Source: an uncultured Flavobacteriales bacterium
Lineage (GTDB): Bacteria > Bacteroidota > Bacteroidia > Flavobacteriales_D > Sanyastnellaceae
Assembly (NCBI GenBank): GCA_938085425.1
Contig: CALKGQ010000004.1
Span: 1 to 64,000, forward strand
Direction: 5' to 3'
DNA: 64,000 bases
The position numbers were made by a program, and so were the translations under genes. The notes under the pieces are model-generated. The model ran no database searches and was not told where the DNA came from. It worked only from the letters and a program-made list of their open reading frames with translations. The first letter of the stretch is position 1, and every line of letters starts with the position of its first letter. This document shows, piece after piece, positions 1-64,000 of the stretch.

Positions 1-92
1 TTGAGGGTCGTTGTAGACGACAACGTTGATAGGCCGCAGGTGTAAAGGCAGTGATGTCAAAGCCGAGCGGTACTAATTACCCGAAAGCTTAT
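1..92 (+). rRNA. rrl: 23S rRNA, 3' end (partial)
   Basis: The first ~92 bases match the conserved 3' end of bacterial 23S rRNA, including the GGTACTAATTACCCGAAAGC-like terminal segment at about 69-88. The gene begins before the window. The exact 3' end is estimated from the usual terminal helix. Bases ~93-173 are the 23S-5S spacer, in which I see nothing else. Confidence 0.85.
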
Positions 93-173
93 CAGTCTCC
101 AATCTTCTACCAGTATGTCATCCCATTTGTGGGTGATTCCAATGAGCGCATTGTGAAATCCCTACATGAACGT

Positions 174-279
<106 letters not shown>

Positions 280-282
280 CTT

Positions 283-308
283 GGGGCCCTTCGGGGCCCC
301 TTTTTTTT
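283..308 (+). terminator. Intrinsic terminator of the rRNA operon
   Basis: A perfect 7-bp stem GGGGCCC/GGGCCCC (283-289 with 294-300) closed by a C(TTCG)G tetraloop, followed by eight Ts (301-308). This is a textbook rho-independent terminator four bases after the 5S gene. Confidence 0.95.
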
Positions 309-335
309 GTCCATTTTTTCGAATTTCGCCTCAGC

Positions 336-1643
336 ATGAACAATCTAGTCGCCATTGTAGGTCGTCCCAATGTGGGGAAGTCCACGCTTTTCAACCGATT
401 GACAGAGTCTCGGGAAGCCATCACGGACGACACGAGTGGGACCACGCGTGATCGGAAATATGGAAAGGTCCTTTGGACCGATCATCAATTCAACATCATT
501 GACACAGGAGGCTGGATCACAAAGAGTGACGACAGCTTTGAAGCCGCCATCCGCGGCCAAGTGGAAATCAGCTTGGAAGAAGCGGACTTGGTGCTTTTCA
601 TGGTGGAAATTGGTGTGGGCATCACAGATCTGGACCAGGACATCGCCAACCTTTTGAGGAGGACCGGAAAGCCCATCATCTTGGTGTGCAACAAAGTGGA
701 CACCTCAGCCCATGACCTTGGGGCAGAGGAATTTTACCGGTTGGGGTTGGCCGACAAAATCCACAGCATTTCAGCAAACAACGGCTATGGCACTGGGGAC
801 TTACTTGATGCCGTTGTGGCGGCCATGCCCAAGCAACCTGAAGAGGAAGAGCTTGGCTTGCCCAAGTTGGCCGTTGTTGGAAAGCCCAATGTGGGCAAGT
901 CGACCTTCATCAACACCATCCTAGGCGAAGAACGCAACATTGTGACGGACATTGCCGGCACCACCAGGGACAGCGTGCACACGCATTACCAGCTCTTTGG
1001 ATTTGACTTCGAAATTGTGGACACTGCTGGGCTTCGTAAGAAGCGTCAAATCACGGATCATCTCGAGTTTTACAGCACGGTTCGCACCATCAAGGCCATT
1101 GACGAGAGTGACGTGTGCATTTTGATGCTGGATGGCAGCGACCCCATGGGGCGACAAGACTTGAATATTTTCTGGCAAATTGTTGAGAGTTACCGAGGTG
1201 TTGTGGTGGTCGTGAACAAATGGGACCTCGTGGAAAAAGAGACCAACACGATGGCCAAGGTGGAAGAAATGATCCGCGAGCGGACGTCACCGTTCACAGA
1301 CATTCCCATCGTGTTCACGTCCAATGTCAAAAAGCAGCGTGTATTGAAGGCCCTTGAGACAGCCTTGGAGGTGCGTGGTGCGAGGGCGTCGAAAGTACCG
1401 ACGAGCGAGCTGAATGACGTGCTGTTGCCCATCATCGAACACAACCCTCCCCCGGCTTGGAAGGGGAAGTATGTGAAGATCAAGTACATCACGCAGATTC
1501 CTTCTCAAACGCCCACTTTTGCCTTCTTCTGCAATCTGCCCCAGTACATCCGGGAACCTTACAAACGCTTTCTGGAAAATCAATTGAGGGACCATTACGA
1601 TTTCTCAGGGGTGCCCATTCGGTTGTTCTTCCGGAAGAAGTAA
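336..1643 (+). CDS. der: Ribosome biogenesis GTPase Der (EngA)
   Basis: A 435-aa double-GTPase that binds the 50S subunit and acts late in ribosome assembly. The first G domain has GRPNVGKST at residues 9-17 and TTRDRKYGKV switch sequence. The second has GKPNVGKST starting at Gly182, DTAGLRKKR and NKWD at 294-297. A KH-like domain fills about residues 350-435. Length and domain order match the family exactly. The ATG at 336 directly precedes the first beta strand (NNLVAIVG), so the start is secure. It lies 28 bases after the rRNA terminator, which separates its transcription from the rrn operon. No clear -7 box is seen; GAATTTCG at about 320 is only a partial match. Confidence 0.97.
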   Translation: MNNLVAIVGRPNVGKSTLFNRLTESREAITDDTSGTTRDRKYGKVLWTDHQFNIIDTGGWITKSDDSFEAAIRGQVEISLEEADLVLFMVEIGVGITDLDQDIANLLRRTGKPIILVCNKVDTSAHDLGAEEFYRLGLADKIHSISANNGYGTGDLLDAVVAAMPKQPEEEELGLPKLAVVGKPNVGKSTFINTILGEERNIVTDIAGTTRDSVHTHYQLFGFDFEIVDTAGLRKKRQITDHLEFYSTVRTIKAIDESDVCILMLDGSDPMGRQDLNIFWQIVESYRGVVVVVNKWDLVEKETNTMAKVEEMIRERTSPFTDIPIVFTSNVKKQRVLKALETALEVRGARASKVPTSELNDVLLPIIEHNPPPAWKGKYVKIKYITQIPSQTPTFAFFCNLPQYIREPYKRFLENQLRDHYDFSGVPIRLFFRKK

Positions 1644-1668
1644 TGGTCTGACAGGGCCTTGAGTTGAT

Positions 1669-1676
1669 TACATTTG
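1669..1676 (+). promoter_or_regulatory. Candidate -7 promoter box for metK
   Basis: TACATTTG matches the Bacteroidota -7 consensus TAnnTTTG exactly and lies 25 bases before the metK ATG. I see no convincing TTG at the usual -33 distance, so this is tentative. Confidence 0.45.
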
Positions 1677-1701
1677 AAGGAAACAACTTGCGCTTCATCC
1701 A

Positions 1702-2964
1702 ATGAGCTATTTCTTCACCTCCGAGTCTGTGTCTGAAGGCCATCCTGACAAAGTAGCGGATGCCATTTCAGATGCGTTGATCGACCATTTTTTGGCATTT
1801 GATCCACAATCCAAGGTGGCGTGCGAAACCTTGGTGACGACTGGTCAGGTTGTGCTGGCGGGAGAGGTCAAGTCCAAGTCCCCTTACTTGGACGTGCAGT
1901 CGATTGCGCGTCAGACCATTGCCCGCATCGGCTACACGAAGAGCGAGTACCAATTTGATTCTGCTTCGTGTGGTGTGTTGAGTGCCATCCATGACCAAAG
2001 CCAGGACATCAACCAAGGGGTGGAGCGCACCAACCCCGAGGAGCAAGGCGCAGGAGATCAGGGGATGATGTTTGGTTATGCTTGTCGCGAGACCGACAAT
2101 TTCATGCCTCTGGCGCTTGAGCTGTCCCATCGGTTGCTTCGAGAATTGGCCTCCATCCGAAAGGCTGGCGTGGAGATGACCTACTTGCGCCCTGACTCCA
2201 AGAGCCAAGTCACCATTGAACACGCCGACGATGGCACGCCCATCCGGATTGAGGCGATTGTGTTGAGTACGCAACACGATGATTTTGGCCCCACCGACAG
2301 TGAGATGCTAAGCACGATCCAGAGGGACGTGGCCAACATCCTCATTCCACGCGTCAAAGCGACCATGAGCGACCGTGTGCAAGCCCTCTTCAAGGGCGAC
2401 CACAAACTGCACGTGAACCCCACTGGCAAATTTGTGATTGGCGGTCCCCATGGCGACACTGGTCTCACCGGACGCAAAATCATTGTGGACACTTACGGTG
2501 GCCGGGGTGCCCATGGTGGAGGTGCCTTCAGTGGCAAGGACCCTTCGAAGGTGGACCGTTCAGCGGCGTATGCCACACGACATGTCGCCAAGAATTTGGT
2601 CGCCGCCGGAGTGGCGGACGAAGTGCTGGTCCAGGTGGCTTATGCCATTGGCGTGGCAGAGCCTGTGGGCCTTTACGTTACGACGTACGGAACTTCCCAT
2701 GTGGACATCAAGGACGGTGAAATCGCGGCGCGCATTGCCGACATTTTCCCGATGCAGCCCTACCACATTGAACAGCGGTTCAAATTGCGGACCCCCATTT
2801 ATTCTGAGACCTCAGCATACGGTCACATGGGCCGTCCCCACGAGTTGGTGACCAAACGTTTCCAAACTCACGCAGGTGGCGAGGTCAAGGAAGTGGAAGT
2901 CGAGCTTTTCCCATGGGAGAAGTTGGACAAGGTCGAGGAGGTGAAGGCCGCCTTTGGACTTTGA
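1702..2964 (+). CDS. metK: S-adenosylmethionine synthetase
   Basis: Makes S-adenosylmethionine from methionine and ATP in the cytosol. The 420-aa protein shows the N-terminal ATP-binding [16 protein letters not shown], the [12 protein letters not shown] signature near residue 116 and the [16 protein letters not shown] phosphate-binding loop near residue 272. It is longer than the E. coli enzyme (about 384 aa), as is usual in Bacteroidota. The ATG at 1702 begins [17 protein letters not shown], the normal N-terminus. It stands 58 bases after der and ends 22 bases before the convergent Nudix gene, with no obvious terminator between them. Confidence 0.98.
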
Positions 2965-2986
2965 TCTCTAACCCTCAGTTTTTGGC

Positions 2987-3694
2987 TTACAACACGAAGT
3001 CATAGCCCTTGAGTTTCATCATGCTGTACGCCTCTGCATTGAAGCTGAAGAGCAGGCTTCCTTTGTGTTGTCCGTAACCTGAACCATCGGACTTTTTGTC
3101 GAGGTCAATGAGCAGCTTGGACTTGAAGAGTTTTTTGCGAAAATTCCGCTTGTCAAAGGTCTTGTCCATCGCCTTTTCGTAGAGATTTTGAAGCTGTCCA
3201 AGGGTGAATTCCTTGGGAAGCAAATCAAAGCCAACAGGACGTCGCCTCACCCTTCTTTTGAGCCTCTCAAGGGCATACCCCACAATGGCATTGTGGTCGA
3301 AGGCCAAATCGGGAACTTCATTCACAGCCACCCAATGCATGCCGTGCTGTTCCCATTGCTCTGTCAAGAAATCGCTGGTGTGCACCAAGGCGTAATGGGC
3401 AATGTTCACCACGCGGCCCCCGGGATGTCTGAACACTTGCCCAAAGGCGCGAAGTTGTTCCACCGTACTGGGGTTTTCGTAGCCGAACAAATCAAAAAAC
3501 ATCTTTTTGGCGGAAAGGAGCAATTCCTCCGAGGCCTTGAGGTATCGGCTGGGCAAGAACAACGCCCCTTCGAAGGGCGGACGGGAACTTTTGGCCAGCA
3601 AGATCTTCAAGTCGACTCCATCGAAGCCAAACACCACAAGGCTTGTTGACAGGGCCACGTTGTGGTCTGGCTCTTCCTGTGGAAAGTGGATCAT
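2987..3694 (-). CDS. NrtR-like Nudix-fold transcriptional regulator
   Basis: About 235 aa with an N-terminal Nudix-fold domain (VALSTSLVVFGFDG onward) and a C-terminal winged-helix region (KRRVRRRPVGFDLLPKEFTL onward), the architecture of NrtR-type regulators that sense ADP-ribose-like ligands and control NAD or sugar pathways. The catalytic Nudix box (REUXEE) is absent: the corresponding stretch reads SAKKMFFDLFG, so hydrolase activity is unlikely. Two in-frame ATGs exist, 3703 and 3694. The promoter box ends at 3708, so the second is slightly favoured. Targets are unknown. The divergent neighbour is dnaB. Binding of a metabolite is inferred from the family, not seen. Confidence 0.8.
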   Translation of the reverse strand: MIHFPQEEPDHNVALSTSLVVFGFDGVDLKILLAKSSRPPFEGALFLPSRYLKASEELLLSAKKMFFDLFGYENPSTVEQLRAFGQVFRHPGGRVVNIAHYALVHTSDFLTEQWEQHGMHWVAVNEVPDLAFDHNAIVGYALERLKRRVRRRPVGFDLLPKEFTLGQLQNLYEKAMDKTFDKRNFRKKLFKSKLLIDLDKKSDGSGYGQHKGSLLFSFNAEAYSMMKLKGYDFVL

Positions 3695-3707
3695 TTCTCC
3701 CATTTGG

Positions 3708-3738
3708 CAAAAGTAGAAGAGCCTTCTGACTTGGGCAA
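3708..3738 (-). promoter_or_regulatory. Bipartite Bacteroidota promoter of the Nudix regulator
   Basis: On the minus strand TTG (3738-3736), exactly 20 bases, then TACTTTTG (3715-3708). This is a full match to the TTG - N17-23 - TAnnTTTG consensus. The box ends only 5 bases before ATG 3703, so the transcript is leaderless or nearly so. Confidence 0.75.
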
Positions 3739-3818
3739 TCGTGTGGCAAACAGATGTGCAAAACAGCGGTGAAAACATGTGAACAACGGTGGTGAACTGC
3801 AACGTACCTTGCATCCCC

Positions 3819-5363
3819 ATGCTTGATTCCCCTTCTTCTGGCAGCACCCCAATGAGTGGCCGCTCGCGCGACCTCGTCCGTGCCAATGCACCCATGATTC
3901 CTGGAGCCAAAATCCAACCGCAAGCCAAGGAGCTTGAGGAAGTGGTCCTCGGTGCCATGATGGTCGAGAAATCGGCGGTCAATGCTGTGATCGATGTGCT
4001 GCAGCCAGAGAGCTTCTATGTCGAGGCGCATGGGGAAGTGTTCAGGGCCATTCAAACGCTGTTCAACAAGTCGGAACCCATCGATTTGTTGACCGTCACG
4101 GAGCAGTTGCGCAAAGAAGGGAGTTTGGAGATGATGGGTGGGAGCCACCGGGTGGCAGAATTGACCACTCGGGTGGCCAGCAGCGCCAACGTCGAGTTTC
4201 ACGCGAGGATCATCGCCCAAAAACACATCCAGCGGGAGTTGATCCGCGTGTCCAATGTCATCATTGAAAAGGCGTACGACGAGACGTCGGATGTGTTCGA
4301 TCTGCTGGACGAAGCGGAGTCCAAGCTCTTTGAAGTGGCGGAGGGCAACATCAGGAAGAGTTACGAGAGCATGGGTGTGGTGATGAAGCAGGCCTTGGAA
4401 GACATTGAGTCGGCAAGGAACAACGAAGATGGGGTCAGTGGGGTGCCTTCGGGATTCCATGACTTGGACAAACTCACAGGTGGCTGGCAGCGTTCGGACA
4501 TGGTCGTTCTTGCCGCACGTCCGGGCATGGGAAAAACGGCCTTTGTGTTGTCCATGGCCCGCAACATGGCAGTAGACCATCAGATTCCAGTGGCGGTGTT
4601 CAGCTTGGAGATGTCGGCCGTACAGTTGGTGCAGCGTCTCATTTCGTCAGAAACTGAAATCAGCAGCGACAAATTCAGGAAGGGCAACCTTGAGGAACAT
4701 GAATACCAGCAGTTGTATTCTCGTGTGGGCAAGCTCAGCGATGCTCCCTTGTTCATCGACGACACGCCAGGACTGAACATCTTTGAGTTGCGCGCCAAAT
4801 GCCGTCGCTTGAAGGCACAGCACGGCATTGACCTTGTGGTCATTGACTACCTGCAATTGATGAGTGCGGGAAGCGACAAGGGCAATCGGGAGCAAGAGAT
4901 CTCGAGCATTTCGCGTTCCATCAAGTCCATTGCGAAGGAACTGGATGTCCCAATCATCGCCTTGTCGCAATTGAGCCGGAATGTTGAAACAAGGGGAGGT
5001 GACAAACGTCCTTTGTTGTCTGACCTTCGTGAATCTGGGGCGATCGAGCAAGATGCGGACATTGTAGCATTCATTTACCGGGCCGAGTACTACGGGATCA
5101 CCGAGCATCCGGATGGAGTGGACACCAACGGACTTGGGGAGTTGATTTTGGCAAAGCACCGACACGGTGCACTCGACACCATCAAGATGAAATTTGTGCA
5201 GCGTTTGGCCAAGTTCACCAATTACGACACGTTCTCAGAAGCTCCTGGTTTTGGCACAGCCATGCAGCCCAATGCCGCATTCAATGAGCCCAAAACCATC
5301 ACGGTCGGTTCCAAGATGAACGACGATTCAGGTGCAGCCAAGGGTGGAGACGTTCCCTTCTGA
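3819..5363 (+). CDS. dnaB: Replicative DNA helicase DnaB
   Basis: The 514-aa hexameric 5'-3' helicase that drives the replication fork. The N-terminal primase-interacting domain covers about residues 25-130 (PQAKELEEVVLGAMM onward). The RecA-like domain carries Walker A RPGMGKTAF near residue 235, Walker B VVIDYLQLM, and the DLRESGAIEQDAD motif. No intein is present. The start is uncertain: ATG 3819 is chosen, with ATG 3852 possible; upstream sequence is shared with the divergent Nudix gene's promoter. TACCTTGC at 3805-3812 is a weak -7 candidate. It is followed 21 bases later by a secreted-protein gene on the same strand. Confidence 0.95.
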   Translation: MLDSPSSGSTPMSGRSRDLVRANAPMIPGAKIQPQAKELEEVVLGAMMVEKSAVNAVIDVLQPESFYVEAHGEVFRAIQTLFNKSEPIDLLTVTEQLRKEGSLEMMGGSHRVAELTTRVASSANVEFHARIIAQKHIQRELIRVSNVIIEKAYDETSDVFDLLDEAESKLFEVAEGNIRKSYESMGVVMKQALEDIESARNNEDGVSGVPSGFHDLDKLTGGWQRSDMVVLAARPGMGKTAFVLSMARNMAVDHQIPVAVFSLEMSAVQLVQRLISSETEISSDKFRKGNLEEHEYQQLYSRVGKLSDAPLFIDDTPGLNIFELRAKCRRLKAQHGIDLVVIDYLQLMSAGSDKGNREQEISSISRSIKSIAKELDVPIIALSQLSRNVETRGGDKRPLLSDLRESGAIEQDADIVAFIYRAEYYGITEHPDGVDTNGLGELILAKHRHGALDTIKMKFVQRLAKFTNYDTFSEAPGFGTAMQPNAAFNEPKTITVGSKMNDDSGAAKGGDVPF

Positions 5364-5384
5364 GCCAGGCGTATCTTGGTCCCA

Positions 5385-6653
5385 ATGCAAACAATTCGGA
5401 GAGCAACATGGATGGTGGCCAGTTTTTTGGTGCTTCAAGTCGGATGGTCGGCCAGGATTTTGGTGCCCATGGACGACAGCCAAACCAACCATCTGAAGGC
5501 CTATGGGATGGCGTTTTGGGTGTTGGAGAATGGCGTGGAGGTCGAGTGGCTTTTGAACTACAGAGGCGGAAGCTTCATGCTCCCCAACATTCCTGAAATC
5601 GAGAACGAATGCGTCATCCGTGGCGTATCTCACCAAATCATTGCAGATGTTCAGGCATCGCAAATTTTGTCAGAGATCGCGGATCCAGAGGTGAACATGG
5701 AAAGGGTCAAACTGGAGGTAACCCCGAAGATTGCGGTCTACAGTCCAGACGGAAAACAGCCATGGGACGACGCAGTGACCTTGGTGCTCACCTATTCTGA
5801 AATCCCTTACGAGATCGTGTACGATACGGAAATCTTGTCAGGAGAATTGCCACAGTACGATTGGCTTCATCTGCACCACGAAGATTTCACAGGCCAATAC
5901 GGCAAGTTTTACAAGGCTTATCGCAGCGCCACGTGGTACCAAGATGAGGTTGAAAGGCAAAGTGCCACGGCCCAAGTGATGGGCTTCCAAAAGGTGAGTG
6001 AAATGAAACGGAATGTGGCCACCAACATCCGTGATTTTGTGATGGGTGGGGGCTTCTTGTTCACCATGTGTTCAGGGACGGACAGTTATGACATTGCGCT
6101 TGCGGCGCAAGGGGTTGACATCTGTGGCCCCATGTTCGACGGTGACCCGTCTGACCCGTCGGCGCCGTCCAAACTTGCTTTTTCCGAGGGGTTGGCCTTC
6201 AAGGATTACCAGTTGGAAATGGACCCCTTGGTCTATGAGTTTTCAAGCATCGACGGGACCAAGGACCACGGGAACATCAAGCCCATCAACGATTTCTTCA
6301 CGCTTTTTGATTTTTCAGCGAAGTGGGACATTGTGCCGACCATGTTGACCCAAAGCCATGAGCGTGTTGTGGCAGGCTTCATGGGACAAACCACATCGTT
6401 TCGGAAAGAGTACATCCGCCCAGATGTCACAATCATGGGAGACAATAGGAATTTGCCCACGGCCAAATACATCCATGGAACCTTGGGATTGGGCCAATGG
6501 ACCTACTACGGAGGGCACGACCCAGAGGATTATCGGCACTTGGTGAATGACCCGCCGACGGATTTGAACTTGCACCCCAACTCCCCTGGGTACCGCTTGA
6601 TCTTGAACAACATTTTGTTTCCAGCAGCGAAGAAGAAGGACAGGAAGACCTGA
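5385..6653 (+). CDS. Conserved exported protein, often mislabelled asparagine synthetase B
   Basis: A 422-aa protein with an N-terminal signal sequence (about residues 1-22, MQTIRRATWMVASFLVLQ). It opens RILVPMDDSQTNHLKAYG and LLNYRGGSFMLPNIPEIE, which I recognise as a Bacteroidota-wide family often recorded as asparagine synthetase B. None of the AsnB hallmarks is present: no N-terminal Cys2 amidotransferase domain and no SGGXDS ATP-pyrophosphatase loop. The pattern MCSGTDSYDIALAAQG suggests a class I amidotransferase-like or ThuA-like fold, but this is only an impression. Function unknown; extracytoplasmic by its signal. ATG 5385 is preferred to the upstream TTG 5376. TATCTTGG at 5372-5379 could be a promoter box, or it is co-transcribed with dnaB. 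Confidence 0.75.
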   Translation: MQTIRRATWMVASFLVLQVGWSARILVPMDDSQTNHLKAYGMAFWVLENGVEVEWLLNYRGGSFMLPNIPEIENECVIRGVSHQIIADVQASQILSEIADPEVNMERVKLEVTPKIAVYSPDGKQPWDDAVTLVLTYSEIPYEIVYDTEILSGELPQYDWLHLHHEDFTGQYGKFYKAYRSATWYQDEVERQSATAQVMGFQKVSEMKRNVATNIRDFVMGGGFLFTMCSGTDSYDIALAAQGVDICGPMFDGDPSDPSAPSKLAFSEGLAFKDYQLEMDPLVYEFSSIDGTKDHGNIKPINDFFTLFDFSAKWDIVPTMLTQSHERVVAGFMGQTTSFRKEYIRPDVTIMGDNRNLPTAKYIHGTLGLGQWTYYGGHDPEDYRHLVNDPPTDLNLHPNSPGYRLILNNILFPAAKKKDRKT

Positions 6654-6667
6654 GTGTTGGGTCAGTT

Positions 6668-7303
6668 TCAGCGGCGAATGGTGGAGGTCAAGGTGACCAT
6701 GTGCAGGCCATCTGAGTGGGGATTGGCCTCGAATTCAATGACGCCTTGCGTGCGTTTGGCCATGCTGATCAGGCCAAGTCCAGCATTCCCATGGACAGGA
6801 TCTTGATGCCCGCCGCACAGCACATCGATGTACTCCTTTCGGAGCTGGGCATGGGAGAGGCCGTTGATCTTTCCAATGCGCTTGGCCAAATCCTGGGCAT
6901 CGAGGTCTTTCATCAAGTTTCCACAATGGACTTGGAAGCCCACTGGGGTGTGCTCCAAGGTGAGGTAAAGCAAGGTCTCACCAGCGTCGTCAATGAACCC
7001 GTGGTGAAGGACATTTTGGACCGATTCGATGCAGACAAACAACACCCGCTTTCTTTCTTTGCGGCTTGTTTCGGTATTGGCGATGCTGCGCTCGGCCAAT
7101 TGGATGAGATGGGGAACGATGTCTGTGTCGACGGTTCCGGTGTAAGACAACAACACGCCATACCTTGTTCGGCCCGTGGAAGGAGCGTCATGACGCTGCA
7201 GCCTTTGCTGGAGCAAAGGGAGCAATTCGTTGTGCCATTTTTGGGTCATCAGTTCTTGCAGGATTTTCGACGAAACCTTGATAAGGCCCCATGAAAACAA
7301 CAA
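6668..7303 (-). CDS. SiaB-like (DUF6272) histidine-kinase-fold protein
   Basis: Up to 211 aa. The C-terminal GNAGLGLISMAKRT resembles the ATP-lid G2 box of HATPase_c proteins, and the internal CIESVQNVLHHG resembles an N box. Together these fit the SiaB / DUF6272 family of small anti-sigma-factor-like serine kinases that act in partner-switching modules with PP2C phosphatases. A SpoIIE-type phosphatase is encoded at 23481-24299 in this window, but the genes are 16 kb apart, so a functional link is only possible. The start could also be ATG 7249, giving MTQKWHNELL. The gene stands alone, convergent with 5385-6653, 14 bases apart. Confidence 0.65.
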   Translation of the reverse strand: MLFSWGLIKVSSKILQELMTQKWHNELLPLLQQRLQRHDAPSTGRTRYGVLLSYTGTVDTDIVPHLIQLAERSIANTETSRKERKRVLFVCIESVQNVLHHGFIDDAGETLLYLTLEHTPVGFQVHCGNLMKDLDAQDLAKRIGKINGLSHAQLRKEYIDVLCGGHQDPVHGNAGLGLISMAKRTQGVIEFEANPHSDGLHMVTLTSTIRR

Positions 7304-7418
7304 TGCAAGCTACAAGAAGTTGTGGCGGTCTCAATGCCATTTCACGCATTCTCTTCACAAATGATTCACACACATAATCAAATCCAAAGAGCCTGAATGG
7401 TCTCGAGCAAGACATGAG

Positions 7419-7700
7419 TCACACAAATCCGCGCATGCATGTTTCAGGAACCAATGGGAGTCCCTCTGGTGTTCGGATCATTTGGTAGAACAGGGGGTGC
7501 ATGAAATTGAGCGTCCGTCGAAACGGCCGTGATGAAAAGTGACACTTCCACACTTCCATGGCAATTCGTTTGGTGGTGTTCCAGGCGTACGGACTGAATC
7601 CTTGTGGTCTCGCAAAGCGCTCGACCCAGCGGTGCGCTTGGGGGAGGTCTTCAATGGAAGAAGGGTTGCAGTGAAGGGCGGGGTTGAGGGGAAGGGACAT
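7419..7700 (-). CDS. Possible small hypothetical protein
   Basis: An open frame of about 93 aa from ATG 7700 (112 aa if ATG 7757 is used) directly downstream of the WYL regulator on the same strand. I recognise no family. It contains WNTTKRIAMEVWKC and no signal peptide or membrane segment. Support is only its position at the end of the operon and protein-like composition. If it is not real, 7304-7788 is a noncoding stretch in which I see no RNA or repeat. Confidence 0.35.
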   Translation of the reverse strand: MSLPLNPALHCNPSSIEDLPQAHRWVERFARPQGFSPYAWNTTKRIAMEVWKCHFSSRPFRRTLNFMHPLFYQMIRTPEGLPLVPETCMRGFV

Positions 7701-7788
7701 GGTTCCGGGGTTCAGAGGGGTTGTTTTCTGAATCAAAGGGAACAAGGCACTCCGCAATGGATTTACGGACTGTCCAAAAAATGTACGA

Positions 7789-8820
7789 TCAACCTCTTTT
7801 TTGCCGCTCTAGGGCAGTTTCCAGGGTCTTGACCACGGATTGCTTGATGCTCTGTGGAGCGAGCAAGGTCAACTCATTGGCATGCGCTTGAAGCCATTGC
7901 AACAGTTCAAAGGTCGGCATGACATTCAATGTCACCCGAACCTCGCCGGAAGATTCGACGATGCGCTGCGAATGGTGCAGTGGCTGTGACGTGAGGTACT
8001 TTCCCAGCAATGGATCGCACAGGAACTCCACGCGTTCTGGTTTGGCATCTCCCAAGACGGTGATGCCCAAAGCATGCTCGAAGTGGTCCGTTGCATGGAA
8101 GGACGGCTGCATGTGAAAACGGAGATCTTCAGATGGATGCAAGGATTGGATGCGATCGCACCCCAGGGTTCGAATGTGCCCTTTGTCTCGATCCCAGCCC
8201 AGCAAATACCAACGGTTGCGGTATTCTTTGAGGAGGTAGGGATCCATGTTGTAGGTCGACACCTGGGTGTCGTCAGAAAACTTCTTGTAGCTCAATTGCA
8301 CAGCATGCTTGGTCCGAATGGCGTGAAGCAAAGGCGCGAGATGTTCCGACCCTTCGGCGTGTGGCGTGCTTTCAAATTGAATGTACTTCTCCATGCCTTC
8401 CGTGTCCAAGTTGGGCGCCACGGCAAGGCGGTCCGCAATTTTTCCCAAGGCTTGGTCGAATTGCTGAAAAATGGGCAAGTCTCTGAACTGGATCAAGGTG
8501 TTGGTGGCGAACCGGATGGCGTCGAGGTCGTCCTCGTTGAGTTGGACGTCGTTGATGCTGTAACCTTCTTCGGTGTAGTGGTAGCCCCGTTCATCACGAT
8601 GGTATTCGATGGGAGCGTAGTAGCCCAAATCGGTTTCGTTGCGCATCGCCCACAAATCCTTCTCAATGGTGGAGATGCTGATGCGTTCCCCGTCGCTGCC
8701 GTAGAGGGCCTCTTCACAGGCCAAACGCAGCGTTTCTTTGGATGGAAAGGGGTGGCCTGGGTTGGTCAAGCAGCGGTCAATGATGCGGTACCGCAAGAGG
8801 GCGTATTTGTTCGCTGGCAT
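7789..8820 (-). CDS. WYL-domain transcriptional regulator
   Basis: A 343-aa protein with an N-terminal helix-turn-helix region (RYRIIDRCLTNPGHPFPSKE; about residues 8-75) and a C-terminal WYL domain (about 165-240, containing YRNRWYLLGWDRDKG and IRTLGCDRIQSL) followed by a WCX-like extension. WYL proteins sense ligands, often nucleic acids or nucleotides, and regulate DNA-damage, phage-defence or stress genes. No defence genes are adjacent. The ATG at 8820 is one base from the stop codon of the upstream muramidase gene (8822-8824), so the two are co-transcribed and probably translationally coupled. Confidence 0.85.
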   Translation of the reverse strand: MPANKYALLRYRIIDRCLTNPGHPFPSKETLRLACEEALYGSDGERISISTIEKDLWAMRNETDLGYYAPIEYHRDERGYHYTEEGYSINDVQLNEDDLDAIRFATNTLIQFRDLPIFQQFDQALGKIADRLAVAPNLDTEGMEKYIQFESTPHAEGSEHLAPLLHAIRTKHAVQLSYKKFSDDTQVSTYNMDPYLLKEYRNRWYLLGWDRDKGHIRTLGCDRIQSLHPSEDLRFHMQPSFHATDHFEHALGITVLGDAKPERVEFLCDPLLGKYLTSQPLHHSQRIVESSGEVRVTLNVMPTFELLQWLQAHANELTLLAPQSIKQSVVKTLETALERQKRG

Positions 8821-8821
8821 G

Positions 8822-9526
8822 TCAGTGGAGAGAGGCTGTGCCCGGCGGCACGAATTGTTTCATCATGGCCAGTCCACGAGGGACATACTGCGGATCGTGG
8901 GTGCGTGGAAGTCCAGTGACAGGATAGGGCTGTCCAGTGTTGTGGAGGTGGAAGCAATCACGGTAGCGGGCTTGGCGCATGGATTTTCCGTAGGTCAGGT
9001 GGATCCATTTGGCGCCATGATCGACACCATTTGGGCCGCGGATGTCCCGGATGTTGACCCCCAACAGAATGCACTTGTACCCCATCAATTGAAAAGGCCC
9101 CCAAGACGTGGCCAAATTCCGCAAGGCATCGTTGGAAGCGTCCTTCAGGTGGTGGGCCTTGACATTTTCATAGTTGGGACGTTGGCCGTCTCTTACCTGC
9201 TGCAGCCGCTTGAATACATGGGGTTCAAATCGCGCTCCGGCAGGCTTTTTCCCTGAACATTCCAGCATGATGAGGGACATGAGGTAGCTGTAGTCGAGGT
9301 CGTATTTGCGGGCCGCTTGAAACACCTCATTGCCATAGAACTGTTCGGCTGCCGCCTTGCCGGCTCGGTCCCCAGAGGCATGCCACGGCGTCACGACATG
9401 GGATTGGGCATAGAGCCAAGCAACATAGAGGCCCCCAAAGACCATGATGGCCGACAAGAGATGCCGGAGACGCCTGGCGTCCACCTTTCTCTTTTTCTTT
9501 CGACGTGTGGGCTTGCGTCGGCTCAC
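8822..9526 (-). CDS. Membrane-anchored N-acetylmuramidase-like protein
   Basis: A 234-aa protein. Residues 1-22 are very basic (RRKPTRRKKKRK), then a single hydrophobic segment (about 25-42, LLSAIMVFGGLYVAWLYA), then a periplasmic domain. ALIMLECS-type helix, RFEPHVFKRL, and SWGPFQLMGY resemble the N-acetylmuramidase (DUF3380, PF11860) lysozyme-like fold, suggesting peptidoglycan cleavage. The only fitting start is GTG 9526, which overlaps the TGA of the preceding DUF554 gene (GTGA). No ATG exists before the membrane segment. The frame stays open further upstream through the DUF554 gene, but that part is not protein-like. Confidence 0.7.
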   Translation of the reverse strand: MSRRKPTRRKKKRKVDARRLRHLLSAIMVFGGLYVAWLYAQSHVVTPWHASGDRAGKAAAEQFYGNEVFQAARKYDLDYSYLMSLIMLECSGKKPAGARFEPHVFKRLQQVRDGQRPNYENVKAHHLKDASNDALRNLATSWGPFQLMGYKCILLGVNIRDIRGPNGVDHGAKWIHLTYGKSMRQARYRDCFHLHNTGQPYPVTGLPRTHDPQYVPRGLAMMKQFVPPGTASLH

Positions 9527-10209
9527 GTCGTCCAGAGCAAGGTGGTGAGAAGATCGTGACCCCAACGAATGAGGGGCAGCAAAGCGAGCGCTGGAAGGGC
9601 ATCCACCAGTGGCCAGGAGGTTGCGCCCTTCACCCGAATGCCCCACAGCTGAAAGGCGATGCCCAACATCAGAACCCCGCCCAATGCACTGAGTTCTTGG
9701 ATCAAGGCCTGGTCCATTCCTTCTCCCAATGCCACAAAGCCCAGGGTCAAGGAGCCTTGGAACACAAGCACTCCAATAGAAGACAAAAGCACCCCTCTGC
9801 CGAGGGTCGCAGCCAAAAATGCACTGGAAATCAAGTCCATGGTGCCTTTGATGATCAACAAGTTGGGCTTGTTCATCAAGGCGTCCTCCATGCAACCCAC
9901 AAGGGTCATTGAGCCCAAACAAAAGAGCATCATGGCCTCGGAGAATCCTTTGGAGGCCTCGGAAGTCCATCGGTCGATTCGGGCCTGCAATCCGAGGCCA
10001 TGGCCCAGGGCAGTGCCAAGTACCAAAGCCAAAAACAAATCGATGGGGGCCTCGGTTTCCAAGGCCATCATGGCGCCGATGGCCAAAGTGAAAAGCCCAA
10101 TGACAGCGAAGGTTTTGTCCTTGAGTTGAGACGACCACCGGGTCCCCATGGCGAGCCCTGCGGAGGCCCCGATGGCCACCGTGATGGTATTGAAGAGTGT
10201 CCCGACCAT
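9523..10209 (-). CDS. DUF554 (YqgA-like) integral membrane protein
   Basis: A 228-aa very hydrophobic protein with about six or seven membrane segments, beginning MVGTLFNTITVAIGASAG and containing GLFTLAIG, GSMTLVG and GTMDLISS. This is the DUF554/YqgA family of putative transporters, whose substrate is unknown. It heads the minus-strand operon DUF554 - muramidase - WYL regulator, overlapping the muramidase start by four bases. Its start region is divergent from tgt. TAACTTGG on the minus strand (10221-10214) is a poor promoter candidate. Confidence 0.85.
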   Translation of the reverse strand: MVGTLFNTITVAIGASAGLAMGTRWSSQLKDKTFAVIGLFTLAIGAMMALETEAPIDLFLALVLGTALGHGLGLQARIDRWTSEASKGFSEAMMLFCLGSMTLVGCMEDALMNKPNLLIIKGTMDLISSAFLAATLGRGVLLSSIGVLVFQGSLTLGFVALGEGMDQALIQELSALGGVLMLGIAFQLWGIRVKGATSWPLVDALPALALLPLIRWGHDLLTTLLWTT

Positions 10210-10219
10210 GCTCCCAAGT

Positions 10220-10227
10220 TACCTTTG
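10220..10227 (+). promoter_or_regulatory. Candidate -7 promoter box for tgt
   Basis: TACCTTTG is an exact TAnnTTTG match. It lies downstream of an in-frame ATG at 10197 and 50 bases before TTG 10278, which supports the TTG as the true tgt start. No good TTG is found at -33. Confidence 0.45.
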
Positions 10228-10277
10228 GGCATCCACAGGTCGTCCTCTTCCATGAGGCGGTCGTCAACAAAGACGCG

Positions 10278-11408
10278 TTGAAGTTCACTCTCGAAACCCA
10301 AGACCCCGCATCCAAGGCCCGTGCCGGGGTGCTGAAGACGGACCACGGTGACATCCACACCCCCATCTTCATGCCCGTCGGAACCATCGGTTCTGTGCGC
10401 GCAGTGCCACAAACGGAGCTGAAGGAAGTGATTGATGCGGACATCATCTTGGGCAACACCTACCACCTTCATTTGCGGCCGGGAACGGAGGTGTTGGAGA
10501 AAGTTGGAGGGTTGCACCGCTTCATGAACTGGGACCGCCCCATCCTGACAGACAGCGGGGGCTACCAAGTCTTTAGCCTGGCAGAGAATCGAAAGATCAC
10601 GGAAGAAGGGGCCACGTTCAGGAGCCACATTGACGGCAGCAAGCATTTGTTTTCGCCTGAACGTGTGATGGACATCCAGCGCAGCATCGGAGCGGACATT
10701 GTGATGGCCTTTGACGAATGTCCGCCTTATCCTTCGACCCATGCGTATGCCAAGAACAGCATGGAGCTCACCCACCGGTGGTTGCACCGTTGCGTCCAAC
10801 GCATGAAGGAAACGGAACCCCTGTATGGCCATGAGCAGGCCTTGTTTCCCATTGTGCAGGGATCGACCTACCCCGATTTGCGAAGGGCTTCCGCCCATGC
10901 CGTGGCCGAGGTGCCCGCCGTGGGGTACGCCATTGGAGGTTTGAGCGTAGGCGAACCACACGAGGACATGTACGCCATGTGCGAGGAGGTTTGCGCCATT
11001 TTGCCCGAAGATGCCCCGAGGTACATGATGGGGGTGGGCACTCCTGTGAACATCCTGGAGAACATCGCCTTGGGGGTGGACATGTTCGATTGTGTGATGC
11101 CCACAAGAAATGCACGCACGGGAACGTTCTACACTTGGAACGGCATCATGAACATGAAAAACGCCAAGTGGAAAACCGACATGACCCCGCTGGATCCCCA
11201 GGGAACCGCGCCGGTGGACCAGATGTACAGCAAGGCCTACGTCCGTCACTTGTTCCACGCCAATGAGCTGTTGGCCCTTTACATCGGATCGGTGCACAAC
11301 CTGAGTTTTTACCTCGATTTGGTCCGGGAGGCCCGCAAGCAGATCCAAGCGGGCACCTTCCGGTCGTGGAAGGACAAGATGGTGGTCCAACTTTCCCAAC
11401 GCGTTTGA
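10278..11408 (+). CDS. tgt: tRNA-guanine(34) transglycosylase
   Basis: Exchanges guanine-34 for preQ1 in queuosine tRNAs. From TTG 10278 the protein is 376 aa, as long as the E. coli enzyme, starting KFTLETQDPASKARAG. It carries TDSGGYQVFSL (catalytic region), GGLSVGEPHEDMYAM and MPTRNARTGTFYT. The CXCXXC...H zinc site is not there: the region reads DPQGTAPVDQMYSKAYVRHL with no cysteine. I recall cysteine-free versions in other Bacteroidota but cannot check. An in-frame ATG at 10197 would add 27 residues not found in the family and overlap the DUF554 start. The LptF/G gene follows 10 bases later. Confidence 0.93.
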   Translation: MKFTLETQDPASKARAGVLKTDHGDIHTPIFMPVGTIGSVRAVPQTELKEVIDADIILGNTYHLHLRPGTEVLEKVGGLHRFMNWDRPILTDSGGYQVFSLAENRKITEEGATFRSHIDGSKHLFSPERVMDIQRSIGADIVMAFDECPPYPSTHAYAKNSMELTHRWLHRCVQRMKETEPLYGHEQALFPIVQGSTYPDLRRASAHAVAEVPAVGYAIGGLSVGEPHEDMYAMCEEVCAILPEDAPRYMMGVGTPVNILENIALGVDMFDCVMPTRNARTGTFYTWNGIMNMKNAKWKTDMTPLDPQGTAPVDQMYSKAYVRHLFHANELLALYIGSVHNLSFYLDLVREARKQIQAGTFRSWKDKMVVQLSQRV

Positions 11409-11418
11409 CCTTCAAATC

Positions 11419-12522
11419 ATGACCCGAATGGACCGCTACATCATGGGGAAATTCCTCGGCACCTTCGGGTTCATGCTGGGGGCCTTTTGCCTGGTGGTGG
11501 TCGTGTTTGACTTGATGGAGCACATCGGCCGGTTGATGGACCACAACGCTCCTTTGGCAGACACCGCCCTGTACTACCTCAATGTATGTTTTCACTTCGC
11601 ATCCCTGCTGAGTGGATTTATTGTGTTTTTGACCATCATTTGGTTCACCAGCAGAATGGCCCAAAACAGTGAAATCATTGCGATGTTGGCGGGAGGCATG
11701 CCTTTCAAGCGTTTGTTTCGGCCGTATTTCTTGGCCTCTGGTGGACTGATGTTGGTCGCTTTGGCGTTGAGCCATGAGGTGGTGCCCCGGGCCAATGAAC
11801 AAAAGCTCGCCTTTGAAGAGAGCTTCGTGAACACGTCCGTTCATGTGAAGGACAGAAACCTCTACCGGGAAGTGGCCCCTGGCACCATCGTCTATTTCCG
11901 CAGCGTGAACTACGGCCGTGGAACGGGCTACAAGCTCCAAATGGAGCAATGGGAAGGGCAGGAATTGAGGCAAAGGATTCTCGCGGCCAAGGCGACATTC
12001 CTCCCCAAGGACAGCACATGGCGGCTCGTCAATGCCAGCATCCGGGACTTCCCTCCAAGCGGGGGTCAAAAGCATCGATTCACATCCCGGCTGGACACAG
12101 CCTTGGCGATGAGGGTGGACGACTTTGCAGAGCGCAACGAAGTGGTGGCCACCATGCCCACGGCCCTCCTGAGGAAGCATGTGGAAGAGGTCGGTCAGCG
12201 TGGCGCGGACACAGCCAATTTGGAACTTACTTTGTTTGGGCGGACCGCCAATGCGGCAGCGATATTGGTGATGACGTTGATTGGTGTGTCCATCGCCGCC
12301 AGAAGGATGCGCGGTGGCATGGGCTTCCACCTCTTTGCCGCCGTTTTGATTGGGTTCACCTACGTCTTCTCTTCCAAGGTCATTGCTGTGTGGGCGGCTT
12401 CTGCGGCAGTGCCGCTTTGGTTCCCGCTGGAAGCCTCCGCCATCCGATGGGTGGCAGCGTGGCTGCCCAACCTCTTGTTCGCCCTTTTGGGGGGGTGGCT
12501 TTACTGGCGGGCACCCAAGTGA
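11419..12522 (+). CDS. LptF/LptG family permease
   Basis: A 367-aa inner-membrane protein of the YjgP/YjgQ family, part of the LptBFG ABC transporter that extracts lipopolysaccharide from the inner membrane for transport to the cell surface. It shows the typical N-terminal MDRYIMGKFLGTFGFML, several membrane segments at the N-terminus (to about residue 120), a periplasmic beta-jellyroll region (about 130-265) and C-terminal membrane helices (about 270-367, ending LLFALLGGWLYWRAPK). Directly downstream of tgt, a gene pair I know from other Bacteroidota. LptF and LptG cannot be told apart from this sequence alone. Confidence 0.88.
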   Translation: MTRMDRYIMGKFLGTFGFMLGAFCLVVVVFDLMEHIGRLMDHNAPLADTALYYLNVCFHFASLLSGFIVFLTIIWFTSRMAQNSEIIAMLAGGMPFKRLFRPYFLASGGLMLVALALSHEVVPRANEQKLAFEESFVNTSVHVKDRNLYREVAPGTIVYFRSVNYGRGTGYKLQMEQWEGQELRQRILAAKATFLPKDSTWRLVNASIRDFPPSGGQKHRFTSRLDTALAMRVDDFAERNEVVATMPTALLRKHVEEVGQRGADTANLELTLFGRTANAAAILVMTLIGVSIAARRMRGGMGFHLFAAVLIGFTYVFSSKVIAVWAASAAVPLWFPLEASAIRWVAAWLPNLLFALLGGWLYWRAPK

Positions 12523-12532
12523 GCGTCCCCTT

Positions 12533-13366
12533 TCAACCCAAGGCCCCGACGTACTGAGCACCCAACTTGAGTGCAGCTGTTTGGGCCTGCGATTCTTCGG
12601 CGAAGAGGCCATACACGGTGGACCCACTCCCGGTCATTTGCGCATACCCTGCTCCATGGTCACGCAACGCCTGCAAGCACCTCTCAATGCTCGGGTGTCG
12701 CTCCATGGCACCCTTTTCAAAGTCGTTGCGAAGAACGGTCCCCCATGAAGCCACAGGCAGGGTGGCGAGTTGGGTCCAATCCATGGAATCGGCGTTTGGC
12801 GTGATGTCTGAAAAGGCTTCCGCCGTGGAAATGTGGATGCCTGGATTCACCACCACCACCCACCAGCCTTCCAAGGGCAAGGCAAAGTCCAATGGCTGGA
12901 CATGCTCTCCGCGGCCAGTGACCAAACTCGGAACATTCTTGACGAAGAAGGGGCAGTCGCTGCCTAGTTGGGCGGCCAATTCCAGCAGAATGTCTTGGGG
13001 GAGTTGGAGTCCACAGGCGTCATGGATGGCCCGAAGGGCGAAGGTGCCGTCTGCACTTCCACCCCCCAGTCCGCCTCCCATGGGCAGGACCTTGTGCAAC
13101 AGCAGGTGCAGTCCTGGAAGCTCGTGATTTTGAGTCAGCAACGCATGTGCCCGCACCACCAAGTTGTCCTCGATTGTCCCGGGAATGGGCAACCCTGTGA
13201 ACGTGGTCCGCAGCGCGCCAGCAGGAACCTCTGGGTCCACCACCACTTCGAGGATGTCCGTCCACGAAAGAGGCAGAAAAATGCTCTCCAGTGCATGGAA
13301 TCCGTCGGGACGTCGGCCGAGGATGTGGAGGCCGAGATTGAGTTTGGCTGGAGGAAAGAGGACCAT
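12533..13366 (-). CDS. ispE: 4-(cytidine 5'-diphospho)-2-C-methyl-D-erythritol kinase
   Basis: A GHMP kinase of the MEP isoprenoid pathway, 277 aa. It contains PAKLNLGLHILGRRPDGFH at the N-terminus, the ATP-binding loop PMGGGLGGGSAD near residues 97-108 and the C-terminal MTGSGSTVYGLF. ATG 13366 gives the usual start (VLFPPAKLNLGL). It follows era on the same strand with a 20-base gap and ends 10 bases from the convergent LptF/G gene. Confidence 0.95.
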   Translation of the reverse strand: MVLFPPAKLNLGLHILGRRPDGFHALESIFLPLSWTDILEVVVDPEVPAGALRTTFTGLPIPGTIEDNLVVRAHALLTQNHELPGLHLLLHKVLPMGGGLGGGSADGTFALRAIHDACGLQLPQDILLELAAQLGSDCPFFVKNVPSLVTGRGEHVQPLDFALPLEGWWVVVVNPGIHISTAEAFSDITPNADSMDWTQLATLPVASWGTVLRNDFEKGAMERHPSIERCLQALRDHGAGYAQMTGSGSTVYGLFAEESQAQTAALKLGAQYVGALG

Positions 13367-13386
13367 CTGGGGAATTGACTTGGGGT

Positions 13387-14415
13387 TCAATCCATGTATC
13401 CAAACCGCTTGAGCTTCCGCTCGTCGTCGCGCCAATTCTTGTCCACCCTGACGTACAGGTCCAAAAAGACTTTTTTGCCGAGAAACCCTTCGAGGTCCCG
13501 CCTCGCATCCATCCCCACACGTTTGATCATTCGGCCTTGGGCCCCGACGACAATGTGTTTCTGGGACTCTCGTGCCACGTGAATTTCCGCACGGATCCGC
13601 GCGATTTTAGGGGCGTCCTCATAGGCTTCCACCACCACTTCGCAGCTGTAGGGAATCTCCTGTTTGAAATGGGTCAGGATCTTTTCACGGACGATTTCAG
13701 AGACAAAAAAGCGCATGGGCTTGTCCGTGAGTTCATCCTTGGGGAAGAAGGGAGGGCTCACCGGGAGTTGGGCCACGATGCGGTCCAAAAGGGTGTCGAC
13801 ATTGAAGTTGTGCAGGGCGCTGATGGGCACCACCGAGGCCCGTGGCAATTGGGCGGCCCAAGCATCGAGTTTGGCCTCCACCAAGGATTGGTCTTGGGCC
13901 AAATCAATTTTGTTGACCAGGACAAACGTCGGGACGTCCATCGCGGCAATCTTCTGCAAGGTCTCCGGGTGGGCCATGCTGTCCTCTTGCACCTCGGTGA
14001 CCACGAGCAGCACGTCGGCGTCTTGCAGGGCCGTCTTCACAAACTTCATCATGCCCTCCTGGAGTTTGTAGGCGGGATCGAGCACGCCTGGCGTGTCGCT
14101 GTAGACAATTTGGTATTCCGGTTCGTTGACGATGCCCATGATGCGGTGCCGTGTGGTTTGGGCCTTTGCATTGATGATGCTGAGCCGTTCGCCGACCAGG
14201 CGGTTCATCAGGGTGCTCTTGCCCACGTTGGGCGACCCTACGATGTTCACGAACCCTGCGCGGTGCCCATCGGGCGCGTCAGAAGGCGGAACAGAAGGGT
14301 CAAAAGACGAAAGGGGTTGATTGTCAGGCACCGTGGGGAGAATTGGAAGGCCTAAGGTACGTTCCCACTCGGGAAAGATGTCCAAGGGTTGGACAAGACA
14401 AAAGGTTGTGTACAT
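13387..14415 (-). CDS. era: GTPase Era
   Basis: A GTPase that binds the 3' end of 16S rRNA and assists 30S assembly. The G domain has GSPNVGKST, DTPGV and NKID. The C-terminal KH domain has GAQGRMIKRVGMDARRDLE. From ATG 14415 the protein is 342 aa with about 50 residues before the G domain, longer than the ~300 aa normal for Era. A GTG further in (Val in LPTVPDNQ) would give a shorter form, so the start is uncertain. An upstream in-frame ATG at 14508 lies in the tRNA gene on the other strand and is rejected. The N-terminal part overlaps the tRNA promoter region. Confidence 0.92.
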   Translation of the reverse strand: MYTTFCLVQPLDIFPEWERTLGLPILPTVPDNQPLSSFDPSVPPSDAPDGHRAGFVNIVGSPNVGKSTLMNRLVGERLSIINAKAQTTRHRIMGIVNEPEYQIVYSDTPGVLDPAYKLQEGMMKFVKTALQDADVLLVVTEVQEDSMAHPETLQKIAAMDVPTFVLVNKIDLAQDQSLVEAKLDAWAAQLPRASVVPISALHNFNVDTLLDRIVAQLPVSPPFFPKDELTDKPMRFFVSEIVREKILTHFKQEIPYSCEVVVEAYEDAPKIARIRAEIHVARESQKHIVVGAQGRMIKRVGMDARRDLEGFLGKKVFLDLYVRVDKNWRDDERKLKRFGYMD

Positions 14416-14418
14416 TTG
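14389..14418 (+). promoter_or_regulatory. Bipartite promoter of the initiator tRNA gene
   Basis: TTG at 14389-14391, a 19-base spacer, then TACATTTG at 14411-14418: a full match to the Bacteroidota sigma-A consensus. The tRNA starts 54 bases after the box, leaving a 5' leader to be removed by RNase P. It lies inside the 5' end of era on the other strand. Confidence 0.75.
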
Positions 14419-14472
14419 CGGTCCGTTGTAGGTCAAGGTCATGACTTGGTCGCGAAGACAACGGAACCTCAT

Positions 14473-14545
<73 letters not shown>

Positions 14546-14562
14546 CAAGGCCACAAGGCAAG

Positions 14563-14594
14563 AAAACCCAGACATTGTTCTGGGTTTTTTTTTT
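14563..14594 (+). terminator. Intrinsic terminator of the tRNA-fMet gene
   Basis: A 10-bp perfect stem AAAACCCAGA/TCTGGGTTTT (14563-14572 with 14579-14588), a 6-base loop and a run of ten Ts ending at 14594. Confidence 0.93.
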
Positions 14595-14639
14595 GCCTTC
14601 CAAGGCGAAGTAGGTCGCAGATGAGCAGGTCTTGGTCCC

Positions 14640-14647
14640 TATCTTCG
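14640..14647 (+). promoter_or_regulatory. Candidate -7 promoter box for the H-NOX operon
   Basis: TATCTTCG, the TAnnTTCG form of the -7 box seen repeatedly in this window, 23 bases before the H-NOX ATG and just after the tRNA terminator. The same octamer precedes adk, the 39901 gene and the peroxiredoxin gene. Confidence 0.55.
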
Positions 14648-14670
14648 GAAAACATCAAAACCACCGCGTC

Positions 14671-15231
14671 ATGAAAGGCATTGTGTTCACCGAGTTTTTG
14701 GAGATGGTCGAGGAAAAGTTTGGGATGGAGGTGGTGAACGATTTGCTCGCCAATCCCGCCTTGAAATCAGGTGGCGTGTACAGTTCGGTCGGGACCTACG
14801 ACCACATGGAGATTGTCATGCTGGTGGTGGCTTTGGGCAAACGAACCGGCATCGAGCTCCCGGCATTGCTTCGGGCGTTTGGGCAATATCTCTTTGGGAC
14901 GTTCAAACGCGCCTATCCGCACATGTTCGAGCACAGTACCGATGCCTTTGGTTTTTTGGAAGGGGTTGACCAAGAGGTGCATGTCGAGGTGCTCAAGCTC
15001 TACCCTGATGCAGAATTGCCTTCCTTTGAAACCAAGCGTTTGTCCTCCAATGTCCTTCAGATGGACTACCGCTCAGAACGGTCCATGGGAGACTTGGCGT
15101 TTGGGCTTATCGAGGCGTGCGGTGCCCATTATGGGGAAGGTTTTGACATCGTGGCCACGCCCCAGAGCGATGACGGGAAGCACGTGCAATTCGTCGTGAC
15201 GCGTCAAGGCTCCAACGCTTCCCATGGCTGA
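14671..15231 (+). CDS. H-NOX (heme NO-binding) gas sensor
   Basis: A 186-aa stand-alone H-NOX domain. It begins MKGIVFTEFLEMVEEKFG, the usual H-NOX start. The proximal heme ligand is His104 (in QEVHVEVLKLYP) and the heme-propionate YxSxR motif is Tyr133-Ser135-Arg137 (DYRSERS). H-NOX proteins bind NO, and some bind O2, through ferrous heme and modulate a partner kinase or cyclase. The next gene is a histidine kinase overlapping its last eight bases, the arrangement of known H-NOX/HnoK pairs. ATG 14671 is preferred over 14632 because the promoter box lies between them. An NO rather than O2 preference cannot be proved from sequence. Confidence 0.9.
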   Translation: MKGIVFTEFLEMVEEKFGMEVVNDLLANPALKSGGVYSSVGTYDHMEIVMLVVALGKRTGIELPALLRAFGQYLFGTFKRAYPHMFEHSTDAFGFLEGVDQEVHVEVLKLYPDAELPSFETKRLSSNVLQMDYRSERSMGDLAFGLIEACGAHYGEGFDIVATPQSDDGKHVQFVVTRQGSNASHG

Positions 15232-16567
15232 AGACCCTTACAAAAAGGCTTTCGAACGGGAGCGTCTGGCGCGCAAGGAAGCGGAGCGGATCACTGAATC
15301 CAAGAGCCGCGAGCTTTGGACGTTGAACCAGGCGTTGAAGGATTTGAACGAGGATTTGGAGCGCCGCATCCAAGAACGCACCAATGAATTGGAGGTGGCC
15401 CGCAACAGGGCGGAAGCCAACACCCAGGCCAAGTCTGAGTTTTTGTCGGTCATGAGCCATGAAATGCGATCTCCTCTGAATGTGATTGTGGGGTTGACGG
15501 AATTGTTGTCTCAAGAAGATCTGGAAGAGCCCAACGGTGGCTATGTCCGCAACATGCGGTTCAGTGCACTTCAGTTGCTCAACCTGATCAATGACATCTT
15601 GGATTTGAGCGCCATTGAGGCTGGCAAGATTGTGGTGGAGGAAACGCCGTTTGACCTCAAAAACTCAGTGGAGAAGGTGTTTCAGGCTTTGGAGCATAGG
15701 GCTGTGGACAAAGGCCTTACCTGGTCCCATGAAATGGATTTGTCCTTGCCTTCGCCCCTGCTTGGCGACCCCGCCAAGCTCAATCAAATTTTGATCAATC
15801 TGCTTGACAATGCCATCAAGTTCACCCGCGAAGGAGGTGTGCATTTGTCCATGAGCCGAATGTCAAAAGAGGAAGAAGGCAAGGTATGGGTCGCTTTCGA
15901 GGTCCGAGACACTGGCAAAGGCATCTCCTCAGAAAATTTGAATCGAATCTTTCAAAAGTTCGAACAGGAAAACCAGTCGATCCGGAGGGTGCATGGCGGT
16001 TCAGGACTGGGGTTGTCCATCTCCCAACAATTGGTGGAGCTTCAAGGAGGCTTGTTGGATTGCGAAAGCGAGGAGGGGAGGGGGACCACCTTCAGGGTGG
16101 AGTTGCCCTTCACGTACGAAGCGCGTGCGGAGGAAAAGCAGCCTTCACAAGCCAAGGAGGCAGACTTGACAGGGTTCAGGGTGCTCGTGGCGGAAGACCT
16201 TGAGGTGAACAGAATGCTTGTGCGGCAGATGCTCCGTTCCACGGGTGCGGAGATTTTGGAGGCGTCAGATGGGAAAGAGACCCTTCAAGTTTTGGCGGCC
16301 CAGCCGGTGGATTTGATTTTGATGGACCTGCACATGCCTGAGATGGACGGCATCGAAGCCACCGAGTGCATCCGCGCAGGTGAAATCAGCAGAGTGTCTT
16401 CTGACATTCCCATCGTGTGTTTGACCGCTGATGTGTTCAAGGAAACCCGCGACAACATTTTTGCAGCAGGGATGAACGACTTCCTCACCAAACCTGTGGA
16501 CATGCAGAGGTTGGTCCACACCCTGCACCACTGGAAGAACCGTTTGGAAGAAAGGAAGGCTCAGTAA
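15224..16567 (+). CDS. H-NOX-associated hybrid histidine kinase / response regulator
   Basis: A 447-aa soluble hybrid kinase. Residues 1-65 are charged coiled coil (KAFERERLARKEAERITE), the connector typical of H-NOX-linked kinases. HisKA follows with SHEMRSPLN, His79 being the phosphorylated residue. HATPase_c shows LLDNAIKFT, RDTGKGIS and GGSGLGLSI. A C-terminal receiver domain (about 320-440) has the phospho-acceptor Asp368 in LILMDLHMPEMDG and Lys in FLTKPVD. There is no membrane segment or PAS domain, so the H-NOX protein is the likely input. No DNA-binding output is present; the receiver may pass phosphate on to a separate Hpt protein. It overlaps the convergent gene by seven bases. Confidence 0.92.
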   Translation: MAEDPYKKAFERERLARKEAERITESKSRELWTLNQALKDLNEDLERRIQERTNELEVARNRAEANTQAKSEFLSVMSHEMRSPLNVIVGLTELLSQEDLEEPNGGYVRNMRFSALQLLNLINDILDLSAIEAGKIVVEETPFDLKNSVEKVFQALEHRAVDKGLTWSHEMDLSLPSPLLGDPAKLNQILINLLDNAIKFTREGGVHLSMSRMSKEEEGKVWVAFEVRDTGKGISSENLNRIFQKFEQENQSIRRVHGGSGLGLSISQQLVELQGGLLDCESEEGRGTTFRVELPFTYEARAEEKQPSQAKEADLTGFRVLVAEDLEVNRMLVRQMLRSTGAEILEASDGKETLQVLAAQPVDLILMDLHMPEMDGIEATECIRAGEISRVSSDIPIVCLTADVFKETRDNIFAAGMNDFLTKPVDMQRLVHTLHHWKNRLEERKAQ

Positions 16568-18138
16568 GGGCATGGTGCGCCCACCGCACTGAGCAGCACC
16601 AAAAGATCGCCAATGCCCACCGCTTGGTCCCCATTCAAGTCTCCTTCACAGCCGGAGATGCATCCAAAGTGGGAAAGCAACGCCAACAAGTCGCCCACCT
16701 CGACCAAGTAATTCCCGTTGAAGTCTGCCGCACAAGAAGGCTCAGGGAACAGCTGACAGACAGGAGGATTCGTCGTTACCTCCAAAACGCCCTGTCCTGT
16801 CAAGTTGCGTCCTGCCAAAGCAGGATGAGCCGCTGGATAGCGCTCCGCCCTGAAAACAGCGTTGACCGTAGGGGTGGCTCCTTGCGTTGTGGGGCCAAAA
16901 GCACCGACGGGGTTGATGTAGCTCCAAACCACCTCAAAGTCTTGGGTGACCTCTCGAAGTTCTCCGCTTGCACCCTCCGTGATGAGGATGTTTCCGTTGG
17001 GCAAGGGCTGGGCCCCTGATGTGTTTTGGGAAAAGAAGGACAGGCTGGGTTGCGGAGGATAGATCCAATCTACTGCAGCTGGACCCCAAGACGTCTCGTT
17101 GCCAATGGCGTAGTCTCCATCGGGAGTCAAAGGGGGATGGATGATTTCGACGGTGCTGTAAGCTCCATCGGGTCGGTTGTTGCCATTGGAAAACACCATG
17201 ATTTGACCTTCCAAATCCCAGCGTGCATCGTGTTGTTGAAAGAAGGCTTGGTCGGAATCTTCCCCTCTTCCGTAGGCTTGGGGATTGCCCCACCGGTACA
17301 TCAAATCGCCTGCCTCCGTTGGACTTTCTGCCATGGAGATGCTGTGGTCAATGATCCACAACTCACTGAAGTCCCTCGAGCTCACCATGATTTGGTCGAG
17401 TTCCTCGTTGTAGGTCAAAGAATTGGTATGAAGCCAGTCAGGATCGTCTGCTTCGGCTGCAAAGTTGACGTCCAATCTCCTTGGGAAATTGGCAGCCTCA
17501 CCAAAGTTGGGTTTCAAAGGATCTTCGTTTTGGACCAAATGGTCAATGGCTTCCCACGACCAAACGACATTGCCCAAATTGTTTCCGAAGGGTTCGATTT
17601 CAACAATGTAAGTGCCCCAAACCGTTTCAGCCGTGTTCTCCTCCTGCCTGCCTCTCGCGATCCATTTGTCACTGCCATACGCTTTCCAAAGAAGGGCCAA
17701 CACATTGCCATTGGGAAGGACGGCAAAGTCGTGGTGCTGACAGATCGAGTCGTTGGAGAGCAACATGGACCATTCCAAATCGCCTTCCCAGTTGTAACGC
17801 TCAATGATGCCGCCTTTGCCCCCCGCAGAAAAGACAGGGTTGTTGGTGCGTCCCGCCCGAATCATGTCGCCATCCGGCAGGAGGTAGGCCATCATTCCTG
17901 CTTTGTAGTTGCTGGTCCAACACTTCACTTCTTCTCCGCAGTTGTTGATGAGAAAGGTGGAGTTGGAGGACGTCACAGGCAAGAGGGTGAAACCATCGTA
18001 AGAGGCCTCTGATTGCAGCATGACGCCGACCGTATTTGCTCCATTCTGTGCCTTGGTGGAAGTGGACAGAAACACCAACAAAAAGGCAACTGCCATGTGG
18101 CGAAGTGGTCGGAAGGAGCAAAGGTTAGGTTCAAGCAT
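16561..18138 (-). CDS. Secreted arylsulfotransferase-like protein with dockerin-like tail
   Basis: A 525-aa exported protein: signal peptide (about 1-30, AVAFLLVFLSTSTKAQ), then a propeller-like domain with repeated GNVLALLW, GQIMVFSNGNNRPDG and LPNGNILITEGASGE units typical of the arylsulfotransferase (ASST, Arylsulfotran_2) family, which moves sulfate between phenolic compounds. The C-terminus carries two dockerin-like calcium-binding repeats (ADFNGNYLVEVGDLLALL and GDLNGDQAVGIGDLLVLL), ending PCPY. I cannot confirm the catalytic His. The start at 18138 agrees with a promoter box 18 bases upstream; ATG 18096 would also leave a signal peptide. It faces the haloperoxidase-like gene head-to-head. 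Confidence 0.75.
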   Translation of the reverse strand: MLEPNLCSFRPLRHMAVAFLLVFLSTSTKAQNGANTVGVMLQSEASYDGFTLLPVTSSNSTFLINNCGEEVKCWTSNYKAGMMAYLLPDGDMIRAGRTNNPVFSAGGKGGIIERYNWEGDLEWSMLLSNDSICQHHDFAVLPNGNVLALLWKAYGSDKWIARGRQEENTAETVWGTYIVEIEPFGNNLGNVVWSWEAIDHLVQNEDPLKPNFGEAANFPRRLDVNFAAEADDPDWLHTNSLTYNEELDQIMVSSRDFSELWIIDHSISMAESPTEAGDLMYRWGNPQAYGRGEDSDQAFFQQHDARWDLEGQIMVFSNGNNRPDGAYSTVEIIHPPLTPDGDYAIGNETSWGPAAVDWIYPPQPSLSFFSQNTSGAQPLPNGNILITEGASGELREVTQDFEVVWSYINPVGAFGPTTQGATPTVNAVFRAERYPAAHPALAGRNLTGQGVLEVTTNPPVCQLFPEPSCAADFNGNYLVEVGDLLALLSHFGCISGCEGDLNGDQAVGIGDLLVLLSAVGAPCPY

Positions 18139-18156
18139 GGCGAAACTTTGGTGCTA

Positions 18157-18190
18157 CGAATGTAACCGACAATGTCTCCAAGAGGTTCAA
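18157..18190 (-). promoter_or_regulatory. Candidate promoter of the arylsulfotransferase-like gene
   Basis: Minus strand: TTG (18190-18188), 23 bases, TACATTCG (18164-18157). The -7 box has TTCG in place of TTTG. The leader would be about 12 bases. The 185-base gap to the divergent gene shows no other clear signal. Confidence 0.5.
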
Positions 18191-18323
18191 AAAGCAGAAG
18201 GCCAATTTGGGGGGGCGCCTCTGTTCAGCGCACAATGGCCGCCCTCGCCACGCCTCCGCCCGTCAGCTCCAGGGCCAGCCTGATGCCCCTATGGGAGGAA
18301 TTCCGTAAATTGGCTTTCTGACG

Positions 18324-20531
18324 ATGTCCACGATGAAAAGGATCCCCCAAGGAATGAAGTGCTGGCTGGCGAGTGCATGGCTGTTGTGTTTGACAGGCCT
18401 GTCCGTGTTGGCGCAGCCCACGGTGGCGCACCAATGGAGCGAACAGGTGCTCGAAGCCATCCGCAATGATTTTGCCCGTCCCACCGTCCATGCACGGAAC
18501 CTCTACCACAGCAGCATCTTGATGTACGACTGCTGGACCGCCTACGACACCACGCAGTCCTCTGCGGTGTTTCTTGGAAAGAACTACGACGGGTTTTTCT
18601 GTCCGTTCAATGAAGCGGCGTTGGACGTGCCATCGGATTTGGTCCAACGTCAGGAAGCCCAAGAGGTGGCCATGAGCTACGCGATGTACCGCTTGATCGA
18701 GCACCGCTATGCGGAAAGTCCTCAGGCAGAGTCGACCATGGCGAACATCTTTTCCTTGATGATCTTCCTCGAACTCGACCCCAACTACGTGTCCATGGAC
18801 TACGCCAATGGAGGGGCACCAGCCTTGGGCAATTACTTGGCCGCCCAGTTGATCGAATACGGAATGGAGGATGGGTCGAATGAGGCGAATGATTTTGCAT
18901 CGACCTGCTACACGTCACGAGAGCCCAACATTTTGCCCGAGGTGCCAGGCACGAGTGGCTTGCAGGACCCCAACCTTTGGCAGGCCGTGGAGTTGAGCTT
19001 TGCCATCGACCAAAGCGGGGAGCTTCTCACCGAGACCCCACCATTCCTGGGACCGGAGTGGGGAGAGGTGGCGGGGTTTGCACTTCGCGACTCCAATCTG
19101 ACGGTTTTGGAACGTGACAGCTGCACGTACAAGGTTTGGCACAACCCAGGTCCTCCGGTTCACCTGGACACCAATGTGTTCAGTGGATTTGACGACCCAT
19201 GGAAGTGGAACCACGGGATGGTCCTCAGCTGGAGCGAACACCTCAGCCCAGACGACGGCGTGATGTGGGACATCAGTCCGGCCAGCCTCAAGTACGACGG
19301 CAGCTTGCCTGTCAACGAAGGCATCGACGAATTTTATGCTTGGGAGGATGGCGGCTTGTTGGCGTGGTACGACGACGAAGGAAACTTTGGGGGACAAGGC
19401 CATGCGTTGAATCCTTTCACCGGAGCGCCTTATGAGCCCAACATGGTGGCACGGGGCGACTATGCAAGGGTGATTGCAGAATTTTGGGCAGACGGTCCCG
19501 ATTCAGAAACGCCCCCAGGGCACTGGTTCACGCTCTTGAACGAATTCATCCTCGATGCCCAGGCTGGAGAACACCGGTGGCGCGGCCAAGGACCCATCAT
19601 CGACGATTTGGAATTTGATGTCAAGGCCTACCTCGCGTTGGGAGGTGCCATGCACGACTGTGCCATTGCGGCGTGGAGTGTCAAGGGGTACTACGACTAT
19701 TCCCGTCCGGTCTCTGGCATCCGGTACATGGCCGAGCATGGCCAAAGTTCCGATCCAGATCTGCCCAACTACCATCCTGCGGGCTTGCCATTGATCCCAG
19801 GATGGATCGAGATGATCGACGATGCAGATCCCTTGTCGTTTGCCTACGACGAAGACCAGGTCGGCAAAATCAAGGTGCGTTGCTGGAAGGGGCCTGACTT
19901 CATTGAAGTCCCTTTGATCGATGAGGCAGGCGTAGGATGGATCTTGGCGGAACGCTGGTGGCCTTACCAACGGCCGAGCTTTGTGACCCCTCCTTTTGCG
20001 GGATACGTCAGCGGCCACAGCACCTATTCCCGTGCTGCGGCGGAGTTGTTTGAGCTCCTGACGGGCTCCGCATATTGGCCAGGCGGGTTGGCCGAATGGT
20101 ATGCGCCAATGAACCAATTTTTGGTCTTTGAAGAAGGTCCCAGCACCAACGTCAGTTTGCAATGGGCCACCTTCATGGACGCCTCCAACGAGAGTGCCTT
20201 GAGCCGGATGTGGGGCGGAATCCATCCCCCCATCGACGACGCTCCGGGCAGACGCATCGGCAAGCATGCCGGGATCAATGCCTTCCACTACGCAGAGACC
20301 ATTGTTTTTCCGCAGTGGGCGGAGGAGTTTGGAGGAACGGGGTTCTTGCCTGACGACGACTGCCTGGGCGATTTCAACGGCGACGGCGGCTGTGGTTCAG
20401 GCGACTTGATCTTGTTCCTGACAGCCTTTGGATCAGGTTGGACAGGGCCCTACGACATGAATGGATCCGCTGTTGTGGATGCCCAGGACTTGCTTGTGTT
20501 CTTGACCCGATTCAACGCAGTCTGCGACTGA
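18324..20531 (+). CDS. Secreted vanadium-dependent haloperoxidase / PAP2-superfamily enzyme with dockerin-like tail
   Basis: A 735-aa exported protein with a signal peptide ending near LTGLSVLAQ (residue ~31). The full vanadate/phosphate-binding triad of the haloperoxidase-acid phosphatase superfamily is present: KX6RP at Lys454-Pro462 (KGYYDYSRP), SGHS with His565, and SRX5HXXXD with His634 (SRMWGGIHPPIDD). The family oxidises halides with H2O2 or hydrolyses phosphate esters; sequence alone does not tell which. The C-terminus has two dockerin-like repeats (GDFNGDGGCGSGDLILFL and YDMNGSAVVDAQDLLVFL) and ends AVCD. ATG 18324 is used; the internal ATG at 18354 (KCWLASAW) would also give a signal peptide. 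A 20-bp tandem duplication covers the stop codon. Confidence 0.85.
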   Translation: MSTMKRIPQGMKCWLASAWLLCLTGLSVLAQPTVAHQWSEQVLEAIRNDFARPTVHARNLYHSSILMYDCWTAYDTTQSSAVFLGKNYDGFFCPFNEAALDVPSDLVQRQEAQEVAMSYAMYRLIEHRYAESPQAESTMANIFSLMIFLELDPNYVSMDYANGGAPALGNYLAAQLIEYGMEDGSNEANDFASTCYTSREPNILPEVPGTSGLQDPNLWQAVELSFAIDQSGELLTETPPFLGPEWGEVAGFALRDSNLTVLERDSCTYKVWHNPGPPVHLDTNVFSGFDDPWKWNHGMVLSWSEHLSPDDGVMWDISPASLKYDGSLPVNEGIDEFYAWEDGGLLAWYDDEGNFGGQGHALNPFTGAPYEPNMVARGDYARVIAEFWADGPDSETPPGHWFTLLNEFILDAQAGEHRWRGQGPIIDDLEFDVKAYLALGGAMHDCAIAAWSVKGYYDYSRPVSGIRYMAEHGQSSDPDLPNYHPAGLPLIPGWIEMIDDADPLSFAYDEDQVGKIKVRCWKGPDFIEVPLIDEAGVGWILAERWWPYQRPSFVTPPFAGYVSGHSTYSRAAAELFELLTGSAYWPGGLAEWYAPMNQFLVFEEGPSTNVSLQWATFMDASNESALSRMWGGIHPPIDDAPGRRIGKHAGINAFHYAETIVFPQWAEEFGGTGFLPDDDCLGDFNGDGGCGSGDLILFLTAFGSGWTGPYDMNGSAVVDAQDLLVFLTRFNAVCD

Positions 20532-20555
20532 CCCTCGCAGTCTGCGACTGACCCT
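20516..20555 (+). repeat. 20-bp tandem duplication over a stop codon
   Basis: CGCAGTCTGCGACTGACCCT occurs twice in perfect tandem (20516-20535 and 20536-20555). The first copy encodes the last residues and stop of the haloperoxidase-like gene; the second repeats the same ending, out of use. Each copy holds the short inverted repeat CAGTC-TGC-GACTG, so weak hairpins may form. Confidence 0.9.
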
Positions 20556-20672
20556 CATTGTGATCGACCCCCAGAGGGGCATCTTCACATCTTGTGTTTG
20601 GCAACTTTCTGTCCCAGCGTCCTTCTTGGTGCAGAACCGATGCATTTTTGGAGGGAACCAATACAATCTGAC

Positions 20673-21158
20673 ATGAAATCTCCCTTTGCCCCGATCATTT
20701 TGATGGCCATCTTGGCAAGCGCCGCAATGTTGACGAGCTGTGAAAACCAAGAGGCTCCTCCAGCACAGGAAACCCCGACAGTCCAGGCACCGACGTTGGA
20801 AGATGCTGTGGACTTGAGAGGGGACCCGTGCGTCTGCGTGGAAGAGAACATTGAAGCCATGGACGGCTTGTTGGAATCTCTGAAGGACGTCGAAGGGGTG
20901 ACTTCTCAACAGCTCAACATCCAAATTTCCCAGATGATGTTGCCTTGCATTCAGCCCACGGACAACACTGCGTTGGACCGATTGTACACACGAGAGATGG
21001 GCAATTGTCCGTCCTTTCCGGCACTGACAGAAAGGATGACCAAGGTCAAGGATGAGGTCCAGCAACGCATGCAAAAAGAAGCAGCGATGGAGCAAGCAAG
21101 CGGATTGGATGGAGCCCGAGGGGCCAATGAAATTTTGGACAAGCTGAAGGGGGCCTAA
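20673..21158 (+). CDS. Putative lipoprotein of unknown function
   Basis: A 161-aa protein. The N-terminus KSPFAPIILMAILASAAM is a signal sequence followed by the lipobox LTSC, Cys23, so it is probably lipid-anchored. The mature part is rich in Pro/Gln/Glu near the start, then helical, with DPCVCVEENIEAMDGLLESL and a C-terminal charged helix. I recognise no family. ATG 20673 is chosen because it sits just before the signal peptide; earlier in-frame starts give no sensible N-terminus. Its last four bases overlap the end of convergent xseB. Confidence 0.7.
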   Translation: MKSPFAPIILMAILASAAMLTSCENQEAPPAQETPTVQAPTLEDAVDLRGDPCVCVEENIEAMDGLLESLKDVEGVTSQQLNIQISQMMLPCIQPTDNTALDRLYTREMGNCPSFPALTERMTKVKDEVQQRMQKEAAMEQASGLDGARGANEILDKLKGA

Positions 21159-21370
21159 CCCTCGAGACCAAGTTTCTCAAGCACTGCTTGAACCTCGGCT
21201 TCTGTTTTTTGGAGCTTGCCTTGGCAAAAGTCGAGCAAGACTGATGCGCGCTGGATATGGGTGGTGAGGTCGTCAATGCCCAATTCGCTGCCTTGCATCT
21301 TGGTCAGAATGTCCTGCAATTCACGCACTGCGTCGTCGTACGAAAGGGAAGGGTCAGTGGGTTGGCTCAT
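21155..21370 (-). CDS. xseB: Exodeoxyribonuclease VII small subunit
   Basis: A 71-aa protein with the XseB pattern LSYDDAVRELQDILTKMQ and LTTHIQRASVLLDFCQGKLQ, the helical hairpin that binds the large subunit of exonuclease VII. ATG 21370 lies inside the end of xseA (17-base overlap), so the two subunits are translationally coupled. Confidence 0.93.
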   Translation of the reverse strand: MSQPTDPSLSYDDAVRELQDILTKMQGSELGIDDLTTHIQRASVLLDFCQGKLQKTEAEVQAVLEKLGLEG

Positions 21371-22619
21371 CGGGGTCTGAAGTTACGTTGGTCACCACAG
21401 CTTCTGCTCGGCCGTGATGGAATTGAAGATGCACGATGTCTTTTGGGGCCAAATCCTGAACAGAACGCACTGCCTTGTCGCCCGATCGGACAACTGAAAA
21501 GCCACGTGCCAAAATGTTCTCGGGATGCAAGGCCTCCACGGTGGTGCCCCACTGATGAAGTTGTTGGCGCTGGCGCTCCATGGCCTGTCGGGCTTGCAAG
21601 CCCAAGTTTTCCCTCAGGTGTCCGAGTTTCATGGCCATCGCATCCAACACCTGTCGGGGTTGAAGTCGAAGGATCTGCGTGTCCTGGGCCAGCCGTTCCC
21701 GCTCCCAATTGAGCCTTTGTTTGGTGCGTTGGCCAATGGCCAATGCCCATTCCGCCAGCTTGGAACGTTCGGTCACCAAGCGATCGACCAAGAAATCGGC
21801 CACGGCCGTGGGTGTCTTGAAATGGGCATGGGCCACCAGATCGGCCACACTCAAATCGGTTTCATGGCCAATGCCTGTGAGGACGGGTACAGAGGCATGT
21901 GCGATGGCGCGGCACAAGTCGAGCTGGTTGAAAGCGTCCAAATCCAATGCGGAGCCGCCACCTCGCACCACGACCATGGCATCGGGTTGCCATTGTTGCG
22001 CTTGGGCCAGGGCTTGGATCAGTTCAGCTGGAGCCCCTTTTCCTTGCACAGAGGCCTTGAAGACTTCCACGTCAAACCCCACGCCCCACTCGTTGTGAAT
22101 CAAATGGGCGGCAAAGTCACGGAAACCCGATGTTCCAGGTGAGCCGATGAGTGCCACCCGCTGCAGCAAGCGGGGCAAGACAATTTGTCGGTTGAGCTCC
22201 ATGGCACCTTCTGCTTGGAGGGTTGCGATGGTGGCTTGCTTTCGCTTTTCCGCTTCGCCGATCATGGCGGCCAAATCCAGTTCCTCGATGGTCAAACTCA
22301 CCCCATACACTGCGTGGTATTGCACACTTCCACAAAAGACAATTTCTGTTCCTGAAGAAAGGATGCGGTCGGCGTCTGCGCCCAGCTTTTGGCGAATGCT
22401 CGCGGCTTGGGAGCTCCACAATGTCCCGCGCATGGCAGCAAGACGTTGTCCATTTTCTTCTTCCACCAGCTCCAGGTACATGTGGCCCGCAGGACTTTGA
22501 GAAATCTTGGCAATTTCAGCCCGAAACCACATGGTTTTGCCCTCGGTGACTTTCTCGAGCGTGCGCTTCAGGCTCCTTCCCAGTTGGGAGAGCGTGTGGA
22601 CTTTCTTTTCTGAATCCAC
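21354..22619 (-). CDS. xseA: Exodeoxyribonuclease VII large subunit
   Basis: Nuclease subunit that degrades single-stranded DNA to oligonucleotides. From GTG 22619 the protein is 421 aa, normal for the family. It has the N-terminal OB fold (KTMWFRAEIAKISQ, GHMYLELVEE), the catalytic core with GSPGTSGFRDF, VVRGGGSALDL, GIGHETDLSVADLVA and TPTAVADFL, and a C-terminal helical region ending with ILARGFSVV. The frame runs open far upstream through the preceding gene, but only the sequence after GTG 22619 (DSEKKVHTLSQLGRSL) is XseA-like. The GTG is five bases after the stop of the upstream choice-of-anchor V gene, so the three genes form one operon. Confidence 0.93.
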   Translation of the reverse strand: MDSEKKVHTLSQLGRSLKRTLEKVTEGKTMWFRAEIAKISQSPAGHMYLELVEEENGQRLAAMRGTLWSSQAASIRQKLGADADRILSSGTEIVFCGSVQYHAVYGVSLTIEELDLAAMIGEAEKRKQATIATLQAEGAMELNRQIVLPRLLQRVALIGSPGTSGFRDFAAHLIHNEWGVGFDVEVFKASVQGKGAPAELIQALAQAQQWQPDAMVVVRGGGSALDLDAFNQLDLCRAIAHASVPVLTGIGHETDLSVADLVAHAHFKTPTAVADFLVDRLVTERSKLAEWALAIGQRTKQRLNWERERLAQDTQILRLQPRQVLDAMAMKLGHLRENLGLQARQAMERQRQQLHQWGTTVEALHPENILARGFSVVRSGDKAVRSVQDLAPKDIVHLQFHHGRAEAVVTNVTSDPDEPTH

Positions 22620-22624
22620 GGAAG

Positions 22625-23416
22625 TCAAAGTGCAGCCAACTTCCAGCTTGAAGGCTCCCCGCGTCGCGGAACAAACGTGGCCACCAATGTGCCATCGTGA
22701 TGCCATCTCACCATGTCGTCGGGCTGGACCTCTTGGGCCCGCACGACACGACCGGACACATCGGCCACCACCAAGCGGCCTGCCGAGGGCGACGTCCAAA
22801 TCCATTCTCCAGACCGGCGTTGAGGGGCCTTGGCATTCCCTGCTGCGAGATGGCCCATGTGGGAGCCAGCCTCGGGGAGGAACAACGTGGCCGGGGCGTA
22901 AGCGTCTCCACTCGTCGCACCGTTTCCATTGCAGGCCAAGCCGCTCATGTAAAACCTCGCCTCTCCCGATCCAGAAGCCGGGGCCGTCCATGTCACTTCA
23001 AAAATTCCAGAGGCACTTGCGGAGTTGTGCTCCACAATGTGCCGCCCCTGTGCCTCTTCCAATTGTGCGTTGCTGGATGGTGCAGAGAAGGTTCCAGCGT
23101 CGCTGCCGTTTTCACGAACTGCCGTGGCCTGCATGCCGAAGGCCGTTGCATTGTTTCCTTCCACAATCATCCGCAAGAGGTAGGCTGTGCCTGGGAGGTA
23201 TTCCATCACGGCAGTGCCCGTGCCCGGATCGATCAATTCGAAGGAGGCAGACGCCGTGGTGCCTTGGGTGGAGTGGCAGCCTTCCACACAGGTGATGTTG
23301 GAACCTGGCGCGCCCGTCCTGTCCTGTCCTTGTTGTTCTGCAACCCCCAGAGAAGAGGCGCACAGGATGAGGATGGCGGGAAGGGCAAAGGGTGCCAAGG
23401 TTCGCAGATTGTTCAT
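22625..23416 (-). CDS. Secreted choice-of-anchor V (Reelin-like) protein
   Basis: A 263-aa exported protein with signal peptide (about 1-25, LAPFALPAILILCASSLG). The mature start DRTGAPGSNITCVEGCHS is the conserved opening of the Bacteroidota choice-of-anchor V domain; a beta-sandwich of about 150 residues follows (ASFELIDPG to SGLACNGNG). The C-terminal ~55 residues (GEWIWTSPSAGRLVVADVSG) look like a degenerate T9SS type A sorting domain. ATG 23416 is used; the frame continues upstream with no signal-peptide logic. It heads an operon with xseA-xseB, an odd pairing that may reflect only read-through. Function unknown, perhaps cell-surface adhesion. Confidence 0.7.
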   Translation of the reverse strand: MNNLRTLAPFALPAILILCASSLGVAEQQGQDRTGAPGSNITCVEGCHSTQGTTASASFELIDPGTGTAVMEYLPGTAYLLRMIVEGNNATAFGMQATAVRENGSDAGTFSAPSSNAQLEEAQGRHIVEHNSASASGIFEVTWTAPASGSGEARFYMSGLACNGNGATSGDAYAPATLFLPEAGSHMGHLAAGNAKAPQRRSGEWIWTSPSAGRLVVADVSGRVVRAQEVQPDDMVRWHHDGTLVATFVPRRGEPSSWKLAAL

Positions 23417-23455
23417 GCCCAAAAGTTCGGAAGATTCCCTCAAATCAGAAAGCCT

Positions 23456-23463
23456 TATCTTCA
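23456..23463 (+). promoter_or_regulatory. Candidate -7 box for the PP2C phosphatase operon
   Basis: TATCTTCA, one base from the TATCTTCG form found elsewhere here, 17 bases before GTG 23481. If used, it rules out the upstream ATG 23415 as the start. Confidence 0.35.
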
Positions 23464-23480
23464 TAGTCCAAGCTTTGCAA

Positions 23481-24299
23481 GTGAATCCCATATCAGTCCC
23501 ATCTACCGATTCGGCCATCGAGCGCTACGAGCAGTCCCAGGAAGACTTGCAATATGCCCGATCGATTCAGTCGATGATGGCGCCAACCACGGAGCAGCTG
23601 ACGGCCTTGTTCCCAGCCTGCATGGTGTACGACAGGCCCATGGCACAGTTGAGTGGTGATTTTTTGTTTGTGGCAGAGAAAGAGAACAGGGTGTACCTCG
23701 CGGCATGTGACTGCACAGGGCACGGGATGAGTGCTGCGCTGATGACAGTGCTGGCGCGGGAAAAACTGTGGCAGGCCATCCACAAGGCAGGGAGCCCTGC
23801 GCACATGCTGACCCGTCTTGATGAGAAATTTCGGGCGGCCATGATGAACGGTGACACCCACCGCATGCGTGCCATAGGCATGGGCCTTGACTTGGCGGTG
23901 CTTTCGTACGAGCCTGAGTTGCAGCAACTGCGTTTTGCTGGGGCCAAACGTCCGCTTTGGATTGTGCGTCAAGGCAAGCTGCTGGAATTCAAAGGCACCT
24001 CCAGGTCCATCGGCGGGGCCCTCTGGCGGCAGATCCCATTTGTGGAGACGACCTTGCAAGCCCGCCCTGGAGACAACATTTTCATGTTCTCGGATGGGCT
24101 TCCCGACCAATTTGGCGGCCCCAAGGACAGGAAGCTCAAACTCAAGGGGCTGCGGACCTTGGTTCTTCTGCTCGCAGAGCTCCCGCCTGAAGACCAGCGC
24201 GAATTTCTCAACACTTGGATGACCTCATGGCAAGGGGCCTCTCCTGCCACGGACGACCAACTTTTGGTGTCGTTCAAAATCCCAACGTTGGAGACATGA
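23481..24299 (+). CDS. SpoIIE-type PP2C serine phosphatase
   Basis: A 272-aa soluble protein phosphatase. It begins with the short helix ERYEQSQEDLQYARSIQ, typical of linkers before SpoIIE domains, then QLSGDFLF (metal-binding Asp), DCTGHGMSAALMTVLA and the C-terminal metal ligand region FSDGLPDQFGG. Such enzymes dephosphorylate anti-anti-sigma-like proteins in partner-switching pathways. GTG 23481 fits the promoter box; ATG 23415 would overlap the divergent gene's start by two bases. The next gene overlaps its stop by four bases (ATGA). No sensor domain is attached. Confidence 0.85.
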   Translation: MNPISVPSTDSAIERYEQSQEDLQYARSIQSMMAPTTEQLTALFPACMVYDRPMAQLSGDFLFVAEKENRVYLAACDCTGHGMSAALMTVLAREKLWQAIHKAGSPAHMLTRLDEKFRAAMMNGDTHRMRAIGMGLDLAVLSYEPELQQLRFAGAKRPLWIVRQGKLLEFKGTSRSIGGALWRQIPFVETTLQARPGDNIFMFSDGLPDQFGGPKDRKLKLKGLRTLVLLLAELPPEDQREFLNTWMTSWQGASPATDDQLLVSFKIPTLET

Positions 24300-24691
24300 A
24301 CCTGACATTTCGCAATGCCCTTCTTTTGATTTTGGCGGCCTCGTTGTTGGTGGCTGTTGTGGCCTATGTCCAATACAACAAGCCACACAAGGATTACGGG
24401 CAGGCCGCTGTGGAGGCCCATTGGAAGGCGGACGAACTGGTGCAATGGTATGGGGCGCACGATGCTTCAGAACATGCGATGTGGCAAGACAAGATGGTGG
24501 CCGTTGCGGGAACAGTGACCGCCTTGACGGCTTCTGGTGCATTGTTGTCCCCCGGCGTTGCGGTGACTTGGGACAGTGGGGCCATGGCGGAAGTTCAAGT
24601 CGGTTCCGCGGTCACTGTGCAAGGCAGGTTGCTTGGATTCGACGATTTGCTCGGGGAGGTCCGCTTGGACCATGCACAGTTGCGGCCCTGA
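24296..24691 (+). CDS. Membrane-anchored OB-fold (tRNA_anti-like) protein
   Basis: A 131-aa protein with an N-terminal membrane segment (about 7-24, ALLLILAASLLVAVVAYV) and a small extracytoplasmic domain. The pattern MVAVAGTVTALTASGALL and VTVQGRLLGFDDLLGEVRLDHAQL is that of the OB-fold tRNA_anti-like family (PF12869) found in Bacteroidota exported proteins. Ligand unknown. ATG 24296 overlaps the phosphatase stop, so the two are coupled. Confidence 0.65.
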   Translation: MNLTFRNALLLILAASLLVAVVAYVQYNKPHKDYGQAAVEAHWKADELVQWYGAHDASEHAMWQDKMVAVAGTVTALTASGALLSPGVAVTWDSGAMAEVQVGSAVTVQGRLLGFDDLLGEVRLDHAQLRP

Positions 24692-24770
24692 GGCATCGCG
24701 TCCCGTCATTGTTCACAATTCCTTCATGTAGCTGCCTGCTTTGGAAACGAGGGTCGGGTGATTTTTGGGC

Positions 24771-25535
24771 ATGAATCTCATCGAACCAAGGACCATGGCC
24801 GCAGGAGCATTGGCCATGTTGGCATTCTTGACCAGCTGTCAAGAGCAAACGGCACCAGAACATTTTGAAACCTCAACCTCCATGGCAGAGTCTTCCCTCT
24901 ATCCCCAGCTCATGGACAAAGTCGTAGGCATGATGGACCATGCGGATGTCATTCCCGAAGACCGCAAGATGGAGTTGCGGGCCCTTGCCCAATGGGTGAC
25001 AGCCCAATTGGCCAAGAACGACAGCGCTGAACTTGTCTTCATTTGCACGCACAACAGCAGAAGGAGCCATCTTGCCCAAGTTTGGGCCCAGGTGGGGGCG
25101 GACTTGCACGGGCTTGACGGGGTGCGCACCTTCAGTGGTGGCACCGAGTCCACAGCTTGCAACCCCCGCACGGTGGCGGCCATGCAACGGGCAGGCTTTG
25201 AAGTGAGCGTGCACGACCAAGACCACGGGGAGGAAAACCCTACTTATGCGGTGCTGCCAGGCCCAAGTTCAACCCGACAACTCTGTTTCAGCAAAACCTA
25301 CGGAGACGATGCCAATCCCGATGCTGGGTTCGCGGCGGTCATGACCTGCAGCAGTGCAGACAAGGGATGTCCCGTTGTGTACGGCGCGGCCGCGAGGTTT
25401 GCCACGCCCTATGTCGACCCCAAGGTCAGCGATGGAACGGGCCAAGAGGCGGCGACGTACGATGCACGGTGTGCCCAGATTGGTGGCGAAATGTTGTGGA
25501 TGATGGCCCAGGTCGATCCGCCTGTCAAGAGGTGA
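24771..25535 (+). CDS. Lipoprotein low-molecular-weight tyrosine phosphatase-like protein
   Basis: A 254-aa protein with lipobox LTSC at Cys23 after a signal sequence, then a phosphatase domain. The P-loop CTHNSRRS has the CX5R arrangement Cys92-Arg98, as in LMW protein tyrosine phosphatases and thioredoxin-type arsenate reductases. DPKVSDGTGQEAATYD near the C-terminus could supply the general-acid Asp. Related Bacteroidota proteins exist as soluble enzymes; an exported lipid-anchored form is unusual and points to a periplasmic or surface substrate. ATG 24771 is used, two codons after an in-frame TTG. It overlaps the convergent NRAMP-like gene by 11 bases. Confidence 0.75.
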   Translation: MNLIEPRTMAAGALAMLAFLTSCQEQTAPEHFETSTSMAESSLYPQLMDKVVGMMDHADVIPEDRKMELRALAQWVTAQLAKNDSAELVFICTHNSRRSHLAQVWAQVGADLHGLDGVRTFSGGTESTACNPRTVAAMQRAGFEVSVHDQDHGEENPTYAVLPGPSSTRQLCFSKTYGDDANPDAGFAAVMTCSSADKGCPVVYGAAARFATPYVDPKVSDGTGQEAATYDARCAQIGGEMLWMMAQVDPPVKR

Positions 25536-26811
25536 CCTTGATCCAGAGGAACCAAAAGGTGAACGCTGACAAGAACGCGATGCCGGCCCATGCCCACGTC
25601 TGAAGGAAACCGCTCGGTTGTGCGTCTTCCGGAAAATCAGAACGGGTGACCAGGCGAAGATTCCAGAAAGCAATGACTGGGGCCACGAGAAAGGACAATG
25701 TGGTGGCGATGTCGACCAAGAGTTTGATTTGGCCTGAATACCCGAGTACGAGACACAACCCTCCTGCAGCCACCAGGACGAGTGCCCGCCGGTGGTGTGC
25801 ATCCCTGGGTGTGGTGTTCATGGCCGCTGCGAAGGCCCGGTTGAGGCTGCGTGCGTATCCGTCCATCACGGCGATGCAGGTCCCCAACATGGCGCTGAAA
25901 GCCGCTGCGCCCATCAAAGGTGCACTCCAAGCCCCAATGCTGTCGGCATAGAGCTGCACGATTCCGGCAGCGAACCCTGCGCTACCGTCGGGCAATGTGG
26001 CCCCCGTGCGGTGGAGCAACAAGGTGCCCAGCGCGAGAAAGCCCAGGGCGAGGATGGCCGAGAGGAGGTAGCCCAAATTGAATTCCTTGAGGGTCTCCTT
26101 GAGGCTTGGTTTGTACCCTGTGCTTCGGGTCCGTTCGAGGGTCCAAATGCTGTTCCAGGTGCTCAAATCCACGGCAGTGGGCATCCAGCCCATCAGCGCG
26201 ATCAAAAAAGCGGCACCTGCAGGGGTGGTCCAATCCCATGTGGCCCATTCTGCCTTTGGGAGGGCTTGTGGAGGCCTTCCCAGCGTGAGGCATACGGCAC
26301 AAACGGTGGACACCACAAGCACAGCGGCCAAGGCCTTGATGAGTCGGTCCAAGGTGGCATATTTCCCCCACAACAAGAGCAGGGTGGTGCCCAGGAACAA
26401 GACCACCGCCACATAGGGGGTGGCCGGTTTTCCAGCAAAGGCGGAGATGCCCATGAGCGCATCCAAGAACGCAGCCGTCACCATGCCCACTGCTGCGGTC
26501 ACAAAGAAGCAGGTGCCCAGCGAGAGCATGAGGTAAAGCCAAGAGGCTCCTCGTCCAAGGGATTTGTACCCCTCGATCAGGGATTGTCCTGTGGCGGATG
26601 CGTACCGAGAGCCAAATTCAAAAAAGGGGTATTTCGCGGCATTGGCGGCGAGAATGGCCCATGTCAGGCCAAACCCTGCGACTGCTCCTGCCCGCGTCGA
26701 TTGGACCAGGTGGGACACGCCAATGCACGTGGAGGCAAACAAGATCCCTGGTCCAAGGACCTTGGCCCAATGCCGCCAACCTTTGCGGGTCAATGGGCCT
26801 TGGGACGACAT
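25525..26811 (-). CDS. NRAMP-related transporter lacking the metal-site motifs
   Basis: A 428-aa polytopic membrane protein with about eleven helices. Its first helix (LGPGILFASTCIGVSHLVQ) aligns with NRAMP helix 1, but the metal-binding DPGN is replaced by CIGVSH. The helix 6 MPH motif is also missing; that region reads LIALMGWMPTAVDLSTWNS. The family is labelled as Nramp divalent metal transporters in databases, yet without these residues Mn/Fe transport is doubtful and the substrate is unknown. It is the last gene of a minus-strand run with the two small genes before it and ends inside the convergent phosphatase gene. Confidence 0.8.
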   Translation of the reverse strand: MSSQGPLTRKGWRHWAKVLGPGILFASTCIGVSHLVQSTRAGAVAGFGLTWAILAANAAKYPFFEFGSRYASATGQSLIEGYKSLGRGASWLYLMLSLGTCFFVTAAVGMVTAAFLDALMGISAFAGKPATPYVAVVLFLGTTLLLLWGKYATLDRLIKALAAVLVVSTVCAVCLTLGRPPQALPKAEWATWDWTTPAGAAFLIALMGWMPTAVDLSTWNSIWTLERTRSTGYKPSLKETLKEFNLGYLLSAILALGFLALGTLLLHRTGATLPDGSAGFAAGIVQLYADSIGAWSAPLMGAAAFSAMLGTCIAVMDGYARSLNRAFAAAMNTTPRDAHHRRALVLVAAGGLCLVLGYSGQIKLLVDIATTLSFLVAPVIAFWNLRLVTRSDFPEDAQPSGFLQTWAWAGIAFLSAFTFWFLWIKVTS

Positions 26812-26812
26812 G

Positions 26813-27007
26813 TCAGAGGGGGAGATTTTCTCCTTTGAGGGGAGACTTCTCCTTTTGCTTCAGGGCTTCAAGGTGACGGTACGTGACCCACATTTTCCAT
26901 CCCACGATTGCCTTTTGGAACCCATTGAGCCGCGTCAAGTCGGGCACCTTGTGGATGGAGGGAAGAAGCCATCGGTTCATTGCGGAGAGGACACGCCAGA
27001 CCATCAT
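26813..27007 (-). CDS. Small conserved-looking protein of unknown function
   Basis: A 64-aa frame lying exactly between two genes of the same strand: its ATG 27007 overlaps the stop of the upstream gene (ATGA) and it ends two bases before the NRAMP-like start. Composition is protein-like (NRWLLPSIHKVPDLTRLNGF, AIVGWKMWVTYRHL), with a basic, Lys-rich tail and no signal peptide. The perfect operon spacing is the main support. I do not recognise the family. Confidence 0.55.
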   Translation of the reverse strand: MMVWRVLSAMNRWLLPSIHKVPDLTRLNGFQKAIVGWKMWVTYRHLEALKQKEKSPLKGENLPL

Positions 27008-27552
27008 GCCTCATCTTGTTTTCCAGCGCCTCGGAACTGGTCGCTTTTGGTCTTGAAGAGCACGTTGAAGGTGGTCAAACTTCCATAAATCCTGGTGATG
27101 TATTGCTGCAGGTTGATTTTGTCTTCGTCGCTGAGCTTGTCCTGGGCGTTGATTTGTTGCTCCATCACCCTCAAACGGTCGCGCACCATGACGATTTTGT
27201 GGAAAAAGGTTTCCATGGGAATGTCCTTTGCCTGCATGTCCTGATCGGCAGGCTGCAACGTGACCGTGCCACCTTCCCAACGGTCGCCCAATGCAATGGG
27301 AGATGGTTCCACATATTGCTCGATTCTGTAAATGTGCTCCTCGAACACCTGTTCAATGGCAGAGGTCATGTCGCTGAAATCAACAGCTCCGTCTTCTAGA
27401 CCTTCTTCCACCATGTCCCAACCCTCAAAGGATTTGTTGAATTCCTTTTCGCCATGTTCTTGGAAGTAGACACGCCAAAAGTCCCCGTCCTGGTTGAAAA
27501 TGACTCCTTCTCCGTAAGAAGGGTGATTGATTTTTGCACCGAGTGTCGCCAT
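27004..27552 (-). CDS. Conserved Bacteroidota protein of unknown function
   Basis: A 182-aa cytosolic protein. The N-terminal 50 residues (ATLGAKINHPSYGEGVI, FWRVYFQEHGEKEF) look like the small SH3/tudor-type domain seen at the end of UvrD-like helicases and in CarD-like proteins: a Gly-x-x-x-x-His-Pro-x-x-Gly-x-Gly-x-x pattern. The middle is acidic. The C-terminal part (METFFHKIVMVRDRLRVM, YITRIYGSLTTFNVLFKT) is helical. A role in nucleic-acid or polymerase binding is a guess. ATG 27552 gives the best N-terminus; an ATG at 27567 is also in frame. First gene of the run leading to the NRAMP-like gene. Confidence 0.65.
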   Translation of the reverse strand: MATLGAKINHPSYGEGVIFNQDGDFWRVYFQEHGEKEFNKSFEGWDMVEEGLEDGAVDFSDMTSAIEQVFEEHIYRIEQYVEPSPIALGDRWEGGTVTLQPADQDMQAKDIPMETFFHKIVMVRDRLRVMEQQINAQDKLSDEDKINLQQYITRIYGSLTTFNVLFKTKSDQFRGAGKQDEA

Positions 27553-27680
27553 GGTTGCAAAGTGCAACGAAGGAAGCGATGTTCTTCCTGTTGGAAGCTT
27601 GCCGTTTCAACATTGGAACGTGGGAACTTGATTCCATTTGGGTCCATTGCGCACGTCTTCCTCTCGGAACTTCACGTCCC

Positions 27681-28589
27681 ATGAAAGTCCCCTCCAATCC
27701 ATCCAGTTCTGTGCGTCGAATCCGTTGGGACCGCCTCGGGCTTGTGGCTATGATTTTGGTGGGGTGTTCGAGTGGCATGGTCGCTTTGGTGGGGGGGAGC
27801 GATGCAGAGCAAGAAGCCTTCACGCGTCTGACCCATCCCAAGCCTGTGGTGGCCTTGGCCATGCGAGAGGCAAACCCTGTGTTGTTGCGGACCCCGTCGG
27901 GGGACAATGAGACAGACAAGGAGGAAGTGAGTTCGTCTTCTGCTGTCGTCCCTGCTCCCGAAGAGCGGCAGCTGCTGCCTCAGCCTGAACCTGTCGTTGC
28001 GGACCCTGAACCTAGGAGAGAGCGGCAAAAGAACATTCAGCCTTGCAGTGTCTGCAAGCGCACGATGCGTGTGCCCAAAAACCCATATACGGCCCACCAA
28101 TCGGCGGCGCGGTCATTGCCCAACAGCTTTTTTGTCAAGAACGACATTGAGTTGAATGCGGGAAAGAGAAACGGCAAGCTTGTGGAGGTGGAGGACGGCA
28201 GAGGGTACCGCATTGCGCGTTTGACCCACAGCCATGCGTGGTTGCTCCCTGAAACGTACCAGCTTCTCCAGGACATGGGGAACGATTTTGCCGATGCTTT
28301 GAGCGGGACGGCAAGTGAGGGCGCGGTGTTCCGCGTGACGTCTGTAACGCGCACTGACAAACAACAACGTCGTTTGCGCCGCAGGAATTTGAATGCCACC
28401 AACAGCAAAAGCACCCACAGTTACGGAGCAAGCTTTGACATCGCCTTTGTCGATCGTTTTGACGACCAAGCCAACTGTGGGACGCCCACAAGGGAGATGG
28501 AACGCCTGCTCAACCGTTACCAGAAGGCGGGCATCATTTACGTCATTCCAGAAGGCGGTTGCATGCACGTCACCCTGCGCAAGCCCTGA
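27681..28589 (+). CDS. DUF5715 / peptidase M15-like exported protein
   Basis: A 302-aa protein with a basic start (RRIRWDR), a hydrophobic stretch and a possible lipobox LVGC, so periplasmic or lipid-anchored. After a Pro/Glu-rich linker (about 75-115) comes a domain with VTSVTRTDKQQRRLRRRN, STHSYGASFDIAF and MHVTL. These supply the HX6D and final His zinc ligands of M15 (D-Ala-D-Ala carboxypeptidase or VanY-like) peptidases, as in the DUF5715 family. Probably trims peptidoglycan peptides. A CSVCKR pair in the linker region is an extra oddity. Divergent from 27004-27552 with a 128-base gap. Confidence 0.75.
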   Translation: MKVPSNPSSSVRRIRWDRLGLVAMILVGCSSGMVALVGGSDAEQEAFTRLTHPKPVVALAMREANPVLLRTPSGDNETDKEEVSSSSAVVPAPEERQLLPQPEPVVADPEPRRERQKNIQPCSVCKRTMRVPKNPYTAHQSAARSLPNSFFVKNDIELNAGKRNGKLVEVEDGRGYRIARLTHSHAWLLPETYQLLQDMGNDFADALSGTASEGAVFRVTSVTRTDKQQRRLRRRNLNATNSKSTHSYGASFDIAFVDRFDDQANCGTPTREMERLLNRYQKAGIIYVIPEGGCMHVTLRKP

Positions 28590-28598
28590 CCCTGAGAA

Positions 28599-30020
28599 TC
28601 AGTGTTGGACCATCACCACCACAGGGCGGTGTCCTTCGGCGCGAACGATGTGGGGTCCAGAAGCCAAGCTTGAGACATCCACGACACGACCTTGACCCGC
28701 CACCACCGTCTGTCCCATGGCGTTGTGCAAGGACCAGCGAGATGAACTTGAAAGTCCTTCCAAGGTGAGTTGCTCGGAAGCAGGATTGGGGTAAGCACGA
28801 AGCATGGCCGTGTTGGGTGCTTCCTGGAGAAGTGTCGCACAAGATTCCACCTGGTCTTCGATCCACAAAGTGCCTCCAAAAATGGCCAGGCCAGCGCAAT
28901 TCCCGTGGTCGTATGCCCCGAGGTTGACCGCATCATGTGAGGTGCTTCCGTTCGCCGTCATCCATTCGTCTGTCAGCAAGGCATTTTGGTAGAACACCTG
29001 TTCGTCTTCCGTGCAGTAGTACATCTCCAACGGAACTTCAGGCACCCATTGGTAGACGTCGTTGTCCATAGCGGCCACCATGAAGGGGTGGGCAGGGTCG
29101 TTCAAAATCGTTTCCACCAAGCCTGGCTGCATCAATTCTTCGAGCGTGGCAGGACAAGCGTTGTTGATGGTGCCCGCATCGTTGGTGCCATCAAAGAGCA
29201 AAGGAAGGGTGGTGGCATAGGGTTCTTGAAAAACTTCGGAGAGCTCATCGTACAAGTTCCCATACACGCTGTTCCATCCGATGATGTTGTAGGCCAAATA
29301 GGCAGGATTGGAATACGTGGCCGACTCGAAGGTCAGGGGGAATTGCGTTCCACTGATGTCATACGGTCCACTGCCTGGCACTGCTGCCGTCAAGGGGAAT
29401 TCATCGCCGTAGTCGGTTGTGGCAAGGTCTTTGGCCAGGGCCATGGCCGCATGGCCGCCTTGGGAGTAGCCAGAAAGGAAGTTTTGGCCGTTCAAGGTGT
29501 AACCCAATTCTTGTCCGAGTGTGTGGGCGGCCCGCATCATGTAAAATCCAGCATCCGACTCAGAAGATGCATGCACGTATGGGTGCATCAGCTGGCTGGT
29601 TCCCAGTCCCACGTAGTCCGGCATCAACACCAGTTGCCCCAATGTGGCCATCAAACCGCCAAAGGAACCTTCAATGCTCAGATAAGAAGGTGCGTCGGTG
29701 CGCTTGAAGATGGTGCCGTGCATGTAAAGATGGAGGGGCAGCCCACAAGGGTCTTCAAAACCCTGCGGCACGAAGAGTGCACCGCTGACCACAATCGTGT
29801 CTCCTAGGTAGGGCATCTCATAGGTCACGCGGTAGGCATTGACGTCGTACTGGGCCGAATAAGAGTCGTTGGGGATCCCAAAGACTGCTGCGGTGAGCGC
29901 CAGTTGGGACTGCGAGTAACTCTCAAGCAGTTCCGCGTTTTGGGCAGATGTTGAGAAGGACAGTCCGATGCCGCCGAGAAAGGCCAACACCGCGCGAAAA
30001 CGCAGGGCAGAGAGAAACAT
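28599..30020 (-). CDS. Secreted lipase-like alpha/beta hydrolase with T9SS sorting domain
   Basis: About 473 aa: signal peptide (AVLAFLGGIGLSFSTSAQ), alpha/beta-hydrolase domain (about 60-390) with LYMHGT oxyanion region, nucleophile elbow GYSQGGHAA (Ser near residue 186) and C-terminal His in AYDHGNCAG. The last ~75 residues start RAYPNPASEQLTLEG and end LASGPHIVRA, the type A sorting signal of the type IX secretion system, so the enzyme is exported through T9SS to the surface or medium. Family is that of secretory lipases and esterases; substrate unknown. ATG 30020 or 30026. Downstream of lpdA by 47 bases. Confidence 0.85.
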   Translation of the reverse strand: MFLSALRFRAVLAFLGGIGLSFSTSAQNAELLESYSQSQLALTAAVFGIPNDSYSAQYDVNAYRVTYEMPYLGDTIVVSGALFVPQGFEDPCGLPLHLYMHGTIFKRTDAPSYLSIEGSFGGLMATLGQLVLMPDYVGLGTSQLMHPYVHASSESDAGFYMMRAAHTLGQELGYTLNGQNFLSGYSQGGHAAMALAKDLATTDYGDEFPLTAAVPGSGPYDISGTQFPLTFESATYSNPAYLAYNIIGWNSVYGNLYDELSEVFQEPYATTLPLLFDGTNDAGTINNACPATLEELMQPGLVETILNDPAHPFMVAAMDNDVYQWVPEVPLEMYYCTEDEQVFYQNALLTDEWMTANGSTSHDAVNLGAYDHGNCAGLAIFGGTLWIEDQVESCATLLQEAPNTAMLRAYPNPASEQLTLEGLSSSSRWSLHNAMGQTVVAGQGRVVDVSSLASGPHIVRAEGHRPVVVMVQH

Positions 30021-30067
30021 GATCAATAAATTGTGTGGACCATTGCCACGTTGAAGTCAAATGCCGG

Positions 30068-31456
30068 TCACAGGTGAATCACCTCGTCGTACGCCGCCGC
30101 TGCGGCTTCCATCACGGCCTCGCTCAAGGTAGGGTGCGGGTGGATGGTTTTGATGAGTTCATGACCGGTGGTTTCCAATTTGCGCAAGGCCACGATTTCT
30201 GCAATCATTTCCGTAACGTTCGCGCCAATCATGTGTCCACCGAGCAGCTCGCCATATTTGGCATCAAAAATGAGTTTGACAAACCCGTCTTTGTGGCCGG
30301 AGGCGCTGGCCTTTCCCGATGCGGAGAACGGGAATTTCCCGATTTTGATGTCGTGGCCTGCCTCCTTCGCGGCGTCCTCCGTCATGCCCACACTGGCCAC
30401 CTCGGGGAAGCAGTACGTGCATCCTGGAATGTTGCCATAGTCGATGGGGTCGGGGTGTTGCCCTGCAATCTTTTCAACGCACGTGATGCCTTCTGCCGAG
30501 GCCACGTGGGCCAAGGACGGGCCGGGCACGCAGTCGCCAATGGCGTAGTACCCGGGAATGTTGGTGGCATAGTAGTCGTCGACGACGATTTTTCCGCGGT
30601 CATGGACGATGCCACATTCCTCAAGGCCAATGTTTTCAATGTTCGAGACGACTCCTGCCGCACTCAACACGACATCGCACTCCAGGGTTTCTTCTCCTTT
30701 TTTGGTCTTCACCGTCACCTTGGAATGTTTGCCTGAGGTGTCCACACCCGTGACTTCAGAGCTCGTCATGATCTTGATGCCAGCTTTTTTGAGGGTGCGC
30801 TCAAGCTGCTTGGACACTTCTTTGTCCTCCACAGGTACGATGCGGTCCACGTATTCCACCACAGTCACCTCTGTGCCAATGGCGTTGTAGAAGTAGGCGA
30901 ATTCGACACCGATGGCACCTGAACCCACCACCACCAATTTCTTGGGTTGGGTCTTCAGGGTCATGGCCTCTCTGTAACCAATGATCTTTTTCCCATCCTG
31001 GGGCAGGGAAGGCAAGTGCCGTGAGCGGGCGCCTGTCGCGACGATGATGTGCTGGGCTTCGAGGGTGGAAGTCTTGCCATCGGCTGCCTTCACCTCGAGT
31101 TTCTTCCCTGGCATCAACTTTCCTTCGCCCATGATGACATCAATGTTGTTCTTCTTCATGAGGAAGGTCACCCCTTTGCTCATGCCATCTGCGACGCCAC
31201 GGCTTCGGTTCACCATCCCAGTGAAATCCACCTTTGGGGCGTTCACCTGGATGCCATAATCTTCAGCATGTTCGATGTATTCGAACACATTCGCACTCTT
31301 CAGGAGGGCTTTGGTAGGGATGCATCCCCAATTCAAACAAATGCCTCCGAGCGCCTCGCGCTCCACCACTGCGGTTTTCAAACCCAATTGTGATGCACGG
31401 ATGGCAGTCACATAGCCGCCGGGTCCGCTTCCTAGAACAATCACGTCGTACTTCAT
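30068..31456 (-). CDS. lpdA: Dihydrolipoyl dehydrogenase (E3)
   Basis: The FAD enzyme that reoxidises dihydrolipoamide in 2-oxoacid dehydrogenase and glycine-cleavage complexes. 462 aa. GSGPGGYVTAIRASQLG binds FAD, the redox disulfide is Cys40-Cys45 (GGICLNWGCIPTK), a second Rossmann GSGAIGVEFA binds NAD, and the C-terminal HPHPTLSEAV gives the His-Glu pair. ATG 31456 starts KYDVIVLGSG as expected. A fused E1 subunit lies 3 kb away on the other strand. Promoter TTG/TACATTCG ends five bases upstream, implying a leaderless or nearly leaderless message. Confidence 0.97.
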   Translation of the reverse strand: MKYDVIVLGSGPGGYVTAIRASQLGLKTAVVEREALGGICLNWGCIPTKALLKSANVFEYIEHAEDYGIQVNAPKVDFTGMVNRSRGVADGMSKGVTFLMKKNNIDVIMGEGKLMPGKKLEVKAADGKTSTLEAQHIIVATGARSRHLPSLPQDGKKIIGYREAMTLKTQPKKLVVVGSGAIGVEFAYFYNAIGTEVTVVEYVDRIVPVEDKEVSKQLERTLKKAGIKIMTSSEVTGVDTSGKHSKVTVKTKKGEETLECDVVLSAAGVVSNIENIGLEECGIVHDRGKIVVDDYYATNIPGYYAIGDCVPGPSLAHVASAEGITCVEKIAGQHPDPIDYGNIPGCTYCFPEVASVGMTEDAAKEAGHDIKIGKFPFSASGKASASGHKDGFVKLIFDAKYGELLGGHMIGANVTEMIAEIVALRKLETTGHELIKTIHPHPTLSEAVMEAAAAAYDEVIHL

Positions 31457-31460
31457 GACG

Positions 31461-31486
31461 CGAATGTACTGCCCCGAGGCATTCAA
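31461..31486 (-). promoter_or_regulatory. Candidate promoter of lpdA
   Basis: Minus strand: TTG (31486-31484), 15 bases, TACATTCG (31468-31461), ending five bases before the ATG. The spacer is shorter than usual. It is back-to-back with the adk box. Confidence 0.5.
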
Positions 31487-31487
31487 C

Positions 31488-31495
31488 TATCTTCG
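31488..31495 (+). promoter_or_regulatory. Candidate -7 promoter box for adk-obg-psuG
   Basis: TATCTTCG, identical to the boxes before the H-NOX, 39901 and peroxiredoxin genes, 36 bases before the adk ATG. Confidence 0.5.
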
Positions 31496-31531
31496 CGTTT
31501 TCACGAAAGAATCCACGAAAGGAACAGATCG

Positions 31532-32101
31532 ATGCGCAACTTGATTTTGTTTGGGCCTCCGGGTGCGGGAAAAGGCACCCAAAGTGCCTTCCTCGTCGAG
31601 CACTACCAGCTTGTTCACCTGAGCACAGGGGACATTTTCCGTGCCAACATCAAAGGGGACACCGAACTCGGACAACTGGCCAAGAGTTACATGGACCAAG
31701 GAAAGTTGGTGCCCGATGAAGTCACCATCCGCATGCTGGAATCCGAGGTGAACAAACACCCGCAAGCCATGGGCTTCATTTTTGATGGTTTTCCACGGAC
31801 AACTGCCCAGGCCCAAGCCTTGGATGTTTTCTTGGAATCCAAGGGCCAAAGCATTGCGTCCATGTGCGCATTGGAAGTCCCTGAAGCGGAGTTGAAGACG
31901 CGGTTGTTGGCAAGGGCGGAGACGTCGGGTCGTCCCGACGATGCCAACCCTGAGGTGATCCAGAAAAGAATCGATGTCTACAACCATGAGACGGCGCCTG
32001 TGGCCGACCATTACCGCGCAGCAGGAAAGTACCAAGGCATTGACGGTGTGGGGTCCATTGAGGACATCACCCAGCGCCTGACTGAGGCCATTGGAGCTTG
32101 A
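31532..32101 (+). CDS. adk: Adenylate kinase
   Basis: Interconverts ATP+AMP and 2 ADP. 189 aa, the short form with a small LID and no zinc cysteines (SGRPDDANPEVIQKRIDVY). P-loop GPPGAGKGT is residues 8-16; HLSTGDIFR and FDGFPRT are the AMP-binding signatures. Begins MRNLILFGPPG. Followed three bases later by obg, with psuG overlapping obg, so the three form an operon. Confidence 0.97.
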   Translation: MRNLILFGPPGAGKGTQSAFLVEHYQLVHLSTGDIFRANIKGDTELGQLAKSYMDQGKLVPDEVTIRMLESEVNKHPQAMGFIFDGFPRTTAQAQALDVFLESKGQSIASMCALEVPEAELKTRLLARAETSGRPDDANPEVIQKRIDVYNHETAPVADHYRAAGKYQGIDGVGSIEDITQRLTEAIGA

Positions 32102-32104
32102 TCC

Positions 32105-33136
32105 ATGGCCAGTCAAAACTTTGTTGATTACGTCAAGATTTGCTGCCGTTCCGGAAAGGGTGGTCCAGGTTCGACACACATGCATCGGGACAAAACCACG
32201 TCCAAAGGCGGGCCTGATGGGGGAGATGGCGGCCGAGGAGGGCATGTGATCATCCGCGGCAATGAGCAGCTATGGACATTGTTGCACTTGAAGTACCAGC
32301 GGCACATCATGGCCTCCCATGGCGAGAGTGGTTCAGGCAACCGGAAGCATGGCGGAGATGGGGACGACGCCATCATTGAAGTGCCCCTTGGCACTTTGAT
32401 CAAAAATGCGGAGACGGGGGAGACTGAATTTGAAATCACCGAGGAAGGTCAAGAGTACATCGCCACTCCTGGTGGCCGTGGCGGCCTGGGCAACGACCAT
32501 TTCAAGTCTTCCACCAACCAAGCGCCGCGTTATGCGCAGCCCGGTGAAGACGGTCTTGAGCAGTGGAAAATCATCGAACTGAAGCTGTTGGCCGACGTGG
32601 GACTGGTCGGGTTCCCCAATGCTGGGAAGTCCACATTGTTGAGCGTGGTCAGTGCGGCCAAGCCAGAGATTGCCGATTATCCTTTCACCACCCTCCGGCC
32701 CAATTTGGGCATGGTGTCCTACCGCGATGGCAAGAGCTTTGTGATGGCCGACATCCCGGGCATCATCGAGGGAGCTGCGGAGGGCAAAGGCCTCGGCTTG
32801 CGCTTTTTGAGACACATCGAACGGAACCCGGTGCTGTTGTTTCTCGTGCCCGCCGATGCCGATGACATTTTCCAGGAATACCAGACCCTCCGCCGCGAAT
32901 TGGAGAAGTACAATCCCGATTTGCTCGACAAGCAGCACATCTTGACCGTGAGCAAGTCCGACATGCTCGACGAGGAGTTGGAACGCGAACTGCGCGAAGA
33001 ATTGGCGGAGCACCTTGATGTGGCCCCATTGTTCTTCAGCAGCGTCGCCCAAAAGGGTTTGCAGCCCTTGAAGGATGCGGTTTGGAAGGCCATCATGAAG
33101 GCGAACCCCATGTTGCACAACCCCCACTTCCAATGA
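32105..33136 (+). CDS. obgE: Obg-family GTPase
   Basis: A 343-aa GTPase involved in 50S ribosome assembly and stress signalling. The glycine-rich Obg fold fills residues 1-160 ([29 protein letters not shown]). The G domain shows GFPNAGKST from Gly169, [18 protein letters not shown] and SKSD. It lacks the C-terminal extension of longer Obg proteins, as is common. Three bases after adk. Confidence 0.96.
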
Positions 33137-34065
33137 GTTCTTCGCGCCGCAAGTGGTGGAGGTTGGCCCCAGAAGTGGCGGAAGCCTTGAAAGAGGGCTT
33201 GCCCGTGGTCGCGCTGGAGTCGACCATTGTGGCCCATGGCATGCCTTACCCCGCGAATCTTGAGACGGCCCGTGAGGTGGAGTCCATTGTTAGGGCTGAA
33301 GGGGCCATTCCTGCCACCGTTGCCGTGGTGGATGGCCATTTGCAAGTGGGATGTTCCCCAGCGATGCTGGAGCGCTTGGCCACAGAACAAGAGGTCGCCA
33401 AAGTGTCGCGCAGGGACCTTCCGTTGGTGTTGGCCCAGGGCAAACTCGGCGCCACCACAGTCAGTGGCACCTTGATTGGTGCAGGCCTCGCAGGGATTTC
33501 GGTGTTTGTGACAGGAGGCATTGGTGGCGTGCACCGTGGGGCGGAACACACCTGGGACGTGAGTGCCGATTTGGAGGAGTTGACTTTGCAAAAGGTGGCG
33601 GTGGTGAGCGCGGGTGCGAAGTCCATTCTGGATTTGCCCAAAACCTTGGAAGTTCTAGAGACCAAAGGCGTCACCGTTCTGGGCTACGGCACAGACGTTT
33701 TGCCGGCATTTTTCACGCCTGACAGTGGGTTGCCATTGGTCCATCGCGCCGATTCTCCTTCAGAAGTGGCCTCTGCCATGGCGGCAAAGTGGGGCCTCGG
33801 GTTGCAGGGCGGCATGCTTGTGGCGAACCCTGTGCCTGACCAACATGGTTTTGACGCCGAGGAGGCCACCAAGAAGGCCTTGGCAGCGGCTGCTGACCAA
33901 GGCGTGGAAGGAAAGTCCTTGACCCCTTTTCTGTTGAAACACATCGCCGAAGCAACAGATGGCAAGAGCTTGGCTGCGAACGTGGCCCTCGTGAAGCACA
34001 ATGCTCGAGTGGGTGCTCAAATTGCTGTGGCCTACGCCGGGGCAAGGCCCCAGGGTCAGGAATGA
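33133..34065 (+). CDS. psuG: Pseudouridine-5'-phosphate glycosidase
   Basis: Cleaves pseudouridine 5'-phosphate to uracil and ribose 5-phosphate in pseudouridine salvage. 310 aa with [40 protein letters not shown] and [14 protein letters not shown], all typical. ATG 33133 overlaps the obg stop codon (ATGA). The partner pseudouridine kinase PsuK is not adjacent here, so the kinase must be elsewhere or another kinase is used. Confidence 0.93.
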
Positions 34066-34108
34066 CCCTATGATGGTCGACGCTGTCTGAGGAGGGGACG
34101 CCTCTGTG

Positions 34109-34116
34109 TACTTTTG
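34109..34116 (+). promoter_or_regulatory. Candidate -7 promoter box for the E1 dehydrogenase
   Basis: TACTTTTG, an exact TAnnTTTG match, seven bases before ATG 34124. An earlier in-frame ATG (34106) overlaps the box and so is unlikely to be the start. No TTG at -33. Confidence 0.5.
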
Positions 34117-34123
34117 TCCCCAA

Positions 34124-36514
34124 ATGGCGGCCACCTCTTCCTCAATCGATTCCCAAGACGTTCAATCGTTTCGCCAGACGCTTCTGGAAGATTACCGCTT
34201 GATGTGCACCAGCCGCGAGGCCTCTCTTTTGGGCCGAAAAGAAGTGCTGACAGGCAAGGCCAAGTTTGGCATTTTTGGGGATGGGAAGGAGATGGCCCAG
34301 GTGGCACTGGCCAAGGTGGTGCGGCCCGGAGATTGGCGGTCGGGGTATTACCGTGACCAAACGTTGATGATGGCCCGAGGCCTGTTGAACGTGAAGGCCT
34401 ACTTCGCGGCGCTCTACGCCCATGCCGATGTGGAGGCAGACCCCACCTCAGGTGGCCGTCAAATGGGTGGCCATTTCGCCACCAGGCTGCTGCACGAGGA
34501 CGGCTCTTGGAAGGATTTGATGGCCGATTTCAACAGTTCCGCAGATGTCTCGCCTACGGCCTCACAGATGCCTCGTTTGTTGGGCTTGGCCCAAGCGAGC
34601 AAGGTTTACAGGTCATTGCCAGAACTCGCCGACGTCATGACGGGATTCACCCAAAACGGGGATGAAATCGCCGTGGGAACGATAGGCGATGCCAGCACGT
34701 CCGAGGGGATGTTTTGGGAGGCGATGAATGCGGCATGTGTGTTGGAGGTGCCCATGTTGATGAGCGTTTGGGATGATGGCTACGGCATCTCTGTCCCCAA
34801 GAAGTACCAAACGGTCAAGGAGAGCATTTCCACCGCATTGGCTGGGTTTCAAAGGGAGGAGGCGACCAATGGTTTGGTCATTTACCGCGTCAGAGGATGG
34901 GATTATCCGCAACTCATTGCCACGTACGAGGAGGCGGCCAAGCGGTGCCGCGAGGACCATGTTCCGGTGCTGGTGCACGTGGAGGAAGTCACACAGCCCC
35001 AAGGGCACAGCACTTCGGGTTCCCACGAACGTTACAAGAGCGAAGAACGATTGGCTTGGGCGCAAGAATTCGACTGCTTGCAACAAATGGAGCGGTTCTT
35101 GACGGCGGAAGGTGCGGCAACGGAAGAGGAATTGGCGGCCATCCGCAAGGAGGCCAAAAAAGCCGTGCGCACCGAACAGAAAGAAGCTTGGGCGTCGTTC
35201 CGCAATGCGCTTGATGCCGATCGCGATTCGGCGGTGGCCGCACTGACCGATGTGGACCAGGAGGGGGCAGAGTCTTTGGCGGCAATGTCTGATGCCAGCC
35301 GAGCCGACATGGCACATGCCGTCAGAATGGCCCTGGCCTCGTCGGCCGGCGAGGATTCGGAGGAGCGACGTGCATTGGGTGCCTGGTTGGACAACTTTGA
35401 CCGGGACAACGAACAGCGCTACAGCGCGACGCTGCACAGCGATCAATCGGACAGTGCTTTGCGTGTTTCCCCTGTGGCAGCCTCGTACGACGGCGATGCA
35501 GAGTGGGTCGACGGAAGGTTGATTTTGCAACGAAACTTTGAAGAGATGTTCCGGCGCGACCCACGCGTCCTCACTTTTGGAGAAGACACCGGGGGCATCG
35601 GTGGCGTGAACCAGGTGATGGAGGGGATGCAGGAAAAATTTGGCGATGTCCGCGTGAGCGACACCGGCATCCGGGAGTGCACGATTTTGGGCCAAGGCAT
35701 TGGCATGGCGCTCCGAGGGCTCCGGCCGATTGCAGAAATCCAGTACCTCGATTACCTCTACTATGGCCTGCAATTGATGCGGGACGACTTGGCGACGGTG
35801 CGTTACCGCACAGCGGGAGGCCAAAAGGCCCCGCTCATCATCCGCACGCGAGGCCACAGATTGGAGGGCATTTGGCACAGCGGCTCGCCCATGGGGGCCA
35901 TTGTGCATTCCGTGCGCGGCATTCACGTCTGCGTCCCGAGAGACATGACCCAAGCCGCTGGGATGTACAACACGCTGCTCGAAGCGGAGGAGCCTGCCCT
36001 TGTCGTCGAGTGTTTGAATGGCTACCGAAAGAAAGAACGCTGTCCGAGCAACTTGGGGGATTTCCGTGTTGCCCTTGGAGATGTCGAGACGCTTCGTGAA
36101 GGCAGTGACATCACTTTGTTGAGTTACGGATCCACCCTGCACCTCTGCGAGGAGGCATGCGGGCGGTTGAATGATTTGGGCGTGGAAGTCGAGTTGTTGG
36201 ATGCCCAGACGCTGCTGCCCTTCGACTTGGGCGAAAAAGTGGCGAAGTCCGTGGCCAAAACCAACCGATTGCTTGTCGTGGATGAGGACGTCCCAGGAGG
36301 CGCATCGGCCTACCTGCTCGACGATGTGCTCAACCGACAAGGCGCATGGAACCACCTGGATGGCCAAGCCAAGACATTGACGGCCAAGCCTCATTTGCCA
36401 GCGTACGGCAGCGATGGCGATTATTTTTCCAAGCCCAGCGTCGACGACATTGTGGAGTCGGCCTACAACATGCTTCGGGAAGTCGACCCGGAAGCTTACC
36501 CCTCGCTTCGCTGA
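34124..36514 (+). CDS. Fused E1 alpha-beta 2-oxoacid dehydrogenase (branched-chain type)
   Basis: A 796-aa thiamine-diphosphate enzyme in which E1 alpha (about 1-400) and E1 beta (about 450-796) are one chain. The alpha part has GRQMGGHFATRL, the ThDP motif GTIGDASTSEGMFWEAMNAA and DDGYGISVP. The beta part has FGEDTGGIGGVNQVMEG and EIQYLDYLYYGLQL. It decarboxylates a branched-chain 2-oxoacid or pyruvate and passes the acyl group to lipoyl E2. Such fusions are common in Bacteroidota. The acidic linker (about 340-445) is longer than needed and low in complexity. LpdA (E3) is nearby; E2 is not in the window. Exact substrate uncertain. Confidence 0.9.
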   Translation: MAATSSSIDSQDVQSFRQTLLEDYRLMCTSREASLLGRKEVLTGKAKFGIFGDGKEMAQVALAKVVRPGDWRSGYYRDQTLMMARGLLNVKAYFAALYAHADVEADPTSGGRQMGGHFATRLLHEDGSWKDLMADFNSSADVSPTASQMPRLLGLAQASKVYRSLPELADVMTGFTQNGDEIAVGTIGDASTSEGMFWEAMNAACVLEVPMLMSVWDDGYGISVPKKYQTVKESISTALAGFQREEATNGLVIYRVRGWDYPQLIATYEEAAKRCREDHVPVLVHVEEVTQPQGHSTSGSHERYKSEERLAWAQEFDCLQQMERFLTAEGAATEEELAAIRKEAKKAVRTEQKEAWASFRNALDADRDSAVAALTDVDQEGAESLAAMSDASRADMAHAVRMALASSAGEDSEERRALGAWLDNFDRDNEQRYSATLHSDQSDSALRVSPVAASYDGDAEWVDGRLILQRNFEEMFRRDPRVLTFGEDTGGIGGVNQVMEGMQEKFGDVRVSDTGIRECTILGQGIGMALRGLRPIAEIQYLDYLYYGLQLMRDDLATVRYRTAGGQKAPLIIRTRGHRLEGIWHSGSPMGAIVHSVRGIHVCVPRDMTQAAGMYNTLLEAEEPALVVECLNGYRKKERCPSNLGDFRVALGDVETLREGSDITLLSYGSTLHLCEEACGRLNDLGVEVELLDAQTLLPFDLGEKVAKSVAKTNRLLVVDEDVPGGASAYLLDDVLNRQGAWNHLDGQAKTLTAKPHLPAYGSDGDYFSKPSVDDIVESAYNMLREVDPEAYPSLR

Positions 36515-36525
36515 AACCTCCCTCC

Positions 36526-36768
36526 ATGGAACCTCAGGTCTTTCGCATCCACACAGAATACATTGATCTGTTGCAGTTTTTGAAGGCCACAGGCATGGCC
36601 ACCACGGGAGGGGCGGCCAAGCACATCGTCGACGAAGGCCGGGTCCAATTCAATGGAACCCTTGAGCACCGCCGTCGCAAGAAGCTTCGTGCGGGCGACA
36701 AAGTGCATGTTGCCTTGGATCCTCCGGAGTTCTGGGTGATTCAAAACGAGTCCCCGACCGATTCTTGA
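36526..36768 (+). CDS. Small S4-domain RNA-binding protein
   Basis: An 80-aa protein made of one S4 domain: TEYIDLLQFLKATGMATTGG, AKHIVDEGRVQFNG and KKLRAGDKVHVA. It resembles the YbcJ/YaaA class of small RNA-binding proteins. Starts 11 bases after the E1 gene and is likely co-transcribed. RNA target unknown. Confidence 0.85.
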   Translation: MEPQVFRIHTEYIDLLQFLKATGMATTGGAAKHIVDEGRVQFNGTLEHRRRKKLRAGDKVHVALDPPEFWVIQNESPTDS

Positions 36769-36861
36769 GCCGCCCCATTTCTGGAGGCGTTGACAATTTC
36801 AGGCAACTGATGTCCTTTGCGGGCAGAGGATTCGTCATCTTGCACTTCCAAACTGGAATCC

Positions 36862-39801
36862 ATGATTGATTTGATTCGTGTTCACACGGCCCTGTTTGCC
36901 TCTGCGTGCGCCCCATTTTGCAGGGCAGTTGCGTTGTTTTTGTTCCTCACGTTGAACGCAGGTGCTTGGGGACAAGTTTCCATTGTGGGCAACGTCCTGG
37001 ACGGTGAGACAGGAGAGCCCATGTTCGCGGCAAGTGTGATTGTGGACGGCACCTCCAATGGGGTCACCACGTCCTTCGACGGCCGGTTCAACCTCAATGT
37101 GGCTTCTCTGCCAGTGACCCTGAATGTCAGTTTCATTGGGTACACGCTCCAGCAGGTGCGTGTGACGCAACCCAACCAACGCATCCAGATCAAGCTCGTG
37201 GGGGATCAGGTTTTGATTGAGGAAGCCGAGGTGGTGGGGGAGCGCATCAGCCAAAAACAAAAGCAAGCCCCACTGACCGTGGAAACCATGGACGCCTTGG
37301 CCATCAAAGAGGCCCCTACAGGCAGCTTTTACGAGGGTTTGGGCAACCTGAAAGGAGTGGATTTGACCTCAGCCTCGTTGGGCTTCAAAATCGTGAACAC
37401 CCGCGGTTTCAACAGCACGTCGCCAGTGCGCTCGCTGCAATTGATCGACGGGGTGGACAACCAAAGCCCCGGACTCAATTTCTCGTTGGGCAATTTCTTG
37501 GGTGCGCCCGATTTGGATGTCAAGACCGTGGAAATTGTGGCAGGGGCGAGTTCTGCGTATTACGGTCCTGGCGCCTTCAACGGGGTGATCAACATGGAGA
37601 CGAAAGATCCATTCGTGTTCAAAGGACTCAGCGCATCCTACCGCATGGGGGAACGGAACTTGAGCGAGTGGGGATTCCGTTGGGCGGAATCCTTTGAAAA
37701 CGAAGAAGGCGATCCGTTTTTTGCCTACAAAATCAATGCGTTTGCCTTCTCGGCCTACGATTGGGAAGCCACGAATTACGGTCCCGTTGATGGTCTTACC
37801 CTCAACGATGGATCTCCCGCAGATGGCTCCAATCCCGGAGGCTTTGACGCTGTCAACATCTACGGAGATGAATACGTTGGAAACATGGATTTTTCCACGG
37901 ACGTGACCAATGAATTGCGCGGTCTGGGCGGGATTTTCCGCACAGGGTACAAAGAGGTCGATCTGGTGGATTACAACACCAACAACTTGAAGCTCAGCGG
38001 GAGTGGCCATTGGAGACTCCAGCCTGAGAAGACTTACGAAAGCCCAGAGTTGATCTATGGGTTCAACATGGGCAAGGGGACGACAGTGTACCAAGGCGAC
38101 AACCGCTTCAGCCTCAGAGACATCGAGTTTTACCAGCACAAGCTGGAACTCAGGAAAAAAGGCAGTTGGTTCATACGGGCCTACCGTACCAGTGAGGATG
38201 CTGGCAACAGCTACGACCCCTATGCCACGGCTTTGCGGGTCCAAGACAGTGTGCGGAACAGCTTGGATTGGCGGGATGTCTACATCGATTTTTGGGCGGA
38301 CAGCATCTTGCCCATCTTGGACGAGACGTATCCGGTGTTTGGCTTGACAGGTGATTCTGTCAATGTTGGCAACGATACCTTCCCCATTTGGGTGCCCACT
38401 GCTGGGTATGACCCGGAAGAAGTCGAGTTGTGGTACGCTGAGAATGGCGACAACTTGGGGGGGTGGCATGACCAAGTGGAGTCATGGGCGAATGCGGGAT
38501 ATTCTACGGTGCCTGGCATTGACCCTGACCCGATGGGGGGGGGAGCGCCTGGGTCGTCGCAGTTTGACGATTTGTTCAACCATTTCACCTCCCGCAAGAA
38601 CAACCCCACAGAAAGGGGCACCCGCTTTTTTGACCGATCCTCTCTCATCCACCTTCACGGAGAGAAAATTTTCAAACCATGGTGGTTGGACGAATGGCGG
38701 GTGGGGGCGAATGGACGCAGGTACACGCCCAATTCGGATGGCACCATTTTCAGTGACACCAATGGCCGCGTCATTGAGAACCAGGAGATTGGGATCTACA
38801 CAGGCGTGAAAAAGAGATTTCGGGAAGACAAGTGGATTGCGACAGCGACAGTGCGGGCAGACAAGAATGAGAACTTCCCACTTGTGATTTCTCCTGCGGG
38901 CTCGTTGGTTTGGACGCCCAACGCCAAGAACTTTTTGCGCATCAGCGTCAGTTCGGCGTTGAGAAATCCCACCCTCGCCGATCAGTTTTTGTTTTTGGAC
39001 GTGGGGCCTGCGACGCTGGTGGGAAATTTGAACGGCGCCGAGGGGTTGACGGAAATCGGCGATTTCAATGACTACAGGTCAAGCTCTGCTGGCCTTTCCA
39101 TCGGGGCGGACAGGTCCATCATCGACGACAATCTGTTTTCCATTGATGCCATTCGGCCAGAGCAAGTGCGCACAGTGGAAATGGGCTACCGAACCACCAT
39201 TGGGGAGTCGTTGTATTGCGACATGAATGTCTACCGCAGCTGGTACCAAGACTTCATAGGCTACATCGTGGGGCTGGAGGTCGAGTTCTGGGAGTCGGGG
39301 CTGCTTGAAAACTCCATCAAGTCGGTCGATGTATTTCGCTATGCTGCGAACAGTTTGAACCAAGTCCAAACACAGGGTGCTTCCGTGGGGCTCAATTACT
39401 TCTTGAGCGACGAATTTTCTCTCTCTGGCAACTACAGTTGGAACAAGTTGGTCAAAACAGACGAGGACGACCCCATCATTCCAGCTTTCAATACGCCTGA
39501 ACACAAGTTCAATTTGGGGATCACCGCACGGGGCCTGGAGGGTAAGAACAAGGACACATGGGGCTTCGGCGCCAATTACCGCTGGGTGCAGGGTTTTGTC
39601 TTCGAGGGGTCACCCCAGTTCACTGGACTGGTTCCTGGCTACGACTTGTTGGACGCTCAGGTGAACTACAACTTTGACGCCAGAGGGCTGACGGTCAAAG
39701 TAGGAGGCTCCAACCTTCTACGCAACAACCACATTGAAACCTATGGAGGCCCGACGGTGGGTCGCCTTGCTTATATCAGTTTCGCCATGGATTTGAACTG
39801 A
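36862..39801 (+). CDS. TonB-dependent outer-membrane receptor
   Basis: A 979-aa outer-membrane receptor. Signal peptide (to about residue 38, ending LNAGAWGQ), a CarboxypepD_reg-like beta domain (about 40-120, VSIVGNVLDGETGEPMFAAS), a plug domain (about 130-250, with TRGFNSTSPVRSLQLIDG and VEIVAGASSAYYGPGAFNG), and a beta-barrel to the C-terminus. It takes up an unknown ligand using TonB energy. No SusD partner follows, so it is not a standard polysaccharide locus. The next gene, a secreted hydrolase-like protein, begins 99 bases later with its own promoter. ATG 36862 (DLIRVHTALFASACAP) is preferred to 36817. Confidence 0.92.
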   Translation: MIDLIRVHTALFASACAPFCRAVALFLFLTLNAGAWGQVSIVGNVLDGETGEPMFAASVIVDGTSNGVTTSFDGRFNLNVASLPVTLNVSFIGYTLQQVRVTQPNQRIQIKLVGDQVLIEEAEVVGERISQKQKQAPLTVETMDALAIKEAPTGSFYEGLGNLKGVDLTSASLGFKIVNTRGFNSTSPVRSLQLIDGVDNQSPGLNFSLGNFLGAPDLDVKTVEIVAGASSAYYGPGAFNGVINMETKDPFVFKGLSASYRMGERNLSEWGFRWAESFENEEGDPFFAYKINAFAFSAYDWEATNYGPVDGLTLNDGSPADGSNPGGFDAVNIYGDEYVGNMDFSTDVTNELRGLGGIFRTGYKEVDLVDYNTNNLKLSGSGHWRLQPEKTYESPELIYGFNMGKGTTVYQGDNRFSLRDIEFYQHKLELRKKGSWFIRAYRTSEDAGNSYDPYATALRVQDSVRNSLDWRDVYIDFWADSILPILDETYPVFGLTGDSVNVGNDTFPIWVPTAGYDPEEVELWYAENGDNLGGWHDQVESWANAGYSTVPGIDPDPMGGGAPGSSQFDDLFNHFTSRKNNPTERGTRFFDRSSLIHLHGEKIFKPWWLDEWRVGANGRRYTPNSDGTIFSDTNGRVIENQEIGIYTGVKKRFREDKWIATATVRADKNENFPLVISPAGSLVWTPNAKNFLRISVSSALRNPTLADQFLFLDVGPATLVGNLNGAEGLTEIGDFNDYRSSSAGLSIGADRSIIDDNLFSIDAIRPEQVRTVEMGYRTTIGESLYCDMNVYRSWYQDFIGYIVGLEVEFWESGLLENSIKSVDVFRYAANSLNQVQTQGASVGLNYFLSDEFSLSGNYSWNKLVKTDEDDPIIPAFNTPEHKFNLGITARGLEGKNKDTWGFGANYRWVQGFVFEGSPQFTGLVPGYDLLDAQVNYNFDARGLTVKVGGSNLLRNNHIETYGGPTVGRLAYISFAMDLN

Positions 39802-39871
39802 TTGGTCGACATATTCTGCTGTTCAGTCGACTATATTGTGTCGTTCGTACACTCCAGTGTTGCCTTTTCCT

Positions 39872-39879
39872 TATCTTCG
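39872..39879 (+). promoter_or_regulatory. Candidate -7 promoter box for the 39901 gene
   Basis: TATCTTCG, 21 bases before the ATG. No TTG at the usual distance. Supports ATG 39901 over earlier in-frame starts. Confidence 0.5.
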
Positions 39880-39900
39880 CCTTCAAACCAATTCTTCAAT

Positions 39901-42435
39901 ATGAAAAAGTTTCTGACCCTAGCCCTGAGTTTCTTGGCCTTGAGCCAAATGGACGCCCAGGTGCGCTACCTCAATGAGGTATTTACCGATGTGGACGTGA
40001 CCTCCAATGTGGTCTACGGAAGCAACGTGACTGTTTTGCCGCTCCTACAAGGAGCCTTGCCGGCTGCGCAGCCTTTGGTGTGTGATATTTACGAGCCCTC
40101 AGGTGACGTCGAAACTGACCGTCCCCTCCTGATCTATGTGCATACAGGAAACTTCCTTCCTCAGTACTTGAACGGGAGTGCAGTAGGTACAAAAACCGAC
40201 TCTGTGGCGGTTGAGCTTTGCACGCGCTACGCAAAAATGGGATACGTTGTGGCCTCCATTGACTACCGTCAAGGTTGGAACCCAACAGCAGCCACCCAGT
40301 CCGACCGTACCTTCCAATTGATCAACGCAGCTTACCGCGGGGTGCAAGACGCTCGTACAGCGGTGCGCTTTTTCCGTATGACGGAGCAGACCATGATGGA
40401 TCCTTATGGCATCGACCCCTCGATGGTGGGTTACCTTGGAGAGGGAACAGGTGGATACGTGAGCTACGCAGCCTCGACCATCTCCGACTACAACGACATC
40501 ATCCTTGACGACAACGGGGCTCCGTTGGCGAAGTTTTGGACGGGTACTCCGGGCACGGAGGACTACATCCCCATGGTGATTGAGCAGGTGAACGGAAACC
40601 CTGAAGCCACCTCTGATGGATTTGCTCCAGCTGGTATTTTCGGTCCAGACCCTGTCCAGCTTTGCATCGCGAACCACGTAGGTTACAGCAGTGATGTTGC
40701 ATTCCAAGTCAACCTCGGAGGCGCTTTGGGCGACCTGAACTGGTTGGATGCCGGAGATCCTGCAATGATTTCAATGCAGTGTCCAGTCGACCAATTCGCG
40801 CCATACACCACTGGAGTTTTGGTGGTGCCGACAACTGGTGAGAACGTTGTTTCTGTGAGTGGTGCATTCGATGTGCATTCAGAAATCAACGCGCAGATGG
40901 CCCCCAACAACAACGACGCCTACCAATCTTTGGGCTTGACAGATGCCTTTTCGGCCCAGGCCCTGGCCAACGGCAACAATGGCATGGACGGCCTGTACCC
41001 TGTGAAAAACGATTACGCTGGAAGCACGCCGACTCAACCATTTGACGGCGCTCCTTGGCAGTGGTGGGATGTTGCGACAACGGAGGCTGTGGACGCCGCA
41101 AACGGGACTGCCGTTGCAGCGACTCAGCTCACCTTGAACCCCAACATGGGGCCTCTTGAAGGCCGCGCTTACTGCGACACCATTGTTGGTTTCACCGCGC
41201 CACGTATGGCTGCGATTCTCGGAATCGCTTCAGCCGGACCTGGTTGCACCGATTCTGACGCATGCAACTACAACACCTTGGCCACCTCTGACGATGGGTC
41301 CTGCACCTATGCCGAGGCAGGATTCAACTGCGCGGGTGAGCCCATTGCAGCAGGTTGCACGCAGCCTTTGGCCTGCAACTATGACAACACCGCCACCTTG
41401 GAGGACGGTTCTTGCAACTTCCTTGACAGCGAAGCCATCCCTACTGGCGCAGAAGCCACTTGGGTGGTGGGTCTGACGCTGACAGGAACAGCTTTTGAGG
41501 CGCTTGCTGGAGGCTGTGAAGCAGCAGGCAGCGTCAATCCCAACGTGAGCATCAATGGTGTGATTGTCGGTGACGGAACGTCGCCACTTGGCCTTGACGG
41601 CATCAACGATCCTACTGGTTTGTTGGGTGAGCTCGCCGCATTGGCTGCGACTGTGCAGTTTGGCATTTGCGGTGACAACATCACTGTGGCTGCCCTTGGC
41701 AACATCATCCCAATGATCGGTAACGGCACATTCTGGCAGTCGCCCATCCCAGTGAATGACGATGGTCAATTCCTTTGGGCAGCACCCTTGTTGAACTTCA
41801 ACATTGGATGCGCGGATCCAACCGCCAACAACTTCACAAGTCCTTGTGACTTGAGCCTCGCATGCACGTACGACGTGACTTTGCGTGTGAACATGGCCAA
41901 TGAAGATGTTTCAGCCATGGGCGTTCAGGTGATGGGGGATTTCCAAGGGAATGATCCAGCCTCGACTTCAGCTGACCTTCAAGCATATGATGTTTACACT
42001 GCGGTGGTGTCCATGCCAGCAGGAGTCAACACTTACAGCTTTGTCAACGGCAACGATTTGGCTGGTGCTGAAACTGTCAGTGGCGAATGCTCTGATGGAG
42101 CAGGCAGCCGAACCATTGTTGTGACGGGAGCTGGTGTCATGAGCGACATTCCTTGCTTCGGAAGCTGTGGTGCCTGTGAAGGTTGCACAGATCCTTTGTT
42201 TGCGGAATACGATCCCTTCGCAGGTTCAGACAACGGTTCATGTGGAACAGCTGCAATTGCTGGTTGCACCTACGACGACGCTGAGAACTACAGCGCCGTG
42301 GCTTCTTACGACGACGGCTCTTGCGAATTCTCCGGAGGTGGCAACGACTGTGTGGGCGACCTCGACGGTGACGGCACCGTGGCGACTTCAGACCTGCTCA
42401 GCTTCTTGAGCTTCTTCGGTGGCAACTGCCTCTGA
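39901..42435 (+). CDS. Large secreted esterase-like protein with Cys-rich repeats and dockerin-like tail
   Basis: An 844-aa exported protein. Signal peptide KKFLTLALSFLALSQMDAQ; a carboxylesterase-type alpha/beta-hydrolase domain (about 20-440) with PLLIYVHTGNFL and a nucleophile elbow that reads GEGTGG (180-185) instead of GESAGG, so the catalytic Ser is Gly182 and the domain may be inactive. Then five DGSC-type Cys-rich modules, the third and fourth separated by an immunoglobulin-like insert (TYDVTLRVNMANEDVS). The end is a dockerin-like repeat GDLDGDGTVATSDLLSFL closing GGNCL. Probably a cell-surface or adhesive protein. A terminator follows 20 bases later. Confidence 0.75.
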   Translation: MKKFLTLALSFLALSQMDAQVRYLNEVFTDVDVTSNVVYGSNVTVLPLLQGALPAAQPLVCDIYEPSGDVETDRPLLIYVHTGNFLPQYLNGSAVGTKTDSVAVELCTRYAKMGYVVASIDYRQGWNPTAATQSDRTFQLINAAYRGVQDARTAVRFFRMTEQTMMDPYGIDPSMVGYLGEGTGGYVSYAASTISDYNDIILDDNGAPLAKFWTGTPGTEDYIPMVIEQVNGNPEATSDGFAPAGIFGPDPVQLCIANHVGYSSDVAFQVNLGGALGDLNWLDAGDPAMISMQCPVDQFAPYTTGVLVVPTTGENVVSVSGAFDVHSEINAQMAPNNNDAYQSLGLTDAFSAQALANGNNGMDGLYPVKNDYAGSTPTQPFDGAPWQWWDVATTEAVDAANGTAVAATQLTLNPNMGPLEGRAYCDTIVGFTAPRMAAILGIASAGPGCTDSDACNYNTLATSDDGSCTYAEAGFNCAGEPIAAGCTQPLACNYDNTATLEDGSCNFLDSEAIPTGAEATWVVGLTLTGTAFEALAGGCEAAGSVNPNVSINGVIVGDGTSPLGLDGINDPTGLLGELAALAATVQFGICGDNITVAALGNIIPMIGNGTFWQSPIPVNDDGQFLWAAPLLNFNIGCADPTANNFTSPCDLSLACTYDVTLRVNMANEDVSAMGVQVMGDFQGNDPASTSADLQAYDVYTAVVSMPAGVNTYSFVNGNDLAGAETVSGECSDGAGSRTIVVTGAGVMSDIPCFGSCGACEGCTDPLFAEYDPFAGSDNGSCGTAAIAGCTYDDAENYSAVASYDDGSCEFSGGGNDCVGDLDGDGTVATSDLLSFLSFFGGNCL
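41242..42330 (+). repeat. Five DGSC-type Cys-rich protein repeats
   Basis: Modules encoded at 41242-41310, 41353-41421, 41806-41871 (degenerate, no DGSC), 42181-42249 and 42262-42330. The pattern is G-C-T-x5-C/E-N/x-Y-x(7)-x-D-D/N-G-S-C, about 23 residues, two or more Cys each. Such modules are common in large secreted proteins of marine Bacteroidota. The DNA copies are diverged, so this is a protein-level repeat only. Confidence 0.85.
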
Positions 42436-42455
42436 TTGAACAACCCGATTTCAAG

Positions 42456-42483
42456 AAAAGGCCACCTTCGGGTGGCCTTTTTT
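42456..42483 (+). terminator. Intrinsic terminator with TTCG loop
   Basis: Stem AAAAGGCCACC/GGTGGCCTTTT (42456-42466 with 42471-42481) closed by TTCG, then Ts. It ends the 39901 gene's transcript. Confidence 0.9.
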
Positions 42484-42561
42484 CTTGGCATGATTTTGGA
42501 AAGGATGTGAAAGAGCGTCAAGAGTGGGCTTGCACTTTCGCAAATGGAATTCTTTCTTCCT

Positions 42562-42569
42562 TATCTTGA
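42562..42569 (+). promoter_or_regulatory. Weak candidate -7 box for the DUF1573 gene
   Basis: TATCTTGA, matching the TATCTT core of the other boxes but not the final G, 15 bases before ATG 42585. Confidence 0.3.
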
Positions 42570-42584
42570 AGCCTCAAAACAAAC

Positions 42585-43061
42585 ATGAACAACACTCTCC
42601 CCATGAAGCAGTTTTTCGCAGCCTGTGCCCTGATGCTGGGCATCGTCTCCTTTGGGTTCGCCCAAGAAGTGGTCACTGGCCCATCCATCACTCTGGACAA
42701 AGACATCCATGACTATGGCACCATTCAACAAGGTGCAAATGGTACTTGTGAATTCACAGTGACCAACAGTGGCACAGAGCCGCTGATCATTTCGCGTTGC
42801 AAAGGTTCATGCGGATGTACTGTTCCACAGTGTGAGAAGGCCCCCATTGCGCCAGGCAACACATCGGCCATCACCGTCAAGTACGACACCAAGCGCATTG
42901 GCCCGATCAACAAGTCGGTGACCATCACGTCAAATGCAGGCAATGAGCCCACCAAGGTGATCCGCATCAAAGGCAAGGTGGAAGCTTCTGACCTCGGAAA
43001 CAGTGGAGGCATTCCTGTCAAGCAGCCTGCTGCCGGAGCGCCTACCTCAGGCAAGCAATAA
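42585..43061 (+). CDS. Exported DUF1573 protein
   Basis: A 158-aa protein (152 aa if ATG 42603 is used) with signal peptide KQFFAACALMLGIVSFGFAQ and one DUF1573 domain (IHDYGTIQQGANGTCEFTVTN, ISRCKGSCGCTVP, SVTITSNAG), an immunoglobulin-like periplasmic or surface fold frequent in Bacteroidota. The CKGSCGC cysteines are typical of the family. Low-complexity Gly/Pro/Ala tail. It sits between two terminators, so it is its own transcript. Function unknown. Confidence 0.88.
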   Translation: MNNTLPMKQFFAACALMLGIVSFGFAQEVVTGPSITLDKDIHDYGTIQQGANGTCEFTVTNSGTEPLIISRCKGSCGCTVPQCEKAPIAPGNTSAITVKYDTKRIGPINKSVTITSNAGNEPTKVIRIKGKVEASDLGNSGGIPVKQPAAGAPTSGKQ

Positions 43062-43084
43062 GCTTTCCCCTCCAACCAACGTTT

Positions 43085-43112
43085 ACAAAGCCACCCAAAA
43101 GGGTGGCTTTGT
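43085..43112 (+). terminator. Hairpin terminator after the DUF1573 gene
   Basis: A 12-bp perfect stem ACAAAGCCACCC/GGGTGGCTTTGT (43085-43096 with 43101-43112), loop AAAA. The T run is short, so termination may be partial, but the stem is strong and symmetrical. Confidence 0.75.
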
Positions 43113-43134
43113 CGTTGAATGAAGGGTATTTTTG
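43109..43134 (+). promoter_or_regulatory. Candidate promoter of valS
   Basis: TTG (43109-43111), 15 bases, TATTTTTG (43127-43134), 24 bases before the ATG. The -7 box is an exact consensus. The spacer is short and the TTG is inside the terminator arm. Confidence 0.45.
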
Positions 43135-43158
43135 TTCCCCAACTGACTGGACGGCAAC

Positions 43159-45789
43159 ATGAACATTCCTGCACAATACGATCCGACACAGACTGAAGAC
43201 AAGTGGTACGCCCACTGGTTGGAGGCTGGACACTTTCATTCTGTCCCCGACGATCGGGAGCCGTATACGGTGGTCATCCCTCCCCCCAATGTCACCGGGG
43301 TGCTCCACATGGGCCACATGCTGAACAACACCATCCAAGATGTGCTGGTCAGGCGGGCCAGGATGCAAGGAAAAAATGCCTGTTGGGTGCCAGGCACGGA
43401 CCATGCTTCGATTGCCACAGAGGCCAAGGTCGTACGACGTTTGCGGGACAAGGGCATCAAAAAATCAGACCTCTCCAGAGAGGCTTTCCTCGAACATGCA
43501 TGGGAATGGACCCATGAGCATGGTGGGATCATCTTGGAACAACTCAAGAAGCTCGGTGCCAGTTGCGATTGGAACCGAACCCGCTTCACCATGGACGAGG
43601 GGTACTACGACGGGGTCATCGACACCTTCGTTCAGATGCACGAACGCGGTTTGATTTACCGGGGGGTGCGCATGGTCAATTGGGATCCCGTGGCATTGAC
43701 AGCGTTGAGCGATGAGGAGGTCATCCACACGGAAGAGCATGGCAAGTTGTACTATGTCCGTTATGCCGTTGTTGGCGAACCGGACCGTTGGGTCACAGTC
43801 GCCACTACACGTCCAGAGACCATCATGGGAGACACCGCCATTTGTGTGCATCCTGACGATGAGCGTTACAAGGATTTGGTGGGCCAAAAGGTCGTGGTGC
43901 CAGTCGTGAACAGAGAAATCCCCATCATCGCGGACGATTACATCGACATGGAGTTTGGCACAGGGTGCCTCAAGGTGACCCCAGCCCATGACGTGAACGA
44001 CTACGAGTTGGGCCAAAAGCACGGTTTGGCGACCATCAACACCATCGAGGCTGACGGCACCATGTCCGAAGAGGCAGGTGACTACAAGGGCACGGATCGC
44101 TTCGAATGCCGCAAGGCCTTCCCCAAAGAGTTGGATGCCCTCGGCAGCTTGGTGAAGGTGGAGGACTACACCAACAAGGTGGGACGCAGTGAGCGCACCA
44201 ATGCGGTCATTGAGCCAAGGCTATCGCTTCAATGGTTCATGTCCATGGAGGAGCTGTCCAAACCGGCGTTGGATGCGGTGATGAACGACACCGTTCAATT
44301 TCATCCGCCCAAATTCAAGAACAGCTACCGGCATTGGATGGAGAACGTCAAGGACTGGTGCATCAGTCGACAGCTGTGGTGGGGACATCAAATCCCCGCT
44401 TGGTTCTACGGAGAGGGAGAACACGACTATGTGGTGGCGAAGACGGAAGAGGAGGCCTTGAAGCAAGCCCGCGAAAAATCTGGCAATGCGTCCTTGACGA
44501 TGGAGGGGTTGAAGCAGGATGAGGATGTCATGGACACCTGGTTCAGTTCATGGATTTGGCCCATCCAGGTGTTCGATGGCCTTCACAAGGAGGAGGAAGT
44601 GGCGTATTACTACCCTACCAATGACCTCGTCACGGCCCCAGAAATCATGTTTTTCTGGGTGGCCAGGATGATCATGAGTGGCTACCATTACAGGGGCGAA
44701 GCACCTTTCAAAAACGTTTACTACACCGGCATTGTGCGGGACAAGAAGGGCCGAAAAATGTCCAAAAGCTTGGGCAACAGTCCAGACCCCATTGAGCTGA
44801 TGAAGCAATATGGCGCAGATGGTGTCCGTGTGGGCATGCTGCTCACTTCCCCGGCAGGCAACGATTTGCCGTTCGACGAAAAGCTCTGCGAGCAGGGCCG
44901 GAACTTTGCCAACAAGATTTGGAATGCCTTCCGATTGGTCCAAGGTTGGGAAGTGGATGCCTCCAAAGAACAGCCTGCTGCCGCGGCAACCGCCGTGGCT
45001 TGGATGGATGCGAGAAGCCAGCAGGCCATGGAGGAGCTGGAAGGCCAATTTGCCAATTTCCGACTGAGCGAGGCCTTGATGACCACCTACCGGTTGGTCT
45101 GGGAGGAATACTGCAGTTGGTACCTGGAGTCCATCAAGCCTCCTTTTGGAGAGCCCATTGATGGGGCGACCAAGCAATCGACTTTGGACATGTTTGAGCG
45201 CATGTTGACCTTGCTCCATCCTTTCATGCCATTCTTGACAGAAGAAGTGTGGCATTGGACGGGCGAGCGCCAAGGTCACTCTGAAGATTTGTGCGTGACG
45301 GCCTGGCCAGAACGGACTTCCTACGACAAGGAGATCCTCACCGACATCGATGTCGCCAAGGAAGTGGTGACGGCCATCCGCAACATCCGCAACGACAACG
45401 GCATTCCCAACAAAGAAGCCTTGGAGCTGAAAGTTCAAAAAGGCGACGGCTACCCCGTGCACCTGGAGCCATGGATCGCCCACCTCACCAATGTTCAGGA
45501 CATTGAGCATGTCCAGGACAAGGTCAAAGGAGCTTTTGGCTTTGTCATTGGGACCCACCGCTTTTCAGTTCCCTTTGGTTCGGGATTCGACATGGAGGCC
45601 GAGCGGGCCAAGGTCCAAAAGGACCTCGACTACCAGCATGGCTTCTTGAAAAGTGTTCGTGGCAAATTGTCCAACGACAACTTTGTGAAGGGAGCCCCTG
45701 AGGCTGTGGTGGACAATGAGCGGAAGAAAGAAGCCGATGCATTGGCCAAAATTGCGGTCTTGGAAGAGAAGCTTCAGGACTTGAACTGA
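43159..45789 (+). CDS. valS: Valyl-tRNA synthetase
   Basis: Charges tRNA-Val. 876 aa, class I synthetase. PPPNVTGVLHMGHMLNN holds the HIGH-type motif HMGH at 50-53, and GRKMSKSLGNS the KMSKS loop at 533-537. The CP1 editing domain (TTRPETIMGDTA, GTGCLKVTPAHD) is intact. The C-terminus has the valine-type coiled-coil arm (about 800-876). ATG 43159 gives NIPAQYDPTQTEDKWY, a normal start. Confidence 0.98.
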   Translation: MNIPAQYDPTQTEDKWYAHWLEAGHFHSVPDDREPYTVVIPPPNVTGVLHMGHMLNNTIQDVLVRRARMQGKNACWVPGTDHASIATEAKVVRRLRDKGIKKSDLSREAFLEHAWEWTHEHGGIILEQLKKLGASCDWNRTRFTMDEGYYDGVIDTFVQMHERGLIYRGVRMVNWDPVALTALSDEEVIHTEEHGKLYYVRYAVVGEPDRWVTVATTRPETIMGDTAICVHPDDERYKDLVGQKVVVPVVNREIPIIADDYIDMEFGTGCLKVTPAHDVNDYELGQKHGLATINTIEADGTMSEEAGDYKGTDRFECRKAFPKELDALGSLVKVEDYTNKVGRSERTNAVIEPRLSLQWFMSMEELSKPALDAVMNDTVQFHPPKFKNSYRHWMENVKDWCISRQLWWGHQIPAWFYGEGEHDYVVAKTEEEALKQAREKSGNASLTMEGLKQDEDVMDTWFSSWIWPIQVFDGLHKEEEVAYYYPTNDLVTAPEIMFFWVARMIMSGYHYRGEAPFKNVYYTGIVRDKKGRKMSKSLGNSPDPIELMKQYGADGVRVGMLLTSPAGNDLPFDEKLCEQGRNFANKIWNAFRLVQGWEVDASKEQPAAAATAVAWMDARSQQAMEELEGQFANFRLSEALMTTYRLVWEEYCSWYLESIKPPFGEPIDGATKQSTLDMFERMLTLLHPFMPFLTEEVWHWTGERQGHSEDLCVTAWPERTSYDKEILTDIDVAKEVVTAIRNIRNDNGIPNKEALELKVQKGDGYPVHLEPWIAHLTNVQDIEHVQDKVKGAFGFVIGTHRFSVPFGSGFDMEAERAKVQKDLDYQHGFLKSVRGKLSNDNFVKGAPEAVVDNERKKEADALAKIAVLEEKLQDLN

Positions 45790-45840
45790 TTCTGTTGGCC
45801 CCGCGTCGAACACATGAGGTCACTCTGGTGTTGTGACGTC

Positions 45841-46014
45841 ATGTTTGGACTCTTCAAGAAAAATCCGGTCGAGAAGCTTCAAAAGGAGCATGCTGATTTG
45901 TTGGCACGTGCCCACAAGATGAGCTCAGTGGACCGCACCAAGTCTGACGCTTTGGTCGCCCAAGCGGCGGACATCGAGGCGCGCATTGTGGAACTGCAGG
46001 ACCAAGGGTCATGA
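45841..46014 (+). CDS. Lacal_2735 family small protein
   Basis: A 57-aa protein, FGLFKKNPVEKLQKEHADL onward, matching the pattern of the small helical Lacal_2735 family of Bacteroidota: FGLFKK start, then a charged helical hairpin. Function unknown. ATG 45841 is chosen over 45814 because the family begins here. Its stop overlaps the SDR start (ATGA), so it opens the photolyase operon. Confidence 0.75.
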   Translation: MFGLFKKNPVEKLQKEHADLLARAHKMSSVDRTKSDALVAQAADIEARIVELQDQGS

Positions 46015-46712
46015 GGACCATTGGCATCGTCGGAGACAGCCGTGGCATTGGAGCTGCGCTTCGGGAACAACTCCTCGCGCAGGGCCATCGCGTCATTGGT
46101 GTGTCGCGCTCAGGGGTCCAACGCGCCGCTGGAGACGCTGACAACTACCAAAGTTTGGTGTTTGATGCCGTCGCCCATCCATGCGATCTCAGCGGATTCA
46201 CCGACCAATTGGATGGACTGGTGTATTGCCCGGGGACGATCAAACTGAAGCCCCTACGCGGATTGAAACGCGAACAGTTTATGCAGGACTTTGAAATCAA
46301 TGTCCTTGGGGCGGTCCAAACCCTTCAAGCCAACCACGGCCTTTTGAAAAAGGGGGACCGTCCATCGGTGGTGATGTTCAGCACAGTGGCGGTGCAAACC
46401 GGGATGGCCTACCACGGAAGCGTGGCATCGTCAAAAGGTGCCGTCGAAGGCTTGACAAGGACCTTGGCGGCGGAATGGGCGCCCGACATTCGGGTGAATG
46501 CCGTGGCCCCAACCCTCACCGACACTGAATTGGCGTCGTCGTTCCTTGGCACCGATGCCAAACGTGAGGCTGCGGCAGAACGCAACCCTCTGAAGCGTGT
46601 TTTGTCTGCCGATGAGGTGGCGTCTACGGCTGCGTACTTGCTGGGAACGGGGGCGGCGGGAGTCACGGGTCAGGTCTGGAAAGTGGATGCAGGCACAAGT
46701 GCATTGAGATGA
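46011..46712 (+). CDS. SDR-family oxidoreductase lacking the catalytic Tyr
   Basis: A 233-aa Rossmann-fold protein. The cofactor loop reads GDSRGIGAAL (for TGXXXGIG), and the C-terminus RVNAVAPTLTDTELAS is typical. In the catalytic YXXXK motif the Tyr position is Val (VASSK in HGSVASSKGAVEG), so standard SDR chemistry is doubtful. I have seen the same change in related flavobacterial proteins. It is coupled by four-base overlaps to the genes on both sides and lies in the photolyase operon. Substrate unknown. Confidence 0.85.
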   Translation: MRTIGIVGDSRGIGAALREQLLAQGHRVIGVSRSGVQRAAGDADNYQSLVFDAVAHPCDLSGFTDQLDGLVYCPGTIKLKPLRGLKREQFMQDFEINVLGAVQTLQANHGLLKKGDRPSVVMFSTVAVQTGMAYHGSVASSKGAVEGLTRTLAAEWAPDIRVNAVAPTLTDTELASSFLGTDAKREAAAERNPLKRVLSADEVASTAAYLLGTGAAGVTGQVWKVDAGTSALR

Positions 46713-47407
46713 CCAAAATGGCCTCCTGGAGCCGAAAGGAATGGGAAGCCTGGCCTGCCCGCAAAAGGGCCCGTGCCATGAACAGCCTGAGTGGCTTCAA
46801 GAGCGCAACCCTTGTGGGGACTTTGGACACGGATGGAGTGCACAACCTGAGCATCGTCAGCTCCGTGGTTCATTTGGGGTCGAGCCCTGCGCAGATGGGC
46901 GTGGTCTTGCGCCCCCCCGGCGCGGATGCGCACACCTACAAAAACATCAAAGCCACAGGTCAATGCACCTTCAGTCATGTGCATGCCGATTGGTTGGAGA
47001 AAGCCCACCAGTGCAGCGCACGCTACCCAGCAGATGTCTCGGAGTTTGAGGAGGTGGGTCTGACCCCTTACAGGAAGACCATGGAGGGGGGGCGCGCAGC
47101 TTGGAAGGCCCCTGCTGTGGCAGAGGCCAGCATCCGCATGGGCCTGACCTTGGTAGAAGACATTGCGCTCCCCAACGGCTGCAGATTTTTGGTGCTCGCA
47201 GTGGAATGGGTGCAAGTGGAGGGGACAGCATGGCGAGGGGATGGGTACCTCGACATCGCGCAAGCAGGAACGGTGACCATCAGTGGTTTGGATGGCTACC
47301 ACAGGGCTGAATCTCTGGGCCGGTGGTCCTATGCCCAACCAGGTGTTGAGGTGCAAAGGTTGGAGGACGAACAAAGAGGTTGGAGAGACGAAGAATCCGC
47401 CCACTGA
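46709..47407 (+). CDS. Flavin reductase-like FMN-binding protein
   Basis: A 232-aa protein of the flavin reductase / split-barrel family: [50 protein letters not shown] and [12 protein letters not shown] are the recognisable blocks. It probably binds FMN and may supply reduced flavin. In this operon a link to the flavin-dependent photolyases is plausible but unproved. Its TGA overlaps the ATG of the photolyase gene by one base. Confidence 0.85.
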
Positions 47408-48942
47408 TGTCGGGCAGGGTTCATGTGGTTTGGTTCAAACGCGACCTGAGGACAAGGGACCACGCGCCTTTGGCCCAAGCCATGGAGGCCGCCAAACGGG
47501 CAGGTGAGCACGTGCTTTTGCTGCATGTGTTTGAGCCCATGCTGTTGGCGCATCCCACGACGTCGAGTCGTCACATCGCTTTTCAATGGACATGTTTGGA
47601 CGACATCTCTTCCATTCTAGAGGAAGAAGATTGGGGGCTGAAACTGCACAGGCTGTCTGCCGATGTGACGGAGGTGTTGTCCTACATCCATGAACACCGT
47701 GGCATCGCTGGGCTCTATTCGCATGAAGAAACTGGGGTGGAGGTCACCTACAAGCGAGACAAATTGGTCGCCAAGTGGTGCGAATCTCGAGGTATCGCAT
47801 GGCACGAAACCCCTCAGCTTGGGGTGCAACGCGGCCGAAAGAACCGCCGCGGATGGGTGCACCAATGGCATGTCAACATGTCCAAGCCTTTGGCCCAACC
47901 CAACTGGTCGGGGTGGCGTGCGGCAGCAGTGAACAGGACCGTGGATGCCGAATGGTCATGGCCCGAAGCTTGGCAGACAATCGTACCTCCCAAAGTGCGG
48001 CACGCAAACGATGTGCACGGCGAAGGTCCATTTCAACCTGGGGGCGAGCGCATGGCCCATCGCTATTTGCAGTCCTTTTTGGAGGAGGGGAGGATCCACT
48101 TGTACCAAAAACACATCAGCAAGCCCGAGCAAAGCCGGAGTTCTTGCAGCCGGCTCTCGCCTTTTTTTGCGTGGGGATGCATCAGTGTGCGGCAAGTGTT
48201 TCAGGCCCTCGAAAAGGAAAGTGGCCAAGGCCGAAACCACCATGCTTTTGGGAGCCGGTTGAGATGGCATTGTCATTTTGTCCAAAAGTTTGAGTCCGAG
48301 CACACCTTGGAGTGGAGCAACATGAACACGGCCTACGACGCCCTTGAGACCGCGCATTCTGGGGAGGCGGTCTCCCGATGGGAACAAGGCCAAACGGGGG
48401 TTCCTCTGGTGGATGCATGCATGCGGGCGGTGCGTGAAACGGGCTACCTCAACTTTCGAATGCGTGCCATGTTGGTCAGCTTTCTCACCCACCACATGAA
48501 CCACCGTTGGCAGGACGGGGTGGATCATTTGGCGCGGTGCTTTTTGGACTTTGATCCGGGCATCCACTACCCTCAGTTTCAAATGCAAGCGGGGGTCACC
48601 GGCATCCACACGGTCCGAATCTACAATCCGGTGAAGCAGGGCGAAGACCACGACCCCAACGGGGATTTCATCCGCCGCTGGGTGCCTGAGTTGAAGGAGG
48701 TGCCGGCAGCTTGGATCCACGCGCCGTGGACAGCACCTCCCATGGAAGCTGTGCTCGGCAACTGGCATGCAGAGGACTACCCCGACCCCATGATGGATCT
48801 TGCAGAGGCTGCGAGAGAGGCACGCGACAGGATGTGGTCGTTCAGGGAGCGCCCAGAAGTCAAGGCGCAAGGCCGCCGGATTCTTGCGCAACATGTTGTG
48901 CCGCCCCGCACCCAAACCAAAGGACGAATGCGCGAACTTTGA
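47407..48942 (+). CDS. Photolyase / cryptochrome family flavoprotein (first of three)
   Basis: A 511-aa protein with the N-terminal alpha/beta antenna domain ([15 protein letters not shown], about 1-135) and C-terminal FAD domain (about 210-500). The FAD-binding [18 protein letters not shown] and [13 protein letters not shown] are present, as is a [21 protein letters not shown] block. It fits the bacterial cryptochrome / class I-like CPD photolyase group, either a light-driven DNA repair enzyme or a blue-light receptor; the two cannot be separated without structure-level comparison. Starts one base into the previous stop, five bases before the next gene. Confidence 0.88.
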
Positions 48943-48947
48943 CAACG

Positions 48948-49820
48948 ATGGAAACCACTTCGAACACCCCTGACATGCTGCACTACGAAATCGTAGGAGA
49001 CAACAGCGAGGCGCCTTGGATGATCTTCATTCACGGTGCTGGAGGGTCCATCCGCACGTGGAAGTTCCAAACGGCTGCGTTTGCACCACATTTCAGGTTG
49101 CTTTTGCTCGATCTCAGGGACCATGGGGAGAGCAAGGACATCCTTCCGGAATTCCAGTCGTACGACTTCGACATTGTGGCCCAAGACATTCTTGCTGTTG
49201 TGGACCACCTTGGCATTGAAAAGGCCCACTTTGTGAGCTTGAGCATTGGCAGCGTGATCCTACAGAAAATCGACATTCTTCGTCCCGAGCTGGTGGACCG
49301 AATGGTGATGGCTGGGGCCATTTTTGACGGAAGCTGGGTCATGCACATGTTCGTGAACAGCGTCAGAATTTTGAACCATGTGATGCCGTTCAAGGCCATT
49401 TATTGGATGTTCTCATTCATCGTTCTCCCCCGACGCAACCACCGTGCGAGTCGCTGGATTTTTAGAAGGCAAAGCCAGAAATTGACACAAGGGGAGTACC
49501 TCAAATGGGTGGAACTTTACAAGCCCTTTTTCAAGTTGGTGCAACAGTATTTGCGGCGTCCCGTGGGCCGACCCTCCCTTGTGGTGATGGGCGACCAGGA
49601 CCACATCTTCTTCAAGGCAGCCCAACAATTCGCGGATTTGCAGCGGAACGTCCACATGGCAGTGATTGAGAATTGCGGGCACGTGTGCAGCATTGAGGCG
49701 CCCGATCTGTTCAATGACTTGGTGCTCAAGTTTTTGAAGGGGCAGGAATATCCCGATCGTGTGACGGCCACGCCTGTGCCCATGTCTTGGGCAGAGTTGA
49801 AGCAATGGAAGCCAGGCTGA
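48948..49820 (+). CDS. Alpha/beta hydrolase within the photolyase operon
   Basis: A 290-aa soluble alpha/beta-hydrolase: [12 protein letters not shown] oxyanion loop, [11 protein letters not shown], nucleophile elbow VSLSIGSV, Asp in GDQDHIFF and His in [11 protein letters not shown] complete the triad. A basic middle segment ([14 protein letters not shown]) may be a cap. Family members include esterases and peroxidases; the substrate is unknown. Packed between two photolyase genes and DUF2256. ATG 48948 follows the photolyase stop by five bases. Confidence 0.85.
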
Positions 49821-49833
49821 ACCCTTTCTCCGG

Positions 49834-49977
49834 ATGCCTCACAAAAAACCTCACCTGCCCCAAAAAATCTGTGTGACGTGTGGCTTGCCATTTTCATGGC
49901 GCAAGAAGTGGGAAAAGAATTGGGAGGAGGTTCGTTATTGCGGTGAGCGGTGTCGACGTTCTCGCGACAAAACTTAA
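49834..49977 (+). CDS. DUF2256 zinc-ribbon protein
   Basis: A 47-aa protein, too short for most gene callers: start [19 protein letters not shown], then [19 protein letters not shown] and RRSRDKT. Four cysteines, C13-x2-C16 and C36-x3-C40, form a likely zinc site. I recognise it as DUF2256, which in many genomes lies beside photolyase/cryptochrome genes, as it does here on both sides. Function unknown. 13 bases after the hydrolase and 27 before the next photolyase. Confidence 0.88.
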
Positions 49978-50004
49978 AGGCCTCCCAGATGTTGTTTGGG
50001 CGTC

Positions 50005-51573
50005 ATGCCTGCACCTTCAAGTTCCCCCCATGCGCCAGCGCGCACGCTTCGATTGCTTCTCGGTGACCAGTTGAACGCCAAGCACAGTTGGTGGAAAGAC
50101 GTGGACGAGGATGTGTTGACGGTCATGGTGGAGTGCCGCCAAGAGACGGACTATGCGCAACACCACGTGCAGAAAGTGTTGTCCTTTTTTCTGGCCATGC
50201 GGCACTTTGCGCAAGAACGTCAGCAAGAAGGCCATCGCCTGGTGTATGTGTCCATTGCCCATCCCGATGCGCAGCGGCCCATGTTGGAAGTGGTGCACGA
50301 TCGCCTGAAGGCATGTGGTGCCCAAGCCTTCGCGTACCAAAGCCCAGACGAATGGCGGTTGGACGAATTGATTCGGACAAAGACTGCCGATTGGGCTGTC
50401 GAGGTGACGGAGGCGGACACGGAACATTTTCTGACACAGCGCGGGGACCTCGCCCAACACTTCGAAGGAAAGAAACAGTACTTGATGGAATCCTTCTACC
50501 GCATGATGCGCAAGCGTCATGACGTCTTGCTCGACGCTGGAGGGCAGCCAGAAGGAGGCAAGTGGAATTACGACGCGAACAACCGAAAGAAATTGCCCAA
50601 GGGCCATGTTCCCCCTGCCCCCAAGCTTTGGGAAAAGGATGTGACGGCCCTGCGTGATGAGCTCGATGCCGCTGGAGTGAAGACCGTGGGCAGGACATCT
50701 TGGACGGCCTTTGGTTGGCCCGTTTCAAGGGCTGAAGGGCTCGAGCTGTTGTCCTTGTTTGTCGAGGAGTTGCTTCCGCGTTTTGGCGATTTCCAAGATG
50801 CTTTGACCGAAGACAGTTGGACGGTGTACCACAGTCGTTTGAGTTTTGTGATGAATGTGAAGTTGTTGCATCCCAGGGAAGTCATCGGGGCCGTGGAGCA
50901 GAAGTGGAGGGAAAATCCAGGACACGCCAGTGTCGAGCAGGTGGAGGGGTTCATCCGACAAATTTTGGGTTGGCGAGAGTACATGCGCGGGGTGTATTGG
51001 GCGCACATGCCCTCGTACGCCTCAATGAATTTCTTTGGCCACGAACGAAAATTGCCCGGGTGGTATTGGACGGGAAAGACGGGCATGAGGTGCCTTCAAC
51101 ACGCCATAGGACAAACCCTTGACCACGCCTACGCTCACCACATCCAGCGTTTGATGGTGACAGGCAATTTTGCCTTGCTTGCAGGCATCGATCCCGCCGA
51201 GGTGGATGCCTGGTACCTGGGGGTGTACATCGACGCCATCGAATGGGTGGAAATGCCCAATGCCAGGGGGATGAGTCAATTCGCAGACGGAGGGATTGTG
51301 GGCACCAAGCCCTATGTGTCATCCGCCAACTACATCCACAAGATGGGTCCCCATTGCGGGGCATGTCGTTACAACAGGACAGGGAAGACGGAGCCAGATG
51401 CTTGCCCTTTCAACAGTTTGTACTGGCATTTCCATGCCACCAACCGGTCGCTTTTGGAGCGCAATCCACGCATAGGCATGGTCTACCGAACCTGGGACAA
51501 GATGACACCTGAAAAACAGCAAGCTCTTTTGGACCGCGGGGACCATGTCCTCGACAACCTTGAAACCCTTTGA
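50005..51573 (+). CDS. FeS-containing (6-4)-type photolyase (FeS-BCP, CryPro class)
   Basis: A 522-aa member of the bacterial FeS-BCP group, whose best-studied protein is the (6-4) photolyase PhrB of Agrobacterium. It starts RTLRLLLGDQLNAKHSWW, typical of the group rather than the FKRDLR start of other photolyases. Four cysteines fit the [4Fe-4S] site: Cys363, Cys451, Cys454 and Cys467 (TGMRCLQH, GPHCGACRYN, DACPFN). WGWREYMRGVYW-like and MVTGNFALLAG belong to the FAD domain. Probably repairs (6-4) pyrimidine dimers with light. ATG 50005 is preferred to TTG 49996. Confidence 0.92.
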   Translation: MPAPSSSPHAPARTLRLLLGDQLNAKHSWWKDVDEDVLTVMVECRQETDYAQHHVQKVLSFFLAMRHFAQERQQEGHRLVYVSIAHPDAQRPMLEVVHDRLKACGAQAFAYQSPDEWRLDELIRTKTADWAVEVTEADTEHFLTQRGDLAQHFEGKKQYLMESFYRMMRKRHDVLLDAGGQPEGGKWNYDANNRKKLPKGHVPPAPKLWEKDVTALRDELDAAGVKTVGRTSWTAFGWPVSRAEGLELLSLFVEELLPRFGDFQDALTEDSWTVYHSRLSFVMNVKLLHPREVIGAVEQKWRENPGHASVEQVEGFIRQILGWREYMRGVYWAHMPSYASMNFFGHERKLPGWYWTGKTGMRCLQHAIGQTLDHAYAHHIQRLMVTGNFALLAGIDPAEVDAWYLGVYIDAIEWVEMPNARGMSQFADGGIVGTKPYVSSANYIHKMGPHCGACRYNRTGKTEPDACPFNSLYWHFHATNRSLLERNPRIGMVYRTWDKMTPEKQQALLDRGDHVLDNLETL

Positions 51574-51575
51574 CC

Positions 51576-52895
51576 ATGCCTTCGATTCACTGGTTCCGCA
51601 ACGATTTGCGTTTGGACGACAACCCAGCATTGCAAGAGGCACTGGAGGACGGAGAGGTGCTTCCGGTCTTTGTCTTGGATCCGCGCTTGTGGGGCGAGGA
51701 CCGATGGGGACATGTGAAAACGGGTCCCTTCCGGACGCAATTTCGATGGGAAAGTCTCCAAGATTTGCGCTCGGAGCTGGAGGCCAGAGGGGGAGCGCTA
51801 CTGATCCGAGAAGGGCTGCCTGAAGAGGTGTTGCCAGCCTTGATGAAGGAACATGGATGCGGACGGGTTACGGCACAAGCGGAGCACACCCCGGAGGAAC
51901 TGGAGGTGGAGCGCTTGGTGATCCGGGCAGTCGAAGCGGTTGGAGGGGCATGCGCCTGGGTGGAAGGATTGACGCTGTATCACCCTGAAGATTTGCCCAT
52001 GCCGCTTGGCTCCTTGCCCGACATCTTCACCCAGTTCAGGAAGAAGATGGAAAAAGGAAGCGAAGTGCGGGAGCCGTTGCCTGCACCTTTGAAGGTTCCT
52101 TCTCCGAAAGGGGTGGCTTCTGACAATCTGCCAAGCTTGCAAGGCTTTTTGGAGCGCCACGGGATGTTGATGCCTGTGGCAGATTCCCGGGCGGTCCTGC
52201 CTTTCCAAGGTGGGGCCTCTGCCGCACGCGCCCGGCTCAAGCATTATTTCTGGGACTCCAAACGCCTGGCCGTTTACAAGAAGACCCGCAATGGATTGGT
52301 GGGCGCAGATTACAGCAGCAAGTTCAGTCCTTGGCTCGCCAATGGCTGCATCAGTGCGCGTCGCATCGCGAGTGAAGTTCGTCGTTTTGAAAGGGAAGTG
52401 GAATCCAATGACAGCACGTATTGGTTGGTGTTTGAGTTGATTTGGAGGGACTATTTCCGGTTTGTGGCCATGAAGTATGGCGCGAAGATGTTCCACCGAA
52501 AGGCACTGAAGCCAGACAGTCCCAACAGGGGCACCCAACGCCATCCTTTTGAGGCTTGGAAGGAAGGCCGAACCCAAGATGCCTTTGTCAACGCGAACAT
52601 GCGGGAGTTGTCTCAGACGGGGTTCATGAGCAACCGCGGGCGCCAAAATGTGGCCTCTTACCTGGTCCATGACCTCGGCATTGATTGGCGGCTCGGAGCA
52701 TCTTGGTTCGAGCACATGCTCCTCGACCACGATCCGGCAAGCAACACTGGCAATTGGATTTATGTGGCGGGGGTGGGCAATGATCCAAGGCCCAACCGAT
52801 CCTTCAACACGAAACGGCAGGCAGAGATGTACGACGCAAATGGAACTTACCAAACCTTGTGGAGCACCCATGCTATGGAACTTGACATACGCTGA
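51576..52895 (+). CDS. DASH-type cryptochrome
   Basis: A 439-aa CRY-DASH: SIHWFRNDLRLDDNPAL start, RGGALLIREGLPEEVLP antenna part, then the FAD domain with GADYSSKFSPWLANGCIS, WLVFELIWRDYFRF, NANMRELSQTGFMSNRGRQ and HMLLDHDPASNTGNW. CRY-DASH proteins repair CPD lesions in single-stranded or looped DNA and may signal. Starts two bases after the FeS-BCP stop. Its last 26 bases overlap the next gene. Confidence 0.93.
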   Translation: MPSIHWFRNDLRLDDNPALQEALEDGEVLPVFVLDPRLWGEDRWGHVKTGPFRTQFRWESLQDLRSELEARGGALLIREGLPEEVLPALMKEHGCGRVTAQAEHTPEELEVERLVIRAVEAVGGACAWVEGLTLYHPEDLPMPLGSLPDIFTQFRKKMEKGSEVREPLPAPLKVPSPKGVASDNLPSLQGFLERHGMLMPVADSRAVLPFQGGASAARARLKHYFWDSKRLAVYKKTRNGLVGADYSSKFSPWLANGCISARRIASEVRRFEREVESNDSTYWLVFELIWRDYFRFVAMKYGAKMFHRKALKPDSPNRGTQRHPFEAWKEGRTQDAFVNANMRELSQTGFMSNRGRQNVASYLVHDLGIDWRLGASWFEHMLLDHDPASNTGNWIYVAGVGNDPRPNRSFNTKRQAEMYDANGTYQTLWSTHAMELDIR

Positions 52896-53268
52896 TCCTC
52901 GCCGTTGGAGAGAGGTGTACGCCATTTCAGGCAAGCCCTTGCCGTGGTGGAAAAAAACGGGCAGCCCTCGGCTTCGGCTGGTGGATGGTCCCGGAGAAAT
53001 CAAGAGCCTTCTCGAGGCCACCTCGGATGTGAAGTGGTCCAACCTTCAACGGACAACATCTGGGGCCATTCTCTACTTCCGGGTGCGCTTGGAAGTGTAT
53101 GGGATGCCCTGGTCGAGGAAGGAGGTGACATGGGGTGTTGAACCGCGCGAGGGAGGTGCCGTGGTTTGGGTGAAAAGGGCAGATGCGGAAGTGAAACTGG
53201 TGCCCCAAAATGGCCATGTCCATGCCCTGGAGGCTTTCTTTCAAGATGCATTTGGGCCCAAGAGTTGA
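52870..53268 (+). CDS. Unknown protein coupled to CRY-DASH
   Basis: A 132-aa protein starting inside the cryptochrome gene (LWNLTYADPRRWREVYA). Cytosolic, with a Trp-rich N-terminus and a beta-rich middle (GAILYFRVRLEVYGMP, AVVWVKRADAEVKL). I do not recognise the family. It is the last gene of the tightly packed photolyase operon, which suggests it belongs to the same pathway. Confidence 0.6.
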   Translation: MLWNLTYADPRRWREVYAISGKPLPWWKKTGSPRLRLVDGPGEIKSLLEATSDVKWSNLQRTTSGAILYFRVRLEVYGMPWSRKEVTWGVEPREGGAVVWVKRADAEVKLVPQNGHVHALEAFFQDAFGPKS

Positions 53269-53350
53269 CATGGGTCGTGTCCAAAGTACACGTGCAATGT
53301 GCTGAAAATGTGTATATTGCACTTGACCGAGAGCCTTTGGATCTTTCAAA

Positions 53351-53650
53351 ATGCACACCATGAAACCACGTTCCTTGAATGAATTGCGTCAAACGCGTGA
53401 CGCCGTTTACCACCCACCAGCATCGCACCAACAACGAATGGATGCCCGACGCATTGGGGACATTTACGTCATCATGGATGATGAAGGCCAACCGTCCGTG
53501 GCTTGCGACGATGTGGCATGTTTGATCGAGGCCCGGCCGGAGTGGTCAGAGGCAGAATTGAACGCACATTTCAAGAAGGGCGAAGATGTGTATACCGCTC
53601 CCAATGGCGAGGAAGTTCACCATGTGAGGCGCAAAAAGCAGCGCATGTAA
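53351..53650 (+). CDS. Small protein of unknown function
   Basis: A 99-aa protein (96 from the second ATG at 53360). It has a central part IGDIYVIMDDEGQPSVACDD and a basic tail HHVRRKKQRM, no signal or membrane segment. I recognise no family. It has its own leader of about 80 bases, in which TATATTGC (53311-53318) is a weak promoter candidate, and a strong terminator follows. Confidence 0.55.
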   Translation: MHTMKPRSLNELRQTRDAVYHPPASHQQRMDARRIGDIYVIMDDEGQPSVACDDVACLIEARPEWSEAELNAHFKKGEDVYTAPNGEEVHHVRRKKQRM

Positions 53651-53686
53651 TCGAGCATCCAAACAGAGCCCAGACTTGACGGATGC

Positions 53687-53724
53687 AAAAAGCCCTGACC
53701 CACACGGTGGGTCAGGGCTTTTTT
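53687..53724. terminator. Bidirectional terminator
   Basis: A 17-bp stem AAAAAGCCCTGACCCAC/GTGGGTCAGGGCTTTTT (53687-53703 with 53707-53723) and a 3-base loop ACG. It has T runs in both directions and lies between convergent genes ending at 53650 and 53743, serving both. Confidence 0.95.
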
Positions 53725-53742
53725 GGTTCCAATGCCTCTCGA

Positions 53743-54375
53743 TCAGTGGCTGGACAAGTAAGCGGCCACTCCATCGGTGGTCTCGCTCATGGCATCTTTT
53801 CCTTTTACCCAGTTGGCAGGGCAAACTTCGCCATGGGTCTCGTTGTGGATCCATGCGTCAAGAACACGGATGGCTTCTGAGACGTTCCGACCAATGGGCA
53901 AAGCGTTCACGAGTTGGTGGCGGACAATGCCTTCCTTGTCGATGAGGAACAACCCACGGTAAGCGATCATCTCTCCATCGGCGGTGAGGTTGCCTTCCTC
54001 GTCGTAGTCGTACTCCCCGGCCAAGACGTCATAGTTGGTTGAGATTGTCTTGTTTGTGTCGGCCACCAAGGGGTAGGTGACACCCTGGATACCCCCGTTG
54101 TCTTTCGCGACGCGCAGGTAAGCCTGGTGGGTTTCCGGCGTGTCGGTGGAGACCCCGATCACCGCACAATTGCGTGCCTCAAAATCCCCCAACATTTCCT
54201 GGAAGGCGTGGATTTCTGTGGGACAGACGTAGGTGAAGTCTTTGGGGTAGAAGAAGAGCACCACATACTTTTCACCGAGGTACTGGTCGAGAGAGAAATT
54301 GTGGACGATGTCGCTGCCGTTGACGACTGCTGTTTCGCTGAAATGAGGAGCCTTGCGGCCTACGAGAACTGCCAT
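53743..54375 (-). CDS. 2-Cys peroxiredoxin
   Basis: Reduces H2O2 and organic peroxides in the cytosol. 210 aa, AhpC/Prx1 type: peroxidatic Cys51 in FTYVCPTE, resolving Cys185 in GEVCPANW, and GVSTDTPETH. Recycled by thioredoxin or AhpF-like partners, none adjacent. Its promoter reads TTG - 17 - TATCTTCG. Close to the photolyase operon, it may share an oxidative or light-stress role, but no shared operator is seen. Confidence 0.95.
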   Translation of the reverse strand: MAVLVGRKAPHFSETAVVNGSDIVHNFSLDQYLGEKYVVLFFYPKDFTYVCPTEIHAFQEMLGDFEARNCAVIGVSTDTPETHQAYLRVAKDNGGIQGVTYPLVADTNKTISTNYDVLAGEYDYDEEGNLTADGEMIAYRGLFLIDKEGIVRHQLVNALPIGRNVSEAIRVLDAWIHNETHGEVCPANWVKGKDAMSETTDGVAAYLSSH

Positions 54376-54409
54376 GATGGAGTTGGTTTAATGAGTTGGG
54401 ATTGGAGCA

Positions 54410-54437
54410 CGAAGATAACAGGGGCCTTCCCATTCAA
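54410..54437 (-). promoter_or_regulatory. Promoter of the peroxiredoxin gene
   Basis: Minus strand: TTG (54437-54435), 17 bases, TATCTTCG (54417-54410), 34 bases before the ATG. Both boxes are well spaced. Confidence 0.6.
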
Positions 54438-54523
54438 CTCCCAGTGGCTTGCCAAAGAATTTGAACAAATGGCCCACAATTTTGCGCAGGGCACGAATGG
54501 CGATTGGTCCTCATCTTTGCGAC

Positions 54524-56581
54524 ATGAAAAAGCGCCTGCCAGTGGATCGATACACCAACCGCGAACAAAGTTGGTTGGCGTTCAATCACAGGGTGTTGCA
54601 AGAAGCGCAGTCGGACGAAACCCCGCTGATTGAAAGGGTGCACTTTTTGGGCATCTTCTCCAACAACTTGGACGAGTTTTTTCGGGTGCGTGTGGCCTAT
54701 TTGCAGCGCATGGCTGCAGTCGACGCCAAGGCCAAGACGACCTTGGGGTTTTCAGTTTCAGAAACGCTGTATGCCATCCATTCGAGGATCACAGAGCTGC
54801 AGGTGGAGTTTGACGACACGTTCAGACAAGTGCAAGAAGCCCTGGCGGAGGAGGGAATTCAGGTGGTTGAGCCCGCATCGTTGAGCTCGGAGGACCTCGA
54901 TTTTGTTGGGGATTATTTCAGAGACGAGGTTCGGCCTGCACTCGTGCCCATCATGCTGAGAAGAGGCAACGACATGCCCGAATTGGAGGACGGGGCCGTT
55001 TACTTGGCCATTCGTCTGCGCATGTCTGAATCCAAGCGCAAACTGGCCCTGATCCAGCTGCCGGACCACCTGCCTCGGTTCTTGATCTTGCCAGAGCGCG
55101 AAGGGACCCAACGGGTGATGTTCCTCGACGACGTCATCCGTGCTGAATTGCCTCGGATTTTCCGGTTGTTTGAATCCGAATCCATCGAAGCCTACGCCGT
55201 GAAGGCGACCAGGGATGCAGCCATTGACATGGACGATGATTTGTCGCGTTCTGTGGTGGCCAAGATGGAGCGAGGCTTGAAGCGTCGAAGTTCTGGCGAA
55301 GTGGTTCGCTTCCTTTTCGATGGCCAAATGCCAAGGGACATGCTACAGTCCCTCCTTCGCAGGATGGAATTGCAACCTGGGACAAGTGTGATTCCTGGCG
55401 AACGCTACCACAACCGGAGGGACTTGATGGCGTTCCCGGATTTTGGCAGGGAGGACTTGACCCATCCGGAACAGCCGTCGTTCACCCACCCTCGGCTTCA
55501 GTCGGCCACCAGTGTGATGAACGCCATGGAGGAGGGCGACGTGTTGTTGCATTTCCCCTACCATCAGTTTGTCCATGTGGTGGACTTTTTGCGGGAAGCG
55601 GCCATTGACCCGACGGTTCGGTCCATCAAGGTCAACCTCTACAGGGTGGCCAAGAACAGCCAAATCATCAATGCGCTGATCAACGCAGCCCACAATGGAA
55701 AACAAGTGGAGGTCCTGGTGGAACTGGCGGCGCGCTTTGATGAAAAGCAGAACATCCGAATCAGCAACAGCTTGAAGGAAGCAGGGGTGGTGGTTCGTTT
55801 TGGCATCCCCAAGCTGAAGGTCCATTCCAAACTCATTTTGGTCACGAGGAAGCACCAAGGAAGACTCCGTCGCTACGCGCACCTCGGCACAGGAAATTTC
55901 CACGAGGGCAATGCGAAGTTGTACGAGGACTTGAGCTTGCTCACGGCCCATCCCGACATCACCAAGGAGGTGGCGAAGATTTTTGATTTCTTTGAGAGCA
56001 GCTTCGAGCGCAAGACATACAAGCATTTGTTCGTCAGCCCCTTCACAAACCGACGGAGGTTCACTGCTTTGATCACGGAGGAGACGGACAGGGCCAAGAC
56101 GGGCAAGGCCGCTCGGATCAGGGTGAAGCTGAACAATCTGGTCGATGCAGGTATGATCGACAAGTTGTACCGCGCCTCGCAAGCCGGAGTGAAGGTTCAA
56201 CTCATGGTCCGCGGGATTTGTGCATTGAAAGCAGGAGTCCCCGGTTTGAGTGAGAACATTGAAGTTCGTTCTGTGGTGGGTCGGTACTTGGAGCACAGTC
56301 GATTTGCAATGTTTGGAGAGGGGAAGAAGGTCAGGGCCTTCTTGAGCAGTGCGGATTGGATGACGCGGAACATGGACCGACGTGTGGAGGTCACTGCACC
56401 CATCTACGATGAAGCACTCAAGGCGCAACTCGAGGCCCATTTTGACATCATGTGGAAGGACAACCGAAAGTCAAGGCTCGTCGATGCAGAGGGCCAAAAC
56501 CTGCCGGCTGGCGATCTCGACGCCCCAGCGTTGGTCGCCCACCAAGAACTGTACGTGTACCATTCAAGCCAAAGAGGATGA
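54524..56581 (+). CDS. ppk1: Polyphosphate kinase 1
   Basis: Makes polyphosphate from ATP. 685 aa with the N domain (NREQSWLAFNHRVLQEAQ), head domain and two PLD-like catalytic domains. His434 in KVHSKLILV is the autophosphorylated residue (H435 in E. coli numbering); HLGTGNFHEGNAKLYEDL and RAFLSSADWMTRNMDRRVE complete the site. ATG 54524 begins KKRLPVDRYTNREQS; the frame is open to 54449 but the extra residues are not PPK-like. Its TGA overlaps the ppx start. Confidence 0.96.
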   Translation: MKKRLPVDRYTNREQSWLAFNHRVLQEAQSDETPLIERVHFLGIFSNNLDEFFRVRVAYLQRMAAVDAKAKTTLGFSVSETLYAIHSRITELQVEFDDTFRQVQEALAEEGIQVVEPASLSSEDLDFVGDYFRDEVRPALVPIMLRRGNDMPELEDGAVYLAIRLRMSESKRKLALIQLPDHLPRFLILPEREGTQRVMFLDDVIRAELPRIFRLFESESIEAYAVKATRDAAIDMDDDLSRSVVAKMERGLKRRSSGEVVRFLFDGQMPRDMLQSLLRRMELQPGTSVIPGERYHNRRDLMAFPDFGREDLTHPEQPSFTHPRLQSATSVMNAMEEGDVLLHFPYHQFVHVVDFLREAAIDPTVRSIKVNLYRVAKNSQIINALINAAHNGKQVEVLVELAARFDEKQNIRISNSLKEAGVVVRFGIPKLKVHSKLILVTRKHQGRLRRYAHLGTGNFHEGNAKLYEDLSLLTAHPDITKEVAKIFDFFESSFERKTYKHLFVSPFTNRRRFTALITEETDRAKTGKAARIRVKLNNLVDAGMIDKLYRASQAGVKVQLMVRGICALKAGVPGLSENIEVRSVVGRYLEHSRFAMFGEGKKVRAFLSSADWMTRNMDRRVEVTAPIYDEALKAQLEAHFDIMWKDNRKSRLVDAEGQNLPAGDLDAPALVAHQELYVYHSSQRG

Positions 56582-57471
56582 AGTTTGCCGCCATTGACAT
56601 AGGGTCCAACGCTGTACGCTTGCTCATTTGTCGCGTCACGGAAAAGAAAAAAGGGAAGCCCAAGTCCCAAAAACTGGCGTACTACCGGGTGCCCATTCGG
56701 TTGGGCACGGATGTCTTCGCCACGGGAGAGATTTCCAAAAAGCGAGGCCATGATTTGACCAAGGCCATGCGGGCCTTTTGGTACCTCATGGACATCCACG
56801 GCATTGAGTGGTTCAAGGCAAATGCCACCAGTGCCATGCGCGAAGCCTCCAATGCCAAAGACATTGTCAAGCGCATCCGCAAACAGGCCAACGTCAAGGT
56901 GGACATCATCTCAGGCCAGGAAGAAGCCGATTTGATTTTTGGCAATTTTGAATCGGCTGATTTTGATACTGGAATGGACTACCTCTACATTGATGTGGGT
57001 GGGGGCAGCACGGAATTGACCTTGATCCGAGAAGGCAAAAGAATCAAGGGGAAGAGCTTCAAATTGGGCACCGTACGGGCATTGCAACAACAAATCCCGG
57101 ATGGGGAGTGGGACGCGGTTCAGGCCTACATCGGGGAGTTGCGGTCTGAAAAGCGACCGCTTTACATCATTGGCACAGGAGGCAACGCGAACCGTCTCCA
57201 GCGCCTGTCACTGTTGCCCAGACAAGAGGCCATTCCACTGTCCACATTGGAGGCGTTGTTTGGCCAGTTGGCGTCCAAAAGCCTCGAAGACAGGATCGCG
57301 GCATTCCATTTGAAGCCCGACCGTGCGGAGGTCATTGTGCATGCCACAGACATTTACTTAAAGGTCATGCAAATGGCACAGGCCACCCACATGCTTGTGC
57401 CCAAAGTGGGGCTCGCAGACGGCATGATCCAAGCTCTATACAAAGAGTGGAAGGCCTCAGAGAAGGCCTGA
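56578..57471 (+). CDS. ppx: Exopolyphosphatase / Ppx-GppA phosphatase
   Basis: A 297-aa actin-like ASKHA phosphatase: AAIDIGSNAVRLLICRV, TSAMREASNA, ISGQEEADLIF, YIDVGGGSTELTLI and GTGGNANRL. It degrades polyphosphate or pppGpp. ATG 56578 overlaps the ppk1 stop (ATGA), so synthesis and breakdown are co-expressed. The short length, without the C-terminal HD-like domains, matches other Bacteroidota Ppx proteins. Confidence 0.94.
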   Translation: MKFAAIDIGSNAVRLLICRVTEKKKGKPKSQKLAYYRVPIRLGTDVFATGEISKKRGHDLTKAMRAFWYLMDIHGIEWFKANATSAMREASNAKDIVKRIRKQANVKVDIISGQEEADLIFGNFESADFDTGMDYLYIDVGGGSTELTLIREGKRIKGKSFKLGTVRALQQQIPDGEWDAVQAYIGELRSEKRPLYIIGTGGNANRLQRLSLLPRQEAIPLSTLEALFGQLASKSLEDRIAAFHLKPDRAEVIVHATDIYLKVMQMAQATHMLVPKVGLADGMIQALYKEWKASEKA

Positions 57472-57494
57472 ACGCTCTTCTGATGCGATGCTGT

Positions 57495-58949
57495 TCAGAG
57501 GTTTTTGCCCAAGAACGCGTCCACTTCGTAGATGCGTTTGGGCTTCAGCACAATCTTCCCTTCGCTGTCCAAAAGGAAGTAGGTGGGTGTCGCCGTGATC
57601 TTGTAATCCTTGACGATGGGCGAATCCCACCCTTGCAATTGGCTCACATTGGGATAGCTCATGCCGCGTTGTTCAATGACCCCCACCCATGTGGAGCGGG
57701 CTTGGTCCAAACTGACGCCAATGGCTTCAAATCCGCGGCTCTTGTACTTGGCGTGCACAGGGATCAAGACGGGGATTTCCTGTTCACATTTGTGGCACCA
57801 TGACGCCCAAAACATCACCAAGGTGTACTTGTTTGCTTTGGCCGTTTCCATCAGGTTCACGGTGCCGCCATCCCACTTGTTCATGGTGAAATTCGGTGGG
57901 GTCTTGCCCATTTGAAGATTGATGATGCCTTGGGCCCTTTGTCGGATGACGTCGCTCAAATCGGCTCCGCAATCTTCGTCGTAGATGTAGTTGTCCAGGA
58001 TGTACTGACAGATGTGCTCCTTGCCCGTGTTGTAAAAACCCTCGAGCATGGAATACAAGGCACTTTCCAAAGTCACCGGGTTGGGCTCAAAGTGGGCTTT
58101 CACCAGGTCAATGCAAGCCAAGAATCCGGGGTCATTTCCCTTGCTGAAGGCCACCATGAAGCCTTGGATGCGGTCGCTCATGGCCATGCTGCGAACCAAG
58201 CTGTTGTCCAATGGGTCGATGTCGTCGAAGAAGTTGCCTTGCGACTTGGGGTACTTGGGGTTTTTCCACCCCAAAAATTTCGCCAGATACGTGTCGGGCT
58301 GGGCCTCCATCAACTCGTGTTGCTTGGCCACCAACTCCGACTCCTTGTCTGCAATCTGTTTCTCCACTTGCGCTCGGAAAGGGCTGTCCTTGAGCTGCTT
58401 TCGGAGGCTTCGGATCTGGTTGTTGTTGACCCGAGCGTAATTTTCATAGGTGAACCAACCCCTGTTTTCCGCGCTCTGGGGAGCGGATTTGCCGCTGGTC
58501 AATTGCTTGGAACGGAACTTGAGCATGAGGTCTGCCTCGTCCGGATTGAGGATGAATTGGCAGTTGTTCTTGGCATTTTTGGTCGCCATTTGGTAGAACC
58601 CCCTGTGCACCTCAATGGCCCCAAAGTCAAAGGCCTGGTTTTGCACTTCTGCGCTGTCCATCAGGGTCAAGTTGCGGCCCTCCGTCTCGTACAGATACAA
58701 TTGGGTGCCGTTGGCTGCAGGAACGGAGCCATGCAACCTCACGTTCCCTTTTTTGTCCCCCGCGTTCTTGTCGGTCAGACCGGATTTCCAGCGTGCAGAC
58801 ACACTGACGTCAGGCTGACTTGATGGCGCATCTTTTGGTGCAACAGTGGTCGTTTTTGGTGCCTTGTTTTCAGCAGGGCGTTCGGCGTTTCCGCAACCCC
58901 ATGCGAGGGCGGCGGCAGTGCAAAGGGTCCAAATCATTTGTTGTCTCAT
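57495..58949 (-). CDS. TlpA-like thiol-disulfide lipoprotein
   Basis: A 484-aa exported protein. The N-terminus ends WGC (Cys19), a possible lipobox, followed by a Pro/Ser/Lys-rich linker. Residues ~70-330 form a DUF4369-like helical region (GSVPAANGTQLYLYE, then KQLKDSPFRAQVEKQ). The C-terminal thioredoxin domain (about 350-484) has WCHKC with Cys385 and Cys388 and cis-Pro TATPTYF. A periplasmic thiol-disulfide oxidoreductase, of the class that reduces cytochrome c apoproteins or other exported proteins. Promoter TAATTTCG lies 19 bases upstream. Convergent with ppx. Confidence 0.88.
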   Translation of the reverse strand: MRQQMIWTLCTAAALAWGCGNAERPAENKAPKTTTVAPKDAPSSQPDVSVSARWKSGLTDKNAGDKKGNVRLHGSVPAANGTQLYLYETEGRNLTLMDSAEVQNQAFDFGAIEVHRGFYQMATKNAKNNCQFILNPDEADLMLKFRSKQLTSGKSAPQSAENRGWFTYENYARVNNNQIRSLRKQLKDSPFRAQVEKQIADKESELVAKQHELMEAQPDTYLAKFLGWKNPKYPKSQGNFFDDIDPLDNSLVRSMAMSDRIQGFMVAFSKGNDPGFLACIDLVKAHFEPNPVTLESALYSMLEGFYNTGKEHICQYILDNYIYDEDCGADLSDVIRQRAQGIINLQMGKTPPNFTMNKWDGGTVNLMETAKANKYTLVMFWASWCHKCEQEIPVLIPVHAKYKSRGFEAIGVSLDQARSTWVGVIEQRGMSYPNVSQLQGWDSPIVKDYKITATPTYFLLDSEGKIVLKPKRIYEVDAFLGKNL

Positions 58950-58968
58950 TGGTTCGTGGCTGTCGTTG

Positions 58969-58976
58969 CGAAATTA
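58969..58976 (-). promoter_or_regulatory. Candidate -7 box of the TlpA-like gene
   Basis: TAATTTCG on the minus strand, the TAnnTTCG form, 19 bases before the ATG. No TTG in the normal range. Confidence 0.4.
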
Positions 58977-59034
58977 AGAAGGGATGGGGGACCGTGCCAC
59001 ATTTCAATTCCCTGTTGTCATGTAACTTGTGTGA

Positions 59035-59628
59035 ATGGAACCATCAAAGGCTTACGCTTTGCTCGATTTGCAAGCGGATGCGACAGAAGATCAAGTCACA
59101 GATGCTTTGGACCAAGCGGTCTTCAAAGTCCGTGATGCCTTTTTGCGCACCCCCATTGTTCCACAATTGTCCCACAAGCGTGTGGAGCTTTGTGTGCAAT
59201 GGAGCGATGTGGCCCAAACCTTGGGGGTCCATGCCTTGGGCGGTCCGGTGGCCCTTCCTCATTTGCTGCCCAAAGGCGAAGGCATGGAGGGATTGGTCCG
59301 AGGGCATGTTGAGAATTTGCGAAGATGCAGGAATGCCATGGCCACGAGTTTGGATCCCGACAGCGTGGCCCAGTTGGGCAACCTCATGCTGAACCTTCAA
59401 CAGGAGTACATGAAGCACTTCATGAAGGTGACGGAGGACTGGTCCACATCAGAGGAAGGCGAAGGCCATGTTCCCGCACGTGAAGAGCCAGATTGGATGG
59501 CCTTGCTGGCCGCCATACGTGCCCATGATGAAAGCCCAGGCAGCAGTGCCTTGCTTCACGAGATGGTGAGAAAGGAACGCAAGCGCATGCGCGCCATGCT
59601 CAGCTCCAGTTTTTCAACGTCTGGTTGA
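59035..59628 (+). CDS. Unknown protein with a possible J-like N-terminal region
   Basis: A 197-aa cytosolic protein. The start [20 protein letters not shown] looks like the first helices of a DnaJ-type domain, but the HPD motif is missing, so a true J domain is unlikely. The rest is helical and acidic. I recognise no family. Its last 29 bases overlap the convergent isocitrate dehydrogenase gene, where both strands code. Confidence 0.6.
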
Positions 59629-61819
59629 AAGTGGCAGAAGGCCGCATGACGGCCTCGCATTTTGCGGGGTCAGGACGGTAATACCCGCCAATGTCCACAG
59701 GTTGGCCTTGGACCGCAATGAGCTCTTCTACAATGGTGTCTTCTTGCGCTCGAAGCTCTCTGGCAAGGGTGGCGAATTCCTGTGCCAAAGAAGGATCCGA
59801 CGTTTGGCCTGCCAAGGCTTCCGCCCAAAACAGGGCCAAGTAGAAGTGAGACCCCCTGTTGTCGATGCCTCCGAGCCTTCTTGTGGGGCTCTTGTCTTCG
59901 TCCAAAAACCGCGTCGTGGCATCGTCCAAAGCGTTCGCGAGGATCCTGGCACGGGCGTTGCCTGTGCGCTCGGCGATGTGCTCGAGGCTGGGGGCCAATG
60001 CCATGAATTCTCCCAAACTGTCCCAGCGCAAATAATTGTCGTTCACCAACTGCTGGACGTGCTTGGGGGCAGAGCCACCCGCACCCGTTTCAAAGAGCCC
60101 TCCGCCGTTCATCAGAGGGACAATGCTCAACATCTTGGCCGAAGTCCCCACCTCGAGGATGGGAAAGAGATCGGTCAGGTAATCGCGAAGCACGTTCCCG
60201 GTCACTGAAATGGTGTTCAACCCCTTCACAATGCGCTCCAACGAGAAGGTGGTCGCCGCCGAGGGGTCGAGGATGCGCAAGTCCAGTCCATCGGTGTTGT
60301 GGTCCTTGAGGTAGGTGTTTACTTTGGCGATGAGCTGGGCATCGTGCGCCCGCTCTGCATTGAGCCAAAAAACAGCAGGATCTCCTGTTGCCTTGGCCCG
60401 TCCCACCGCCAACTTGACCCAATCTTGGATGGGTGCATCCTTCACTTGACACATGCGGAAGAGATCTCCAGCTTCAATGTCTTGTGTCAAAAGCACTGCA
60501 CCTTGAGGATCCACCACTTCAACATGACCCCCAGCAGACATTTGGAAGGTCTTGTCATGGGAGCCATATTCTTCAGCCTTTTGTGCCATGAGGCCCACAT
60601 TGGGCACAGTGCCCATGGTGGCAGGGTCCAGGGCCCCATTGGCCTTGCAAAAGTCAATGGTCGCTTGGTAAATGCCGGCGTAGGATCGATCTGGAATGAC
60701 GGCTACGGCGTCTTGGGTTTCACCTGCGGCGTTCCACATTTTGCCACCTTCGCGGATCATTGCAGGCATGGAGGCATCGATGATGACATCTGAAGGGACA
60801 TGCAAGTTGGTGATGCCCTTGTCGGAGTTCACCATGGCCACGTCTGGACGCGCCTTCATGGATTCCTCCAGGGTCGCCTCAATTGCCGCACGGTCATGTG
60901 GAGGCATATCAGGAAGTTTGGCAATCAAATCGCCCAACCCATTGTTGAAGTTCACCCCAGCTTTTTCCAAGGCCTCTGCGTGCTGGGCGACAACTTGCTT
61001 GAAGAAGACCCGGACCGCAGCCCCAAAAAGGATGGGGTCGGACACCTTCATCATGGTGGCCTTCATGTGCAACGAGAACAAGGCGCCTTCCTTTTGGATG
61101 ATGTCCAGTTCGTTCTCGAGAAAGGCCTCCATCGTGGAGAGAGACAAGCTCGCAGCATCGAGGATTTCACCTGCTTGCAAGGCCAGGCCTTGTTTGAGCA
61201 TGTGGCGCTGTCCATCGGGTGTCACATGCACCACATCGACGGAGGTCGCCTCAGGCAAGGTGATGCTCTGCTCGGATCCAAAGAAGTCGCCATGGCTCAT
61301 GCTGGCCACTCGGGCCTTGCTGTGGCCCTCCCATGTGCCCATGCGATGAGGGTGCTTTTGGGCATACGTCTTCACGGCCTTGGGCGCACGACGGTCGCTG
61401 TTGCCTTCACGCAACACCGGGTTCACGGCGGAGCCCTTCACCTTGTCATAGCGTTGCTTGATGTCCAGTTCTTGCGCTGTCGACGCCTCAGCGGGGTAAT
61501 GGGGAAGTTCAAACCCCAAGGCTTGAAGCTCCGCAATGGCCGCCTTCAGCTGTGGAATGGAGGCGCTGATGTTCGGAAGCTTCACAATATTCGCTTCCGG
61601 CGTTTGGGCCAATGCACCAAGCTCAGCAAGCGCATCGTGTTGGGCCTGTTCTGGGGGCAGAAGGTCTGCAAATGCCGCCAAAATGCGGCCGCTCAACGAA
61701 ATGTCGCGCGTCTCCACAGTGACATTGGCTTTGCTTGCAAAAGACTGAACGACAGGAAGAAAGCTGTATGTCGCCAAGGCCGGCGCCTCGTCGGTAAGGG
61801 TGTACAAAATGTTTGACAT
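59600..61819 (-). CDS. icd: Monomeric NADP-dependent isocitrate dehydrogenase
   Basis: A 739-aa enzyme of the monomeric (IDH II) type, unrelated in size to the ~420-aa dimeric form. Recognisable blocks: [75 protein letters not shown] and [19 protein letters not shown]. It oxidises isocitrate to 2-oxoglutarate with NADP. ATG 61819 is the family start; the frame runs on upstream in non-IDH sequence. A TTG - 21 - GACCTTTG promoter candidate ends seven bases upstream. The aconitase gene lies close by on the same strand, with one gene between. Confidence 0.97.
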
Positions 61820-61826
61820 GGGGCGG

Positions 61827-61858
61827 CAAAGGTCGCAAATTGGTTCTGCCCATGCCAA
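61827..61858 (-). promoter_or_regulatory. Candidate promoter of icd
   Basis: Minus strand: TTG (61858-61856), 21 bases, GACCTTTG (61834-61827), one mismatch from TAnnTTTG in the first base. The box ends seven bases before the ATG. Confidence 0.4.
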
Positions 61859-61923
61859 TCCTTGGGGCCCTAAGTCATGCCTGAAGTATGGAGGTGCGTC
61901 CCGCTGCCTTTGCGGGGTGGCTT

Positions 61924-63168
61924 TTACTCTCGGCCCAAGGCCACGATGGGGTCCAATTTGGACGCAAGCCTGGCAGGGTAGTAGCCAGAGGCTAGGCTGG
62001 TCACAAGGCAAAGCAAGACTCCGGTCACGACCCATGCCCAAGGCACGATGAAGGGGGTGTCAAATGCATTGGCAATCAAGTTGCCCACCACGAGGCCCAG
62101 CGAAATGCCCACGATGCCTCCCAGCTGCCCAATGACCAAAACTTCTGCGAGAAACTGGGTCCGAATGGCGGCCCCTGTCGCCCCCAAACTTTTTCGTGTG
62201 CCTATTTCCCTTGTCCTTTCGCTCACCGAGACGAGCATGATGTTCATCAGCCCGATGCCTGCGCCAAACAAGGTGATCAATCCAATGAAGACCGCCGCCA
62301 TGGTGATGCCGTCGGTGGCTTCGAGGAGGGTGTCGACCAGACGGTTGCTTTGCCGAATCAAAAAGGAGTTGGGCTTGCCCGGGGCATCTCCTCTGACCAC
62401 GCGCATCCAACCTGTGGCTTGCTCTACGGCCTCGGGCATGTCTTCGGTTTGGGCCACCGTGCAGGTCAAATTGTAGCTACGTCCTTCGTCGGAATATTGC
62501 CGCCTGACCCCTTGGATCGGCATGAGGATTTGGTTGTCTTGCGAACGGCCAAACGACGTGCCCCTCGCCTCGAGAATGCCCGCAATGTGGTACCGTTGAG
62601 ATCCCACCAAAACGTGTTGACCCACGGGATCCTCCCAGGACTCAAAAAGGCGGTCGACCACCGATTGGCCCACCATGACGATTGATGCGCCGCTTTGCAC
62701 TTCCGCCAAGGTGAAGTTCCTGCCTTGCGCCAAGGAGAGTCCGCTGACGTCGAGGTACAGCTCGTCCACCCCCTGGACGCTGACATTCGGATCCGTTCTT
62801 TGGTTGCCTCTTGTGACGGAGGCCATCCCCGTGCCAAACACTGAAGTGGCCACTTTGAATGCGCCCGCCGCCTCATTCTTGAACTGGGAAGCCTGCCTGA
62901 AGTCGATGGGTGGACTTGGCAGCACCCGCTTTCCTTGGAACATGCCGCCACTGCGCATTTGGTCAATGGAGAAGCTTTGTGTGCCCAGGGATGAAAACTC
63001 CTGCGTCACATTCGCCTTCAACGATTCTGTGGCCGTCACCATGGCGATCAGCGCCATGATGCCCATGCCAATGATGCCAATGGTCAAGGTGGTCCGAAGG
63101 GCCTGCCCTCGAATCGACCGCAGCGCCACCAGGGTCATTTCCCGCCACAAAGAAGCAGGTTGCCTCAT
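61924..63168 (-). CDS. MacB/FtsX-type ABC transporter permease
   Basis: A 414-aa membrane protein: N-terminal helix ([19 protein letters not shown]), a large periplasmic MacB_PCD domain (about 50-270) and three C-terminal helices of the FtsX family ([34 protein letters not shown]), ending [13 protein letters not shown]. The matching ATPase is not adjacent, since aconitase lies on one side and icd on the other. Substrate unknown; the family exports peptides, lipoproteins or drugs. Confidence 0.88.
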
Positions 63169-63205
63169 GTCGTTGGGGCCTTCATCTTGATCGCTCCCCG
63201 AGAGG

Positions 63206-64000
63206 TCAGTAAGAGAGCAAGTGTCCAGGTCCTGATCCGGCGCCCGAGGTAAGCTTTTTCAGAGGGGGCGCGAATTTGGTCAACTCTATGCCTTCCACAG
63301 AATCCTCGTATTCCTCCATGGTCGGCGTACGTCCCAAAATGGCCGCCAGCACCACCACGGGGGTGGACGCAAGGAGAGATTCGCCTTTCTTCCGGTCTGA
63401 ATCCTTGACCACACGTCCCTGGAAAAGTCGGGTCGAGGTGGCCAATACGGTGTCGCCTTTGGCTGCTTTTTCCTGGTTGCCCATGCAGAGGTTGCACCCG
63501 GGACGCTCCAAATACATCATGTTGTCGTATTCCGTTCGTGCCGCAGTTTTTGGGGCTGCATCGTCAAACTCAAAACCGGAGTACTTCTGCAAGACATCCC
63601 AGTCTCCCTCTGCCTTCAATTCATCGATGATGTTGTAGGTGGGGGCGGTGACCACCAAGGGAGCTTGGAAAGTGACATCCCCGTTTTGGTCTTCTAGGTT
63701 TTTCAGCATTTGGGCCACGATCTTCAAATCCCCTTTGTGGACCATGCAGGACCCTACAAACCCCAAGTCCACATGTTTTTCACCTCCGTAATAAGACAGG
63801 GGGCGAATGGTGTCGTGGGTGTAACGCTTCGAGACGTCCTCGTTGTGCACATCTGGATCTGCAATCATGGGCTCCGCAATGACGTCAAGGTCCACCTCAA
63901 ACTCGGCGTAATACTTGGCGTTGTCGTCTGGTGCCAACGGTGGTTTTTCACCTGTTTCAACCTCGTGAATCCTTTGGTTGGCTTGGTCGACAAGGCCTTG
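63206..64000 (-). CDS. acnB: Aconitate hydratase B, C-terminal part (gene runs off the window)
   Basis: The reading frame is open to the window end, so at least 264 residues are seen. GGEKHVDLGFVGSCMVHKGD and ERPGCNLCMGNQ supply three iron-sulfur cysteines of the [4Fe-4S] aconitase site, in the AcnB arrangement. TSTRLFQGRVV matches the arginine-containing substrate loop region. Isomerises citrate and isocitrate, and may also act on 2-methylisocitrate. It ends 37 bases before the permease gene. The product feeds icd, two genes downstream. Confidence 0.92.
   Translation of the reverse strand, partial: QGLVDQANQRIHEVETGEKPPLAPDDNAKYYAEFEVDLDVIAEPMIADPDVHNEDVSKRYTHDTIRPLSYYGGEKHVDLGFVGSCMVHKGDLKIVAQMLKNLEDQNGDVTFQAPLVVTAPTYNIIDELKAEGDWDVLQKYSGFEFDDAAPKTAARTEYDNMMYLERPGCNLCMGNQEKAAKGDTVLATSTRLFQGRVVKDSDRKKGESLLASTPVVVLAAILGRTPTMEEYEDSVEGIELTKFAPPLKKLTSGAGSGPGHLLSY

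Follow-up and report, generated by a model that had tools for sequence, protein, structure and literature searches.

Gene content and order of the locus

The window, i.e. the whole 64-kb stretch of DNA analysed here, contains nine ORFs on the plus strand, all located within positions 45841–53268, with neighbours that overlap or are separated by gaps of no more than 18 nt. Their products include three types of photolyase/cryptochrome flavoprotein (PHR1, FeS-BCP and CRY-DASH), and a promoter-like motif precedes the first gene. The features are:

45808..45834, +, promoter-like motif: GAAC (45808–45811), N17, TGTT (45829–45832), then 8 nt to the ATG at 45841
45841..46014, +, first gene, Lacal_2735/DUF6435 small protein of 57 aa (NF033487, 64.5 bits; cut-off 32)
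46011..46712, +, SDR-fold protein (PF13561) with V138 at the catalytic Tyr position, Thr at the catalytic Ser position and Lys142 kept
46709..47407, +, flavin reductase-like split-barrel protein (PF01613; solved relative 3fge)
47407..48942, +, PHR1 photolyase/cryptochrome (DNA_photolyase and FAD_binding_7), usual active-site residues missing
48948..49820, +, alpha/beta hydrolase (PF00561; Ser99-Asp218-His245)
49834..49977, +, DUF2256 protein of 47 aa, four-Cys zinc-finger-like (PF10013, 78.9 bits)
49970..49993, +, possible internal promoter, AAAC-N16-TGTT, 11 nt upstream of the ATG at 50005
49996..51573, +, FeS-BCP prokaryotic (6-4) photolyase (DPRP, PF04244; four Cys; 7ykn/8a1h, E 3e-165)
51570..52895, +, CRY-DASH (TIGR02765, 506.1 bits; cut-off 317.05; 1np7, E 6e-127)
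52870..53268, +, terminal protein of 132 aa, its start overlapping the DASH end, with a probable PH/PTB-like fold

The start codon of PHR1 is most likely the ATG at 47407, which shares one base with the stop codon of the flavin reductase gene, with the TTG at 47380 as a possible alternative. Both TTG and ATG starts are also available for FeS-BCP and DASH, ATG 50005 and ATG 51576, respectively, being possible. A fourth photolyase, class I-like and cut by a contig end (P0009), is encoded elsewhere in the genome.

Of 10 same-genus genomes, 6 have all nine genes in this order on a single contig. In three further genomes (G004, G005 and G006) the block is interrupted by contig ends, and the pieces examined, which for G004 and G006 do not include the front part, agree; G007 lacks PHR1 and has a contig that stops within DASH, the last gene lying beyond it. 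Gene maps of the relatives' loci are based on tblastn, since greedy ORF calling labelled antisense frames in the GC-rich loci. Proteins identical to or contained in others were dropped from the residue counts given below, and one locus with an ambiguous base (L125) was excluded from the structure alignment. The conserved order is more than chance, and the preliminary description of a one-strand, nine-gene block carrying three photolyase/cryptochrome types is confirmed by the ORF positions, the family matches and the order kept in relatives.

Residue losses and possible partners of the encoded proteins

PHR1 was matched by five NCBIfam photolyase class models, every one below its cut-off, and it falls below the cut-offs for, or lacks the residues of, the class I, 8-HDF, plant CRY, class II and DASH groups. 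Residue columns were fixed through alignment to 1np7, at positions which we take to be those of Glu 274, Asn 378 and Trp 382 of E. coli photolyase, and 7 rows with less than 38% identity were dropped as DASH-like cross-hits. Among the readable distinct rows, the lesion-binding Glu position is occupied by Arg (27/27), the flavin-facing Asn position by His (29/29) and the proximal Trp position of the electron chain by Phe, Ile, Leu or Met (29/29). The same residues are missing in the five plasmid copies tested, from Vibrio, Pseudoalteromonas, Salinivibrio, Tritonibacter and Deinococcus. Judged from these alignments, PHR1 belongs to a clade in which the usual residues for lesion binding, flavin contact and electron transfer are missing.

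The SDR has also lost catalytic residues. Its catalytic Tyr is replaced by Ile or Val in 46/46 distinct rows and its Ser by Thr in 43/46, with Lys kept in 46/46, so that gene 2 does not have the catalytic Ser plus Tyr-xxx-Lys of classical SDRs; because the Tyr is replaced in every distinct sequence, the protein probably does not act as an ordinary carbonyl reductase. In Vibrio pelagius, a flavin reductase 45% identical to that of the window is encoded directly after a PHR1-type photolyase, suggesting that the two may work together. The role of cofactor supplier proposed earlier for the reductase is favoured by this pairing, but four loci (L091, L097, L100 and L111) keep the SDR and the reductase where PHR1 is absent.

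CRY-DASH scores above the cut-off of its family model and retains Glu289, Asn355, Trp373 and Trp396 in 47/47 readable distinct rows. The FeS-BCP protein (227.7 bits with PF04244) has Cys at all four FeS positions, as do 25 of 44 homologue rows. It aligns over nearly its full length with the prokaryotic (6-4) photolyases 7ykn and 8a1h, whose four cysteines it keeps, but differs from them in lying within a nine-gene unit and in having Cys-less homologues in other genomes of the order. DUF2256, with its four Cys kept in 47/47 distinct sequences, tracks the prokaryotic (6-4) photolyase family, being present in 43 of 45 genomes that have this family versus 1 of 15 that do not. Despite this strong co-occurrence, the proposal that DUF2256 assists FeS loading was rejected as unlikely, since the gene also adjoins (6-4) family members that lack every FeS cysteine.

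The hydrolase was found in loci without photolyase genes in 40 of 80 cases, and in 3 of the 20 whole genomes examined it was present without any PF03441 or PF04244 match. A structure search pointed to a generic alpha/beta hydrolase (CumD, enol-lactonase, esterases), and phmmer gave no solved relative at 1e-15. A main role as a photolyase helper supplying flavin or antenna cofactors, as had been suggested, was rejected because the gene is retained without photolyases.

For the terminal 132-aa protein, neither Pfam nor NCBIfam gave a match at 0.1. Its AlphaFold model (pLDDT 93.5, pTM 0.86) resembles 1foe with Z 9.8 and an rmsd of 3.5 over 119 residues; the best Foldseek match is weak (E 0.017), most of the 50 rows in the fold-comparison list are PH/PTB-like by title or known fold, and the Foldseek list also includes SsgB and retinoid-binding proteins. 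The fold is probably PH/PTB-like. As to its membership of the module, the gene lies directly after DASH in 30 of 32 named DASH loci, the other two stopping at a contig end, whereas eight loci from more distantly related genomes (L099, L101 and L112–L117) have DASH without this gene behind it.

These observations bear on the broader view that the SDR, reductase and hydrolase make flavin or antenna cofactors or keep them reduced, with DUF2256 loading the FeS cluster. The reductase does adjoin PHR1 in Vibrio as well, and an SDR without its Tyr could still hand a hydride to flavin, a reaction that would need no proton donor. Biliverdin reductase B is an example of such a transfer. Against this stand the hydrolase retained without photolyases, DUF2256 beside Cys-less relatives and the four loci keeping SDR and reductase without PHR1, and we regard this view as rather doubtful.

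The GAAC-N16/17-TGTT motif and its recurrence

GAAC-N16/17-TGTT occurs ahead of gene 1 in 38 of 44 related loci, compared with 0.34 expected from letter shuffles, and in nearly all of these 38 loci it lies 32 or 33 nt upstream of the gene 1 start codon. Scanning 267 loci, we found 56 distinct sites whose distance to the ATG of an island gene is exactly 8 nt (39 for Lacal, 12 for DUF2256, 2 for DUF2805, and one each for PHR1, a photolyase resembling DASH and a (6-4) photolyase without the Cys), whereas five altered patterns used as a control gave no site at this distance. The base just before the ATG, outside the pattern, is C or T at 89 of 91 grouped sites; such a pyrimidine is also found at starts without the motif, in FeS-BCP (20/26), SDR (28/47) and, at only 10/49, flavin reductase. 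A weight matrix picked three further loci (L215, L229 and L242), none with an exact match. The internal site before FeS-BCP, AAAC in the window, has the GAAC form in four same-genus genomes (L025–L028).

In the 38 loci, the motif combines an AAC-containing -35, a GTT-/CGT-type -10 and a spacing of about 16–17 nt, and we take it to belong to the ECF promoter class on the basis of ECF consensus sequences. Its geometry reads as an alternative-sigma (ECF-like) promoter, with a -35/-10 pair and a transcript start predicted at the ATG. A sigma-70 scan gave 2 sites versus a shuffle mean of 3.5, and the 64-kb window has 6 perfect TAnnTTTG sites versus a shuffle mean of 11, the sole one from 34.2 kb to the window end being at 43127, ahead of valS. 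The valS gene ends 51 nt upstream of gene 1 on the same strand.

Among 18 distinct split loci (more than 300 nt between DUF2256 and the upstream hydrolase), 11 have the motif before DUF2256, versus 0 of 18 unsplit loci, in which DUF2256 directly follows the hydrolase. DUF2256 lacks the motif in the other 7 split loci, three of them of the window's own genus (L127, L128 and L130), and in 25 of 27 loci having no upstream hydrolase. In relatives the motif also precedes some detached photolyases, uvrA, CIA30, folE, hemH and others, although the sizes of the smaller target groups are not frequencies because most of their loci were fetched for matching the motif; the folate, haem and other targets were each seen only once and could be due to chance.

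With ORFs of less than 40 aa left out, genome scans gave summed counts of 52 sites versus 12 in a backwards control for 11 genomes of the genus, and 56 versus 23 for 8 other genomes of the family, counts in which sister-species sites are not independent and the control does not preserve the start codon. No excess was seen in 11 genomes of other families (32 versus 47 backwards), and the sites at tspO, ispH and a class I photolyase (L300) belong to such genomes. The class I photolyase of the window's genus has no site in the upstream stretches examined. Four of the five sites in the own genome precede genes that bear the motif in relatives too, i.e. this operon, uvrA, CIA30 and a membrane protein. 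The occurrence of the operon motif before other sun-damage genes suggests that these marine Flavobacteriales have a programme of protection against light and UV that has yet to be described in them. The preliminary idea of a single co-regulated unit related to light and UV gains support from the conserved promoter-like motif at its head and from this recurrence.

Proposed regulon and comparison with known systems

We consider it probable that the nine-gene operon belongs to a light/UV-protection regulon of the family, of which it would be the largest unit known, with GAAC-N16/17-TGTTnT as its ECF-like promoter. An alternative, ECF-like sigma factor, released by light, UV or photo-oxidative stress, would recognise this promoter and start transcription at or within a few nt of the gene 1 ATG. 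The transcript would provide FeS-BCP, putatively acting on 6-4 products, CRY-DASH, putatively acting on CPDs in single strands, and PHR1, with the flavin reductase as its probable working partner; DUF2256 may be a partner of the (6-4) photolyase, and the hydrolase may be a gene of that chromosomal place that is merely co-transcribed. A more far-reaching version, which we put forward tentatively and hold to be rather unlikely, is that a dedicated light/UV-responsive ECF sigma drives a leaderless-mRNA regulon (several photolyase types, uvrA, folE, hemH, carotenoid genes and methionine sulphoxide reductase) in which PHR1 and the SDR, both lacking canonical catalytic residues, form with the flavin reductase a light-dependent redox or sensing unit not involved in DNA repair.

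The motif might instead be an operator bound by an activator or repressor that responds to light or stress (of the LitR/CarH, LexA-like or another type). GAACAC and GTGTTG in the window form an imperfect inverted repeat, a LitR-looking MerR protein (named by eye) is encoded in one related cluster (L115), and LitR of Pseudomonas governs similar gene sets, according to the available text of PMC9758184. The symmetry is mostly not kept, however, since 55% of the grouped sites have TGTTG as their right half and only 24% have TGTTC, and the 8-nt distance to the ATG, the 16/17-nt spacing and the -1 pyrimidine are features of a core promoter; we hold an operator to be unlikely. Read-through from valS by the housekeeping sigma, with the nine genes being only a conserved neighbourhood, would suit the closeness and orientation of valS and the TAnnTTTG site before it, but the motif persists where valS is divergent (L132–L134 and L136) and appears before DUF2256 mainly in split units, and we hold this explanation to be very improbable. 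The ECF-like promoter is the reading we prefer.

Bacteroidota are common in sunlit coastal water. The motif offers a concrete handle on whether a single regulator links photolyases to uvrA, folate, haem and carotenoid genes, and the PHR1 clade, which lacks the usual repair residues, and the Tyr-less SDR raise questions of enzymology. Regulons for light and photo-oxidative stress have been described in Proteobacteria, for LitR (PMC9758184) and ECF11 (PMC6852236, PMC5241685), as far as the available portions of these papers tell; our literature search found no counterpart for Bacteroidota.

Within Bacteroidota, a flavobacterial photolyase-like cluster that tracks proteorhodopsin is likewise a distinct group tied to light biology, and the available text of that paper is without operon, promoter or residue analysis (PMC2668756). 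A rhodopsin search of the own genome gave no match for the query or for the controls, so its silence carries no weight. The promoter map of Flavobacterium psychrophilum, of the same phylum, has an inferred ECF-type motif (SM6) with a CGT box; "photolyase" is absent from its main text, and no GAAC/TGTT motif is described in the passages available (PMC9723704). SigmaE-ChrR (ECF11) is an ECF sigma system tied to photo-oxidative stress, photolyase/cryptochrome operons of Vibrio cholerae are induced by blue light, and Rhodobacter phrA is called sigmaE-dependent in a cited title, all as given in the accessible parts of PMC6852236 and PMC5241685. The V. cholerae ECF11 motif, TGATC-N16-18-CGTAW according to a figure legend (PMC5241685), differs from GAAC-N16/17-TGTT and is not matched by the element shared here. 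In Pseudomonas, LitR controls phrB, ufaM, folE and cryB together with an SDR from the same region, and LitR/CarH regulons likewise combine photolyase, SDR, folE and oxidoreductases in light-controlled units, so far as the available text of PMC9758184 describes them; LitR/CarH is a MerR-type regulator, whereas the window's element is shaped like a leaderless ECF promoter. The motif GAAC-N16/17-TGTT at a fixed distance before gene 1 is the new element here.

Gene content and order of the operon

Nine ORFs encode, in order, a Lacal_2735 protein (Lacal), an SDR, a flavin reductase, a photolyase/cryptochrome (PHR1), a hydrolase, DUF2256, a prokaryotic (6-4) photolyase (FeS-BCP), DASH and a terminal 132-aa protein (UNK), with neighbours overlapping or separated by 18 nt at most. 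The one-strand block proposed in the preliminary description is borne out, and its family labels were upheld by family scans, which assigned no family to UNK. The elements concerned are:

45808-45834, + strand: GAAC-N16/17-TGTT motif (possible ECF-like promoter) upstream of gene 1
45841-53268, + strand: the nine ORFs
49970-49993, + strand: possible internal element before FeS-BCP, AAAC form, 11 nt from the ATG

The gene order is intact on a single contig in six of ten same-genus genomes (G001-G003, G008-G010) and interrupted by contig ends in three, where the examined pieces are consistent with it; G007 is without PHR1, and its contig stops inside DASH. In named loci reaching that far, valS precedes the block, and in most of them an oppositely oriented peroxiredoxin gene and ppk follow. 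Named relatives are chiefly Flavobacteriales metagenome genomes, many of them marine going by isolate names, with Saprospiraceae also among the sources of hydrolase relatives. In other genera the block divides in two around the hydrolase: Lacal, SDR, flavin reductase and often PHR1 lie in front of it, and DUF2256, FeS-BCP, DASH and often UNK behind. Loci L084 and L102 carry, between hydrolase and DUF2256, an extra gene of about 250 aa with the look of an outer-membrane protein. In L112 and L113 (two genera of another family), a hydrolase homologue lies within a larger light island of DASH, thiol peroxidase-like, CrtZ-like, lycopene cyclase-like, DUF2805, hydrolase, TetR, ABC1 kinase and FeS-BCP genes, several of these named by eye.

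Photolyases, DUF2256, hydrolase and terminal protein

FeS-BCP (nearest solved chain 7ykn/8a1h; four cysteines) and DASH are ordinary members of their groups, and PHR1 fell below every class cut-off. Compared with the solved DASH 1np7, PHR1 rows have Arg for the Glu that we take to be lesion-binding (27/27 readable distinct rows), His for the presumably flavin-facing Asn (29/29 readable distinct rows), Phe, Ile, Leu or Met for the Trp assumed to be proximal (29/29), and Met at one further position (29/29). The Arg, His and Met are common to five plasmid-borne relatives. The gene after the PHR1-type relative encodes a flavin reductase with 45% identity to that of the window (P0003) in Vibrio pelagius, and DUF2256 in Salinivibrio and Tritonibacter. 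On plasmid P2 of Deinococcus gobiensis (L207), the PHR1-type match overlaps an annotated uracil-DNA glycosylase gene, which may reflect a gene fusion or a misannotation. In the SDR, the Tyr is replaced by Ile or Val in all 46 distinct rows and the Lys is kept in all 46.

DUF2256 had been proposed to assist FeS or cofactor loading. Among 60 genomes, it was found in 43 of the 45 with a homologue of FeS-BCP (query P0006), the exceptions being G005, where the contig ends, and G046, and in 1 of the 15 without. The named control genomes agree, DUF2256 matching in Caulobacter and Synechococcus elongatus, and PF04244 in both and in Haloferax. All four cysteine columns are replaced or gapped in 18 P0006-homologue rows from 17 genomes (31–38% identity); one further fragment ends short of these columns. 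DUF2256 adjoins such Cys-less homologues in eight loci (L211, L213, L214, L217, L218, L219, L221, L222) and lies less than 1 kb from one in L234. The association of DUF2256 is with the photolyase family as such, not with its FeS cluster, and the role of FeS-loading helper is not borne out.

The Ser-Asp-His residues of the hydrolase are invariant (38/38 aligned sequences). PHR1, FeS-BCP or DASH are present in 40 of 80 named hydrolase loci and absent from 40; of the 56 loci of at least 10 kb, 33 have photolyase genes and 23 do not. In L162-L168 and L170, a lone hydrolase is flanked by valS and peroxiredoxin. Whole-genome searches covering 20 of the 40 photolyase-free loci found PF03441 in 17 genomes and PF04244 in 15; three had neither, although a gene may have been missed, as completeness is not given. 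In four Saprospiraceae loci (L199-L202), Lacal adjoins the hydrolase and there are no photolyases. Because of these photolyase-free loci and genomes and the Lacal-hydrolase pairs, the hydrolase is tied to the chromosomal place and not to the photolyases; it is perhaps tied to Lacal. In L141, L142, L152 and L189, katG lies on the opposite strand immediately before the hydrolase, at PHR1's spot in other loci, and in the three reaching that far it stands between flavin reductase and hydrolase.

Behind DASH, UNK is present in 30 of 32 named loci and missing from eight loci belonging to more distant relatives (L099, L101, L112-L117); 20 of 60 genomes gave a homologue. Its predicted structure (pLDDT 93.5) consists of helices, six consecutive antiparallel strands and a helix at the C-terminus. 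VIA-align matched the model to the TIAM1 entry 1foe (Z 9.8, rmsd 3.5, 119 residues), its 50 rows being mostly PH, PTB or related domains (by title or recall), including two bacterial PH domains; the best Foldseek E was 0.017.

The motif upstream of operon genes

The motif begins 32 or 33 nt before the gene 1 start codon (in L156, 36 nt before the tblastn start) and occurs there in 38 of 44 loci, where letter shuffles predict 0.34; the loci lacking it are L157 and, from Saprospiraceae, L194 and L199-L202. Across 267 loci (2.29 Mb), the pattern followed within 3–15 nt by ATG and an ORF of at least 40 aa was counted 86 times, 56 being distinct sites exactly 8 nt before island (operon-type) genes. 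The other 30 precede other ORFs (22), FeS-BCP at 11 nt (4), hydrolase (2), SDR (1) and valS (1). Control patterns matched 7 (backwards), 15 (swapped), 11 (letter-altered) and 8 and 13 times (two wrongly spaced), never at 8 nt before island genes and in a few cases before them at other distances. The element at 49970-49993, with the GAAC form in four relatives, is a possible internal promoter of FeS-BCP.

The cleanest internal test is the comparison of split and unsplit DUF2256 loci: none of 18 distinct loci with DUF2256 immediately after the hydrolase has the motif before DUF2256, against 11 of 18 with more than 300 nt between the two genes. Motif-less split loci include three from the window's genus (L127, L128, L130). 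With no upstream hydrolase in the locus, the motif was found in 2 of 27.

Of 91 grouped distinct sites, 73 have C and 16 have T as the base before ATG, which lay outside the search pattern; in 25 of 33 single sites this base is C or T. DUF2256 genes have C there in 11 of 12 cases if preceded by the motif and in 17 of 41 if not; among motif-less genes, pyrimidines range from 10/49 (flavin reductase) to 20/26 (FeS-BCP). This fits, as supporting evidence only, transcription that would start at the A of ATG. A weight matrix built from a training set of 54 sites gave 35 of 11118 ATG ORFs a score above 10.5; the 13 listed all precede island genes or repeat targets, ten with the exact pattern. The three without it, outside the training set, precede a Cys-less (6-4) photolyase (L215), DUF2256 (L229) and a gene resembling the membrane protein below (L242).

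A candidate regulon and known light regulons

Thirty genomes were scanned with the full pattern including ATG, the backwards pattern serving as control. Sites numbered 52 versus 12 backwards in the genus (11 genomes) and 56 versus 23 in the rest of the family (8 genomes), with no excess in other families (11 genomes; 32 versus 47). Downstream genes were identified in the retrieved loci and clustered with BLAST; since loci were picked for matching the motif, the groups indicate recurrence, not rates. Family names rest on Pfam or NCBIfam checks of one or two members per named group.

Genes preceded by the motif outside the operon
uvrA: 9 of 11 genus genomes, and G013
CIA30: 6 genomes
SRPBCC-like protein: 5 genomes (named by eye; no Pfam match for the two tested)
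Membrane protein: 4 genomes
TIGR01777 oxidoreductase, then class I-like photolyase: 3 genomes
TonB receptor: 3 genomes
msrA: 2 genomes
Cupredoxin/fasciclin protein: 2 genomes
Single cases inside the family: folE, hemH, squalene/phytoene synthase, a neighbouring FAD oxidoreductase (CrtI-like by eye), glutathione peroxidase
Single cases in families without site excess: tspO, ispH, class I-like photolyase

A 288-aa membrane protein with no Pfam match (L253 1533-2396, own-genome contig C18) has the motif in four genus genomes and a near match in another genus. In L226, the motif lies 9 nt before the GTG start of a rhodopsin-like gene (by eye) near DUF2256 and a photolyase-like match. The fourth photolyase of the own genome, class I-like, is split over two contig ends (C30 and C43), and no motif precedes its operon in the genus stretches examined.

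Among the matches listed, there was no published description of a GAAC/TGTT photolyase regulon in Bacteroidota. The promoter map of Flavobacterium psychrophilum has six motifs, with no GAAC/TGTT among those described, and the word photolyase is absent from its main text (PMC9723704). A photolyase-like group tracking proteorhodopsin has been described in flavobacteria (PMC2668756), and the literature has light regulons that include photolyases under LitR in Pseudomonas (PMC9758184) and under ECF11 in Proteobacteria (PMC6852236, PMC5241685).
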